Assembly: GCA_964036195.1 (NCBI GenBank)
Contig: OZ038451.1
Coordinates: 28,537,927 to 28,601,926, forward strand
Length of the DNA: 64,000 nucleotides
Reading direction: 5' to 3'
From: Sphaerolaimus hirsutus
Lineage: Eukaryota; Nematoda; Chromadorea; Monhysterida; Sphaerolaimidae
Made by a program: the position numbers and the translations under genes. Position 1 is the first letter of the stretch, and the number at the start of each line of letters is the position of its first letter. The notes under the pieces are model-generated. The model had not been told where the DNA came from, ran no database searches, and saw nothing but the letters and a program-made list of their open reading frames with translations. Shown piece by piece: positions 1 through 64,000 of the stretch.

Positions 1-199
1 GTGCGGTAAATTTGATTAATGGAGATTTACCGTATCAAGTTGATTTTGGAGCGGTACACACGATTTTTTGCGATGATGAAAATTTAAATTTTAACCCTTG
101 AATAGTCCCCCTTTCAAAAGTCTGGTGAAAAATAATTCCCCATGTGCATAAATTATTATTCCAGCAAATACGGTAACTGAACTATGCTCCCAAGAAAAA

Positions 200-728
200 T
201 CTGCAGACAGGGGTCTCCAAGATTTTGGCCCTCGCGGGGGCTGGATAGATAGCAAATCGCTCCTCCGGAGGGATAGATAGCTGAAAAAATTTTCTGGGGG
301 GGCTGGGGAGGGCTGGAGGGGGCTCGCGGGGGCAAAATATATAGGCTTTTCCAGTGCATAGAAGGCCGAGAGGGGAAAAAATCGCTAATAATCGGTTAAA
401 AGTGGCCAAAAGTAGGTTTAAAATGGCTAAAAACAGGCACATAACCATGCATATAGCCGGAGAGCACGATTTTTAACGAGCACGAAACTATAAAAAGGTG
501 CGAAAATTGGTGATTTTTAGCAAAAATTGGGACAAAACTTCTTAAAAAACCACTCCAGATAGATAGATAGCTGAGCGATTTGGGGGGGGGGGGGGGTCTT
601 TGGGGGTAGTAGCCAAAAATTTTGCCTCGGGATAGATAGATAGCTGAGCGGCCTCGGGGATAGATAGATAGCTGGCGGATTTGGGGGGGGGGGCAGCCCC
701 CCCCCCCTAGGAGACCCCTGTCTGCAGA
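200..728. mobile_element. MITE, CTGCAGACAGGGG termini
   Basis: A 19-bp terminal inverted repeat, TCTGCAGACAGGGGTCTCC, begins at 200 and returns inverted at 710-728. The interior holds GATA-rich stretches (GGATAGATAGATAGC) and long G or C runs. I see no coding potential and no convincing target duplication. A related, rearranged copy lies at about 4218-4705, and a fragment near 38780-38900. Confidence 0.7.
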
Positions 729-1407
729 TATTAAAGCCGACAAAAATATAATTTACCTACCATCTGCTCAACTGCAACGATGCAACGAATTTATAATAAG
801 GTGTACGCGTATACCGCCTCCAAAGGTGCAGCATGTTCGCGAGGCTGAAAGTACGCCAGAAAAATATGGTCACCCAAAAATTAAAAAAATGCAAACCTAA
901 GCCACAAGTAAGTTGAGAGAAAGTGATAAGTTGAAATAAATTTGTTCAAAATAATTGTCACTTATTGGTTGCCCTGTCACTTCTGTTACTATCTTACATT
1001 ACATAAAGAATTTAACTATCACTCCAGATTCAAATGAGAAGTGAAGCTTATGAGTAACACGTATTTTGCTGAGAAATTTACTTGTCACTTAAAAGTTATT
1101 TTCTCACTCATTAATTATCACTTTTCCAAGTACCTTGTCCACCGGATAAATGTAAAATTACCTGTAAAGTTATTAATAAGTAATTATTTTACCTGGTGTT
1201 ATACATTTTTCATGACATTTGCCACTGTACTGGACATTTTACATGGCATTTGCCATTTTACAGGACATTTTTCATGACATTTGACAGGCAATTTTACAAG
1301 ACTTTTGACACATTGCACGATATGACATTTTACAGGGTATTTTACATGACTTTTGACTTTTGGTAATTTTACAAGGTCTGTAAATAACCCCAGAAAACCC
1401 ACCTTAA
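729..1407. other. No gene seen; degenerate ACATTT/TGACATTT repeats
   Basis: AT-rich DNA without a credible exon. From about 1190 to 1370 the words ACATTTTACA, TGACATTT and GGCATTTGCC recur, the same vocabulary as the interior of the GGCAGTCCC MITE family found elsewhere. It is probably a decayed relative of that family lying just 3' of the minus-strand gene that ends at 1408. Confidence 0.4.
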
Positions 1408-1957
1408 TCACTTAATTTTAAACCCAGCCTCGTCAGCTTCCAACAACTCTTGTTGCAATTTTCTAGCTTGTTCCAATCTGGGCTCTTGTTGGTACCGCTT
1501 GAAATAATACACGCTGTATATAATTCCAGTGATGCCCCAGGCGGACAGACCCATAAGACACAAAACGGCGCCTGAGAAGGAAAATGTTTTTGGAACAGTG
1601 CCAAATCTGGTGAGAAATGTGTGAGAAAATGAATAGAGGTTTGTTGACCTATATAACTAAATTTGACTTATTTTAGTGAGAAAATGAAAAGCTTGTTCGG
1701 CTTAATGTGGTAAACATGGTTTATTTGGTTGGAACTATACAATTTTCACATTAACATTGCTCCTCAACCACAATAAATAACATAATTAAATATCAATAAC
1801 ACTGATCTACTGTGAACATAAATGATTACATTTTTACAGTTTTTGTCAACTCAATCATCATTTCAAAGGGTGTTAAGAAACGTTTACCTTTGTGAAGGTA
1901 ATCTGCGCGCTTTGATGTCAAAAAGCGCCGGTACCACAATCTAGCTGAAGAAAACAT
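1408..1957 (-). CDS. Small single-pass membrane protein, COX14-like (tentative)
   Basis: Two exons on the minus strand. Exon 1 is 1957-1888 (ATG at 1957; donor AAAG|GTAAAC). Exon 2 is 1571-1408 (acceptor TTCTCAG|GC; TGA at 1410-1408). The phases match (1/1) and give 77 residues. The N-terminus MFSSARLWYRRFLTSKR is basic, hydroxylated and free of acids, as in a mitochondrial presequence. One hydrophobic segment follows (about residues 25-45), then a charged, Gln/Glu-rich tail (YQQEPRLEQARKLQQELLEA) able to form a helix. Size and layout resemble small inner-membrane cytochrome oxidase assembly factors such as COX14, but I cannot prove orthology. Other small mitochondrial or SMIM-type proteins remain possible. 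It is divergently paired with ARL5. Confidence 0.65.
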
Positions 1958-2280
1958 CACGCTTCGTTGAAGATTTTCTTTTTTTGTAACGCAGGTCGGT
2001 AAAGAAAGTAAGCCCCGCCTTCGTGAAATTGTCCATGAAATTTTTCTACGCAGAAGGTTCGATAAATCGCCGTGATAGGACAGTTTTTATAGTCACACAT
2101 TTGCTTGGCTCCTGTCCAAATATTCTACTGTCCCGCAATCACCGCCCTCACATTGTGACTTCCGTTGTGGTCAAAGTTTTTTGGCTATTGTTTATTTACC
2201 TTTTGCATTGTTAAGCCAATTTTCAGGTCTCCCGAAAACATATTTTAATCAGTTTTATATTGTGATGCTGCATTGCGAAC
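1958..2280. promoter_or_regulatory. Putative bidirectional promoter region
   Basis: These 323 bp separate the start codon of the minus-strand small gene (1957) from that of ARL5 (2281). Both 5' UTRs and any shared promoter must begin here or in undetected upstream exons. No clear TATA box stands out. The assignment rests only on the head-to-head layout. Confidence 0.4.
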
Positions 2281-5200
2281 ATGGGATTACTTATGACAAA
2301 GTTGTGGCGTTTACTTTGGTCAAATGATGGTCAGTTAAACGAAATTTCTGAGTTTATTATCTTTGTGGTCATTTTGTTATTTGGGATTACCACATTTCAG
2401 AACACAAAGTTATCATTGTGGGACTTGATAATGCGGGAAAAACGACAATATTGTACCAGTAGTGAGTTTTTTGGGGGATTTTTCACGCTTCTAATTCTGG
2501 TGGATTGATACATCTTTTATGTTAAATAGTTAATTAATGATGCGATTTGTGTTTGGCATTTAGATTTGTTCGGATTTTTAATCAGTTGTTTCCCGGACAT
2601 TGTCATCATTAGGTCATTATAAAGTTTTTAACGGCATCACATCGTAGTGCCTGGGCTAAGCAAACAGGGTTTCAACTGGTTTCCACGTCAATTCAGATTT
2701 TAGTTGACGGGACACTAGACAATTTTCAACTGCACATGCGGCAATGTGGAAAAAGAAACCACTCGTCAACTAAAATCAGAACTGAAACCAGTCCGGTTCA
2801 CACCTCCTAGCATTGTCAACAGGGGCCAGTTCCGCAAATTGAGAAGTAAAATGGCAAATGCGAAGTGAATTGGCAAAAGCATAGGGAATTGACTTTTTAT
2901 TTTTTTAATCTCACTTTTGCCAATTACTTGCCATTTCACTTCGCTTCTGCCAATTTTCTTCTCAATTCACTTCGCATTTGCCATTTTACTTATCACTTCT
3001 CAATTTGCGAAACTGGCACCTGGTGGCAGTCCCAAGCCCTGTAAAGTGTAAAGTAAAGTGTCAAATGTAAAGTCAAATGCAAAGTAAACTGTCAATTGTA
3101 ATGCAAAGTTCAGTAATAAAATCTTTTCTTTTTTGTTTTAATTGACACTTTACTTTGCATTTGACTATACATTTGACACTCTACTTTACACTTTACAGGG
3201 CTTGGGACTTCCCCCATGGTGTGTATAGGGCTAATCCTTCAACCAAAAACACAGTTTAATGGGCGAAGTGGTCCATACGTCCCCCACGATTGGCTCCAAC
3301 GTGGAGCAAGTCACTTGGCGCAATATACATTTTCTCATGTGGGATATTGGTGGGCAAGAGAATTTGCGCGCCAGCTGGACAACTTATTATGCTCAGACTG
3401 AGGTTTGTGGGGGGATTTTGTCGGGTAAAAGACCTTCGGGTTTAGTTTTAGGTATGTCGAATGAACCCATATGGGCCCACACACGCTAGTTGACATCGAC
3501 ACCAAATGTCAACTGGTGCCGATCCCGATTCAAAGCTTGCTGACGAGTGGACGAACGACGTTCAAACGCAATCGTTGAATTGGGAACGGAACCAGTTGAC
3601 ATTTGGTGTCGATGTCAACTAGCGTGTGTGGGGCCTATACGCCGCAGAAATGGGACAAACATATTTATCTATCTATGCATATAATTGGTTAATAAATACC
3701 TGTGAACATGTACGTAAACTTTTAATTTTTTACCGATCAGAATGCACGCAGTATGAAATCGTATTTTTATGGGTAAAGTCACGTGACAGTTTATCTAGAA
3801 AAGTCCCACAGGGAGTGAGCAGTGTAATTACCAAAATATGTTTTCAAGTTTTATATTCTGGGGGGATGTGGTAGATTTCATTGTCAGGTGTGTGGTCGGT
3901 GGGTAAGTATTAGGTATATATTTTTGATTTTACAATACCTTTACACGTTTATCATTAGTACGCTTCTCGTGGTTTTCTACTTTCAGTTTTTTTTCTAAAA
4001 AATTTTGACGTCCAAAATTGACACAGTGTTGCTCAACATTCACCGAAAAAATCTAAAAATAATTTATTTTTATTGGGCGGACATGCATTTTTCGAACATA
4101 GTTTTTCAAAAACACTAATTCTCATTGGCGCTGCACACACTAGTTTACTGCCAGTAACTGAAAATTTGGTTAACTCATAAATCAACTTTGAGGGGCATTT
4201 GAGTTTACTGGAATTAGGTGTCCGCAGGAGTCTCCTAGGGGGGGGGGCTGCCCCCCCCCAATTCCGCCAGCTAACTATCTATCCCGGAGGCCGCTCAACT
4301 ATATATCTATCCCGAGGCAAATTTTTTGGCTACTACCCCCAAAGACCCCCCCCCCCAAATCGCTCAGCTATCTATCTATCTGGAGTGGTTTTTGAGAAAT
4401 TTGCCCCAATTTTCGCACTTTTTATTAGTTTTTCACCTTCAAAATTGTGCTCTCCGGCTATATGCATGGTTATATGCCTGTTTTAGCCATTTTAAACCTA
4501 CTTTTGGCCACTTTTAACCGATTATTAGCGATTTTTTCCCCTTTTCGGCCTCTATGCACTGAAAGAGCCTATATATTTTGCCCCCGCGAGCCCCCCCCAA
4601 GCCCCCCCCCCCAGCCCCCCAGAAATTTTTTTCAGCTATCTATCCCTCCGGAGGAACGATTTGCTATCTATCCAGCCCCCGCGAAGGCCAAAATCTTGGA
4701 GACCCCTGGGTGTCCGTCAATTACAGTTGACGTATAATAAAAAATCACTCCTCATAGTAACTCAAATGCGTTCAAGGCTGATTTATGAGTTTAGTAAATT
4801 TTGAAAATTTCATTAGTGAACTAGTGTGTGCAGCGACATTGTTTATTTCCCGCCGCTCAGATTTGTGGTCAGACAAAATAATTGCATGCGTTCACTTTTC
4901 TATGCGCGCGGCTAGGGTTGGAAAAAAAACGTTTTTTTTTAACTCGATGTTTTTTTTTAAAAAAAAACGTTTTTTTAAAAAAAAAAACGTTTTTTTTAAA
5001 AAGCTCCCAGATATGACCTAGTGTCAACATATATAGGTATATCAGACACTGGCAATACTCTGTGATGTTAAATATGACCATATAATGGCTGTGGAGCCAT
5101 GGGATAGCATTATAAGTGGTGATTTGTGTCAAAAATATCCATTTTTCATCAACATATCGTTTGTATATCGCCTTATAGTCGAATGTTCGTGACTTCAGGT

Positions 5201-8200
5201 AAAGTTTGACACGGAATGGTGATCAAACAAGGTTATAAAAGGAGGTTGTTACTTTGGGAGTGAAGTTACACACTGTGGAGGTACATGGAAGCACATTACC
5301 TCAATATTATATATTACAGCAACATATGTCGGCTTATTCACCCATGGTAGCACATAGAAATGGATGTTTTGATACTTAAAATGCAACAAAACCAATGAAA
5401 ACAACCACCAATGTCAATTTGTGTGTGAAATTGCGCGCTTGCGCGCAAAAATTTTGCAAAATACCTAGTGCTTAGTACTAAAAATTTCGGCCGATGTTTT
5501 TTTTTAAAAAAAAACATTTCGGACGTCATGTTTTTTTTTAAAAAAAAACGTTTTTTAAAAAAAAAAAACGTTTAAAAAAAACATCGGCCAACCCTACGCG
5601 CGGCCATTTCACTGAAATTTAATGGGTGGTCGCTTGAAAATTACACTGACTTTTGTGATGGAAAAAATATGTATTTTTTTGTGAATGGCGCCACGCGGAA
5701 ATAGTCCACACTGAATGTGTGTTAAACGCATTTCAGTTTACCTGGTGCCATTTCCGCAAATTGAGAAGTGATAAGTAAAATGGCAAATGCGAAGTGAAAT
5801 GGGAAGTGAATTGAGTATGAAATTGGCAAAAGCGACGTGAAATGGCAAGAAAATTGGCAAAAGCGAAGTAAAAAATAAAAAGTAATTTCACTTCGCTTTT
5901 GCCAATTTCCTTCTCAATTCACTTCTCATTTCACTTCGCATTTGCCATTTTACTTATCACTTCTCAATATGCGGTACTGGCCCCAGATAATTTTTTATAT
6001 CTCCCACAATTATTGACGTACTCCACATTCCGGTAAACTCAAATGTGTGTAAAACATATTTAGGTATTTTGCGTGTCAATTAGTGCGCGTACTGGCAGTG
6101 GGCCACCGTGTAATTTTTTTTCGTTTCGCCGCGCTAAACTTGATTTGACTCTTGTCTGAGCCGGTTTTCGCTTTTCGATTGAAGTGTATTTTATTTTTGT
6201 CTATTCAATCGATTTTCGGAGCGCTTTTGATGTCTGGCTGTCGGTCGAGTTGAAAAAGTTTAAATATTTTGTGATTAATAATTTTTTTGAGGGGTGGTTT
6301 AATTCTTTAAATGGGTAGCGTGAGTTCTGGTGTTTGATTTGCATTTACCGCACAGTTTACAGTGAAATCTACTATAACCCATCCCAATAAAGTACATATT
6401 TTTTTTTGTTTCACATTACTTTGACCTTGCACACACCAATTTTTTTAACGAAATTCCGAAAAATTTGGAAAACTTCAAATTTAGATTCGAATGCATCTGA
6501 GTTTCCCAGAACGGATTGTCTGTTATCTGCTGTTGGTTTAGATAAAGAATAACTCATTCCGGTAAAGTCAACCTGATTTATGATTTTCCAAAATTTCTGC
6601 ATAGTGTGTCGCTGTGCCCCCACACACGCTAGTTGACATCAACACCAAATGTCAACTGGTTCCGTTCCCAATTCAAACCTTGCGTTTGAACGTCGTTCGT
6701 CGGCTCGTCAGCAAGCTTTGAGCAGGGATCGGCACCAGTTGACATTTGGTGTCGATGTCAACTAGCGTGTGGGGTAGGGCTCAAACGATATGACTTTTCG
6801 ATATCGATATTCGATATTCGATATTTTTTCAAAATTTTCGATATCGATATTCGATATTTTTTTCTGAAACTCGATATTCGATATCGATACGATATGGAAC
6901 CTCGATATCGATATTCGATATTGAAAAATGGTCGATATTCTACCGTATTTCCTCGAAATACCCCCGGGGGGTTTATTGTTTCAGAGTGAGAATTTTGAGG
7001 GGGGGTTAAACGAGGGGGGGGGTATTTTGAGGGGGGGGGGGTTTATTATTTCGCCAGAAATTTTTTGAAATCCCAGTACTAAAATGTCGTCTGAAACGTA
7101 CGCAGACGTCAAAAAATGCAACAAAAATAGCCATTTATAAGACTCTAAAGACATTTATAAGTGTGTAGACGTACAAACACTGTTCTCACATAACATAGTC
7201 ATCGTTTTTAACGTGAGTTCTGCATTGCCGGGATGACAAACCGCAGCCTTTGTCATTTACGTTCTCTATACACTAAATTTGGGGGGGGGGGTATTTCGAG
7301 GGGGGGGTTTATAAGTTCATAGTGTCCATTTTGAGGGGGGGTATTTCGAGGGGGGTATTTCGAGGAAATACGGTATATTCGATATTTCGATATTTTCGAT
7401 ATTCGATATTGCTATAGGCTTTTGGTATAGCAAGGCATATTTCAAGTGGCATATTGTATTTTCATGTGGTTGCACACATGTTTAATCATCTCTTTGGCGC
7501 TCCACACGGTGGTTGACGCTACTTTTTAGAAGTCGATTGAGTCAACTCAGAGTCAACTGTTTTAAGTATAACTATTTTTAATTTTTTATCTGTGTTGATT
7601 AAGAAATATTGAGAAGTCGATTGATGTAGAATGAAAGAAGGGGATTTTTTGGATACATATTGTAGATGGCTCAGAGTCAATTGAATTTTTGACCAGTTGA
7701 CTCTGAGTTGACGCTAATTTTGGTGTCAACCAGCGTGTGTGGGACCTTTACTGAAATTTGAATGGTGCAAGTGATTATAACAACCTTTACATCACTCAAT
7801 GGTAGAAAATAGAAGAAAAGCATGATGAATCAAAGTGTATCAGACAAATAACAATTGGCATGTTGCAAAAAAAGTATATCAGCGTTTTCTGGCTTCATAT
7901 TTAGCACTCCAACAACAATGACATTATAAATACTGTACTTTTACTCATCAAATACAATACTATAAGCACATCAGATCAACCATAAACATCTCAAAATGAA
8001 AATGAAAAGTAAATTTGGGGACACAATACAGGTTTGATATATCGAAAAAATGGTCGATATTCGATATCGATATTCGATATTTTTTCAAAATTTTCGATAT
8101 CGATATTCGATATTCGATATTTTTTCAAAATTTTCGATATCGATATTCGATATTAAAAAATGGTCGATATCCGATATTCGATATTCGATACAATATATCG

Positions 8201-11200
8201 TTTGAACCCTAGTGTGGGGGCCCTGTCAGTTCGTGCATGATCACGTCACGTTATTCATAAAAATTACGGGAACATTACATGTACATAATATGGCTCGATC
8301 AGGTGCCGCAACTTGACAAGTGAGAAGTAAAATGGCAAAAGCTGAGTAAAATGGCAAAAGCTGAGTAAAATGGCAAAAGTGGTGAGAAATGGCAAGTAAA
8401 TTGGCAAACGCGAAGTAAAAACAAAGATAAAAAGTAATTTCTGTTCGAAGTGAATTGAAAAGGAAATGGAAAAAGCGAACAGAAATTACTTTTTATCTTT
8501 GTTTTTACTTCGCGTTTGCCAATTTACTTGCCATTTCTCACCACTTTTGCCATTTTACTTCTCACTTCTCAATTTGTGTCTGCGCACACTAGTTTTCACA
8601 CGAAATTTCGAAAACTCAGAAATCAGTCTAGAACGCATTTGAGTTTTCCACAATGAGGTGGCCGTCAACTGCAGTTGACGGAGATTGCAAACGACTCGTT
8701 GTGGAAAACTCAAAACACGTAAAAAGCTCATTTATGAGTTTTGAAATTTCGTGTGAAAACTAGTGTGCGCAGGGCCTTTGCGGGATTAACCCCTGTACAT
8801 AACTAGCAGGATTCTCTCCGACCTTCGGTCGGGTTTTGTGGTTCTCTACAATTAATACCATTGGAGAAAATATGATACTTTAGTTAAGTTTGCCCACATG
8901 CTAGGCATGTGTTTTGAAATGCAGTATGTAATGTACCAACAATAACAAGACCAATACCAAAGATGTTTTGGAATGGATTTTTGTAAACTTGGTTGGTAAA
9001 ATGTAAAACTGTTAACTGTAAAATGGTTGGGCATGAACCTCAGTAGTAAAATGTGGACAGTTTGCGATTTGGTATGATGGTGTGGAGTGTGCATTCTGTG
9101 TGGTATAGGTTTTGTGATATGATAGTGTGGTTTTTGCAAGGTGTCAAACTTTGTTGTAATCTTCAATTGGTTACATTTGTGCTTTGCTGTTCTTTTTGTG
9201 TTTGTAAATCCTTGTGGTATTAATTGTAGAGAACCACAAAACCCAACTGAAGGTTGGAGAGAATCCTGCTATAGGTACCCACTACTCAGAGGCTTGCAAA
9301 AACTGACACCCCAATGGGGACCCCCCTCCAAATGGCACCCCCCGGGGAACCCCCCAAAAGTGGCACCCCCTGGGAACCGCCCAAAAATGAGACCCCCTAG
9401 GGCCCCACAAATATGGCACCCCCTGAGGACCACCGAAAAATGGCACCCCTTAGGGACCCCCCAAAAATGGCACCCCCTTGGGACCCCCCAAAATAGCACC
9501 CCCTGGGGACCCCCCAAACATGGCACCCCCTAGGAACCCCCACAAAAATGGCACCCCCTGGGGACTCTCCAAAAATGGCACCCCCTGGGGACCACCCCAA
9601 AATGGCACCCCCTTAGGACCCCCCTGCAAAAAAAAATATAGCACCCCCCTGAGGACCACCAAAAAATGGCACCCCTGGGGACCACCCAAAAAATGGCACC
9701 CTATGTGGACCCCCTTGAAATGGCACCCCCATATGTACCTCCAGAAAATGGCACCCCCTGGAGACCCCCCAAAAATGGCACCCCATGGGGACCCCCTCTA
9801 AATCCTGTAAACACAGCCCCTAGTTTGGAAACTCCTGTAAACTCAGCCCCTAATTTGGAAACTCCTATAAACTCAGCCCCTAACTTGCAAGCTCTCGTAA
9901 ACTCAGCCCCTAACTTGCAAACTCCCATAAACTCAGCCACTTATTTGTAAGCTCCCATAAACTCAGCCTCTAATTTGAAAACTCCCATAAACTCAGCCCC
10001 CAATTTTGGAAACTCCTGTAAAGTCAACCCATAATTTGGAAACTGCTGTAAACTCAGCCCTAATTTGGATACTCCAATAAACTCAGCCCCTAATTTAGAA
10101 ACTCGCATAAACTCAGCCCCTAATTTGGAAACTCCCTTAAAATCAGCCCCTAATTTGGAAACTCCCATAAACTCAGCCCCTAATTTGGAAACTCCCGTAA
10201 ACTCATTTTCAGGTTTATGGTAATGTAGTGTGAAAATGGTATGAATATTTCAAAAAATCACTATCATCAACCCACAAATGCATCAATTCACAATTTTCAA
10301 TTTTTTAGCCCCAAGGGTTAGACTTAAAAGGTTATGGTAATGTAGAGTAGAAATGGAGTGCACATCTCAAATCACTGCAATATAAAACCCACAAATGCAT
10401 CATTTCACAAATTGAAAGTTTTTGTGCCCAGGGGTTCATTATCAGGGTTTTAGTAATGTGGTGTCAAAATGGAGTGCATATTTGAAATCGCTACAATCAG
10501 AAACCCACAAACACATCATTTTTTGATTTGAAAATTTTTGGCCCTGGGGGTTCATTTTCAGGGTTATGGTAATGTAGTGTCAAAATGAAGTGCATATTTC
10601 AAATCAAGGCAATCAAAAAGCCACAAATGCATCATTTCACAATTTCTAATTTATAAGCCCCATGGGTTCAATTTAAGGCTTACAGTAATGTAGAGTTGAA
10701 ATTGAGTCATTTCAAATCAGTGCAATAAGAAACCTGCAAAATGCATCATTTTACAATTAGAAATTTTTGGGTCTACGGGTTCAATTTCAGAGTTTTAGTA
10801 ATGTAGTGTCAAAATGGAGTGCATATTTGAAATCGCTACAATCAGAAACCCACAAATGCATCATTTTATGATTTGAAAGTTTTTGGCTCAGGGGGTTCAT
10901 TTTTATGGTTATGGTAATGTAGTGTCAAAATGAAGTGCATATTTCAAATGAGTGCAATCAGAAACCTGAAAATGAATGATTTCACAAATTGAAAGTTTTT
11001 GGCTCCAGAGGTTCATTTTCAGGGTTATGGTTATGTAGTTTTCAGGGTTATGTAGTGTCAAAATGGATTGCATATTTCAAATCAGTGCAATTAGAAACCC
11101 ACATCGAATCATTTCACAATTTCTAATTTTTTAAGCCCTGGGCATATTTGAAATAGCTACACTCTGAAACCCACAAATCCATCATTTTATGGTTTGAAAG

Positions 11201-14200
11201 TTTTTGGCCCAGGGGGTTCATTTTTAGGGTTATGGTAATGTAGTGTCAAAATGAAGTGCATATTTCAAATGAGTGCTATCAGAAACCCGAAAATGCATCA
11301 TTTCTCAAATTGAAAGTATTTGGCCCCATGGGTTCATTTTTAGGGTTATGGTAATGTAGTGTCAAAATGGAGTGCATATATCAAATTGGTGCAATCATAG
11401 ACCCAAATTTGAAATCAGTGCAATCAGAAACCCAAAAATGAATGATTTCACAAATTGAAAGTTTTTGGCTCCAGAGGTTCATTTTCAGGGTTATGGTTAT
11501 GTAGTTTTCAGGGTTATGTAGTGTCAAAATGGAGTGCATATTTCAAATCAGTGCAATTAGAAACCCACATTGAATCATTTCACAATTTCTAATTTTTTAA
11601 GCCCTGGGCATATTTGAAATCACTACACTCAGAAACTCACAAATCCATCATTTTATGATTTGAAAGTTTTTGGCCCAGGGGGTTCATTTTAGGGTTATGG
11701 TAATGTAGTGTCAAAATGGAGTGCATATATCAAATCAGTGCAATCAGAAACCCAAATTTGAAATCAGTGCAATCAGAAACCCAAAAATGCATCATTTCAC
11801 AAATTGAAATTTTTTTGCCCCAGTGGTTCATTTTCAGGGTTATGGTAATGTAGTGTCAAAATGGAGTGCATTATATATCAAATCAGTGCAATTAGAAACC
11901 CACAATGCATCATTTCACAATTTGAAAATTTTGGCCCCATTTTGGGTTCAATTTCAGGGTTATCGTAATGTACTGTCAGAATGGAGTGCATATTTCAAAT
12001 CATTGTAATCAGTAACCCACAAATGCATTATATCACAATTTATATTTTTTAGCCCCGGGGGTCTCACTTAAGGATTATGGTAATGTTATTGTTAACTCCC
12101 ATAAACTCAGCCCCTAATTTGGCAAACACCCATCAACTCAACTCCCATAAACTCAGCCTCTAATTTTTAAACTTGTGTCAACAGCCCCTTATCTTTAAAC
12201 TTCTGTCAACTCAACCCTAATTTATCAACACCCATCAACTCAACCCTGAATTGTAAACTCAGCCCCTAAAAACTCAAGTCAACCCCCTATACATGTGCAA
12301 TTGCATTCTTCGGAAGCAACTTTGCCATCTACTAACCCTGTTTGTCAAGATTGTGGATCGTGTTTGTAAAGGGCATTTGTACTAATAAATAGTGACTGCA
12401 TTGTGTGCAAAAACACACACGAATCGGGCACAATGAGGCCTGTGATTGTGCCTCCTATCTTTTGCATTGAAGCATCCTTAGCGTGCAGTTCTCTCGAAAT
12501 TGTATAGGTGGAGATAAAGTAAATGCGCGGAAAATAACTTGATGTCTCAGTTGATAACACGTGGTCGCGAGCAGAGTACTTAAACGAAAACAAATTTTGA
12601 AAAAACACAGAAGCGACGAATGTTTTTTTCCTGATACTTTTATCTATTTTTAGACGTTGGAGTTTTTCCTTGAGAAAAATGTTTGGATTCGGTCCGTGGA
12701 TTTTTTAGAGAACATGAATAATTTCACCAATAAAGATTTACCGATTACCTCAAAAATCCCGACAATAGCAAAATGTCAATTTGTGTAAAATAAAAAAAAA
12801 AATTAAAAATCCAACCCCATTTCAGTTTGTGATCCTGGTAATCGACAGCACGGACCGGGAACGACTGAGTATAGCCAAACAGGAATTGTACAGAATGCTA
12901 GCTCATGATGTCAGTTTTGGGTATCGGGGTATATTCGATTTAAATGGTTATTTTTGATAAGTGACGTACGTTTTTGGGTTGCATAGTGGGTTAAAAAATG
13001 CCACTTTTAATTTTTTTTAAGGAAAAATCTGCGATGGCTGCATTCGATATCGCAGGTGGTCGATATTGCCGATAATTTCCGATATTCGATGGGGTTTAGC
13101 CACTATCATATACCTACCTATAGGGTTGGGGAACCGAACCGAACCGAACCGAACCGAGAACCGAGCACAATTTTGGAACCGAGAACCGAGAACCGGAACC
13201 GAAAAAAATACCCGAACCGGAACCGAGAACCGGACCTCAGACCCGGAACCGAACTAAAGAACCGAAAGAACCAAAATTTTATACAATAATCGGTGGCCAC
13301 CCCCCCCCCCTTCACACGACCGGTGATTTCATCTCACCGGTCGCGCAGCCTCATACATATGCACATTCCTAGGGTGAGACCAGAACAGTTCAGGAAAATG
13401 ACACTTTCATTACAATATTCCTACGTTTTGTAAAAATTTTGCGCGCAAGTGCGCAATTTCCCACCACCCACAAGGCATTTCCTCTAGATACTTCCTGTAA
13501 ATGCAAATCAATGTCAAAACCTCAATTTTTGCCTGTCGCTGTGTATTGTATGTTTATTTACCTACAAATATGTCAGTTTTTGGCGCTAGCGCCAACGCCA
13601 ATGGCGCCATGGCATGGCGCCTACAAATGGCGCTAGCGCCTAGCGCCATTTCTTCACTCAGTATGGAAAAATTTTAGGGGGTGGGTGGCTGAGCCCCCCG
13701 TTCGCGAGGCTCCGTAAACAAACAGCCCTCCCCCCACTCCAAAATCCTGGATACGTCCCTGCCCACCCCTACACCGGGCTCAGTAAACAAACAGACACCA
13801 TGCTCAAAAATCCTGGATATGTACCTGGCCCCCGAAACAAGGGGTCTACATGCACACTGGGTATACATGCGCACTGAGTTTTGGCCATCTGGGGCACCTA
13901 CACCAACACCAATGGTGCCATGACATGGCGCCTATGAATGGCGCAAGCACCATGACACCATTCCGCCACTACAGGGGCAAAATTTTAGGGGGGGGGTTGT
14001 TTTATGTTGTTTTTACTTTGTTCAGCTTATTATTTTCTTATTCCTGATTTTTTCATTACCTGATACCCGACTTTTTCATTACCCGGAACTGAAATTTTTG
14101 ACAATTTGGGACCGAAAGAACCGAACCGGAACCGAACTTACGAACCGAACCGAGAACCGGAACCGAAAATTTTGAGGAACCGAGAACCGTCCCGGAATTT

Positions 14201-14928
14201 TTTAGAACCGAGAACCGAGAACCGAAAATTTTGAAATTCCCAACCCTACCTACCTACATATACCACTATCATATCAGGGTGGGCTACCTAGCTTATACCC
14301 CCCTTGAATACCCCCCCCCCATCGGATATTATTATGGCATGTATGTTTCGAATGGGACTGGAGTGTCAAGATTGAAAATAAAAAGTGACATTTTTTCCAA
14401 TTTGAATTTTTTGAAAAAAACGAAGCCTCAAAAAACAAATGTTCAATTTTTCAGGATCTCACCAAATCGGCTGTGCTAATTTTCGCCAACAAACAAGATG
14501 TGGAAGGTTGTTTAAACGCGGCGGAAATTTCCAGAGAATTAAATTTAGCCGGCGTAAAATCGCACAGGCACCAAATACAGCCGTGTTGCGCGCTCACTGG
14601 ACAGGGGTGCGTTTTTTCTTTTTTCTTTTCTTTTTTGAAAAGGGGGCGGAGCTTATGTTGTTTTTGTTGGAAAAGAGTGGGCGTGGGTTTTGGGGGGTGC
14701 TGATGTTTGACATTTTTTCAATTAGTTTGATGTTTGTTTCAATGGTGAGTCCGACGTGTAAAATGTCATGCATCATGCGAAACGCGGGACAAATTTGTTA
14801 AATTCCACTCAAATTTGCCAAACTTTCCTTGAAACATTCGAATGTCGAATTCAAGCAATTTTTAATATTAATTTATTTTCAGGTTAAGGCAGGGATTGGA
14901 ATGGTTGGCGACTAACATTAAGAGATAA
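2281..14928 (+). CDS. ARL5: ARL5-type Arf-like small GTPase, six exons
   Basis: Exons: 2281-2329, 2401-2461, 3255-3402, 12826-12909, 14455-14606, 14883-14928 (TAA). All introns are GT-AG, phases agree, and the joined product is 179 residues, the usual ARL5 length. Visible motifs: Gly2 for N-myristoylation, P-loop GLDNAGKT (24-31), switch I with [11 protein letters not shown] and Thr48, switch II WDIGGQ (66-71), NKQD (126-129), and CCALTG (158-163), the guanine-base loop. ARL5 proteins act at the trans-Golgi, where GTP-bound ARL5 recruits the GARP tethering complex for endosome-to-Golgi transport. [15 protein letters not shown] resembles fly and human ARL5 rather than other ARLs. Intron 3 (3403-12825) is 9.4 kb and packed with MITEs, hATs and satellite. 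No essential residue is missing, so it looks functional. Confidence 0.95.
2822..3020. mobile_element. MITE, GGTGCCAGTTCCGCAAATTGAGAAGT family
   Basis: The left end GGCCAGTTCCGCAAATTGAG at about 2823 is mirrored at about 3000-3020. The interior is built from AAGTGAAAT, GGCAAAAG and CAATTCACTT words and could fold into one long hairpin. It lies in ARL5 intron 2. Related copies are at 5744-5984 and 8302-8577. Confidence 0.65.
3025..3212. mobile_element. GGCAGTCCC MITE (introner family) inside ARL5 intron 2
   Basis: Left end GGCAGTCCCAAGCCCTGTAA at 3025; right end CTTTACAGGGCTTGGGACTT to 3212. The interior is AAAGTGTCAAATG words. Flanks CTGGT and ATGGT match at four of five positions. It does not define the intron here: the ARL5 splice sites lie well outside it (donor after 2461, acceptor before 3255). 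Confidence 0.7.
3473..3635. mobile_element. MITE, GGGCCCACACACGCTAGTTGAC family
   Basis: The inverted termini GGGCCCACACACGCTAG and CTAGCGTGTGTGGGGCC flank 163 bp rich in GTTGACAT words. TAT precedes and follows the element, consistent with a 3-bp duplication as in PIF/Harbinger-type elements, though the superfamily is not proven. It lies in ARL5 intron 3. Confidence 0.6.
4129..4835. mobile_element. MITE with CGCTGCACACACTAGTT ends, containing a nested G/C-run element
   Basis: CGCTGCACACACTAGTT begins at 4129 and its inverse ends at 4835. At 4218-4705 lies an inverted relative of the 200-728 element, with C runs and CTATCTATC words. This is an older element interrupted by a younger one. Confidence 0.6.
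4913..5596. mobile_element. Non-autonomous hAT, AAAACGTTTTTT arrays
   Basis: Termini TAGGGTTGG and CCAACCCTA with a perfect 8-bp target duplication CGCGCGGC at 4905-4912 and 5597-5604. Both ends carry AAAACGTTTTTT/TTTAAAAAAA arrays (4920-5000 and 5490-5585); the middle 500 bp is unrelated unique DNA. There is no transposase ORF. The 8-bp duplication and YAGGG-type ends place it in the hAT superfamily. Confidence 0.88.
5744..5984. mobile_element. MITE, GGTGCCATTTCCGCAAATTGAGAAGT family
   Basis: Inverted ends GGTGCCATTTCCGCAAATTG and CAATATGCGGTACTGGCCCC enclose mirrored AAGTGAAATGGCAAAAGCG words. Same family as 2822-3020. Confidence 0.6.
6943..7373. mobile_element. MITE, CCGTATTTCCTCGAAATACCCCC family, nested
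   Basis: CCGTATTTCCTCGAAATACC at the left and its inverse at 7373, flanked by TA on both sides, as expected of Tc1/mariner-type insertion. Subterminal TATTTCGAGGGGGG units give long G runs. It interrupts the left CGATAT array of the hAT at 6775-8211. Confidence 0.75.
7500..7744. mobile_element. MITE, CTCCACACGGTGGTTGACG ends
   Basis: CTCCACACGGTGGTTGAC at the left is mirrored by GTCAACCAGCGTGTGTGGGA at the right, with AGTCAACT words between. It is nested inside the CGATAT hAT and related in its ends to the CACACACGCTAG family. Confidence 0.5.
8302..8577. mobile_element. MITE, GGTGCCGCAACTTGACAAG family
   Basis: A long imperfect palindrome of AAGTAAAATGGCAAAAG words in the left half and their inverses in the right half, ending CTTCTCAATTTGTG. 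Family as at 2822 and 5744. Confidence 0.55.
8580..8773. mobile_element. MITE, TGCGCACACTAGTTTTCACAC ends
   Basis: Near-perfect inverted ends TGCGCACACTAGTTTTCACA and TGTGAAAACTAGTGTGCGCA, with GAAATTTCG next to them. Relative of 18803-19040 and 4129-4835. Confidence 0.65.
8804..9271. mobile_element. MITE with 50-bp terminal inverted repeats
   Basis: TAGCAGGATTCTCTCC through GTTCTCTACAATTAAT at the left is repeated inverted at 9222-9271, about 50 bp each with few mismatches. TA at both borders suggests a Tc1/mariner-type insertion. The 370-bp interior shows nothing coding that I recognise. Confidence 0.75.
9300..9798. repeat. Tandem array, about 33-bp unit (ATGGCACCCCCTGGGGACC)
   Basis: Roughly fifteen units of ATGGCACCCCCTGGGGACC plus CCCCAAAA, with point and length variation. 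It is open in some frames only because the unit is a multiple of three. It sits in ARL5 intron 3 and is transcribed as part of that intron. Confidence 0.85.
9800..10205. repeat. Tandem array, about 31-bp unit (AACTCAGCCCCTAATTTGG)
   Basis: About thirteen units of CCTGTAAACTCAGCCCC plus TAATTTGGAAACT follow the 33-bp array directly. Short related stretches return at 12085-12270 on the far side of the 120-bp array. Confidence 0.85.
10206..12075. repeat. Tandem array, about 117-120-bp unit
   Basis: The landmark ATGGTAATGTAGTGTCAAAA recurs about every 117-120 bp, with AGTGCATATTTCAAATC, GCAATCAGAAACCCACAAAT and GGGTTCATTTTCAGGGTTAT in fixed order. About fifteen units are present, some with internal deletions or a doubled landmark (near 11030 and 11510). 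Confidence 0.85.
12085..12270. repeat. Remnant of the 31-bp array
   Basis: AACTCCCATAAACTCAGCCC and TAATTTGG words return after the 120-bp array, more degenerate than at 9800-10205. The two satellites therefore have an A-B-C-B order. Confidence 0.7.
12271..12825. other. Unannotated end of ARL5 intron 3
   Basis: Single-copy-looking AT-rich DNA with no recognised exon, ending in a usable acceptor tract (CCCCATTTCAG) before ARL5 exon 4. Confidence 0.5.
13121..14248. mobile_element. Non-autonomous hAT, GAACCGAACC arrays
   Basis: Ends TAGGGTTGGGGAACC and GGAATTCCCAACCCTA-like with the perfect duplication CCTACCTA (13113-13120, 14249-14256). GAACCGAGAACC arrays lie at 13131-13260 and 14110-14235. 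The middle contains GGCGCC-rich patches (13580-13660, 13900-13970) and poly-G, probably older nested elements. It lies in ARL5 intron 4. Confidence 0.9.
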
Positions 14929-15786
14929 TAATTTTTTGTCGTTTGGTGCAATTGGCATTTTTATTTGTAAGATGTATTGCTATACCGCATTTTATGTTGT
15001 ATATAATTTTTGGCCACCCATGTAAAGTGGGGACATTTACCATACCGAAAATTTACCGTACCGTTTATAAGGTAACAATTAAGATGGGAAAACGTTTTTT
15101 TTACGACCCCGTTTAAATGAAAACGTGTTTTTCTGATGTTAATTTGTCTGTGTCATTTGTGCGGTTGTGCTCTAAATAGGCAAAGTCGCTAGTGAATAAG
15201 TACTGTAAATTTCGGCGGCCGTTTAAAAAAAATAGCCTCAATGCCTGCGGTTTTAAAAAACGGTGAAAACCTTCGACTATTCCTACTATTCACCAATACC
15301 GCAGTTGGCAGGAAAAGTGGTAAAGAGACGTAAAGTTATTTGTATGGTGCAAGTCAAGTGACAAATCAACACTTCGAAGTTTACTTGTTTGTCACTTCAC
15401 TTGCTACTTGCCACTTTTCTTGTCCACTTGTGAAAAAATGGTTCCTGTATGTACCCATGTATTACAGTCATAATTACGTAGGACATCCATTTTTTCCTTG
15501 TCCCGCAGTTTTTGGGCAGTTCCATTCAAATCAACGTTGTTTGTAAATATCAGATTCGCTGTAAATATTCTGGAAATGAGTTGGGCTGCTCGAAATAGTA
15601 AATTTTAGGGTGAGAAAATTTACCGCACTTTTCGGTAAATGTGCAAATTTACCATTTACCGAGGCTAGGTACACTTTCCACCCTATTCAGGATGAATGAA
15701 TTCGCGTCAAATGTATGGGGTTTAAACCGGACCTGTTTACAATCCAGGTGGCAGTTTCGCACGGGGCAGGCCTGATACGCACATCT
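14929..15786. other. Downstream of ARL5; no gene recognised
   Basis: ARL5 3' UTR and intergenic DNA. At 15335-15430 there are short mirrored AAGTGACAA/TTGTCACTT words like those of nearby MITEs. I saw no coding exon. Confidence 0.4.
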
Positions 15787-15963
15787 GCCCGTTACGCACA
15801 TTTGCCCGTTTTTTTCACTTGACACATTTTTCAAGTAATTTTCAGATATAAGTGAAGTGAAAAAAGTAGCGCAATGACATTAGTGAACTTTTTTCACTTC
15901 ACTCATATCTGAAAATCACTTGAAAGTGTCAAGTGGAAAAACGGGCAAATGTGCGTAACGGGC
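15787..15963. mobile_element. MITE, GCCCGTTACGCACATTTGCC ends
   Basis: GCCCGTTACGCACATTTGCC at 15787 is exactly mirrored to 15963, followed inward by CACTTGACAC/GTGTCAAGTG and further mirrored TTTTCAGATAT. The 177 bp form one near-continuous hairpin. Confidence 0.7.
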
Positions 15964-16122
15964 ACCCCCGTTTCGCACGCTGTGAAGTGTAAAGTAAAGT
16001 GTCTTACAAATTTGTCAAATGGCGTGCAAAATGTCATAAGTACAGTCAGAAAATCTTTTCCTTTTCATTTTATGTAAATGCCTTTGGCACTTTACATTAC
16101 AATTTATAGAGTGTGGGACCGC

Positions 16123-16549
16123 TAGGGTTCAAACGGGATCCCGATCCCGATCCCGGATCCCGTGAAATTCCGGGATTTAGCAATCTCGATCCCGAAAATT
16201 TTCAAATCCCGATCCCGAAAAACTCCCAAGTCCGGGATCGGATCCCGGAAAAATTAGTGGAAATAATAACAAGTGGAAAAATGACATTTTTGCATGCAAA
16301 AATGTGAACACAAACCCCCAGCGTCCATTTTATGCCAATTTTATGGCATCCAACAATGTTTTGAGACCTTTATGAACAACTGTGGATGCCAGAACATTGG
16401 CCAAATTCTCTATCCCAAGACCCCAATCCTGATCCCGGAAAAATGCCAATCCCGATCCCGTGACCCCAATCCCGGCCAATCCCGATCCCGATCCCGAAAT
16501 CTCAAAAAACCAATCCCGATCCCGAAAAGTCAATCCCGTTTGAACCCTA
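16123..16549. mobile_element. Non-autonomous hAT, GGGATC arrays
   Basis: Ends TAGGGTTCAAACGGGAT and ATCCCGTTTGAACCCTA with the perfect duplication GGGACCGC (16115-16122, 16550-16557). CCCGATCCCG arrays fill both ends (16135-16250 and 16425-16535) around a short unique core. 427 bp. Confidence 0.92.
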
Positions 16550-16649
16550 GGGACCGCCCCAGATGCACTGTGTGTGGGTTCAAACAGGGCCCCATTTCTA
16601 ATTCCGCAGATGTACAAGTGACAAGAACAGTGAAAAGTTCTGCTGTAAG

Positions 16650-17606
16650 TAGGGTTCAAACGATATGACTTTTCGATATCGATATTTGATATTCGATATT
16701 TTTTCAAAATTTTCGATATCGATTCGATCAAATACAATACTATAAGCACATCAGATCAACCATAAACATCTAAAAATGAAAATGAAAAGTTAATTTGGGG
16801 ACACAATACAGGTTCGATATATCGAAAAAATGGTCAATATTTGATATCAATATTCGATATTTTTTCAAAATTTTTGATATCGATATTTGATATTACTTTC
16901 TGAAACTTGATATTCGATATCGATACGATATGGAACCTCGATATCGATATTCGATATTGAAAAATTGTCGATATTCGATATTTCGATATTTTCGATATTC
17001 GATATTGCGATATGCTTTTGGTATAGCAAGGCATATTTCAAGTGGCATATTGTATTTTCATGTGGTAGCATACATGTTTAATCATCTCTTTACTGAAATG
17101 TGAATGGTACAAGTGATTTTAACAAGCTTTACATCACTCAATGGTAGAAAATAGAAGAAAAACATGATGAATCAAAGTGTATCAGACAAATAACAATTGG
17201 TAGATATCCTCCTTATTGGTAGATATCCTCCACCTAGTTCATCCTTATAACCTAATTGCTTAAGGGCATGTTGCAAAAAAAAGTATATCAGCGTTTTCTG
17301 GATTCAAATTTAGCACTCCAACAACAATGACATTATAAATACTGTACTTTTACTCATCAAATACAATACTATAAGCACATCAGATCAACCATAAACATCT
17401 AAAAATGAAAATGAAAAGTTAATTTGGGGACACAATACAGGTTCGATATATCGAAAAAATGGTCGATATTTGATATCGATATTCGATATTTTTTCAAAAT
17501 TTTCGATATCGATATTCGATATTTTTTCAAAATTTTTGGTATCGATATTCGATATTAAAAAATGGTCGATATCCGATATTCGATACGATATATTGTTTGA
17601 ACCCTA
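16650..17606. mobile_element. Non-autonomous hAT, CGATAT arrays (second copy)
   Basis: Ends TAGGGTTCAAACGATAT and ATATTGTTTGAACCCTA; perfect duplication GCTGTAAG (16642-16649, 17607-17614). The core closely matches the element at 6775-8211 (ATACAATACTATAAGCACAT, GTAGCATACATGTTTAATCA) but lacks the two nested MITEs. Part of the core occurs twice (16733-16810 and 17358-17440), so it also has an internal duplication. Confidence 0.92.
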
Positions 17607-17726
17607 GCTGTAAGTACGTTGTAAGTTGTACGTCAAGTGACATACAAACTTATTGGGGCCATTCACTTATCACATAAGTTGTCACTTATCACAGAAGCTG
17701 TTACCACTTTGCTTGTCACTAGTAGT

Positions 17727-17931
17727 TAGGGTTCAAACGGGATTGACTTTTCGGGATCGGGATCGGGGTTCACTTTTTGAGATTTCGGGATCGGGATTGG
17801 GGTTTCGGGATCGGGATTGGTATTTTTGGATTTCGGGATCGGGATCGGGATTGGGGTTTCGGGATCGGGATCGGGACTGCTAAATCCCGGAATTTCACGG
17901 GATCCGGGATCGGGATCCCGTTTGAACCCTA
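17727..17931. mobile_element. Non-autonomous hAT, GGGATC arrays (205 bp)
   Basis: Ends TAGGGTTCAAACGGGAT and ATCCCGTTTGAACCCTA; perfect duplication CTAGTAGT (17719-17726, 17932-17939). The element is almost nothing but TTTCGGGATCGGG repeats. Confidence 0.92.
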
Positions 17932-18269
17932 CTAGTAGTCACTTGTCACTAGTGACCCTTGGCCCAAATCCGGTCTCGTTTGAACCCTAATTTATACCGG
18001 CCACTTTTTTTCGTTGTCATTTTCGCGTGCTAACAGAACGTTTTCTGGTCGATTCTACAGCTTTCAATCGCTTGTAATTCTAACGAATTTTTTTTACAAT
18101 TTTTCGCTGTCCACATTTTTATGGTGCATTTAGAAGCAGCTCAGACTATTTGGGAGATTACTGTATTTTTACACCGGAATTTTTAGGTAAATAATTTAAT
18201 CTGTGTTTGTGTGAAATATGTTTGCGGTGCTGAAAGTCTTTTTGAAATGTTTTTGTAATATCTTTGCAC

Positions 18270-18640
18270 ATGCCAGTTGACTGTCGGTAAAAGGTCAACT
18301 CAAAAGTTTGTCTTTAACTTATTAGCATTAATCACGTTTAGCGAAAACGCAAAAAAAATTTACAGTGTACGCGGCGGACATCACACTTAGTATGAAAACC
18401 TACCATAACCCACCTGAATAATGAAGCAAAAATCATACAGTTTTTTCATCATAATATTGCGTTTTTACTATGGAAGAATTAATTACGAAATTTATCACAA
18501 GATTTTATTCATTAAATTATGGTAGGTTTTCATACTAGGTGTTCTGTCCGTCGAGTATAAGACTTAACAGTTTGAAAAATTGATTTCGTCAATAGTTTTC
18601 AAAATGTGGTTTTCAGTTGACCGCTGACCAACGGTCAACT
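18270..18640. mobile_element. MITE pair: GTTGAC-type ends around a CGGCGGAC element
   Basis: The outer words GCCAGTTGACTG and CGGTCAACTAGCGCGTG are mirrored. Inside, at about 18366-18559, lies an element with CGGCGGACA ends and CCTACCATAACCCA/GGTAGG mirrored parts; its sister copy is at 59203-59385. The two copies share ATGAAATTTATCACAAGATT-type core sequence. Confidence 0.6.
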
Positions 18641-18802
18641 AGCGCGTGTACGTTTTTACGTACGTTACGTGTACGTAGCAAATTTTTACGTTTCTCTACA
18701 GTGAGCTGACCGCCCGCATGCTTTAAAAAATAATGTTAACACATTTTTAAAATAATGTACTTCGATACAGATAACCATCGTTTTTTCATTCAAATGGAAT
18801 GG

Positions 18803-19040
18803 CCCTACACACACTAGTTTTCACCGTGACCGATGTGAAAACTGAAATGGCCACATGGCCACATCCAGCCTACTCTTTTTGTATGCTATATGTGTTCTAG
18901 TTTTCAAATTTTCATACTTTAACTTTCATTGATTTAAATTCAAATTTAATTTAAACCGTGTTCAACCGTGTTCATTAATTTGCATTTGAAAACATTTCAG
19001 TTTTCACACGAAGTCGCGGTGAAAACTAGTGTGTGTAGGC
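18803..19040. mobile_element. MITE, CCTACACACACTAGTTTTCACCG ends
   Basis: CCTACACACACTAGTTTTCA at the left is mirrored as TGAAAACTAGTGTGTGTAGG at the right, enclosing about 190 bp of AT-rich DNA. Family of 8580-8773. Confidence 0.7.
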
Positions 19041-19661
19041 ACATTATGGTAGATTTCCGTTTAAAGTGTGCGGTCTGTATTCTTTTTACAATGTATTTGT
19101 TCATATGACTGGAATGTCTGCCTTTTTCACTGTGTTGTGACTACTGTGATCGAAAAATAATGTCGTGTGTTTTTTTCATTTCGCCATGGTATTGCTAAAA
19201 AAAGATAGCGTTTTTTCTTATCTTGTGGCAAAAAAATCTGGCGATTTTTTGAGCAGTGTACCGAAAATTTGATACATCGAAACTTTGCGTAAATTTGTTG
19301 TATTTTTTATATAGGTAAGGATAAAAATAATAAATTCGATAAAAAATCAGAATCTGAATTGTGCAAGCGTATTGGGAAATGTATTTAAGATGGTCTTTGA
19401 TCCCGTGATAAATTCAAAATAGAAAAGTATAAAAATTAACTCCTTTGCAAGTGTCAAAAATGAGCGGTAAAACAACTGAAATCTTTAAAGCTATGACAAA
19501 AGTGCAATTTGTGTGCATATTTTATAAAACTGCAAACTATTTAATTGATTTATATAAAAAACCCTTTTTATTTACATGCTTACTCCGCCAAAATTACCCG
19601 GACGCTGAGCGAAAATCCCCAGTGTGTATCCTGTCAAGAAAAATTTGTCACACTTCCAATT
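19041..19661. other. Intergenic or 3' UTR of the MATH-BTB gene; no gene seen
   Basis: AT-rich with no credible exon. It lies downstream of the TGA at 19664-19662 on the minus strand and should hold that gene's 3' UTR and poly(A) site. Confidence 0.4.
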
Positions 19662-22600
19662 TCACCGATATCTGTCATTTCTGTCATTCCTCCTTTGTCT
19701 CGCAGGGCCCTGTTCCTTTTCCGCAAATTCCTTGTCCCTATTTCTATACCTGGGGCAGTCCCACACCCTGTAAAGTGTAAAGTAGTGTCAAATGTCAATG
19801 AAGAAAAACATCATGAATTTTTAACATTTGCATGAGATTTGACAAATTTTGCATGACATTTGACATTTTACTTTGTTCTTTACAGCGTGCGGGACTGCCA
19901 CCTGTTCCTTGGATCCCTGTCCTTGTCATAATCACGTCTAGGATCTTTGTCCCGATCCCTACTTTCATTTCCCTCACTCCGAGTAGTGTCCCAGTGCCCG
20001 TCGGGATTTCTGTGCCTTTCTCTTTCATTCCGATTATTGTCCCTGTCGGGATTGTAATCCCGATTTCTGTCCCTGTTCCTATCTCTTTCCAGACTATTTC
20101 TCCTTTTGTCCCTACTGCCCCCTCTGTCCCTATCTCTTTCTAGGCTGTTTCTCCGTTTGTCCCTACTGTCCTTTCTGTCCCTGTCCCTACTTCCCTTCCT
20201 GACCCCATCCCTACTTCCCTTCCTGACCCCATCCCTACTTCCTTTTCTGACCCCATCCCTACTTCCTTTCCTGTCTCTGTCCACATTTTCTTTTCTGTCC
20301 TTGTCCCTACTTTCCGGATGGTTATTTTCTCTTTTGTTCCGATCTGGGGGCAGTCCGGCACCCGTTAAAGTGTAGAGTAAAGTGTTAAGTGTCATGTATA
20401 ATCTCACCTAAAATAAAATATATTTTTTGCCGAACTTTTGTCATGTTACGTGGCAATTGACAAGTGTGGAATTTGACACTTTACTTTACGTGTCATGTTA
20501 CATGGCAATTGACAAGTTTGTATGGAATTTGACACTTTACGTGTCATGTTACATGGCAATTGACAAGTTTGTATGGAATTTGACACTTTACTTTACGTCT
20601 CATGTTACATGGCAATTGACAAGTTTGTATGGAATTTGACACTTTACTTTACGTGTCATGTTACATGGCAATTGACAAGTTTGTATGACATTTGACACTT
20701 TACTTAACACTTTACAGAGTTCGGGACTGCCACCTGGGGAGCGTATCTTTCTGTCCTCAAAGCTCTCCGTTTCTGTGGCTTGGTGTCTGAATTTGTCGGG
20801 GTTTTGGGACTTGTCCCAGCTGTCTGGTCGATTGATCACTGGATTACTACTGCTTCTGCTGTCTTCTATGGTGCCCATGTCGCGATTTTCCGTTTTTGAG
20901 TGACTCGACTTGGCTCGGCGCCAATAGCCGTTTTCGTTTGATACAGCTGGTAGTTTGCCTGAAAATCCGGTATTTTACTTGACATATTTTTAGTGACTTG
21001 TGACAATCGTGGTAAGAGCGCCAAGACTTTGGTGTAAACTGTAAAGAGCTATGGCGCTTTTACGACCAGGGGGCAGTCCCAGACTGTAAAATGTCGAATG
21101 TCATGCAAAGTTTCAAAAGTCATGTAAAATGCCCGGTAAAATGGCAAACGTACGTTTGCCATTTTACTGGGCATTTTACATGACTTTTGATACTTTGCAT
21201 GATATTTGACATTTTACAGGGGCTGGCAGAGGCACCTCTAGCGCCAGGGCGTCGGAGCAAAGTAGCGCCAAGCGTCCGAAGTGCCATGGCGTTTTTTGCT
21301 TTGTCAGTGCTGCCAGGCGCCAGCACCAGGCATTATGTTCATGGTGGAATGCAAATATAGTGAAGGCGCTTTTCCCCAGCTCAGTGAATCAATAGCACCA
21401 CAGCAAAATGGTGCCAAGAGTGCCATTACCCCTTTTGCATTTGTGCCAGCGCCATGGTTCTATTTCATCACTACTTGGGACTATGGTGGAATGGCGAATT
21501 TGAACCCTTCCTATGGCGCCACGCGCCATTTTTTAATGGCGCCGATTTCCCTTCCACAGCACCCTTTCAACACGTGGCCCAAAAGACATGGCAATCCAAA
21601 AATAAATAAAAAACAACCCACCCGAAAAAGTGCCCAAAAAAGCCGCCTCATGAATGGGTCCCATAGCAAAGAGCTGACCAATCAGCTTCGGTCTCTGAGC
21701 CAATTGATCCCACCTTTCCCCCTCCACGGCCTCCTCCATATGGCTGAGAATCTCCGTGGCGGCTCTGTGTTTCACGTTTGACAGGTCGTAGTCCATGGCG
21801 CAGATGAACGCCTCGGACGCAGTGTTGGGGTTTAGGGTGGAGAGGATGTGATTTTCGCATTGGATTATGAGGTCTGTGGGGGGGGGGGTGTTTGATGGCA
21901 CTAAATACAGTGACAATAGTGATGGAATGGCGCCATGGCGCTGGCGTCCTTTAATGGCGCCATTGGCGCCTGGCGCCATTTTTCCTGGCGCTTTTCCATC
22001 ACTAGTTGACAATTACCGGGTGTCAACTGGGCCGATTGGTTTCCATTCAAATTTTAGTTGATGGGTGGCTGAACAATGTTTGTGTCAATTGTCAAGTATC
22101 ATGCAAAATGTCGAAATTTGAGACATAATCTTTTCTATTCTTTTCTAAAATCTTTACATGGTGCGGGGCTGCTTTATGGCGCTGTTCCATCATGATTTTT
22201 AGAAAACAAAAACTGACCTTTCAATTCCCACTGCTCGGCCACATTCAAAATGCCAGCCATATCCAACGAAGGTTTATCTCTACTTTTCTTTCCGCCACTA
22301 ATCCCATCATCTTTACCAGCAGATGGCACTCCCAGACCCTGTAAAATGTCAAATTTCAGGCAATGTTTCTAAAGTCATGTCAAATGCCCTGGAAGATGTT
22401 AAATGTCATGTAAAGTGTTAGTAGACATGTAAAATGCTCCGGAAAATGTCGAATGTCAAGTAAAGTTCAAAAGTCCTATGTTTGACATTTGTTATGACAT
22501 TTCACTTGACTCTTGACACCTTGCATGACATTTGACATTTTACAGAGTCTGGGAGTGGCACCGGATTGCGTCAAATCGGCCCTGCCCAAATACACGAAAC

Positions 22601-25600
22601 GGAGCACTTCTCGCACGGAACCAGTGGGCACGCCTTCGATTTCAATCTCCAAAATTCCGTCGGACGCGTCGAGGTCCACGTCGATGTTGTCGGAGTCGAA
22701 CGCGTTGGACTCGGATTGGTGGCGCGTTGAGGCTGTGGGAATTGTTGTGGTTCGTGAGCAGGGTTGGCAAAATCTCAGAAAATAATAAAAATAAAATAAA
22801 AATAAAATGGAAAAATGAAGAATAAAATAAAATAAAATGGAAAATTTCAAAATAAAAATAAAAATTGTATAAAAATTCGAATTTTTGTAAAATTGTATAC
22901 AAATTCATATTTTTGTAAAAATTGTATCAAAATTGATATTTTATGTAAAATTTTTTCTGTTGTTTATAGTTCAACCTGTTCATTCGCGGAGCTGGGGCAG
23001 TCCCAAGCCATGTAAAGTGTCAAAATGTCATATGAAATGGAATGGAAAGTGTCAATTTTCATGACAATGTTAAGTAAAGTGCCAATTGTCATGACAAATA
23101 TAAATTAAAGTGGAAACTGTATAGCATATTGTATCCAAACCTTATCTTTTGTATCCAAATCTTGTTGTTTTTGTAACCAAATCTTATGTGAACATTTGGA
23201 TACAAAAACATAACACTTGCAACTAGCTGACAATACCTACTACATACAACTTTTGCAAAGTAATGGAAAAATTTGTCACACGTTTTTCATGTTTCGGTCT
23301 AATTATCACATTTTTCTGACCTTGCATGCAAGATTCTGATTTTTTGTAAAATGTCTGTAAAATTTTTGTAAAATGGTCCATTTTATTATTTTATTATTAT
23401 TTTGGAATAAAATAAAATAAAATGAAACAAGAATAAAATAAAAATAAAATACATTTTTATACAATTTTTATACAATTTGTATACAAATGATTTTTATAAA
23501 ACCAACCCTGTTCGTGAGAATTTGTTATTAATTTTGAGCTCTCTGGAATAGCCCCCCTTGTCATCAATTTTGAGGGGTCTATTCCCGGGGTTAATTTTGA
23601 GAATAAAATCACAATCTTGAAGTGAGAAGTTAAACTTTTTCCTGGCATTCTTCTAACGTTTCACTTATAAATCTACTTTTCTTTTTACTTTTTACTTCTC
23701 ACTTAGGGTTTTATGCATTTTTTATATTGTTCATCTTCAATCCAACAAGTCACTCAAGTTTACCATTTGTCTGTTCGCAAATCTGCCGCAGAACTGGTCC
23801 CGCATCTCGTAAATCTGCCGCGCGACAATAAAAACGGCCCCCGTCGCCGGCGACTATGCGCACGTCATAATCGTCTTTTGGCCGTTCGATTTGATGGAAT
23901 TTGTCCAGTTTCATTTGGTCCACGCTGGGTGTGGGGGGGGCTATGTTTTATGGAATATGAAAGAAGTTATAAGCGTGTGGTTTGGATTGATGCCAACTGT
24001 ACTGGAGCCAGTCCCGCGCCCTGTAAAGTGTGAAGTAGAGTGCCAAATGTCATGCAAAATGTCAATTTACACTAAAACAGATTTTACTAGTGAACTGTTG
24101 ACATTTTACAGGGTGCGGGACCCGGTACCCCAATGACAAGAAAAGTGGCCATTGATAAGTTACTAGGTACGCTCACTCTGTTAACTGTTCTTTTCTGAAG
24201 ATGTTTGCCACGGTCACACTTGGGTATTAACTAATTACCAAACACACAAACCACCCCCAAAACCGACCTCCCCCCACCATACTTATCCTCCCTGCCCCCG
24301 CCACCCGGGGGGTCCCCCTGGGGAACCCCCTGGGGGTCGGGTTTGAACGCCTCCACAGCCAAATTGAGCTGGTAGTCGAACACCAGGCGGTTGTCGTCCA
24401 ACAAGAGACCTTGCGAGCGCAGGTCGCGCAAGTCCAACAGAAGGAAACGAGAATGACCCACGCCTGTGGGGGGGGGGGTTGATTGAGGTTGGTGTAGTTT
24501 GTTTGGTTGGCGGGGGTCGTTTTTTTTTTTGGGGGGGGGGTAACCCCCCAAATGCTCTAACTGTGTATCTATCGTGCGGCATATTTTTTGGCTACTATCC
24601 CCTAGGGTTCAAACGGGATCGACTTTTCGGGGTCGGGTAGTTTTTTATATTTTTCGGGATCCCGTTTGGACCCTACTATCCCCTGTACACAGGGGAGGGG
24701 GGCCCACACCAGCTACACATCTGAAGCTATTTTTAAAACTTTTTGCCCAAATGTGTTCGCTCAAATGTACCACTTTGGCACAAGCACATTAAAAGTATCA
24801 AAAAATAAAGCCAGAAAAATACCTTCATCCAACAAAATATCAGCCTCAGTTGACTCTTCAGTGTTGATTTTCTGCAAACTGCCATTGATCACAGACATAA
24901 CATAATTTCCCCTGATGACATTCTTGGCGCCGCTCACAAGCACCAGAAACACTGACATCCAACCGGTGTGTTCCCTTTTAAAAAGGTATTTTTTGAACGT
25001 GTTGTATTATATTTTGTGTGTGCTTTGGGTTTGAATGTGCAAGTTGCAAGCTACCGTATTTCCTCGAATTACCCCCCGGGGGTTTATTTTTTCAGAGTGA
25101 AAATTTTGAGAGAAAAACGTGAAAAATGCAACATTAACCACCATTTATAAGTTTCTACAGCCTTATATAAGGATGTAGATGGTATAAACGATGTTCTAAC
25201 GTAACACAGTAAGTGTTTTGAACGTCTGTTATGCATTTCCCGGACCACAAATTCATAGTGCCCATTTTGAGGGGGGATGTATTTCGAGGAAATACGGTAT
25301 CTTGCGAAATTTTCACTTGCGTGTGCAAAAGCTGAAATAAATGCGAATTCTGGCGCCAGTCGAAGACCCTGTAAAATGTCAGATGTCATGCAAAATGTGA
25401 AAAGTCATGTAAATGTTATTAAAAATATATAACGTCCAGTAAAAAGTGAAGGGTAAATTGACAGTTCACCGGGAATTTACATGACTTTTGACATTGCATG
25501 ATATTTGACATTTCTCAGGGTTCGCATAGAAAAACCAATAATGATTTTGCACATTCACTTTTGCACACGTTAAACAGAGAACACAAAAAAACCTACCTAG

Positions 25601-25812
25601 TAAACCCATTTGGGTACAATTCAATCTGCCACGTGTAGCTGTGATTAGCGCAGCGAGTCACAAATTTTGGACTGCGCACGCACTCGCCCGGCCTGTACGT
25701 GGTCAGCCTGGACGCCTTGCTCAAGGTCAACGTCCAGGGGTGGGGTTTAATTTGCCCGACACGTTTTTTTTGTCGGGCAGCCCGATTCGTTGTTGTTGTG
25801 AGTGAGATTTTA
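19662..25812 (-). CDS. MATH-BTB-BACK protein with Arg/Asp-rich tail (5' end incomplete)
   Basis: Minus-strand exons that join in phase: about 25812-25597, 24974-24823, 24463-24283, 23924-23764, 22732-22562, 22310-22218, 21873-21622, 20958-20734, 20343-19902, 19749-19662 (TGA). MATH domain: HPWTLTLSKAS, WQIELYPNGFT, WMSVFLVLVSGA, FLLLDLRDL. BTB: DYDVRIVAGDGGRFYCRAA, EVLRFVYLGRADL, AGILNVAEQWELK. BACK-like: LIIQCENHILSTLN. The tail is rich in Arg, Asp and Ser with repeats of RKGSRDGV and RDKRRNSLERD. MATH-BTB proteins (SPOP family) bind substrates through MATH and CUL3 through BTB, for ubiquitination. The RD-rich tail is not in SPOP and resembles RNA-processing proteins. Three introns (22311-22561, 20344-20733, 19750-19901) consist of one MITE family. 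The start codon is not settled. Confidence 0.85.
19750..19901 (-). mobile_element. Introner: MITE forming a complete 152-bp intron
   Basis: On the coding strand the exon ends AACAG and the intron starts GTGGCAGTCCC; it ends GGGACTGCCCCAG before GTATAG. CAGGT occurs at both borders (plus-strand ACCTG at 19748-19752 and 19900-19904), a perfect 5-bp duplication around the element 19753-19899. The first copy supplies the GT donor and the second the AG acceptor. Removing it joins AG to G and keeps the RD-rich frame (R-Y-R-N-R-D-K). Confidence 0.85.
20344..20733 (-). mobile_element. Introner: MITE forming a complete 390-bp intron
   Basis: Coding-strand donor CCCCAG|GTGGCAGTCCC, acceptor GGACTGCCCCCAG|ATCGG; phase 1 on both sides gives S-P-D-R-N-K. 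The target copies are CAGGT and CAGAT (plus 20732-20736 and 20342-20346). The interior is expanded by four or five tandem units of about 55-60 bp with the word ACATGGCAATTGACAAG. Confidence 0.85.
21072..21231. mobile_element. GGCAGTCCC MITE copy within an intron
   Basis: GGCAGTCCCAGACTGTAAAATG at the left; TTTTACAGGGGCTGGCAGAGGC at the right; TGTAAAATGTC/GACATTTTACA interior. It lies inside the intron 20959-21621, flanked by GGCGCC-rich decayed hAT sequence, and does not mark the splice sites. Confidence 0.6.
21917..22004. mobile_element. Short hAT, GGCGCC family (88 bp)
   Basis: Ends TAGTGATGGAA and TTCCATCACTA around GGCGCCATGGCGC words. The flanking octamers AGTGACAA and GTTGACAA agree at six of eight positions, so the duplication is decayed. 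It sits in the intron between 21874 and 22217. Confidence 0.75.
22311..22561 (-). mobile_element. Probable third introner (251-bp intron)
   Basis: The element spans 22325-22560 with ends GGCACTCCCAGACCCTGTAA and its inverse. The coding-strand donor is CAATCCG|GTGCCACTCCC, the same position relative to the element as in the other two introners. The best in-frame acceptor is TGGTAAAG|ATGATG, just past the element (22311). Flanks ACCGG and ACCAG resemble a mutated ACCNG duplication. An alternative acceptor at 22329 also keeps frame. Confidence 0.6.
22759..23510. mobile_element. Non-autonomous hAT, AAAATAAAAT arrays
   Basis: Ends CAGGGTTGGCAAAAT and TATAAAACCAACCCTG; perfect duplication TTCGTGAG (22751-22758, 23511-23518). 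AATAAAATAAAAT arrays lie at both ends. The core includes a GGCAGTCCCAAGCC MITE end near 22993 and TTGGATACAAAA words. The second copy, inverted, is at 39147-40165. It inserted about 20 bp upstream of a MATH-BTB splice acceptor. Confidence 0.92.
23511..23763. other. Intronic DNA, no feature recognised
   Basis: Part of the MATH-BTB intron 22733-23763. Short mirrored words (AAGTGAGAAGT, ACTTCTCACTT) near 23620-23705 hint at a decayed MITE. Confidence 0.35.
24007..24125. mobile_element. GGCAGTCCC-family MITE, short copy
   Basis: GCCAGTCCCGCGCCCTGTAA at the left; TTTTACAGGGTGCGGGACCC at the right; about 119 bp. It lies in the MATH-BTB intron 23925-24282 but does not coincide with its splice sites. 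Confidence 0.65.
24603..24675. mobile_element. Minimal hAT, GGGATC family (73 bp)
   Basis: Ends TAGGGTTCAAACGGGAT and ATCCCGTTTGGACCCTA with the perfect duplication CTATCCCC (24595-24602, 24676-24683). Little more than two termini remain, yet the duplication shows that it transposed. Confidence 0.9.
25054..25297. mobile_element. MITE, CCGTATTTCCTCGAA family
   Basis: TA-flanked ends CCGTATTTCCTCGAATTACC and GGTATTTCGAGG-type inverse GAGGAAATACGG. It lies in the MATH-BTB intron 24975-25596. Confidence 0.75.
25354..25526. mobile_element. GGCAGTCCC-family MITE, diverged copy
   Basis: GCGCCAGTCGAAGACCCTGT at the left and ACATTTCTCAGGGTTCGCA at the right, with TGTCATGCAAAATG/ATTGCATGATATTTGAC interior. 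Intronic, more diverged than the other copies. Confidence 0.5.
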
Positions 25813-26329
25813 CTAGTTATGTGCGGGTCTATTTGAAGTGGTTTTGATTGATTTCTGTTTGTATGTGCCAATTAAAAGTGGATAAGTAAAAAAAAACATT
25901 TGTAGCGAATAAACTCAAATTAAAATTTAAATATTTAAAAATTGATTTAAATATAAAAAGTAAAGTGTGCTTTTAATTGCTCACTTATAGATTTACTTTT
26001 CTTTTAACTTTTCACTTCAAAATTGGTTTTCCACTCGTTGACTTGCGGAATTCATCATTCACTGATGAGTGGGAAAGATGGCAAGTGGAAAGTGACAAAA
26101 ATGTCATAAGTGGTCAGGAAAGTGATAATTTACAACTTTTCTTCTGACTCATCCACTTGCGGAAATGGCCCCAGGGTGAAATCCCTTATTCTGTGCAGTG
26201 TCACAAAAATTCCAAACAAACCCTTGTTGTTTGTAAAAGTGTAACATAGTAAATACTTAACAAATTTGTCCCTCATTTTACATTTTAAGTGATATTTTAT
26301 ATCATATTTGAATCAACACAATGAATCGC

Positions 26330-26409
26330 TGTTTGACAGAAACGTGATGGGCAAAATAAATCTCGCACCAGGTGTAGCCGAATTGTAGAAAAGTGCCCGC
26401 CGCACTCAT
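26330..26409 (-). CDS. Candidate first exon of the MATH-BTB gene
   Basis: A short minus-strand frame with ATG at 26409 reads MSAAGTFLQFGYTWCEIYFA and onward to about 26330. Its TWCEIYFAHH resembles the conserved Trp-Cys stretch just before the MATH core in SPOP proteins. I could not fix its donor or its junction with the exon ending at 25597, so the link is an inference. Confidence 0.3.
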
Positions 26410-27239
26410 GGCCACAGCGAAACTTAGAATGGAATCATAAGTTTTGAATACTTCTTAACTTTATCTTCTTGGATCAGAAAAAAGTTCAACTTTTAGTTTG
26501 AAGGTTACTGTCTTCCTTTACAGGATAAGCAACCACAAAAATGGTAGAGAAATAATGCATATGTCGCATTTACTTGCAAGGCACCTTTTGCATGCCCATC
26601 AAACATTGCATTGCACAGCGCCAGCGTTCGAAATTGCGCCATTTTTTACAATGTGCGGTTCAACATTTCTTTGACGCAACACTGTTTTGTGGGATCGGGT
26701 CACGTATGGTGACTTGTCCCAGTGGACAACTTACACAAGCGATTTGACCCATGTCCAAGTCCGAGCGATGTTTCCCTAATATTTTGCTCAAAATCGCTAA
26801 AATATGCTCTATTTTTCTAATTCTGATCTTCATAATCGCTATTTTTGCATATATATATGGTTATATACCTATTTTTACCCTATTTTGTTTATATTTATAG
26901 CAATGTCAAAGAATTTGGCAAGTTCCCAAGTCATCAAACGGGGACTTTTCCGATTTGTGCAGTTTAGGTGAACAACTCGTTCACTGTACTCTAATATTGA
27001 TACGCGTACTGCCCAGATTTTACATTTGCACAGACCTACCACAGCAAAAAATGGATGTGTATCGTGAATTTTCGTGAAGTGGCTTTACGTAGATAATCAG
27101 TGTCAGCGTGAGACCACTTCACAGTGTTTCCAGACGCTTCACGACACTTCAGGAAACGTGCAAGGTATACCGCGACAGTTGGTGCAAATGCGCTTTTTAT
27201 CACCAATTTTATCTATCGTGATGACAGGTGATGTAAATA
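26410..27239. other. Intergenic, no gene seen
   Basis: AT-rich DNA. A patch at 27050-27175 has GTGAAGTG/CACTTCAC and CAGACGCTTCACGACACTT words that return near 27735-27830, suggesting a decayed element interrupted by the MITE at 27240-27720. Confidence 0.35.
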
Positions 27240-27720
27240 CCGTATTACCTCGAAATACCCCCATGGGGGTTTATTATTTCGCCAGCAAAATTTGAGAGGG
27301 GTTAATTCGAGGGGGGGGGGGTTTATTCAAGGGGGCTTTATTATTTCGTCAGAAATTTTCGTTAGGATCGTAGTAAATAGTGGGCATTTGCGTACCCAAA
27401 ATAGGTAATAAATGCGTCCAAACAGGATATATTTGGACATAAAGACGTAGATAGCTACACAAACTGGTCTATGTGTAGCTGCAATGCAAATTAACAGTAA
27501 TATACATCATGTACATTGCGTACATGACGTATTTATTATGTACATAACGTACATCATTCCGAAGGGGGGGGTATTTCGAGGGGGGATTCATTATTTCCCC
27601 AGCCCATTTTGAGGGGGGGGGGTTATTCGAGGGGGGTTCATTATTTCCCCAGCCCATTTTGAGTGGGGGGGGGTTATTCGAGGGGGGGTATTCAAGGGGG
27701 GATAATTCGAGGTAATACGG
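27240..27720. mobile_element. MITE, CCGTATTACCTCGAAATACCCCC family
   Basis: CCGTATTACCTCGAAATACC at 27240 and GGTAATACGG at 27720, TA on both sides. Subterminal units GGGGGGTTATTCGAGG and GGGGGTTTATT are repeated. The core (GTAGCTGCAATGCAAATTAA) is shared with 43332-43764 and with the right arm of the copy at 61689-64000. Confidence 0.8.
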
Positions 27721-28317
27721 TAGGTAAAATATTTAGAAGACACTTCGACACCTCGAACTTCGTGAAGCGTGTGGAAGTGTCTTCACAGAGGCAAACGCTT
27801 CAAGCCCGCTTCCACACTCTTCACAATCTTATTTTTTGGCGCGAACGCTATTTCCATGGCGTTCACTCCATTCCTAGCCGTCGGTATGCGCGTTGCCGCG
27901 TGAAGCGCCCACCGGTCGCTAGGCAGCGCTCGCATCAATTCGACGTTTACCTATATCCTGATGCATGCGCTCTTTGAGAGCATGTGATAGTGAAAGAGAA
28001 GGGCCGGTTTTGGGTGATATATAGGGGCTTTTGGCGGGAAAATATGGGTGGAGAAATATGATAAATTTGCCCGACATTTTGGCGCGTTTTTGGGCGGCCC
28101 GGGTCTTGGGGAATGTTAAATAAAATGATTTTTTACTGAATAGTGTACTGTATGCGATATTGTGCCTATACTCGTACCGGTTTGCACCGTGAACTGTTTT
28201 CATTGAAAATAGGAATCATTCAAAATACGTTTACTTATCATTTGGAAACATATTTTATCACTCCTGAATGCGATTGATATATTTTCACCCCTGACCAAGA
28301 AAGTGCAAAAAATTAAA
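27721..28317. other. Intergenic, no gene seen
   Basis: GC-richer at 27830-27960 (GGCGCGAACGC, GCGTTGCCGCGTGAAGCG), possibly the outer arm of the element noted near 27050. No exon is supported. Confidence 0.35.
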
Positions 28318-28390
28318 CTCCCAATGTGGGGCTCGAACCCACGACCCTTGGATTAAGAGTCCAATGCTCTACCGACTGAGCTAACCGGGA
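28318..28390 (-). tRNA. tRNA-Lys (CTT)
   Basis: A complete cloverleaf on the minus strand: acceptor TCCCGGT/ATTGGGA (two G-U pairs), D stem GCTC/GAGC, anticodon stem TTGGA/TCCAA with loop CTCTTAA (anticodon CTT), T stem GTGGG/CCCAC with TTCGAGC. The Pol III A and B boxes are intact. TTTAATTTTTTG follows downstream and can terminate Pol III. Near-identical copies are at 38632 and 40272. Confidence 0.93.
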
Positions 28391-28686
28391 GACAAACATC
28401 AGTGCAGAAACATGACTTATCACGTTGTCCCTATTGGCTCCACATACATCAGTTGACAACGACAGCAAATTGACAACCATTGATATACCGTATTACCTCA
28501 AAATACCCCCAGGGGGTTTATTATTTCGCCAGCAAAATTTTTTGGGGGGGGGGTATTTCGAGGGGGTTTATTCGAGGGGGTTTATTCGAGTGGGGGTCTT
28601 TTATTTCGCCAGAAATTTTTGGAAATTCCCCGTACTCAGACGTATAAAACCCAAACAATTACATATAGTACATGTATATACACACT

Positions 28687-28841
28687 TGTTGTTGTGAAGT
28701 GCACGTCTATTTGACTTCTGTTGTTATTGCTATTTAATTGTGTAACGCCGCACATCGTGAGCTTGGAATGAACAACGAAACAATTATAAAACCCTCGCCA
28801 ACGCACTGCCATGCTTATAATGAAATAATTAGCATCCAACA
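28687..28841 (+). repeat. 5' LTR of the Gypsy element
   Basis: 155 bp, TGTTG...CAACA, with TATAAAA at 28785-28791 as a likely TATA box. It appears identical to the 3' LTR over the stretch I compared by eye. Confidence 0.93.
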
Positions 28842-28860
28842 GTGGTGGACGACCTGGGGA
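28842..28860 (+). promoter_or_regulatory. Candidate primer binding site
   Basis: TGGTGGACGACCTGGGG starts one base after the 5' LTR, where the complement of a tRNA 3' CCA end is expected. I cannot match it to a specific tRNA. Confidence 0.5.
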
Positions 28861-28902
28861 TTAGCTTCTGCCAAGTTGCTGCCCAGGCTGGTGAGGTAAA
28901 GT

Positions 28903-31900
28903 ATGTCACAGACAAGTTCGGATAGGGATGTCGTGCAGCGTCATACACGCTCGCACCCGGTGAATCCGATTTCACACTTCCATCCTGATTCCGCCGCTGA
29001 AAGACAGTTCCAAGCATCAGCTTTGAGAGAAGCCGTTCGCAGACCGGATGTTTCACGCTCAGAAACTCCTCAGTCCATAAACTGGAGACCAGCTCCCGTC
29101 GTTTTGTCAAATGTTTTGTCGCCCGAGAATGTCATGCCTGTAGTTTCACATTCGTTGCCTTTGCCGCAGTTCACCCTTCCGCCAGTGAGGGTTGACCAAT
29201 CAGGTGTAGTTGTCACACCCTTGTTTGAAACTCCACCACCGCAGTTTATGGTCGCGAGTAATAGGTTAGATATGTTCAAGTCCAAAAATGTGCCCATGGA
29301 AGTTCAATATACCGCATTTTTTCCAAATGTTAGTGTTTTAGTGCCTCATCCAAGGATTCCCTTTCTCGTCGACACCTCGCAGTTCCCGTGCGGTAAGTAT
29401 TTACAGGAGGTAGATTTTCTGGACCATTTTTCGGGAAATCATTTTGTTATGGAGCGGCCGCTCATTTCTTCACCAGACGATACTCCCAAGGCAGACATTT
29501 TGTCTAGTTCTTCTGCCCAGCAGATCGTGTCCCATTTTGACGCCAGAATTTCCAGGATGGAAACCCTTTTTGAAAAGGCCATTAGTGAGTTTCAAAATTT
29601 GAAAGTGAATGATGTGTCAAGTGTTGAGGCGGTGGTGAGAGAGTGTGAGCAATTCAACGAGAAGGATGATAACGTGATAGTTGACACCGCTGCCGCAGAA
29701 CCTGCTACTGGACCTGCCATTGAACCTGTCAGACCAACTTTGCCTTTACCATGTGAGGAACCTAATTCAGATCCATGGTTTTTGAATGGTTTTTCGAAAG
29801 CTCCTCAGGCCATGTTGAAATCTACTGACTTAGATTTATTGCATCAATGGATGTTAATCAAATCCCATTTATTGGATAAAGTTCCGCTATATAAAGGAAA
29901 AAGCGATACCATTAAATTTTCGGAGTGGCAGAGACATGCCCTGTCTACAGCGAATTCGATATCGAACCAGCAGTTATTGAACCATTTCTGGCGTGACATT
30001 TTTTCCACAAAATTGGGGGGGGAAGCATATCGAGTTTTCACGACGTTGTTCCAACCGGAAAACATGCCAGACCCTAGGGATATTTTGGCTGCGTTATCGG
30101 ATGTTTTCAAGGATAAATCACAAGTGTATACCATGCTTGAGTGGGACAATGCCGCCATGGGCCGCACTGAGTCTCTCACGGAATTTTACATCCGACTTCT
30201 TTCAAAAGTTCCGGCCGAAATGAAAACCAGTGTCTTGAATTCACGCGACTGTATCGAGCGTTTGGTGGCGGCCAAATTCTGGTCGAGGTATGACGCCATG
30301 CGCTTTGATCGTTTCGTGATGGCAAATTTCCGTAAACAATTTGCCCATAAAACGATGCCAATGGCGAAAATTGTTCGTGTAGTCGAGGAGTATTTTATGG
30401 AGTTCGTCCGGCCAGTGGTTCAAGTGACACCCAAGACAAATACACCCCCCACACGTTCTACCTTCAGGCAGATGTTTCAGGGCCAAAATTCAAATGATCC
30501 CTGGTGTCCCCGGCCTGGACATTTTGGGCATCGCAAGAGTCAGTGTAGAGCAGACAAAATCCCACCTCAAATGCCCCCCACGCCCCAGAACAGCGGGGTG
30601 CCCGCCAGTAACAAATCAGAGGGCTTTGGTCAAGTTAGGCGGTTTGGCCCACAACAAACCCATGATAATTCAATGCCGAAAATTACCGCAAAGGCCGCGA
30701 AAGTTGATTACCAGGGGGAAAGTGAAATGTCTGATGATACACCCGAAAATGATGATGTTTCTGCAACGATTGACATTTCTGAAAGTGATCCATGTGCCAC
30801 ATATATTAATGAGTTCCAACATCGAGTGTCAGAGTTGTACAATTCTGATCCTGGTTCGTTCACGAAGTGGTCATCAAATTTTATCCATGCATTGCCTGTT
30901 CTTTCACAGAATTGTGCGATTCAAGAGTCGGGCAGTTTTTCACCAGCGTTTTCTGCAATGCAACCAGTGGTGAGGGAGAATGATTTGAATGTTGATGATT
31001 CACCTGAAGTGAACGATTTTCCTGAAACTTTCTCTACTGATAATTGCAAACTTTTGACGTTGTCTGGAACTTTGTGCCAGAGTCATTCATTGCATGAATA
31101 TGGTGTCATTCGAGTTGACAATGGAATTTGTGCCAATTCTTCAGTAGGTGATGATCAACATTTGTGTATTAAGATCAAGCCAACAAATGGACCCTTGGTT
31201 TATGCAAATGTAACAATCGATGACATTCCATGCCGCGTACTTTTAGATAGTGGTTGTACCCGATCTTTACTTCCGTTAAAGTTACTTCAGCAGATTTCTG
31301 AGAGAACAGGGGTAGATTACGATGCGAAAATGACTCAATCTAAAATACAGTTAGACACTGTGAATGGACCCACAGCGAATGGCGAACTTTCTGAAATCAA
31401 GCTTTTAGTGGCACATGTTTCTCCCATTGACAAAATCCGCAGAAAAGTCTTGACTACTTTCCTCGTCAATCGGAGCCCCGGAGCTTTGACAGAAATACTC
31501 TTTGGCACAGATGTCATGCCATTTTTAAAAATGACGTGGCTTATCCCGTTGACTCTCGATCGTGGGTGTGATGCTGTTTTACCGGCTGAGCCACCTGGCT
31601 TGGCTGACAAAATTATGCATAATGAAAAACAATTTATTTCAATTTATTCCCAGATATTGAACGCTTCAAAATCAATTTTTGTCCCAGCTCATGGTATGGT
31701 TGCACATGCCATGGCAGTACCTTTGAGACCAAAATCCATTCCTCTCGAAATTTGGCAGGATAGTTTTTTATTGTTTTCAAACACAGACCTAGAGTATAGT
31801 GGCTTGTCAATGTACAACACAACTGTGGCCATCAAGAATTGCCAGAAGTTCTCATTACATTTTTTCAATTCCAACCCGTATCCAGTGCAAATTGCAATCG

Positions 31901-34900
31901 CGGAACCTCTAGTTTCTTATGATGTGTACAAGAATGACACATTACATTTGCCCGGTAGTAATTTTTCAGCTCTTTTTTCTTCTGCCGATTATTGCTCATT
32001 ATTCAACATCTCGTCACCGGAATGGTGCCATACTTGCACACAGGCCACTATGGCACCTGGCATCGTTTTGCCCGATCCACCCCACTCAGAGGAGGGTGAA
32101 GTAGTTGACACACCATTGACAGCCGTTGAAAGAGGTGCATATGTTTGGGACCAATTGAAAAATGACTTGCAGATCCCTTTGAGTGTCGGGCAAAAAGAAT
32201 GTTTCCGTAAATTAGTCTCAGAATTTCACGATGTTTTTAGCTGCGCGCAATATGATGTGGGTAAAACTACCTTGATTTCACATACTATAGTTACCGATCC
32301 AACACAACCACCAATAAAACAAGCTGCACGCTATGAGGCACGCCACAAGCGTTCATTTATCCATAAAACGATAGCTTCCATGCTTAAAGAGGGTATTATT
32401 GAGCCATCAAATGGTGCGTGGGCTTCACCCATCACGATTGCGCCCAAAGGAACATCCAATTTCCGGTTCTGTGTCGATTACAAGCTCGTGAATTTGATCA
32501 CCAAAATTGACTCTTACCCATTGCCAAGAATTGGAGAGCTTTTATCGGAATTTGCCGGTCGGAAGATATTTTCTGCCGTTGACATACGGCATGGCTATTA
32601 TAATGTACCTTTGACAGATGAATCGACTAGAGAACGAACTTCTTTCGTGTGTAGCTTAGGACAGTTTAGATACACCAGAATGCCATTTGGTACAGTGAAC
32701 GCGGGCGCTTCTTTTCAAAGGCTCATGTCCATATTACTAGCTAATTTGAATGACGACCCTGCTAATCCGTGGATTCGAGCTTACATTGACGATATTCTGT
32801 GCAGTAGCTTCGATATTGACGAACATTTTGTGCATTTGAAGAGGCTGTTTTCACGGTTGAGATGGGCGAATCTGAAGATTCAACCCGCCAAATGCAAATT
32901 TTTCGCTTCGGAATTGAAATATTTGGGTCACCATGTATCCGCCAAAGGCATTTCTCCAGCACCGGCCCGCTATCGTGCAGTGATTGAACAACCTAAGGTA
33001 CATACAAAGCAGGATCTCAGACGCTTTCTGGGTAAATGTATTTATTATTCTCACTTCATTCCTAATTTCAGTCGTATTGCGGCACCCCTTTACACTGTGC
33101 TCAAGGGGCATGTCCCAAAGTGTGGCGCCACTCCGTTTGAGTGGACAGAAGATATGTTGACGGCTTGGGACACTCTGAAATATTTGTTGTCAACCTCTCC
33201 TGTGTTAATCCACCCAGTTTTTGATGATCCACGCGGGTTTGTCCTAGAAACAGACGCCAGTAGTTTGGGATTGGGTGCTGTGTTATCGCAATATGGAGAG
33301 GATGGGAAATTGCACCCCGTGAGTTATATTTCCAAGCGTCTGACACACCCACATTCCACATATTCGGCAGCTTCATTAGAAGCCTTGTGTATTTGCTGGG
33401 CACTCCGTCGCTTGGCAGATTACGTGGAGGGCCAAAAGGTGACTGTCATCACGGACAATTCGGGCATACAACAGGTGCTCCGCAGTCCACATCATTCGAA
33501 GTTGGCCCGTTGGGCCATCTTTGTCCAGGACAAAGTGACTTCCTTCATACATCGTCCTGGCATCCAAAATTCAGTCGCTGACGCATTGTCCAGAAATCCC
33601 ATATCGGAAACTGAATTTGGGGAGGACGAGTTACGGAAGCCAGTAGAACTCGTATTAGGTCAATCTCCTGACATTGTCCGATCTGAAAAAAATGTTTGTG
33701 CTCGGACCGAGGCTATTTTGTCCACCATGACGAGTATCGATTGGGTGAAAATTCAGTCGGATGATGAAAAATTGCAAAAAATCGTGAAGGCTTTACGTGA
33801 AAATCCTGATTCCTTGGCTAACGCATATCTTATTGAAGATGTGCTGTATTTTCGCGCACCTGTTGCTTCAAAGCACCTCTCTATATGGCCGCCAAAATCT
33901 TGGCAGCATGCATGTCTGGTGCAGGCACATCTAGGGGTGTATGCTAGTCATGGCAGTCAAGCTCGGACATTGGACTTGCTATGCCAGTATTTCGCGTGGC
34001 CAAATATGAAAAATGATATTTTGGAATTCTGCCAACAATGTAGTGAATGCATGACGGTAAAATCGCACAGAGTAAATGCGACACCTCTAGGTGATGTTGC
34101 GACGCCGTCACAGCCATTTGACACTTTACATATTGATGTCATGTATTTTGACAAAATTTCGCCGCGGAAAATTTTGGTTGTGATCGACGCGTTGTCTCGT
34201 TATCTCATCACTGTTGTAGTTCGCTCATTAACTGCTGTATCAGTTGCCAAAGCAATTTATAAGCATGTCTTTATGTTTTGTGGCGCTGCCCGTGTGATCG
34301 TCACTGATAGAGGGAGAGAATTTGTCAATTCAGAATTGAGATGTCTGTGTGACAATTTTGGAGTCACACATAGTCCCACGTTACCCCAAAATCCTGCAGC
34401 CAATGGTTTAGTGGAAAGAGCCAATCGTACATTGCGTGAGGCCATGCTGTTTTGTTCACGTGAATTCCCGGGTCAAAAATGGTGGGAATTGTTACCTGCA
34501 GCCACCCTAAAATGCAACATGGCAATGAACAGGATGACCGGGTGTTGTCCATTCTTTCTAGTGTTTGGACATCTTCCACATTGGAATTTATTTTTTTCCG
34601 CAGCGCGGAAGATCGACCCACAAGCAGCACGTTTTTTAGCCCAAACCCAAAGCGACAAAAATCGCGCTATGTATAAGCGTCACTTCGACCAAAAACACGC
34701 CACAATATTTTCTGTGAATGATCAAGTAATGATTAAATTAATATCGGTCGAAAAGAACACTCCGAAATTTGCGGGACCGTATTTAATCTTGAGTGTATTT
34801 GGTTCTACGTTGCTTCTGCGGGATGAGGGGGGAGAAACGTTTTCCGTTCCACAACGTGTGGCATGGAAATTACCCAAGTTTTCAACTAGTTCACAAGCGT

Positions 34901-34902
34901 AG
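28903..34902 (+). CDS. Gypsy Gag-Pol polyprotein (1999 aa)
   Basis: One frame from ATG 28903 to TAG 34902. Gag fills about residues 1-600. A zinc-knuckle-like motif at about 535-548 reads CPRPGHFGHRKSQC, with Pro where the second Cys should be. Aspartic protease: LLDSGCTRSLLP near 782. Reverse transcriptase: SPITIAPKG, FRFCVDYKLVN, YIDDIL near 1294. RNase H: VLETDASSLGLGAVLSQ near 1450. Integrase: HLGVYASH...CQQCSEC zinc motif near 1676; Asp near 1743, Asp 1802 (TDRG) and Glu 1838 (LVERANRT), a true D-D-35-E spacing. No chromodomain is evident after the integrase. PR-RT-RH-IN order marks Gypsy. No internal stop is seen. It makes the particle and enzymes for copy-and-paste transposition. Confidence 0.95.
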   Translation: MSQTSSDRDVVQRHTRSHPVNPISHFHPDSAAERQFQASALREAVRRPDVSRSETPQSINWRPAPVVLSNVLSPENVMPVVSHSLPLPQFTLPPVRVDQSGVVVTPLFETPPPQFMVASNRLDMFKSKNVPMEVQYTAFFPNVSVLVPHPRIPFLVDTSQFPCGKYLQEVDFLDHFSGNHFVMERPLISSPDDTPKADILSSSSAQQIVSHFDARISRMETLFEKAISEFQNLKVNDVSSVEAVVRECEQFNEKDDNVIVDTAAAEPATGPAIEPVRPTLPLPCEEPNSDPWFLNGFSKAPQAMLKSTDLDLLHQWMLIKSHLLDKVPLYKGKSDTIKFSEWQRHALSTANSISNQQLLNHFWRDIFSTKLGGEAYRVFTTLFQPENMPDPRDILAALSDVFKDKSQVYTMLEWDNAAMGRTESLTEFYIRLLSKVPAEMKTSVLNSRDCIERLVAAKFWSRYDAMRFDRFVMANFRKQFAHKTMPMAKIVRVVEEYFMEFVRPVVQVTPKTNTPPTRSTFRQMFQGQNSNDPWCPRPGHFGHRKSQCRADKIPPQMPPTPQNSGVPASNKSEGFGQVRRFGPQQTHDNSMPKITAKAAKVDYQGESEMSDDTPENDDVSATIDISESDPCATYINEFQHRVSELYNSDPGSFTKWSSNFIHALPVLSQNCAIQESGSFSPAFSAMQPVVRENDLNVDDSPEVNDFPETFSTDNCKLLTLSGTLCQSHSLHEYGVIRVDNGICANSSVGDDQHLCIKIKPTNGPLVYANVTIDDIPCRVLLDSGCTRSLLPLKLLQQISERTGVDYDAKMTQSKIQLDTVNGPTANGELSEIKLLVAHVSPIDKIRRKVLTTFLVNRSPGALTEILFGTDVMPFLKMTWLIPLTLDRGCDAVLPAEPPGLADKIMHNEKQFISIYSQILNASKSIFVPAHGMVAHAMAVPLRPKSIPLEIWQDSFLLFSNTDLEYSGLSMYNTTVAIKNCQKFSLHFFNSNPYPVQIAIAEPLVSYDVYKNDTLHLPGSNFSALFSSADYCSLFNISSPEWCHTCTQATMAPGIVLPDPPHSEEGEVVDTPLTAVERGAYVWDQLKNDLQIPLSVGQKECFRKLVSEFHDVFSCAQYDVGKTTLISHTIVTDPTQPPIKQAARYEARHKRSFIHKTIASMLKEGIIEPSNGAWASPITIAPKGTSNFRFCVDYKLVNLITKIDSYPLPRIGELLSEFAGRKIFSAVDIRHGYYNVPLTDESTRERTSFVCSLGQFRYTRMPFGTVNAGASFQRLMSILLANLNDDPANPWIRAYIDDILCSSFDIDEHFVHLKRLFSRLRWANLKIQPAKCKFFASELKYLGHHVSAKGISPAPARYRAVIEQPKVHTKQDLRRFLGKCIYYSHFIPNFSRIAAPLYTVLKGHVPKCGATPFEWTEDMLTAWDTLKYLLSTSPVLIHPVFDDPRGFVLETDASSLGLGAVLSQYGEDGKLHPVSYISKRLTHPHSTYSAASLEALCICWALRRLADYVEGQKVTVITDNSGIQQVLRSPHHSKLARWAIFVQDKVTSFIHRPGIQNSVADALSRNPISETEFGEDELRKPVELVLGQSPDIVRSEKNVCARTEAILSTMTSIDWVKIQSDDEKLQKIVKALRENPDSLANAYLIEDVLYFRAPVASKHLSIWPPKSWQHACLVQAHLGVYASHGSQARTLDLLCQYFAWPNMKNDILEFCQQCSECMTVKSHRVNATPLGDVATPSQPFDTLHIDVMYFDKISPRKILVVIDALSRYLITVVVRSLTAVSVAKAIYKHVFMFCGAARVIVTDRGREFVNSELRCLCDNFGVTHSPTLPQNPAANGLVERANRTLREAMLFCSREFPGQKWWELLPAATLKCNMAMNRMTGCCPFFLVFGHLPHWNLFFSAARKIDPQAARFLAQTQSDKNRAMYKRHFDQKHATIFSVNDQVMIKLISVEKNTPKFAGPYLILSVFGSTLLLRDEGGETFSVPQRVAWKLPKFSTSSQA

Positions 34903-35082
34903 TTCACAATCCATTATAATCCCAGTAATAACATATTTCGAAAGATTTTCATCATGTCCAATGCCAAATTTGGTTACACTCACTTCCGCGCTTCCTAACT
35001 TCCTAAGTTGATGTTTTTTGGCACAATATCAAAAATTGACACGTAAACAAGTTGTAAATTTGTCGAATTTTCTATCGGAATC

Positions 35083-36117
35083 ATGAGCAACCCTCTGGCA
35101 CGTGATTTCATGGGTCGACCATTCATTAACCAGCCGTTTTACCCGCCGTCGAACCCTGTATATGGCCAGCACCCGGGATATCCCGTGCCGCGGCCCGTTT
35201 TTCCGGTTCCGAATGTACCCGTGGTTGCGCCCCAAGCCCCTGTCGACTACGCCAAGAAGTACTTTGACTTGAAAGTCGATAGCAACCATGACAAAGACGT
35301 TGGTTTTATCGACTTTGTGTACTTTTTTGACTTTGTTTGCTTTTCGATTTTTCCCTGGAAACTTTTCTCGTCATTACTAGTGTTTTCTTTCTCTGAAAAG
35401 TACTTGTTATGTCCAGCGGCCAGTTATTGTCGACCGACAGTTGTCGACTAGCGATTGTCAACTGATTGTCATCATTGTCTGTCGAAATTCCATCGTTTCC
35501 AATTGATGTTGAAGTCTGTCAGCCTGTGCCATACATAAGTACGTCCGTTCTCTGTACTTTGCGTTAAGCAGACGTTTTTTCATTTTCAGAAAATCTTTAC
35601 TCTGCGTCAACACTTGGAAAAGTGCAGCAAGACCATCTCGAAGCTCAAGGAGGACAAAGTTTCATTGGGCGGCGAGATCAAAGAAGCGCAAGTCAACAAT
35701 CAAAATTTAGAGGAAGCATTCGACCTCCTTCGCGCCAAATATGACCGTTCCAAGGCCCGTAACCAAAAGCTGAAGTCCAAGTTAGCTGAGCCGGCTGAAC
35801 CGGACCCTGTGATTTCTTCGGAGTTGCTGGCGTTAAAGAGTGAAATGAAAATTTTGAAGAAAAAACTTTCTGTCTCGGAAGCTACTTTAGAATTTTATAA
35901 AAATGCCGTAGATGAATATGAGGATCACCCGCTGCACAATGTTGATGATAAGGCGTTGATTTCTACTTTAAAAAGTACTGTTAAGTGTTCTAAAAAATTC
36001 GACAAAACCGTTGAGGAGGTGTTTGCCGAAACACCCGCGGTTGAGGGTGATAGTGAAAATGATCTCGAGACACCTTTAGAAAATCCCAAAACTCCTGAGA
36101 TCTCGGAAGATCAATAA
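35083..36117 (+). CDS. Gypsy third gene, spliced, proline-rich plus coiled coil
   Basis: It lies between pol and the 3' LTR. Exon 1 starts at ATG 35083 and codes for a Pro-rich segment (FYPPSNPVYGQHPGYPVP) and YAKKYFDLKVDSNHDKD. Exon 2 runs from 35590 (acceptor TTTTCAG) to TAA 36117 and codes for a heptad-like, Lys/Glu-rich region (LRQHLEKCSKTISKLKEDK onward), a probable coiled coil with an acidic C-terminus. The donor is most likely at 35298|GTTGGT or 35316|GTGTAC; both keep frame, giving about 247-253 residues. Unspliced, exon 1 reads on to 35451 through a hydrophobic FVYFFDFVCFSIF stretch. It is not a recognisable envelope, and I know of no family for it. Confidence 0.6.
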
Positions 36118-36158
36118 ACTTTTTGAGTGATACCCCCATTTCTGTTAAGGGGGGAACT

Positions 36159-36313
36159 TGTTGTTGTGAAGTGCACGTCTATTTGACTTCTGTTGTTATT
36201 GCTATTTAATTGTGTAACGCCGCACATCGTGAGCTTGGAATGAACAACGAAACAATTATAAAACCCTCGCCAACGCACTGCCATGCTTATAATGAAATAA
36301 TTAGCATCCAACA
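36159..36313 (+). repeat. 3' LTR of the Gypsy element
   Basis: 155 bp matching the 5' LTR, preceded by the polypurine tract AAGGGGGGAA (36147-36156) and followed by the ACACT duplication. Confidence 0.93.
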
Positions 36314-36554
36314 ACACTGTATATACACATGAACCCGTCCTTAACGTCACTCAATAATCGGTTTTAACGTGTGTTCTGCATTGTCCAGATCACAAACTCT
36401 GGTATTTGTCATGTACATTCTCTTTACAACCAATTTTAGGGGGGGTATTTCGAGGGGGGGGGTGGGTTATTTTTTCCTCAGCCAAATTTTAGAGGGGTAT
36501 ATCAAGGGGGGGAGTTAATTCGAGGGGGGGGGGTTAATTCGATGTAATATGGTA

Positions 36555-36930
36555 TACTGTATTTCCTCGAAATACCCCCAGGGGGTTTATTTTTCAGAGT
36601 TAAAATTTTGAGGGGTGGTATTTCAAGGGGGTGGCTTTTCGAGGGGGTATTATTATGTCAGAAATTTTCATGAAATTCATAGTAAGGAGTACGCCTCTAT
36701 ATACCCAAAACCGGTAATCAACGTGTCCAAGTAGGGTATATTTGGACGTATCAACGTGCATCGCTACACAAACTAGTATACGTGTAGCTGCGATGCAAAC
36801 TGCTACCAGTACCATATATCTTCGAATAAGTCCCCAGGGGAGTTATTTTTTCGTCAGAGTTTTTGAGGGGGGAGTTATTCAAGGGGAGGAGTTATTCAAG
36901 GGGGGGGTTATTTTTTCCTCAGAAAACTTG
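36555..36930. mobile_element. Partial CCGTATTTCC-family MITE remnants
   Basis: CTGTATTTCCTCGAAATACC starts at 36555 and leads into GGGGTATTATT words. From 36815 a second set (ATATCTTCGAATAAGTCCCC, GGGGAGTTATTC) follows. No right terminus is found, so these are truncated copies. Confidence 0.5.
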
Positions 36931-37072
36931 ACTTAACTGATTGTATGAATGCATTCTGTTAACTCATGTGATCCAGGTATTTAACAGTTCAACAACAACA
37001 AAACAGTGTGTATACACTGCGTACACATTATGTATCTGCTGTCGCTGCTATATGTATATGTTGTATTGTCAT

Positions 37073-38555
37073 TAGGGTGTCAAAAAATTTTTTTTACGGG
37101 GGATCACTGATGACTCCTATGCAATTGATGACAACATTGCAGAGGAGATGATAATAAATAGCATAAAATTCAACGACAACAACAAACGATACTATATTGA
37201 CTGGCCGTATAAAGAGAGTATCAGTGACCTGCCCACGGGAAAAGCAGAAGCCTTGGTGCAGTTTAAATCACTGATAAGAAAATTCAACAAAGATCCAAAC
37301 TTATACAAACAATACCAGAAAGTTATGGATAACCAACTAGAAAAGGGAATAATTGAGATCTGTGATGACAAAACAGACAACAAGGGGATTCATTACCTGC
37401 CACACCAGCCAGTAATCACACCGGGCAAATCAACATCATGCAGAATCGTGTACAATGGGTCGGCAGGTAAGCCCAGTTTCAACGAGTGCCTTTTTAGAGG
37501 ACCAATTACCACACCATTAGCACTGAGCCTACTCCTGAGGTTCAGGGCAGGCAATCTAGCATTAATTGCCGATATTGAAAAGGCATTTTTGCAAAAAGGA
37601 TTGCATGACCAAGCTAGAGACTACACACGATTTTTCTGGCTGAAAGATGCCTCAAAACCAGTAACTGAAAATAATATAATAGTACTTTGTTTTAAACGCG
37701 TACTGTTTGGACTTGTCTGCAGCCCAGCAATTTTGGGAGCAGTCATAAAATACCATTTAAATGTGACAATAAACAACATGAATGAATATGAAGAAAATGA
37801 AGGGGAACGAAACCAGTTGGCGATGATAATAAACAACATTTATGTTGATAACTTCATCATGAGTGTCACGAATGAAGTTGAAGCTTTAGAACTATATTAC
37901 AAAGTCAAAGCTTTATTTAACCAATGTTCTATGAACATGAGGGAATGGCTGTCAAACTCCAGATCAGTCATGAATGAAATAGCAGAAAACAACAGGAGTC
38001 CAAAGGTGAATAAAATTGTCGCAGTAATGGGCATGAAATAAAATCACCGAACAGATATGCTGGCAATATCAACACCAAAATTGCAAATTGACAGCATCAC
38101 AACACCAACCAGACGAAACTTGAATATATTATTGGTGTCAGCATATGACCCAATTGGGTTCACAGCACCTGTTTCACTGACCCTGAAATCCCAGTTGTCA
38201 ATGCTGCTCCAAGAGACAAAAACAACACAATGGGATGAGCCAATTGAAGATGAATACAGATTGGAAAAACAATGGAAAAATGCCAGAAAACTGAAAATTG
38301 AGCCAGAAAATGGAAAAATGGCATGTTAAAACGGAAACGGAAAGGTAAAAATTTTTCAGCCGGAAAAACGGAAACGGAAAGGTAAAAAATTTTCAGCTGC
38401 CGGAAAACGGAAAACGGAAAGGTAAAAGTTTTTTGGCTGCCGGAAAACGGAAAGGTAAAAATTTTTCAGCTGCCGGAAAACGGAAAACGGAAAGGTAAAA
38501 AATTTTCCTGTGGAAAGGCGGAAACGGAAAACGGAAATGGTAATTTGACACCCTA
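37073..38555. mobile_element. hAT, GGAAAACGG family, carrying a BEL pol fragment (rearranged copy)
   Basis: Ends TAGGGTGTCAAA (37073) and TTTGACACCCTA (to 38555). The right arm holds GGAAAACGGAAAGGTAAAA repeats (38330-38540); the left arm array is deleted. The right flank is ATCTGTACACAAATGAGCAT, as at the sister copy 61910-63829, but the left flank ATTGTCAT does not match it. The copy is therefore probably a recombinant or segmental duplicate rather than a clean insertion. Confidence 0.75.
37103..38328 (+). pseudogene. BEL/Pao pol fragment (linker and reverse transcriptase), hAT cargo
   Basis: It reads GKAEALVQFKSLIRKFNKDP, IHYLPHQPVITPGKS, FNECLFRGPITTPLALS, ADIEKAFLQ, YVDNFIMSV, then AYDPIGFTAPVSLTLKSQL, matching the pre-RT, RT and connection regions of BEL/Pao pol. 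An in-frame TAA at 38039-38041 replaces the Trp after GMK. The same stop is in the copy at 62243-63632, so the fragment was already dead before it spread. Confidence 0.85.
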
Positions 38556-38631
38556 ATCTGTACACAAATGAGCATACCTGACCAAGAATACGGTATATTC
38601 ATACCTGACCAAGAAAGTGCAAAAAATTAAA

Positions 38632-38704
38632 CTCCCAATGTGGGGCTCGAACCCACGACCCTTGGATTAAGAGTCCAATGCTCTACCGACTGAGCTAACC
38701 GGGA
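38632..38704 (-). tRNA. tRNA-Lys (CTT), second copy
   Basis: The same cloverleaf and anticodon CTT as at 28318-28390, with the flank AAGTGCAAAAAATTAAACTC conserved on the 3' side and ACATGACTTATCAC on the 5' side. The copy arose by duplication of a block larger than the gene. Confidence 0.92.
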
Positions 38705-38737
38705 GACAACAGCGTGCACAGAAACATGACTTATCAC

Positions 38738-39138
38738 GGGCCTGTGCCTCTGTGCATGTTTACCCGCTGTGCATGTCAGGGGTTTTCAAGATTTTGACCC
38801 TCCAGGGGGTTGGATAGATGGCTTATCGCTCCTCTGGAGGGATAGATATCTAGAAAAAATTTTGGGGGGGGGGGTTTGGGGGTACGTGGGGGTTCATTGT
38901 ATAGGCTTTTCCATAATGAGGAAAAAGGGTAGAAAAATCGCTAAAAGTAGGTGAATAATTATAAAAAAGGGGTATATAAGCACATATACTACAAGAACTA
39001 GCTGAAAATAGACAATAAAACACATGAACCAGTCATTTTGAAGGTGAAAATGTATAAAATGGTATGAACATGTGCGATTTTGAGTGAAAATTAGGGTCTA
39101 CATGCACAGCGGGTAAACATGCACAGAAGGCCTCAGTC
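38738..39138. mobile_element. MITE, CTGTGCATGTTTACCCGC ends, 8-bp duplication
   Basis: Inverted ends CTCTGTGCATGTTTACCCGC (38749) and GCGGGTAAACATGCACAGAAG (to 39129). The octamer CTTATCAC lies at 38730-38737 and again at 39139-39146, consistent with an 8-bp target duplication. The interior has GGATAGATGGC and G runs like the 200-728 element. Confidence 0.65.
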
Positions 39139-39146
39139 CTTATCAC

Positions 39147-40165
39147 CAGGGTTGGTTTTATAAAAATCATTTGTATACAAATTGTATAAAAATTGTATAA
39201 AAATGTATTTTATTTTTATTTTATTCTTGTTTCATTTTATTTTATTTTATTTCATTCCAAAATAATAATAAAATAATAAAATGGACCATTTTACAAAAAT
39301 TTTACAGAAATTTTACAAAAAATCAGAATCTTGCATGCAAGGTCAGAAAAATGTGTGAATTAGACCTAAACATGAAAAACGTGTGACAAATTTATTCATT
39401 ACTTTGCAAAAGTTGCATGTAGTATGTATTTTTAGCTAGTTGCAAGTGTTAAATTACAAGTATCGATAAGAATGGTTTGCATTTTCAGTAGAAGGATTAC
39501 TGGAGTGTGCTGGGCGCATTTGTAAAACATCATGCAAAGTGTCAATTGTCATGACAAATGTAGTAAAGAGTCAATTGGCATCTCAAATGTCAAGCAAAGT
39601 ATAATTGTCATGACAAATGTCGTGCAGAGTGTAAATTGTGTATCTGAATCTTATGTTTTGGTATCCAAACCTTATATTTTGGTATCCAAATTTTATGTTT
39701 TTGTATCCAAATGTTCACATACGATTTGGTTACAAAACCAATAAGATTTGGATACAAAAGATAAGATTTGGATACAATTTGCTTTACAGTTTCCACTTTT
39801 ATTTATATTTGTCATGACAATTGACACTTTACTTAACATTTTCATGAAAATTGACACTTTCCATTCCATTTCATGTGACATTTTGACACTTTACATGGCT
39901 TGGGACTGCCCCAGCTCCGCGAATGAACAGGTTGAACTATAAACAACAGAAAATTTTTTTTACAAAAAATATGAATTTTTATACAATTTTTACAAAAATA
40001 TGAATTTGTATACAATTTTACAAAATTTTTACAAAAATTCAAATTTTTATACAATTTTTATTTTTATTTTGAAATTTTCCATTTTATTTTATTTTATTTT
40101 ATTTTTCAATTTTCCATTTTATTTTTATTTTATTTTTATTCTTTTCTGAGATTTTGCCAACCCTG
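39147..40165. mobile_element. Non-autonomous hAT, AAAATAAAAT arrays (second copy, inverted)
   Basis: Ends CAGGGTTGGTTTTATA and TTTTGCCAACCCTG; perfect duplication CTTATCAC (39139-39146, 40166-40173). It is the inverse of 22759-23510, with extra core sequence (39430-39760). Confidence 0.92.
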
Positions 40166-40271
40166 CTTATCACGTTGTCCCTATTGGCTCCACATACACC
40201 AGTTTACAAAGACAGCAAATTGACAATGGTTGATATATTTTAAACCTGATTAAAAAGTGCAAAAAATTAAA

Positions 40272-40344
40272 CTCCCAATGTGGGGCTCGAACCCACGACC
40301 CTTGGATTAAGAGTCCAATGCTCTACCGACTGAGCTAACCGGGA
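40272..40344 (-). tRNA. tRNA-Lys (CTT), third copy
   Basis: The same gene body as the copies at 28318 and 38632, with a similar 3' flank (AAAAAGTGCAAAAAATTAAA). All stems pair. Confidence 0.92.
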
Positions 40345-40751
40345 GACGATCACCACTGCAGAAATGTGACCTATGACGTTGCCCCTACGGCTCCACGTAC
40401 ACCAGTTGACAAAGACAGCAAATTGACAACTGGTTCTCATCTCAATTCAAAGCTCACTCATGAGTAAAAAAACACTATTAATTATATGTATACATTGTAT
40501 TTATACACATTACGTCATGCTGTTTTATTGTATTTACATTGGACATACCGCAATATTCTTGTCTACACTACAGTTTCATTTGTAACATGCTTCGACAAAT
40601 TTGCATTTTCTCAAAATCGGCGATTTTTTTAAGTTATAACAGTTACTGTAATCCACATTGGCATTTCGTTTCCCTTTCATTATTGAATATTATGAATTCA
40701 AAGATCGAAACAAACATGGAACAATCACAAACAAACAAATAAAAATAGATA

Positions 40752-41396
40752 CCGTAAATTCTCAATTAATGCGACTGTCGCATTATTGTTTTCAGCACAT
40801 TTTTAGGGGTCACACTATTGGAGGGGTCACATTAATAGAGAGGGTCGCATTTTATTTTGCAAACGCACTCAACGACTCAACTGTGTACATAGGTAACTCG
40901 AGTTTGAGCATGGCATTGTAAAGGCTTTTTCAAGGTGTAGAACGAAGGAAAGGCAGAAAAATCGCTAAAAGTAAATAGGCAGAAAATAGCAGAAAATATG
41001 TGTATAAGCACATACAGTGCTAAAATAGCTGAAAATAGGCACTTAGACCATGTACCATATTTCCTCAAAATACCCCCCTCCCTCGAAATACCCCCCTCAA
41101 AATGGGCACTATGTATCTGTGGTCCGGGAAATGCATAACAGACGTTCAAAACACTTACTGTGTTACGTTAGAACATCGTTTATACCATCTGCATCCTTAT
41201 ATAAGGCTGTAAAAACTTATAAATGGTGGTTATTGTTGCATTTTTAACGTTTTTCTCTCAAAATTTCCACTCTGGAAAAAAACCCCCTGGGGGTATTTCG
41301 AAGAAATACGGTACTTGTGATTTTGGAGATCGCGGGTCGCACTATTGAAGGGCGTCGCTTTATTGGAGGGTGGTAGCAATAATAGAGAATTTACGG
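40752..41396. mobile_element. MITE, CCGTAAATTCTCAATTAATGCG ends, with a nested CCGTATTTCC MITE
   Basis: TA-flanked ends CCGTAAATTCTC (40752) and GAGAATTTACGG (to 41396); GTCGCATT/AATGCGAC words inside. The element 41055-41311 (CCATATTTCCTC ... GAAGAAATACGG) is inserted within it. Confidence 0.7.
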
Positions 41397-41487
41397 TAGA
41401 TATAGAATTTAATCGCAAATAACTCACTAAAACTTTATATCTGAGGAAAAACAGTTTGAGGACAATGGAATTAAGTAATTTAGATCG

Positions 41488-41705
41488 AGTTTAAGTTCAA
41501 CACTTTATTCCACGCAGATGATAAAATGCCGTTGAAACGGCACTGATTTTCCATTTGCGGTGAGTTCAAACCAATGTCGACTCATAATTGTTATTCAATA
41601 TCAAACCAATAATAACCATTAGCTGGCACTTTGCCAACATTCACAGGGGGTCCAAAAGATCATACCCATACTCATCATATTCAAACCTTTGCAGCAGGCA
41701 AATTT
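41488..41705 (-). pseudogene. Broken copy of the PAN/Apple-type terminal exon
   Basis: Minus-strand sequence coding for ICLLQRFEYDEYGYD matches the exon at 46139-46416 closely, but a C run after the Leu-Asp codons is one base shorter (five against six), so the frame breaks early. Homology stops at about 41705, 65 bp before the hAT at 41770. The 5' part of the exon is missing. Confidence 0.75.
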
Positions 41706-41769
41706 TGACCAGCCCATTATTCTAGTTACATTTGCATTCGGTGTGATGCAATTTCGGTGTGATGTAGTG

Positions 41770-42660
41770 TAGTGATAGAAAAGCGCCAGAAAAAAGGGCG
41801 CCAGGCGCCAATGGCACCATGGCGCCATTCGGAATGTGGGCGCCAAGCGCCAAGGGCGCCACAGAAAAAGGGCGCCATGGCGCCATTCGGAAAGTGGGCG
41901 CCAGGCGCCAGGGGCGCCACGGAAAGAGGGCGCCAAGCGCCAAGGGCGCCATGGCGCCATTTGGAAAATAGGGCGCCAGGATAAAGAAGTGCGTACAACA
42001 CCCTAAAAGTGCTAAAAATGTTTCTACAGCACCATAGTACACGCATTCACTTCTTTATTGGCGTTTTCCAGGATGTAATGCACAAAAACAATAGTAGCAA
42101 CACAAATTTTTGTAATAAAATCCATATGATGAATTCAAACAAAATGGAAATTGTCATTTGACAACAATCCATTCCCTTCAAATAGACTTTTCCAATCAAT
42201 GTTTCCATGAAATGGACAAAAACGGAATTGCAACAATTTGAATCCGTTTATTTATGATTTTGCAAGTTCAACGGTTCATCATTCTTATTTTCTGATCCGT
42301 CAGACACATCTGATGAACCACTGGATGAAAGATTTCCACTTGTTCACACCACTTCGTCCATTTTTCCGGCGAATTTAGATTATCCACGCATACGTTTTTA
42401 TTTTTTTTTCATTTACACAGCACTCACCTTGAAACCCTGCTGGCGCCTTTTTGGCGCCCTTTTAAAGCAGGGCGCCAGGCGCCAAGGGCGCCACGGAAAA
42501 AGGGCGCCAAGCGCCAAGGGCGCCATGGCGCCTTTCAGAATGTGGGCGCCAGGCGCCAAGGGCGCCACAGAAAAAGGGCGCCAAGCGCCAATGGCGCCAT
42601 GGCGCGGCGCCCTTTGGCGCCCTCAAATGGCGCCAGCGCCATGGCGCCAATCCATCACTA
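41770..42660. mobile_element. Non-autonomous hAT, GGCGCC arrays with unique core (891 bp)
   Basis: Ends TAGTGATAGAAAAGCGCC and GGCGCCAATCCATCACTA; perfect duplication ATGTAGTG (41762-41769, 42661-42668). GGGCGCCAAGCGCCAAGGGC-type arrays lie at 41785-41980 and 42440-42650. The core 41985-42440 is unique AT-rich DNA with no clear transposase frame. Confidence 0.9.
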
Positions 42661-43331
42661 ATGTAGTGACATTTGTACAAGTAAGTTTGGTGCTTTGCCC
42701 GAATCACTGCAGTGTTGGAAAAAACGCCATTAGTATGTTATTACCGTATTTCTTCTAATAGAAGGGCATACCTCCAATAGAATGGCACCTCCAATAGAAC
42801 GGCAGGTTTTGGCACTTTTTTACACCCACAAAAGAAATAGAACGGCAGCCTCCAATAGAACGGCACCTCAATTCAACGGCAGGTAGAAATTACATTTTAA
42901 GGTTGTCAAAAGACACAACAATATTGGGAAAATTGGTGGTGAGAGCCGAGAACATCCAGGGTGTTCCGAACTATGATTCAGGGGTTGTTTTCACATTTGG
43001 ATTGATGCTCTTGTAGCTTCTTAAGTGATAAATTTTGGTACTAATAATTTTTTTTTTGTGAAGCAAAGCTAGTCTGATTGAAATTTTAAATTCTAAGTGT
43101 TTAGCAGGTCCTATTTGAGCTACAGATTTTTTAAGTAGACCAGCTTTGATCTTTGGCCCACACCCAGCCAAAGAAAAATATCAAAAATATAAAAATAGAT
43201 AGACAGATACTGCAAAAACACAGTATAAGTTTCTCAGTATTTATTCCCAAAAACATCCAGGATTTTTATTGAATGTTTAAATTTCCTTTTTTAATCCTTT
43301 TGAGATACCTTTTTTGAGAAAAAGTTTTATA
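42661..43331. other. Truncated MITE start, then unannotated DNA
   Basis: A TA-flanked CCGTATTTCTTCTAATAGAAG end starts at 42744, followed by CTCCAATAGAACGGCA repeats to about 42885, but no right terminus is seen. The remainder to 43331 shows no feature. Confidence 0.5.
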
Positions 43332-43764
43332 CCGTATTACCTCGAATTATCCCCCCCCCCTTGAATTAACCCCCCCCCTCGAATTAACCCCCCCTCAAAA
43401 TGGGCTGGGGAAATAATAAACCCCCCCTCGAAATACCCCCCCCTTCGGAATCATGTACGTCATGTACATAATAAATACGTCATGTATGCAATGTACATGA
43501 TGTATATTACTGTTAATTTGCATTGCAGCTACACAGACTAGTTTGTGTAGCTATATCCGTTTTTATGTCCAAATATATCCTGCTTGGACACATTTATTAT
43601 CTGTTTTAAGTATGCAAATGCCTACTATTTACTACGATCCTTACAAAAATTTCTGATGAAATAATAAACCCCCCCCTCGAATAAACCCCCCCTCGAATTA
43701 ACCCCCCCTCAAATTTTGCTGGCGAAATAATAAACCCCCATGGGGGTATTTCGAGGTAATATGG
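43332..43764. mobile_element. MITE, CCGTATTACCTCGAATTATCC family
   Basis: CCGTATTACCTCGAATTATC at 43332 and GAGGTAATATGG at 43764, flanked by TA. The core is the inverse of 27240-27720. Confidence 0.75.
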
Positions 43765-44879
43765 TAGTTTCTTCTATTTTAAGAAAATTCTATACCTTAA
43801 AAGAAATTATGTATTTTTTTAGAAAATAACTTATAACTTTGCTTTCACAGCTTTGTAATGGGCTAGTTATTGGAAATGCCTAAGTTCCAGAGCAATGTGT
43901 GGTGAATGCTGGACAATTCTAAAGAAATTTTGAAGGGATCTGAAATTTTATACTTAGAGAAATTTCAGATTTTTGTTGATTTTTATTTCAGTACTGTTGA
44001 TTGTTTACTGAATTTTTGTGATTTTTATATTATCTTGAAGGTTATTTATAAAAAAACACAATTTGAATTTTGGTTTTATTTACCTTTAGCCAAAAATGAA
44101 AGAGAAAACAATTTAGCATAAGCAAATTTAACTGAAATCTTTAGAATATGACAAAATAACTCAGCACAGGGTTACATAAATTACAGGCTTATAATTATTA
44201 GCAATATGTTACAGATGTACAGATTTATCAAGAGTATACAGTTAATATATATTAAAAATTGGCCCTACACCAATAGCTTAGATATGGTCAAAAATGAAAC
44301 AATTTGCTCCAATACTTTGCTCCTTTTATTTATCTTTTGAGCTTTGAAAATTTAGCAAGTATTGGTGAGCAAAACTTAATTTCAAGTCCACAAAAAAATG
44401 TAGTAATCAGGTACAAAAAATAATCTAAAATAGCCTTTACTAGAAATGCAGACAATGATATGACTGCCTACAGAAAAAAGGCAGTCAAAGAAATCTTATA
44501 TATAGCACAGGAAAAGGTAGAAGTGTTGTAGTGAAAAACTGCAAGTGATGCCTTTGCTTGCTTTGCCACCCATATTTATATGGTTCAGGGCTCATACATG
44601 TATACAAGTACTATTACAGTAATCAGACATGACACAAAGCAAAGTGCATCTTCCTGCCTAATTAGGAAGATGTGACCCACATTGAAACACAACCTTAGTC
44701 AGTATAGGTCAAATTTGGATATGGTAGTACACTTTGCATTTGACAGAAAGTCCCCTGCACAAGGCAAGTACCTGTGCATTCTCAGTTATGCTCAATATGT
44801 ACATGGAAACTCTCTCTGTCAAGTACAAAGTACATGCATACGTAAGGTATATGGTAGATGTACAGAGGCATGAAATATT
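43765..44879. other. Intergenic, no gene seen
   Basis: AT-rich DNA. A frame at 43906-44121 is open but compositionally poor, with no recognisable domain. Confidence 0.4.
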
Positions 44880-45250
44880 TTAAAACTTCCTGCCTGGCAG
44901 AAATTTGTATGTATGCAAAAATACACATGTACTTGTGCAGATGCACATGCTCAGAGGATTAATTTTCAACTACCTGCCTGGCAGAAGTTTGTACGTATGG
45001 GTAAATACATAGGTATGTACTCACACCACTGCACCTGCATAGAGTTTTAGTTTTTGACTACCAGCCTGATGTAGGTCAATACTTGTTCAGATCATGCATT
45101 GAAGTTTTATTTAAAAACTTCCTGCCTGGTAGAAGTCTGAATGTATGGATAAATACATAGTATGTACTTGTTCAGATGCACATGCAGACAAAGGATTTGT
45201 GTTAATCTACCTGCTGGGCAGAAGTACTGAAGAACATATGTACACCTCAT
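44880..45250. repeat. Degenerate tandem repeat, about 100-130 bp
   Basis: TTCCTGCCTGGCAGAA followed by TTTGTATGTATG, AAATACATA, TGTACTTGTGCAGATGCACA recurs about four times (44886, 44970, 45118, 45208) with decay between copies. Confidence 0.55.
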
Positions 45251-45734
45251 ACATGATCAGTTAACAAGTACAATTTCAATTATGGTAGAATATATAGAGT
45301 ACACACCATACATAGATACATAAACGCCCATGTACTACACATCTTACATATGAACAAGTAATTTTTCCATATGGGCAAGAAAAACATACAAATAAATGGT
45401 AGTTTCTTTTACTCAAAATTATGTGAATTTGGGGGGTTTTGCATTGCACTAAATGAATGTTTTTAAAGGGGAATTTTCAATGAAAATGCATAGCAAATCA
45501 ATGCAAATGCACCAAAATCAATAAAACAGTGGGAGATTTTTTTGTTGTTTGGTTTTTTAAATTTTTATTTGTTTTTTTTTAATGCCAAACAGCCTAACCA
45601 CTAAATATGTTTCCCTTTTTTAATGGAATTTTTATCTTTATTTATTTGTAGTCCCAGTGAAGCAGAATTTCAATTTCTTTGTCCTGCCAAAGCACTGTGT
45701 CTACCCGCATAAGCAGTGGTCTGATCTCACCTCA
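45251..45734. other. Intergenic, no gene seen
   Basis: Low-complexity AT-rich DNA with T runs near 45540-45590; no exon supported. Confidence 0.4.
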
Positions 45735-45955
45735 CACTCACAAGAGGGGGGAGTGATTCGGTGGGGGGAGTTATTTGGTGGGGGGAGTTATTTGGTGGGG
45801 GGAGTTATTTGGTGGGGGGAGTTATTTGGTGGGGGGAGTTATTTGGTGGGGGGAGTTATTCAAGACGGGGGACTTATTCGAGGGGGGAGTTATTCGAGAG
45901 GGGGGACTTATTCGAGGGGGGAGTTATTCGAGGGGGGGACTTATTTGAGGATTTA
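45735..45955. repeat. Array of GGGGGGAGTTATTTGGT units
   Basis: Six or more 16-bp units GGGGGAGTTATTTGGT, then GGGGGGACTTATTCGAG variants, ending ATTTACGGTA. It looks like an expanded subterminal array of the CCGTA-type MITEs whose left end is lost. Confidence 0.7.
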
Positions 45956-46138
45956 CGGTAACTCATAACTGATGACAAAAATGACAGTTTAGGGTGTAGT
46001 GGAATAAGGTGATGTCGATCAAGTTTAAGTTTATCATTTTATTCATAGCCTCCAGTTTCCACAACAATAATGAGTTGCCATTGAAATGGCCCTGATTTTC
46101 CATTTGCGGTAACTTCAAACCGATGTCCACTCAAAAAA

Positions 46139-46416
46139 TTATTCAATATCAAACCAAATATATCCAAGAGCTGGCACTTTGCCAACATTCACAGGGGGGT
46201 CCAAAAAATCATACCCATACTCATCATATTCAAATCTTTGCAGCAGACAAATTTTCACAATCGGATTGTATGCAAAACTTGCACATTCATCTAAATGCAC
46301 ACACTGCATGCCACAAGTTTTCTGTGACACAAAGTACAATGTTTTTAGAATGTGTTCATGAATAATATGTTCTCCAGTCAATTTCACAACAAATGTTGGA
46401 ATATAGTAGGGATTGT
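46139..46416 (-). CDS. Terminal exon of a PAN/Apple-domain-like protein
   Basis: Minus-strand exon from a TTTGCAG acceptor (46416) to TAA at 46139, about 91 residues. The pattern SQKTCGMQCVHLDECASFAY then ICLLQ has the Cys spacing and the C-x-SFAYN core of PAN/Apple modules, which bind proteins or glycans in secreted or surface proteins. The upstream exons are not found; if present they lie above 46416, possibly beyond the BEL element. A truncated duplicate is at 41488-41705. Family assignment rests on a short motif. Confidence 0.5.
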
Positions 46417-46458
46417 CTGCAAAGAAGGGGTTAATATTTACATTGTGGGGTGTAAATA

Positions 46459-46832
46459 CCGTATTTCGTCTAATAGAAGAGCACTGTTCTATTTTTTACC
46501 TGCCGTTCTATTGGATGTGCCGTTCTGTTGGAGGCTGCCATTCTATTTTTCACCAAATTTTTCATACATTCCTCATTTGAACATAGCCTTATGTTAAATG
46601 AAGCTTGAGCAATATTTTAATAATATCAGAGCATCAATTTTTTATCCATTTGAATGCTTTGAACGTTATCGCCATCTATTTCTTTTCTTTTTTTTATGTT
46701 TTGGCACACTCCCAACATCAATTATAATTGCCATTCTATTGTATTCGTGAGCGCAAAATTGTGCCAAAACCTGTCGTTCTATTGAAGGTGCCATTCTATT
46801 GGACGTATGCTGTTCTATTAGAAGAAATACGG
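46459..46832. mobile_element. MITE, CCGTATTTCGTCTAATAGAAG ends
   Basis: TA-flanked CCGTATTTCGTCTAATAGAA at the left and TTCTATTAGAAGAAATACGG at the right, with GTTCTATTGGA words. It sits in the intron just upstream of the PAN-like exon. A partial copy starts at 42744. Confidence 0.75.
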
Positions 46833-47077
46833 TACCAAAATTCTTTGAATATTTAACACTAGTGCTTTCCCAAGTAATCCCCCCAACTGTAGGTTGTGAA
46901 ATGCACATAGGTATTTACCTAATATTACATTTACAACTATAAAGCCAGAATTACAGCTCAGCGCCAGCGGCGTTTGACGTGAAATGATGACGTCGTAAAA
47001 TTGATTACATCAAAATAGACAAAGGTACAGCATTGAAATTTCAGAATTAGATAGTTCTAGTAATTGTGTGTAATGTC

Positions 47078-47315
47078 TAGTGATGTGAAAAGCGCCAGAA
47101 CTTTAGCGCCAAGCGCCAAAAGCGCCATGGCGCTTTTCCGAACCTTAGCGCCAAGCGCCAATGGCGCCATAGCAAAATGGAGCCTAGCTCCAGAAGCGCC
47201 ATGGCGCTTTTTGCTTTGGCGCTAGCGCCAAGCGCCAGCGCCAGGCATTTTGTTCCTGGCGCCGGTCAAAAATAGCGCCAAGCGCCAAAAGCGCCATGGC
47301 GCTTTTACATCACTA
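47078..47315. mobile_element. Non-autonomous hAT, GGCGCC family (238 bp)
   Basis: Ends TAGTGATGTGAAAAGCGCC and GGCGCTTTTACATCACTA; perfect duplication GTAATGTC (47070-47077, 47316-47323). AGCGCCAAGCGCC units throughout. Confidence 0.92.
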
Positions 47316-47375
47316 GTAATGTCCCAAAAAATTTTTTTTACCAAATAATCATTATTTAAGTAGTTATTAATTTAA

Positions 47376-47832
47376 TGTGATGAAGCCACCGAAGTCAGTG
47401 TCTTCTACCACCAAATCCGGCTGCTTCAAGACCGTAGTGAGAAACGGCCTTTAGAGTGGTTGATTTCCCGTTGTAGCCGAACGTCCACTTGTCAACAGCC
47501 AAGTTGAGTTTATTTCGTAGTTGCGTGTTGAAAAGGGGGTTCGAATTGTTTCAGGTACTTTATTTCAATCAGATACAGCGTGTTACAAAAGCGCAAAGTC
47601 TAGCGAGCTTCCTAATCGAAGTTTCTATTGCTAGCTTATTTTCGTTCAGTAGCTTGGGGTCCGCAGACTCAAGTAAAAACTTTCAAAGTAGCTAAGACAC
47701 GGAAATAATGTATAAAACACAGCTACAGTAATTTCCTAAATTCAAATACACAAATAAGTCATAAATGCAACAAATAAACACATCCAGCCGAAACAGTTGC
47801 GTTATACTGCGCGTGCATACATTCAAATACTT
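47376..47832 (-). repeat. BEL 3' LTR
   Basis: Matches 57684-58140 with scattered substitutions (for example CCACCGAAG against CCACCAAAG, and TCAACAGCC against TCGACAGCC). A short frame read within it (47489-47695) is repeated in the other LTR and is not a gene. Confidence 0.9.
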
Positions 47833-49855
47833 GGTGATGATGCCAAATACTTGGTGATGTTGCTGGTGATGCCAACGTTGACCTAGCCTGATGATGAAGT
47901 AGATAGTTGCCCGTGTCACTTCCTGCGCATTCGCGTGTGGTAAATTTGCGGATATCAGGCATGTGAACACTGTCTCTGTTCCTGGCTCTGACTTGTCCTT
48001 CATCAGCTGAACTTTCATCTGGTTGAACGTATGCTGATAGTGACTTTGCCATTCTGTCCTCTGTTTCTGCTCTCCTGGCAAATCTGACGGACTGTGTTGA
48101 GTTGGATCTGGCTCTCCTCTTGATTGCTGGTCTCAACTCTGTCTTGCGCACTTTTCTTTGTGGAGTTTCTTTGTGAGTTGATTTCTTGATAGTATATCTG
48201 ATGGCTCTGAAGCATAGCCATATGCATTTGAATGGACACACTATGCATTTCCATATGCATGTGTATACGCATGGTGGAATCACTGGCTTCCCTGTGGCAA
48301 TTCTCCAATTGTACCACAGGTATCCTGCAGCCACAATTCCAGCTATCAGGATTGTGATCCCCAGCAGCATTGCGATTGTGTTGATGATCACTTGAAAGGG
48401 TCCTTTCAGCATTCCTCCCATAAAGTTGGTGTACCCTTTTGACACTCCGGATATGTAGTGACCATATGCTTTGCCGATTCCTGCTGCTGTCTGTCCAATT
48501 CCAGCTCCAATGCCTTCTATTGAATTTCTGATCACTCTAGGGTCCAATGACATATCTGCTGTGTAATCAATCAACTGGTTCTGCACATGCTCCAAATTCT
48601 GTAGCCTCTGAATCTGGCCTCTGACATCCATGAAATTGGTCGCTCTGTTGACAATGTTGGTGAACAGGTGAGGCGCATCAAACGTGAAGGCCTGCCATTG
48701 TCCTTTCCATGTCATTTCGATCGGTGTCTCTGTGACGTGCACCATTCCATGTGCGGACTTCCACTGTCCATGTTCATTTCTATACAGGTGCGGTGTGGTG
48801 TGGCTGCAGTCCTCTTCTAGTGATTTCTCCACCAAGTCTCTGCTACCTGGACTCTTGAACCACAAGGGCCCGTCTTTGTCCAATCTCATTGGTGTGTATT
48901 TGTAGCATGTCTCTCCCACTTTTCCTGTCTGATAAATTATGTATGGCTGCACTTCCTTGCATTCCCAAAACATAATTGCTTCTCCAGCCCATTCTGCATG
49001 AACATCCTGTCTTCCCAGCATGGCTCAAATCCCCAATGTTGGATCGATGCGGAAAAGCTGAGTCAACATGTCCAGCTGGTTCTTGCGAAGTTGACATAGT
49101 TGATGCCATACAATCGCAAATTGTGCCTGAGTCATCTCTCTGACCACATGTTGCAGGAATTGAAACTTGGAGTTTCTGTCGTCCAATCTGGCATACAATG
49201 TTCCACTGATTGTTGACTCTCTTGCCTCCACTATCTTTCCTGGCATTGCCCATTCCACAGGCACATCTTCTCTTCTGTCAAACTGGATGAATACACCTCC
49301 TTGATCGGTGTAGTATGTGTCTCCCGGAACACATTCTGAACTAATTGGCCTCTTTGTCTTGTTGCTATGGGAGTATGCTGCTTGCAATTTTGACACAATA
49401 ATTGTCTGGCCAGATATTTCTGATTTGAATCTGCCAATTCTCTCATATGCACATTGATGCTTGAAATTCTCTGTATCCCACACTGTGATTCCATAATTGT
49501 GGTCTCTGCAATGTCCCATCATGGCTCTGCACTGGCTGAAATCTTGCAAGTCGCTGATTACAGTCTTTCCATCAAGTGAAGCCACAGTTCCTTCTTCCAT
49601 GTAGAAGTTACTGACAACATTTTCTTTGTCATGACAACACCATGAATATTCCACATTCAAGGTTTGATTGGTTGTCCACACTCTGGGCACCAATTCCACC
49701 AAAGGTGTTCCTCTGAACATCTTGTGAATTCTTGCATAGTTACAGGCTACCACGCCAACTTGCTGGTATTTCTCAAAATTGCCTGTAATGCCTTTCGCTC
49801 CCCAGAAACTGGTGTGTGTGATGATCTCTTTGATTCTGATGTAGCATCTATATGC
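47759..49855 (-). pseudogene. BEL env-like region after pol, two in-frame stops
   Basis: It continues the pol frame without a shift. A signal-peptide-like segment (VIGMLCMVLMLTGVSES) lies at the pol C-terminus; a Cys-containing ectodomain, a transmembrane segment (about 48440-48290, hydrophobic with GITILIAGIVAAGYL) and a Cys-rich tail follow. A TAA (49858-49856) and a TGA (49027-49025) break the frame. Either this copy has lost env or the stops are bypassed. BEL/Pao elements with env are known (for example Tas), and their env was acquired from viruses. The fusion machinery family cannot be settled by eye. Confidence 0.7.
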
Positions 49856-52800
49856 TTATTCTTTCTGTGGAATCTGTCTCTGTGCGTAAAGTGTAACTTT
49901 CATTGCCTTGACAAAATTCCTTGGTGGGATATGGCACTGCACTTCTTCAGGAACTGTAAGCGCATGTCCATGCCTCCCACTGGTACAAATTTGGTACTTC
50001 TGGCTTTGTGAACTGATCACCTGTTCCACAGGATGATCCTTGATTGCATCCTTGAATCTCTCATAAGTCTGCATTTCTCTGACAGATTTTGGTGGCCATT
50101 CTGAAGGCAAAGGCGGCAATCCATGATGCGCTGCCAATGATGGTGGCCTTACTGTCGAGGTTTCTAGAACGTATGTTCTGGAAAATACTTCGCTGTAAGC
50201 CTTGCCGGCGTCTCTCAGCGTTGCTGACTCTGACACGCCTGTCAGCATCAACACCATGCACAACATTCCAATCACTAGACTGCTGGTGGTTGCCGTGGTT
50301 TTCCCTGTTGCACTCCTCAGGACTCTATCTGATGCTGAGTTCCTCTGAGCAGGGTTTTGAGCAGGGTTTGGTACAGAGTCTCTGTTCGAGCTCTGATTTC
50401 TGACATGTTTCTGGACAATTGCTGGGTCCAGTAAATCCACTTTGACTGTCACTGCTGTCTCTGGGATATCCATTGTCTTTGAATTGATTTCCAGTGGATA
50501 CAATTGATTGAGTGGTCTACTGACCACATTTCTGTTGGCAGTTCTGACTTTTGCTGAGCGAATCTGTCCATCTTTGCTGGGTTCTAACTGCTCGATGCGA
50601 CCCATCCTCCATGCACCTCTGGGCATGTTTTCTTCGTAAATCAGCACAACTTCATTCACTTTGGGTTCTTGAGTCGCTGTCACTCTGCCATGTTTGTGCG
50701 TCACCTGAGTTCTTTCCCTCAAACTCGGGATATACTCTTGATGCCACAAGTCCCAGAACTTATTCAAAGTTTGCTGGGTTGTCTCCCAATATTTCTGCAG
50801 TTTCGCTGCGTTATCCATTCTGGGCACAAATTCTCCATCTTTGTCTGCGTCAAACTGTGGTGCTCCAATCTGACCTTCCCCTGTCAGGAAGTCTTTTGGC
50901 GTCAGCACTCTGAGGCTCTTTACATCACCATAGATGTAAGAGATTGGCCTGCTGTTGATCACTGCCTCGACTTCTGGCAGAAGTGTCAACAATTCTTGCA
51001 GGGTTAACATTCTGTGCCCCACAGCTGCCTTGAAATGTTTCTTGGTGATGCCCACCATTCTCTCATAGACTCCTCCCTGCCATGGTGCCATAGGAGTAGT
51101 CATGTTCCACTGGATTTGTTGCTGTGAGCAGTAAGTCTGTACTGCTCCACTTTTGACCATTTCTGACCATTCCTTTCCAGTATTGATGGCCTTGTCAGTG
51201 CTTGTGCTGAGCACTTTCTCTGTCAATTTGAATTGCGTCGCATTGTCTGAAATCACTGCCTCAGGCTTTCCACGCCTGGCGATGAATCTCCTGACTGCGT
51301 TCAGGAATTCCTGTGCTGTCATGTCCAGCACACTTTCCAGGTGAACTGCACGTGTCACCATGCATGTGAACAAACAGATCCACATCTTCCTGTGATCTTT
51401 ATCCACTTTGTACCAAACTGGTCCCAAATAATCCAAGCCCGTGTACTGGAACGGTCTGGCTCTCTGAACTCTTGTTTCTGGTAAATCTGGCATTGGTGGA
51501 AGCTGGTACGGCTTCGCTCCCAATTTCTTACAGGTTGGGCAGGTTCTGGTCACATTGTAGATCACCCGTCTGCCCTGTGTAATCCAGTACTTTTGTCTGA
51601 TCGCTGCCAATGTGTGTTGCACTCCTGCATGCATCAACTTCTCATGCTGGTCTCTGACGATCAGCTGAGTCACTGTAGCCATTGCTGGCAACAGTATGAG
51701 TGGCACTGTGACCTCCTGTGGGTCTGTATGCTCCATTCTGCCGTGGCACTTCAGGATTCCATCCTGATGCATTTGCACATTGAGCCATTTGATCAACTGC
51801 TGGTCTGCAGCTGCTTTCTTGCCATCCTGGCTGCCTTTGCTGTGGCCTGTTGCCAGAATCTCTGCCACACCTTTGTAATGATTTTGTTGCATCACTTTGA
51901 TCCAATATTTCAACGCAATTTCTCTTTCTTCAATACTGATAATTCCCTGTGGTTTTATTGTACCACAGATACTTTCCATGACTTCTGACAATCCATTCTG
52001 ACTGTCATTTCTGTTGCGCTTTTTGTGCATCTGTCGCACAAATCTCATCACGTATACTGTTGCATCCAGTAATTTTGTCAGTGATGAGAATCTCTGAATC
52101 TCAATTCCCAATGGATTGCTTTGTTTGCTTTCATCAGCTTGCTCATTGCTGTCATCTGGGTCACTGATCACTTGCTGTGTGGCGCCCAGGTAAATTGGAC
52201 TGGCTTTTGGGAACTTGAGCTCTTCTTTCTTGATTTCTGCCATTACTTCTGGCGTAACTGGCTCCACTTTCGGCTCTGGCCACTCTCCAGTGATTAGCCA
52301 TTCTGGCCCCTTCCACCACAGGTTACTGCCTTCCAACTCTGACATATTCATGCCTCTTGTGGCCATATCAGCTGGGTTCTCCAGTCCTGCGATGTGTCTG
52401 ATGTGCATGTTCTCTGTCTCACTCTGAATTTTCCTGGGTTCATCCAATCTGTTCTTGACAAAACATGCCAGTGGCTTCGCTGTTGTTAGCCACTTCAGAC
52501 AACAGGTTGAATCTGACCATACAACTGTCTGACTGAATTTGACGTCCTTGAGCTCTTTGTGAACAAACTTTGACATTCTGCTGCCGATCAACATTGCTAA
52601 CAATTCCAGCCGTGGAATTGTCACTTCTGGTTTCTTTGGAGCGAGTCTCAATCTGGAGTACAACAGGCTTGACGTGCCGCTGTCATTTTCTGTTTTCTGG
52701 CATATGTATGCCGCTGCGCTGTATGCCATTGCTGAGGCATCAACGAAAATGTGCAGTTGTGCATCTGCACCACTCTGATAATTCAAATTTCTGTTGAACC

Positions 52801-54847
52801 TGATCTGTCCAACTTTGAGCAATTCTGTCTCCAATTGCTGCCAAATTGCTGTCTGTTCCTCAGACAGGGGAGTATCCCACTCTTTGGCACTTGGTCCTGA
52901 ATGCCATAACGTCTGCAAAAATCTCTTTGCTGGCAGTAGGACAGGACTGACGAGTCCCATTGGATCAAAACATCCCGCAGTCACCTTTGCAACTGTCCTT
53001 TTCGTGGGAAGTTTGATTTTCTGGTCAGTTTCTGATAATTGTGATTGCTGGACTGTCTTTGGCGTTTTCAGCCACATCTGGTCGCTTTCTGTGTCCCATT
53101 TCATTCCTAAGACTGTTGTGACAATTTCCTTGGCTACATCTGACTCTGCCAATTGCCAAGTAAAGCTCTTATTATTGCTGTTCCACTCTCTCAGATTCAT
53201 CTGTGCCTCTGTAAACAGCACTTTGGATTCCTGGTACAATTCGATTGCTTTCTGCTCTGTGTCCACACTGAGGATCAAATTATCCACATACAGATTTTCA
53301 TTGATCAATTTTGCATTTTCTGTGCCAGCTTGATTCAGGTGGTATCTGACTGTCAGCGCCAGCAGCGCTGGGCTGCAGATTATACCAAATGGAACTCTGG
53401 CAAATCTGTAAATCTGAATATTGTCCTCCATGGATGGTTTTGTGGGATCCTTGTACCACAGAAATCTTGTCACATCTCTGTCACTGTCCTGTAGACTAAT
53501 CTGCAGAAACGCTTTCTCTATGTCTGTGACCAGAGCGATTCCATGCAACCGGAATCGCATCAGCATCCCTACCAGCTGCGGTAGTATCACTGGACCGCGG
53601 TACATGCATTCATTCAAGCTTGGCATGCTTGGCGGTTTTGCTGAGGCGTCATATACCTCTCTGACCTTTGTGGTAGTTTTCTCTGGCATTATCACTGGTT
53701 GATGAGGCAATATATGGAATTTTCTGCCATCCATAATATCCTCTTGCACTTTCTCAATCACTCCTTGCTCCTCTTGTGCTTTCATGATTGCCTGAATTTT
53801 CTCCAGTAATTCTGGGTCTCTCTTGAGCCTATTGGTGAGGTACCTGAACCTCTTGAACGCCATTGCTTTGTTGTCTGGGAGTTCATGCAAATTTGGCCTG
53901 TACATGAACTTTACGGAGTACCGTCCATCTGGGTTTCTCTGTACACTCTCATTGAATTGCTTGATGGCCTCATCATCCTTGATGAGGTCTGGCTGGTCCA
54001 TTATGCCAATGGTATCCAGTCTGTCCATGTCTTTGACATTCGGTACAGGAGCAATTGACAAAGGTGCTTCCTTGTACCACTTTTCTCTCTGAATTTGATG
54101 CACAATTGTGTTGACCACCACCGGATATGCGCCATCCGTGGTCCATTGATTTCTGTTGCTCATCAGCTGCCCACCTCCCATCAGCAATCCCAATTCTGAT
54201 GGAATGACATACAATCCTGACGGAAGTCTGGTGGTGCTGGTGTTTCTGGACATCAAGTCCCAGAAATAATTCAAGCCCACTATAATGTCTGGCTTGAATT
54301 TGCACTCTGTCCCTTTTTCTTTGGGAATTCTGTCTGCAAAGTAACTCTCATCCGGGAAGTACTTCTGCAGGTACTTTTCATCCTGTTCTGATACAGGCAC
54401 TTTGACTTGTTCTGTGGTCAACGTCGGGACCACATCAGCCACCATATCAACTTTCTGGCCATTTCTGAGCCGCATTCTGAATTCCACTTGCTGTACTACT
54501 TTATAGTGCGGCTTTTCATTTCCGAATGTGTACACCTGGATGTGGTGTTCACCTGTACTCTTCAAATTGAGTTTCTTGGCCACTTTCTCTGACATGTACG
54601 TTCCCTGGGATCCTGTGTCCAGGAACGCTTGAATCTGTAATGGTGGCTGTTCAGGCTCCATTTCTGTATCCATTTCTGAAGCCTCAATCACGGTTCTGGC
54701 TGTCATCAACATTGACATATTCCTGTTTACTGACAGGTTCACTGACGTATTCTGTTGCTTTGTATTTGGTTCTGTAACCACTGTGCTGGATATGGTTTCC
54801 GTCTCTACCATTTCTGGTCCAGCTTCTTCCACAGTGACACAATTCAC
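49856..54847 (-). CDS. BEL/Pao Pol polyprotein
   Basis: It continues from gag through a TGA. Domains in order: aspartic protease (FLDTGSQGTYMS, about residue 77), a BEL-type linker, reverse transcriptase (NECMYRGPVILPQLVGMLM, VTDIEKAFLQISL, FGIICSPALL, then YVDN where YVDD is expected), the peptidase-A17/RNase H region (HIFVDASAMAYSAAAY, WSDSTCCLKWL), integrase zinc motif (H...H...CPTCKKLG), and catalytic Asp, Asp (ISDNATQF) and Glu (GGVYERMVG). The first codon at 54847 is GTG, so no separate start exists and expression must come by stop readthrough from gag. The C-terminal 150 residues lead into env. Confidence 0.93.
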   Translation of the reverse strand: MNCVTVEEAGPEMVETETISSTVVTEPNTKQQNTSVNLSVNRNMSMLMTARTVIEASEMDTEMEPEQPPLQIQAFLDTGSQGTYMSEKVAKKLNLKSTGEHHIQVYTFGNEKPHYKVVQQVEFRMRLRNGQKVDMVADVVPTLTTEQVKVPVSEQDEKYLQKYFPDESYFADRIPKEKGTECKFKPDIIVGLNYFWDLMSRNTSTTRLPSGLYVIPSELGLLMGGGQLMSNRNQWTTDGAYPVVVNTIVHQIQREKWYKEAPLSIAPVPNVKDMDRLDTIGIMDQPDLIKDDEAIKQFNESVQRNPDGRYSVKFMYRPNLHELPDNKAMAFKRFRYLTNRLKRDPELLEKIQAIMKAQEEQGVIEKVQEDIMDGRKFHILPHQPVIMPEKTTTKVREVYDASAKPPSMPSLNECMYRGPVILPQLVGMLMRFRLHGIALVTDIEKAFLQISLQDSDRDVTRFLWYKDPTKPSMEDNIQIYRFARVPFGIICSPALLALTVRYHLNQAGTENAKLINENLYVDNLILSVDTEQKAIELYQESKVLFTEAQMNLREWNSNNKSFTWQLAESDVAKEIVTTVLGMKWDTESDQMWLKTPKTVQQSQLSETDQKIKLPTKRTVAKVTAGCFDPMGLVSPVLLPAKRFLQTLWHSGPSAKEWDTPLSEEQTAIWQQLETELLKVGQIRFNRNLNYQSGADAQLHIFVDASAMAYSAAAYICQKTENDSGTSSLLYSRLRLAPKKPEVTIPRLELLAMLIGSRMSKFVHKELKDVKFSQTVVWSDSTCCLKWLTTAKPLACFVKNRLDEPRKIQSETENMHIRHIAGLENPADMATRGMNMSELEGSNLWWKGPEWLITGEWPEPKVEPVTPEVMAEIKKEELKFPKASPIYLGATQQVISDPDDSNEQADESKQSNPLGIEIQRFSSLTKLLDATVYVMRFVRQMHKKRNRNDSQNGLSEVMESICGTIKPQGIISIEEREIALKYWIKVMQQNHYKGVAEILATGHSKGSQDGKKAAADQQLIKWLNVQMHQDGILKCHGRMEHTDPQEVTVPLILLPAMATVTQLIVRDQHEKLMHAGVQHTLAAIRQKYWITQGRRVIYNVTRTCPTCKKLGAKPYQLPPMPDLPETRVQRARPFQYTGLDYLGPVWYKVDKDHRKMWICLFTCMVTRAVHLESVLDMTAQEFLNAVRRFIARRGKPEAVISDNATQFKLTEKVLSTSTDKAINTGKEWSEMVKSGAVQTYCSQQQIQWNMTTPMAPWQGGVYERMVGITKKHFKAAVGHRMLTLQELLTLLPEVEAVINSRPISYIYGDVKSLRVLTPKDFLTGEGQIGAPQFDADKDGEFVPRMDNAAKLQKYWETTQQTLNKFWDLWHQEYIPSLRERTQVTHKHGRVTATQEPKVNEVVLIYEENMPRGAWRMGRIEQLEPSKDGQIRSAKVRTANRNVVSRPLNQLYPLEINSKTMDIPETAVTVKVDLLDPAIVQKHVRNQSSNRDSVPNPAQNPAQRNSASDRVLRSATGKTTATTSSLVIGMLCMVLMLTGVSESATLRDAGKAYSEVFSRTYVLETSTVRPPSLAAHHGLPPLPSEWPPKSVREMQTYERFKDAIKDHPVEQVISSQSQKYQICTSGRHGHALTVPEEVQCHIPPRNFVKAMKVTLYAQRQIPQKE

Positions 54848-54877
54848 TGTGGCCTTTCTCTGTTGGCTCTGTGCTGG

Positions 54878-56455
54878 TCAACCGAGTGTCGGCACAGACT
54901 TTCTGCCATTGTTTGCTGATTGCTGGCCATTCTGTTGACCATTTGCTCTGAATGCTGGAATTTGTCGTCCAGCGTTTCCATTGCCATTGTCACCAAATTT
55001 CTCTGGGCACACTGCAGTGTGGTGCCTATTGGATTTGCAATAGAAACAATTTCTTGTGAATTGACACTGAGCCATGTAATGCCCTCTCTGCAGGCATCTC
55101 AGGCATCGCTCTGCCTTTGACAAAATTATCCTCCTTTCTCTGGCAGTTTTGAACTTTGGACACTTATCATTAAAGTGTAATTGCTGTGTGTCATTGCAGA
55201 ACACACACGGCCTCCCAGGATTTAAAAATCCAACCTGTGATGCACTCTGACCATTTTGGATCACAGACATGCTCCCTGTGCTGGTCCTTGGGTTCTCTGG
55301 CCCTCTGAATTGATTCCCATTGCCTTGGAATCGATTATTGAATTGCTGTGCGCGCGGATTATTCCCGAATCCCTGGCGCGATTGCTGAACTGGTGCCTCA
55401 GTTTGCTGTGCATGATGTACAGCTTCACTGAGCGCTAGCTGCTTGCCAAACAGCTTTCTGAATATCTCCACCGTCAAGGCTTCCTCAGTTCCCTGTTCCT
55501 TCTGAATTTCTCTGAGAACCTCGGGTGGCACTTTCTGTTGCAGCTGGCTCAACAGCATTGGATGCTCCACTGATTCACCCAGTGACTCCAACTGCTGAAG
55601 CAGCCTTTCAATTGCATCAAACAAAATCCTCATGTCCTGACAGGTATTCCTGGCCTGTCGCAGCTTCATGATATTGCTCATCAGCGTGTTTCTGACCACT
55701 ACTGGCTGGTCATATCTCTTTTTGAGCATTGCAATTGCGGGTGCATAATTTTCTGCGGTCACACTCAATCCGCTGATCATGCCAAATGCTGAACCTTTCA
55801 GCAAGCTTCTCAAGTATGAGAACTTGGAAATGTCCTCCAAATCTGTCCGATTATGAATGTGGGATTCGAACATTTGCCACCATGATCGAAATTTGACAAT
55901 TTCCCCAGTAAACTGTTCAACCTCCAGTTTCTGTAATTTGACGCTCTTTGCTGTGGTTGCATTGGTTGAACTGGCCCCCGGAGCAGCTCCCTGAGCTGTC
56001 AGAGCCATCTGTGCAGCCATCTGCTGTATGAATGCTGTGTTGACTTCATACATGGTACTTCCGCTCAGTTGCTGGATCATATCTTGCAACTCTTCGATGT
56101 ACACATTCATGGCTGCAACTTTCTGTGTAACCAAATCTGACATGTTTGCATACTCATCAAATGCATCTTGGTACATCTTCTGTTCTTGCTCCATCTGATC
56201 GGGCTCGTCAATGTCCTTGACGACATCCCTCCATGCGTCAAATTGAATTCTCACAGCAGTCATTGCACTTTCCAATTTTGCACCCTCCTGTTTGATAGAT
56301 GCAATCACTCTTCTCATTTCTGTTCTCTTTTCTTCCTTTGATGCTCCTGCAAATATCTCTGGATCATATTTGGCATATTCTCTTGCCAATCTGCTGTCCA
56401 CCCTGTGCTTTGCTGGCCCCAGGGTCTTTCTGATGTGACCCGTTGGTGAAACCAT
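54878..56455 (-). CDS. BEL Gag
   Basis: ATG at 56455 (MVSPTGHIRKTLGP); stop TGA at 54880-54878. The N-terminal half is helical and charged with a capsid-like region (FRSWWQMFESHI, FSYLRSLLKGSA, AIAMLKKRYDQP). A Gln/Asn/Gly-rich linker follows, then three zinc-binding clusters: CVFCNDTQQLHFNDKC, CLRCLQRGHYMAQC, CFYCKSNRHHTAVC. This order is typical of BEL/Pao Gag, which packages the element RNA. The frame is open for eight codons upstream of the ATG but without another ATG. Confidence 0.93.
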   Translation of the reverse strand: MVSPTGHIRKTLGPAKHRVDSRLAREYAKYDPEIFAGASKEEKRTEMRRVIASIKQEGAKLESAMTAVRIQFDAWRDVVKDIDEPDQMEQEQKMYQDAFDEYANMSDLVTQKVAAMNVYIEELQDMIQQLSGSTMYEVNTAFIQQMAAQMALTAQGAAPGASSTNATTAKSVKLQKLEVEQFTGEIVKFRSWWQMFESHIHNRTDLEDISKFSYLRSLLKGSAFGMISGLSVTAENYAPAIAMLKKRYDQPVVVRNTLMSNIMKLRQARNTCQDMRILFDAIERLLQQLESLGESVEHPMLLSQLQQKVPPEVLREIQKEQGTEEALTVEIFRKLFGKQLALSEAVHHAQQTEAPVQQSRQGFGNNPRAQQFNNRFQGNGNQFRGPENPRTSTGSMSVIQNGQSASQVGFLNPGRPCVFCNDTQQLHFNDKCPKFKTARERRIILSKAERCLRCLQRGHYMAQCQFTRNCFYCKSNRHHTAVCPEKFGDNGNGNAGRQIPAFRANGQQNGQQSANNGRKSVPTLG

Positions 56456-56479
56456 TTTTGCTGATGAATTTTCTTTCAC

Positions 56480-57683
56480 TGTTTCTTTTTATAGTGCGTC
56501 TCCTGTGACGCCTGTGACGCTTCTCTGCGTCTTTCTATGCAGTGCTCTGTGCACCACGGATTTGTTGTGCCACGCACAATACCAATGCAGTCCTACAGGC
56601 CCCTGACGTGTTCTCACGCATTGACCTTTACTGCACTGGCACCAGGTGTGTTCCTAAAGCCCCTGACGTGATTGTTTACACGCGTTGACTTCAACACACC
56701 GGTCAAATCCACCTGGACAATAAACAATTTATTTGCCCAGCAGTGTGCGCCCAAAGAGGGTCCGTCCACACTCTTTCTGAGCGCTCTGGCGCTCTTTCTG
56801 GCACGCCTGTGTGCCCCGTGACCACACCGGCCACTTGCTTCCTGAGCGGCTCCTGTGCCGCTGTGCGCAGTGCTGCGCTTGCCGTGTCACCTGTGACACG
56901 TTTCTGTGCACTCTGGTGCACCTTCTGATTCTGGGCAGTGTTCCTGTACACTGCTCTGCAATTGCGCCTGTGCAATGCAGAATTCTGGCACTTTTGTGCT
57001 GTCTGATCTGATGGTACCGAGCAGGCACAGCGTGTATATTTGATGGGAGCTCCGCAAAGCCCCTACACACTACCAAGTATCCTAATACTTGGTTTTCAAA
57101 TCCACTCTCTGTCAGCTACAGCCCTCTGTCAGCTACAGCCCTTTGTACACTGATACCCCTACTTTTGCACTTCCGAGGTATGAGTCCACTCTTACCCAGT
57201 GGAGCAAGGGACCTCCGTGAATGCCCAAAAAAACAGCCCTTTGACTAGCGTGGCTCTGTGGCGATCCTGTCTCCGTCAGGTCACCCTCCCTTGGCATAGG
57301 AAGGACGTGCGAGCGGTCACTGGCATCCGGATGTCCAGGAGCGTCCAGCAAAAGTTTGACCACCGTCCGACAATGACTCCTTGTCAAATGCCGGTGCCGC
57401 CCAGCGTCTAGCACCTTGCCAGAACACTGGTGAAAGCTGCCTGAAATCCTGACAGGCTTGTCAGAACTCCAGTGTCCTCCGCGCGTAAGCGTAGAACCGC
57501 TCCCAGGATGTAGACAGGAGTGCCGTGACTTTGGCACAATGCTGTCTGCAAATCAACAGCCAACGCTCAGCCAAGGCCAATTGATGTTCAGCAGGACTTT
57601 TGAAGTTCTGCCAACTGCCGCACAATGTTCGTTCCGGCTTGGTGATAGCACAATGTCATGCAATCACCCTGCTCGCTGCGCCA
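56480..57683 (-). other. BEL untranslated leader
   Basis: 1.2 kb between the 5' LTR and gag, starting with the primer site TGGCGCAGCGAGCAGGG next to 57684. GC-richer than its surroundings, with CACGCGTTGAC and CCCTGACGTG repeats near 56600-56700. No conserved frame. It probably holds packaging and ribosome-entry signals. Confidence 0.6.
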
Positions 57684-58140
57684 TGTGATGAAGCCACCAA
57701 AGTCAGTGTCTTCTACCACCAAATTTGGCTGCTTCAAGACCGTAGTGAGAAACGGCCTTTAGAGTGGTTGATTTCCCGTTGTAGCCGAACGTCCACTTGT
57801 CGACAGCCAAGTTGAGTTTATTTCGTAGTTGCGTGTTGAAAAGGGGGTTCGAATTGTTTCAGGTACTTTATTTCAATCAGATACAGCGTGTTACAAAAGC
57901 GCAAAGTCTAGCGAGCTTCCTAATCGAAGTTTCTATCGCTAGCTTATTTTCGTTCAGTAGCTTGGGGTCCGCAGACTCAAGTAAAAACTTTCAAAGTAGC
58001 TAAGACACGGAAATAATGTATAAAACACAGCTACAGTAATTTCCTAAATTCAAATACACAAATAAGTCATAAATGCAACAAATAAACACATCCAGCCGAA
58101 ACAGTTGCGTTATACTGCGCGTGCATACATTCAAATACTT
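57684..58140 (-). repeat. BEL 5' LTR
   Basis: It matches the 3' LTR at 47376-47832 and should carry the promoter. The minus-strand end TTCATCACA adjoins the primer site. Confidence 0.9.
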
Positions 58141-59202
58141 ATGGTAAAGAAATACCAGGTACAAATTGGGCTAATGGAAAAACTATTAATCTTGAGAGGC
58201 GCGAAGTCGGCAAACTCGGCCGATTTACTAATTTGCTTCAATTTGTCAGAAAACATTGACGCACATTGGAACTAATATGATAGGGTTGGGAAATTATAAA
58301 TAGTAGTGCAAATGTTCCTAATGACGCAAATAGAACATGGTATATTCAACACAACAATAATAATCACTTCCTGAAAACGTATATTTCATAATCAACAAAT
58401 TGGGACTTATTTGGAGTAAATGGGTATTGTAATTGAGCAGAGTCTATAATATATTCAGCTTGAGCAGGGTATTATAAATATCAATATAATATGAGTAGTG
58501 AGCAGGGTTATGTTAAATATGCCTACGTGAAGGGCTTCGTAAATACGTACAGTAAATGCTAGTTGCGCGCAGGGCGCTAATTCTCTATTAGGACGCTGGC
58601 CAAAGTAAATACGTAGCACATAATATAATTACAAGATTTGAGTTTGTCAATTTGCAAGTAAACCATGTAAATGTATATATAATAATGATCAGAAAATTAC
58701 GGCGAGTTGAATGAGCCTAATTTCATATTAATACACCTAATAATAACTTATTTGACCTTTTAACTTAAATGTTCCATATAAACATATCAAATACTTAAAA
58801 TACACTTTCCTAATTGAATATTCTCCATGGATAAATAATATAGTGCAGGAAATATAATTTGCATGGTAAATAATTATAGTGCATGAAAAGTAAAATAGTG
58901 CAAATAAGTAAATGTGCAAATATGAGCCTAATTATCAATTCTCTGTATTTCTTTATCCATCCATTTTGCCACGGTCAGCACATTTAATGTCAAAACTTTT
59001 TGGTGATGTAAAATGTTTGATGTCAAACGCAGCTGAGCTGTAATTCCGGCTTAACAAAGCATACAAGTGTGTTAGAAAAGAAGAGTAAAGCTGTTCATCA
59101 ATGGGCTGGGCTGATTCATTGAATATGTATAGCTTTTGTAAATTAAATACAATTGAATAAGTATGGCAAAAAATATCTGTTCTTCTTCCATTTGGTTCTT
59201 GA
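58141..59202. other. Intergenic, no gene seen
   Basis: Very AT-rich single-copy-looking DNA with no exon, RNA gene or repeat boundary that I recognise. Confidence 0.4.
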
Positions 59203-59385
59203 TATATTCGGCGGACCGTATGGAGACCTACCATAACCCATTTGAATAATGAACCAAAATTTACACAGTTTTTCATCATAATATTTCGTTTTTACTATGG
59301 AATAATTAATTATGAAATTTATCACAAGATTTTATTCATTAAATTATGGTAGGATTCTGCACATACTTGCGGTCCGCCGAGTATA
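59203..59385. mobile_element. MITE, TATTCGGCGGACCG ends
   Basis: ATTCGGCGGACCGTATG at the left, CGGTCCGCCGAGTATA at the right, with CCTACCATAACCCA/TATGGTAGG mirrored next to them. Sister of the element at about 18366-18559; their cores are nearly alike. Confidence 0.7.
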
Positions 59386-59393
59386 GCCATGAA

Positions 59394-59536
59394 TAGTGAT
59401 GGAAAAAGCGCCAGACTTTTGGCGCCAAGCGCCAATGGCGCCAGAGCGTTTTAGCGCCAAGCGCCAAAAGCGCCATGGCGCTTTTTGCTTTGGCACTAGC
59501 GCCAGGCGCCAGCGCCATGGCGCTGTTCCATCACTA
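59394..59536. mobile_element. Non-autonomous hAT, GGCGCC family (143 bp)
   Basis: Ends TAGTGATGGAAAAAGCGCC and GGCGCTGTTCCATCACTA; perfect duplication GCCATGAA (59386-59393, 59537-59544). It inserted a few bases outside the MITE that ends at 59385. Confidence 0.93.
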
Positions 59537-60088
59537 GCCATGAAAAATAAACTGCATCTGCATTGTCCAACTAAGATATACACAATTAACCCCTGTCTGT
59601 TCTTCTGATGTGAGAAGTATCACAGTTATTAAGCATATAATACCTGTCTCTGTAGTTTTTAATCAATGGACAAAGTAATCCTTTAAAAACCTCCACTGTT
59701 TTGAACAAATGCTGAATAAAAAATTACCCAGTTCACAAACTGCATGTTGCCAGGCAGCAGGAGGAGTTTGTGGTCCAATATGGATTCCTGGCCAGTTGAG
59801 AGTTCCCATTGGAGTGAACAAGCCATAATGCTCATGGACATTATTTGGTTCCTGAGATTTAAGTATCAGCAGGGAATATTATGGGCCAAAACTCAGTGGA
59901 CATGTAGACCCAGTGCACATGTAGACCCAGTCCAGTGCACATGTAGACCCAGTGCTCGGGGGCCTGGGACAGGCTTTTTGAGCAGGGGGGACTGTCTGTT
60001 TACTGAGCCCAGTTAACGGGGGAGGGGGCTCAGCCCGACCTCTATCCCCTAAAATTTTACTTGCATGGTGACGGAATGGTGTCATAGC
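59537..60088. other. No gene; decayed repeat with CATGTAGACCCAGTGC units
   Basis: From 59895 to 59955 ACATGTAGACCCAGTGC occurs three times, then G-rich DNA (CGGGGGAGGGGGCTCAG). Similar text lies at 13730-13860, so both are probably copies of one old element. Confidence 0.45.
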
Positions 60089-60416
60089 CACATCATTCTG
60101 ATCATTTTAAGTTCTCAACCATCAAAATCGGTTGAAAATTCATGGAAATATGCACTTCCGAAGGTGTGGCCACTTAGTAACTGCCCGATATAATTTTCGG
60201 AAATTCCAGCCCGGTGCGGTGCCTTTCGGTGCTAGCACCGGCAACCCGCCGGTGCCCTTCGGTGCCGGTGCCATTTTTTCCGAATGGCACCGGTGCCGGT
60301 GCGGTGCGGTGCCATTTTCTGGCCGGTGCCCCAGGGTGCCAGGTGCCCTTTTCATGCGTTGGCAAAGGTGCCGGGGCGGTGCGGTGCCATATTTCCCGGT
60401 GCCTTTAACATCACTA
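60089..60416. mobile_element. hAT-like insertion, GGTGCC arrays
   Basis: GTCATAGC at 60081-60088 and 60417-60424 is a perfect 8-bp duplication. The right end GGTGCCTTTAACATCACTA fits the TAGTGATG family and carries GGTGCCGGTGCGGTGCC arrays. The left end (CACATCATTCTG) does not mirror it, so that terminus is decayed or lost. Confidence 0.7.
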
Positions 60417-60470
60417 GTCATAGCACTGGCGCCATTGTCATTGGCACCAAAAATCACTGATATGTATATA

Positions 60471-60865
60471 CCGTATTACCTCAAATTTACCCCCTCCCCC
60501 TTAAATTAACCCCCCCTCGAAATACCCCCCTAAAATTTGGCTGAGGAAATAATAAACCCCCTCTCGAAATACCCCCTAAAATTGAGTGTAAAGAGAACGA
60601 ACATGACAAATACCGCAGTTTGTGATCTGTACAATGCAGAACACACGTTAAAACTGATGATTGAGTGACGTTAGGGAAGGGTTTATGTGTATATACAGTT
60701 ATATATGCTTTTAAACACATATACATCTATGTAATTGTTTGATTTTACTACGTGTGAGTATAGGGAATTTCCAAAAATTTCTGGCGAAATAATAGGCGAA
60801 TTATCCCCCCTCAAATTTTGCTGGAGAAATAATAAACCCCCTGGGGTTATTTCGAGGTAATACGG
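60471..60865. mobile_element. MITE, CCGTATTACCTCAAATTTACC family
   Basis: TA-flanked ends CCGTATTACCTC (60471) and GAGGTAATACGG (60865). CCCCCCTCGAAATACCCC units; core shared with the right half of the MITE around the Gypsy element (TTTGTGATCTGTACAATGCA). Confidence 0.75.
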
Positions 60866-61688
60866 TAAATATACATGTGTATAGAGTGACAGGCACGCCC
60901 TTCGGTGTATTTTGTAGACAATTGACAGTACAAGGACTGATTTACTTATAAAACATCAGTGCGATGGAAAAATGGGTGAAATTTGGCCTACAAGCGCACT
61001 GGCACGGAGCCATATTATGCATGCTGGTGGCATGAAATCATATTTACATAGAAACGTTCTCATGAAAGGATGCAAGCGTAAAAATGGGGAAAAAATTCTA
61101 AAAATAGCTTAAAATGGCAAATAACACATGAACTAGTGAATTTGAAGGTTAAAGTGATCAAAAAGTATGAAAATCCTTGAAGTTTACATCATTAAAGACT
61201 TGAAGTTTCGTAAGTTCATGTTTACTCATGAGTAAAAGTAAAAAAATTACTTTACGTTTTCTGTACTCAGGGTATTTTATGTTTAATAAATACTTTATGT
61301 TTACGAATACTTTGAAAACAGTTCAGTACTTTTTACAACTCTGCTGCCATGCATATGATTAAAAAATCTGCTGAAAAATACTGCAAATTTTGAAAATTGA
61401 CCAGTTTGAAATCAAAATCAAAATTTTTTGGGCTGTGCATTACGCCCAACAAAGTGCAAGGTGTCAAGGGAGAAACTAAAAAGTGAATGGTTTAATTGGG
61501 GAATCATCACAAACACCCAACAAAATAAATTTAAAAATGGGTTTCCAAAAAAAGAAATCATGATTTCCAGAAAATTTATCTATAAATGAAATTTGTTTTA
61601 ACTGAACCTTGATATTTTTAAGTGCATTTTCTTTAACTAATGAATTGTGTCATGCAGCAGCAGTTTGATAGGTAAGTTTTTCAAACTA
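60866..61688. other. Intergenic, no gene seen
   Basis: AT-rich with no recognisable exon or element border. Confidence 0.4.
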
Positions 61689-61909
61689 CCGTATTACCTC
61701 GAAATACCCCCATGGGGGTTTATTATTTCGCCAGCAAAATTTGAGGGGGGGTTAATTCGAGGGGGGGGGTTTATTCGAGGGTTTTTTTATTTATTATTTT
61801 GTCAGAAATTTTCCATGAAATTCACAGTTAAGAATACGCTTATTATTACACAAAAACGGTAATTAACGTGAGCAAAGGTTATATTGGGGCTATAGAAGTA
61901 CATCTGTAC

Positions 61910-63829
61910 TAGGGTGTCAAAAAAAATTTTCTACGGAAAACGGAAAACGGAAAGGTAAAATTTTTTTCACTTTACGGAAAACGGAAAACGGAAAGGTAAA
62001 AAAAAAATTTCTGCCGGAAAACGGAAAACAGAAACGTAAAAAAATTTCACTCAGCGGAAAACGGAAAACGGAAAGGTAAAAAAAATTGTCAGCCGGAAAA
62101 CGGAAAACGGAAAAATGAAATGCCGGAAAACGGAAAACGGAAAGCAAAATTTTCACGGAAACAGAAAAAAAATAAAGTGAAATTAGCACGGTAATAGACA
62201 AATAAATTTGCAGAAGGAAAACCTGCATGCAGGTTTGCCTGTTTGGCTTTGATTGTGGTAGCTGTACATTCTGCAACTATGTATCATGCCTGTAACTTCA
62301 CTTGTAGTTCAAGCTTAACTGAACCAACAAAAAATCATCAAAAAGTAGCCATAGTGGCCATAGGAAAGGAAACACTACGACAATTTCACAGTCTAGAAGC
62401 AGTGGGAATCACTGATGACCCCTATGCAATTGATGACAACATTGCAGAGGAGATGATAATAAATAGCATAAAATTCAATGACAACAACAAACAATACTAT
62501 ATTGACTGGCTGTATAAAGAGAGTATCAGTGACCTGCCCACGGGAAAAGCAGAAGCCTTGGTGCAGTTAAAATCACTGATAAGAAGATTCAACAAAGATC
62601 CAAACTTATTCGAACAATACCGGAAAGTTTTGGACAACCAACTAGAAAAGGGAATAATTGAGATCTGTGATGACAAAACAGACAACAAGGGGATTCATTA
62701 CCTGCCACACCAGCCAGTAATCACGCTGGGCAAATTGACATCATGCAGAATCGTGTAAGATGGGTTGCAGGTAAGCCCAGTTTCAACGAGTGCCTTTTTA
62801 GAGGACCAATTACAACACCATTAGCACTGGGCCTACTCCTGAGGTTCAGGGCAGGCAATCTAGCATTAATTGCCGATATTGAAAAGGCATTTTTGCAAAT
62901 AGGATTGCATGACCAAGCTAGAGACTACACACAATTTTTCTGGCTGAAAGATGCCTCAAAACCAGTAACTGAAAATAACTTGATAGTACTTCATTTTAAA
63001 TGCGTACTGTTTGGACTTGTCTGCAGCCCAGCAATTTTGGGAGCAGTCATAAAATACCATTTAAATGTAACAATAAACAACATGAATGAATATGAAGAAA
63101 ATGAAGGGGAATGAAACCAGTTGGCGATGATAATAAACAACATTTACATCGATAACTTCATCATGAGTGTCATGAATGAAGTTGAAGCTTTAGAACTATA
63201 TTACAAAGTCAAAGCTATATTTAACCAATGTTCTATGAACATGAGGGAATGGCTGTCAAACTCCAGATCAGTCATGAATGAAATAGCAGAAAATGACAGG
63301 AGTCCAAAGGTGAATAGAATTGTTGCAGTAATGGGCATGAAATAAAATCACTGAACAGACATGCTGGCAATATCAACACCAAAATTGCAAATTGACAGCA
63401 TCACAACACCAACCAGACAAAACTTGAATAAATTATTGGTGTCAGCATATGACCCAATTGGGTTCACAGCACCTGTTTCACTGACCCTGAAATCCCAGTT
63501 GTCAATGCTGCTCCAAGAGACAAAAACAACACAATGGGATGAGCCAATTGAAGATAAATACAGATTAGAAAAACCATGGAAAAATGCCAGAAAACTGAAA
63601 ATCGAGCCAGAAAATGGAAAAATGGCCTGGTAAAACGGAAACGGAAAGGTAAAAAATTTTCAGCAGCCGGAAAACGGAAAACGGAAAGGTAAAAATTTTT
63701 CGGCTGCCGGAAAACGGAAAACGGAAAGGTAAAATTTTTTCGGCTGCCGGAAAACGGAAAACGGAAAGGTAAAAAATTTTCCCGCGGAAAGGCGGAAACG
63801 GAAAACGGAAACGGAAATTTGACACCCTA
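61910..63829. mobile_element. hAT, GGAAAACGG arrays, carrying a BEL pol fragment (1920 bp)
   Basis: Ends TAGGGTGTCAAA and TTTGACACCCTA; perfect 8-bp duplication ATCTGTAC (61902-61909, 63830-63837). GGAAAACGGAAAGGTAAAA arrays lie at both ends (61935-62155, 63630-63815) in the same orientation. Between them is about 1.4 kb of BEL/Pao pol sequence. It has no transposase of its own. Confidence 0.93.
62243..63632 (+). pseudogene. BEL/Pao pol fragment, hAT cargo (longer copy)
   Basis: It has the same content as 37103-38328 but extends further upstream (KVAIVAIGKETLRQFHSLE, a BEL protease-RT linker). It is broken by a TAA near 62756, a TGA near 63112 and the shared TAA at 63343-63345. The RT box reads YIDNF. 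It differs clearly from the full BEL at 47376-58140 and so derives from another BEL family. Confidence 0.87.
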
Positions 63830-64000
63830 ATCTGTACACAAATGAGCATGTTAGTGTAGCTGCGATACAAATAAGTAGTAATAAATACATCATGTACACT
63901 GCATACATGATGTACATCATTCCGGAGGGGGGGGTATTTCTAGGGGGGGTTTTTGTTATTTCCCCAGCCCATTTTGAGGGGGGGGGGTTAATTCGAGGGG

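Follow-up and report, generated by a model that had tools for sequence, protein, structure and literature searches.

A MITE family with CWG target triplets as the probable maker of an intron in a MATH-BTB gene

A 152 nt intron in a MATH-BTB gene is very probably an introner, created when a non-autonomous cut-and-paste DNA transposon (MITE) inserted into a coding exon. The gene lies in a window of 64,000 nucleotides, the whole stretch of DNA that was analysed. The sequence evidence covers the repeat family to which the element belongs (the GGCAGTCCC family), its ends, an excess of CWG among its target triplets and the continuity of reading frames; splicing itself we infer from the sequence. The features of the gene are collected in Table 1, and ^ marks a splice junction throughout.

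Table 1. Positions of the introner-type introns and exons of the MATH-BTB gene in the window
Feature	Position	Strand	Description and basis
Introner-type intron 2, MATH-BTB gene	19750-19901	-	152 nt, GT...CAG; element and one target copy; read from sequence, spliced frame, hairpin
Terminal inverted repeat GGCAGTCCC, acceptor side of gene	19754-19762	+	
Terminal inverted repeat GGCAGTCCC, donor side of gene	19891-19899	-	
Element's own GT	19900-19901	-	Outside donor-side GGCAGTCCC repeat
Target copy 1, CAG	19902-19904	-	Final bases of upstream exon; 3 bp target deduced from other copies
Target copy 2, CAG	19750-19752	-	Putative source of acceptor AG
Second introner-type intron	20344-20733	-	390 nt; CAG^GTGGCAGTCCC...GGACTGCCCCCAG^; spliced frame, inverted-repeat arms
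Last coding exon, stop TGA	19662-19749	-	Spliced frame; end counted on sequence
Arg/Asp/Ser-rich coding exon separating the two introners	19902-20343	-	Open frame
Upstream coding exon	20734-20958	-	Start placed by eye at TTTTCAG acceptor
Possible third introner, between BTB exon and next exon	22324-22563	-	Inverted repeat; candidate
BTB-domain exons, pieces 23750-23947 and 22476-22904	22476-23947	-	Assembled by eye with adjacent pieces
MATH-domain exons, several, separated by introns	24231-25871	-	MATH_2, E 2.1e-10 (pieces joined by eye)

On the coding strand the borders of the intron read CAG^GTGGCAGTCCCGC...GGGACTGCCCCAG^GTATAG or, in a longer reading, CAG^GTGGCAGTCCCGCACGC...GTGTGGGACTGCCCCAG^GTATAG. 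The arms of the element are 31 nt long and 84% complementary, and the intron RNA is predicted to form a single hairpin (-63.4 kcal/mol, z = -9.97). With up to one mismatch allowed, GGCAGTCCC occurs 18 times in the 64,000 nt window against 6.8 expected, a count reached in none of 100 shuffles. The first-pass annotation had described the 152 bp intron as exactly one MITE; the element was found at that place, with the repeats, the arms and the length of 152 nt all in agreement. Unspliced, the tail of the gene has stops in all three frames. Removal of the 152 and 390 nt introns together leaves a single frame, ...RSP^DRNKREN...DPRN^RYRNRDKEFAEKEQGPARQRRNDRNDRYR-stop, which encodes an Arg/Asp-rich tail. 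The earlier proposal that removal restores the frame therefore stands as far as one frame is kept, but the acceptor is not unique: a TTTACAG inside the element, 18 nt before its terminal CAG, is also in frame and would add six codons. Frame restoration alone thus leaves the acceptor of the window copy unfixed.

The match of the gene to the BTB profile has an E value of 0.0015 and scores 19.1 bits, slightly below the curated cutoff of 20.5 (pieces joined by eye). Its second introner-type intron has apparently been enlarged by repeats of an internal unit of TGTCAATTGCCATGTAACATGACACGTAAAG type (by eye). The third candidate has CCG before the donor and CTG at the opposite end; its target copy contains no AG, and no acceptor was assigned. 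Further inverted repeats of the family are found near 21084-21219 and 24011-24121, inside apparent larger introns of the same gene. Sister elements with ends like GTGCCAGTTCCGCAAATT also stand at CAG or CTG, in the window at about 2825-3019 (minus strand) and at 5745-5981 (plus strand) and at position 2214 of locus L049; the one at about 2825-3019 adjoins a GGCAGTCCC element beginning at 3023. Elsewhere in the window a 2000-residue open reading frame (28900-34902, plus strand) resembles an LTR-retrotransposon polyprotein (by eye), and three tRNA-Lys (CTT) genes are located within about 12 kb on the minus strand (28317-28391, 38631-38705 and 40271-40345).

The elements begin with 5'-GTGGCAGTCCC or GTGCCAGTCCC and finish with GGGACTGCCCC-3'. 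Exact copies of these ends with a preceding triplet were counted genome-wide on both strands: CAG+GTGCCAGTCCC (CAGGTGCCAGTCCC) occurs 1706 times (control 3), CTG+GTGCCAGTCCC (CTGGTGCCAGTCCC) 1494 times (control 0) and CAG+GTGGCAGTCCC (CAGGTGGCAGTCCC) 810 times (reversed control 0), at least 21 of the last being 28S rRNA. The first 21 places listed for CAGGTGGCAGTCCC have one flank in common and are part of an rRNA array, with the motif in the 28S gene, so the figure of 810 is too high by at least 21. The array occupies contig G000:C1 from its start to about 190 kb (L042, L043 and L010-L030), often with a spacing of about 7.34 kb; the occurrence of CAGGTGGCAGTCCC within its 28S genes is a coincidence, and one 18S copy in L043 matches in broken pieces. 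In L042 the 18S rRNA is at 4797-6605 (minus strand). A similarity search over the whole genome (348 Mb, 762 contigs), with a query that held the target copies along with the element, gave 74 matches, 40 of 1142 candidates having been scored at first. Viral contigs contained no copy of one exact element pattern. The single match of another exact pattern to a bacterial contig (L084) was taken as chance.

Copies with both ends were gathered in a table of 62 rows, for which GT at the left end was required (copies with other ends were left out) and spans of 90-460 bp were allowed. The end-to-end span is 140-240 bp in 56 rows. Short loci repeating longer ones (L001-L005, L007, L008, L075, L079), the 21 rRNA loci, L009, L040-L043 and L084 were left out, and repeated left flanks (e.g. 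L063, L065 and the relatives of L059) were removed by script; L094 and L098 enter the table once for each strand, and L037 has two rows. The copies carry long imperfect inverted repeats, with TGTAAAGTG and CACTTTACA motifs adjoining the ends. Being short and non-coding, with terminal inverted repeats and ends numbering in the thousands, the elements have the features of MITEs. Six near-identical loci on several contigs (L059, L070, L072, L073, L074 and L076) hold the same insertion, flanked by CTG and CAG; as flanks and insertion agree in all six, the insertion was probably copied together with its surroundings. An insertion is likewise common to both members of the paralogue pairs L054/L063 and L047/L065.

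The triplets flanking the two ends in the 62 rows were CAG/CAG in 24, CTG/CTG in five, CAT/CAT in three, CAG/CTG in five, CTG/CAG in four, TTG/CAG in three and others in 18; rows from the CAG+GTGGCAGTCCC and CAG+GTGCCAGTCCC searches were pre-selected by their left-hand CAG. Exact agreement was seen in 32 rows, where permutation gave a mean of 22.9 (p = 0.0024), and disagreement in 30, so that a 3 bp duplication is supported but imperfect. Among the 19 rows from the similarity search the left triplet was CWG in 12, CAT in three, TTG in three and CTA in one. The counts before GTGCCAGTCCC, for which only CAG and CTG were considered, also fit a preference for CWG: the ratio of CAG to CTG before the GT end, 1.14 to 1, is as expected for insertion at CWG in either orientation.

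The first-pass annotation had taken a 5 bp CAGGT, present at both borders, as the duplicated target. This was rejected, since GT stands at the left end of the element whatever the triplet (also with CTG, CAT and TTG flanks) and follows the right-hand CAG in only six of the 24 CAG/CAG rows; a 3 bp target (CAG here, mostly CWG elsewhere) fits better, though imperfectly. It follows that the first target copy would provide the CAG at the end of the exon and not the GT donor, which is the element's own. The accompanying proposal that the target copies make the splice sites is accordingly kept for the acceptor AG, from the second copy, and dropped for the donor.

In nine of the 62 rows (e.g. L034, L095, L096, L059 and L083) one triplet is CAG and the other CTG, differing in the middle base only, and in L095 this is so even though the inner repeat arms match at 14 of 14 positions. 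Such mismatches are not accounted for by simple duplication at a staggered cut. In L047, L050 and L051 the GT end is preceded by TTG and the opposite end has CAG, with two letters differing in an identical pattern in all three. Nine of the 19 similarity-search rows are mismatched, with CAG at the acceptor in five and before the GT end in one; these are too few to lean on, and CAG is inflated, also in acceptor-side mismatches, because in disagreeing rows the script favoured CAG, CTG or CAT among three offsets of the right triplet. Over all 62 rows the two kinds are nearly even (CAG/CTG five, CTG/CAG four).

Coding cases outside the window include two conserved genes. In the C2H2 zinc-finger gene at L045 there are two elements (183 and 169 nt), and when each is taken out with one CAG the joins read HQCTQ^CGKTFGRQDQLKRH (...HQCTQ^CGKTF...) and CVHCGKAFRDQ^SHLTAHISAVH. 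The joined protein matches zf-C2H2 (1.7e-32) in five stretches, the best of which (36-58) crosses the first junction; the C-C-H-H residues of the second finger are correctly spaced (by eye). L082, with an element of 158 nt, is a sodium:solute symporter gene of SLC5 type (Pfam SSF, 1.7e-17). Its spliced product, with the junction FFIPIFNQ^MRPTSVYEYFEHRF, aligns with SMVT (PDB entry 26va) at 3.2e-29, and the junction is gap-free in all three alignments shown (26va and two sodium/iodide cotransporter chains). Open in-frame joins after removal were also found in L054 and its paralogue L063, in L081 and in L083. L094 and L102 are less certain: the former reads through its join with no stop, and in the latter all three frames are open. 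Domain-level support covers three junctions in two genes.

By our own reading, ten rows out of 62 resemble coding introns: the two in the window, the two in L045 and those in L054, L081, L082, L083, L094 and L102. Open frames across the joined site, with no further backing, occur for example in L031, L049, L053, L058 and L059. The piece of the L059 group that was tested had no Pfam match. For the L083 protein no solved-structure match was found up to an E value of 1, and there was one weak Pfam match (0.051); in L058 the upstream piece has a weak match to DNA-PKcs (0.07) and the junction piece one match at chance level (0.37). Removal restores the coding sequence in the intron-like cases, with L071 and L044 as exceptions. 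L071 is coding-like on both sides (by eye), but a simple splice fails to join the frames, and no frame-keeping splice was found at its target copy. L044 has CTG copies, so that its target copy contains no AG; an internal TTTACAG would be needed, adding 18 nt in frame (by eye). Of 14 CAG+GTGGCAG copies fetched, seven have CAG at the right end, one of these (L094) being stop-free across the join, and the other seven are without a right end or without a right-hand CAG. Among four CAG+GTGCCAG copies, a clear right end with CAG is present in L102 alone. As a minority of the sampled insertions are intron-like, the element is regarded as a general MITE. The sequence shared by its copies extends up to both splice sites in the window, in L045 (two), L081, L082 and L083 and, as aligned, in L054. 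The claim that this intron is an introner made by a MITE is supported by a family spread over the genome and by continuous coding sequence in several unrelated genes once the element and one target copy are removed.

A MITE might have entered an older, ordinary intron and come to fill it, in which case the splice sites would predate the element. The family does have repeats inside apparent larger introns of the MATH-BTB gene, and most of the 62 rows show no signs of a coding intron; against this, the intron boundaries coincide to the base with the ends of the element in the window (two), L045 (two), L054, L081, L082 and L083. Chance filling of older introns is unlikely to give such exact coincidence so many times, and we consider this origin improbable. 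That the element is no intron at all, the frame being continuous by chance across an inert MITE that lies in a pseudogene or in a non-coding tail, is highly improbable. The low complexity of the Arg/Asp-rich tail speaks for it; against it, two separate elements in this tail both keep one long frame, and conserved genes elsewhere (the zinc-finger gene of L045 and the SMVT-like gene of L082) have the same structure.

Splicing might also take place at sites within the terminal repeats (the TTTACAG acceptor and perhaps a GTAAAG-like donor), with remnants of the element left as extra codons. We judge this unlikely, and it overlaps the best explanation in that the element would still be an introner. 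The in-frame TTTACAG sites of the window copy and of L044 would allow it. In L082, L081 and both L045 introns, however, the distance to the terminal CAG is 19 nt, which would shift the frame; the internal AG has been lost in L083, L054, L049 and L058; and the SMVT and zinc-finger alignments contain no extra residues.

In the preferred reading, insertion of a MITE into a coding exon, the element would enter a triplet (mostly CWG), which would be duplicated. Where the coding strand has CAG and the GT end points upstream, the product would be exon-CAG^GT...CCCCAG^exon, its 5' splice site coming from the element and its 3' splice site from the second target copy, and excision of the element with one CAG would bring back the original reading frame. 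The intron would then have been gained in the lineage of the host. Past +2 the donor, GTGGCA, is weak, and the region before the terminal CAG is C-rich, not T-rich; stronger-looking sites, GTAAAG (or similar) and TTTACAG, are found within the repeats (by eye). In the predicted fold CUGUAAAG is paired with CUUUACAG within the stem and the outer sites lie at the base of the hairpin. Folding would hide the internal sites and may favour the outer ones. The GGCAGTCCC MITE probably belongs to the CWG-targeting PHIS transposons (NuwaI-like), and a transposase of PHIS/NuwaI type would have moved it.

Exons preferentially end in CAG before a donor, and CAG is favoured at the 3' splice site as well. A CWG-targeting transposase might therefore be pre-adapted to making introns, an insertion being spliceable from birth if CAG and the GT end lie on the coding strand. 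We put this forward tentatively and hold it to be rather doubtful. Roughly a quarter of exon insertions would be spliceable and, given insertions in the thousands, hundreds of introns may have been added to a single animal genome. Copies such as L083, whose GT end follows CTG and whose acceptor is CAG, would be CTG copies of which one later turned into a splice site. An element reversed at CAG would give CAG^GG...CAG^, i.e. a GG-AG intron; no clear coding case of such a reverse-orientation GG donor was seen among the copies read by eye.

The origin of new introns is a long-standing question. Thousands of ends, a defined triplet and a simple splice rule make the birth of introns testable in one animal, since each of orientation, target letter and frame gives a prediction of the copies that persist in exons. 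If the PHIS assignment holds, intron gain would be tied to a named transposon group.

The larvacean Fritillaria reportedly has introns derived from MITEs, and the GGCAGTCCC family would resemble that case in making animal introns from MITEs. Mitochondrial AGA codons of the present host fall at expected Ser, not Gly, sites (by eye), so the host is taken not to be a tunicate, unlike Fritillaria. Translation of the mitochondrial contig (C762, 14,754 bp) works well under the invertebrate code (code 5), and the contig has an atp6-like frame (by eye). A chaetognath host, considered on the COX1 sequence, was rejected on account of this frame, since atp6 is not known from chaetognaths. COX1 is 89% identical to its best match, a protein of an assembly collection, and among the 120 matches listed of 7999 scored those bearing an organism name are insects, at 64-67%. 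The named ND5 matches, among 120 listed of 7997 scored, are mixed and include nematodes, amphipods, copepods, annelids and a chaetognath. The host is accordingly described as an invertebrate with mitochondrial code 5. In L040 (7702-8887) a mitochondrial cytochrome b frame is apparently split by a frame shift (by eye), which may be an assembly error or real.

In the copepod Eurytemora affinis, 36 of the 297 introns of ten genes (12%) have GA or GG donors, always after AG; these introns look recently gained and no element was described (PMC5714493). AG also precedes the donor in the GGCAGTCCC family, as a CAG target would give, whereas the donors are GA/GG in Eurytemora and GT here (PMC5714493). 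If the pre-adaptation reading were true, reversed elements would offer a concrete origin for introns with GG donors such as Eurytemora has.

Introners as such are already known. The GGCAGTCCC family was not found described in the literature searched, which took in listed titles and openings of abstracts and few subscription papers. We treat it as a new introner family as set against main-text accounts, and it may already be listed in the published family tables. The available text of Gozashti et al. (2022; PMC9860276) describes introners as short repeated elements that form whole introns, in 548 families, many with terminal inverted repeats and short duplications, and from only two groups of animals or land plants. 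In Aureococcus, according to that text, splicing takes place at internal sites of the terminal repeats and remnants are left as extra codons (PMC9860276). Chrysochromulina introners are described there as bringing their own 5' splice site and co-opting the 3' site, with 4 bp duplications and no terminal inverted repeats (PMC9860276); the GGCAGTCCC family would be like them in taking one splice site from the element and the other from the duplication, and differs in having terminal inverted repeats and a 3 bp, mostly CWG, target. The NuwaI group of PHIS transposons, found mainly in animals, has inverted repeats and duplicates a 5'-CWG-3' target (PMC4482050). Unlike the GGCAGTCCC family, NuwaI is not linked to intron creation in the available part of that account, and the two are alike in their CWG target and inverted repeats (PMC4482050).
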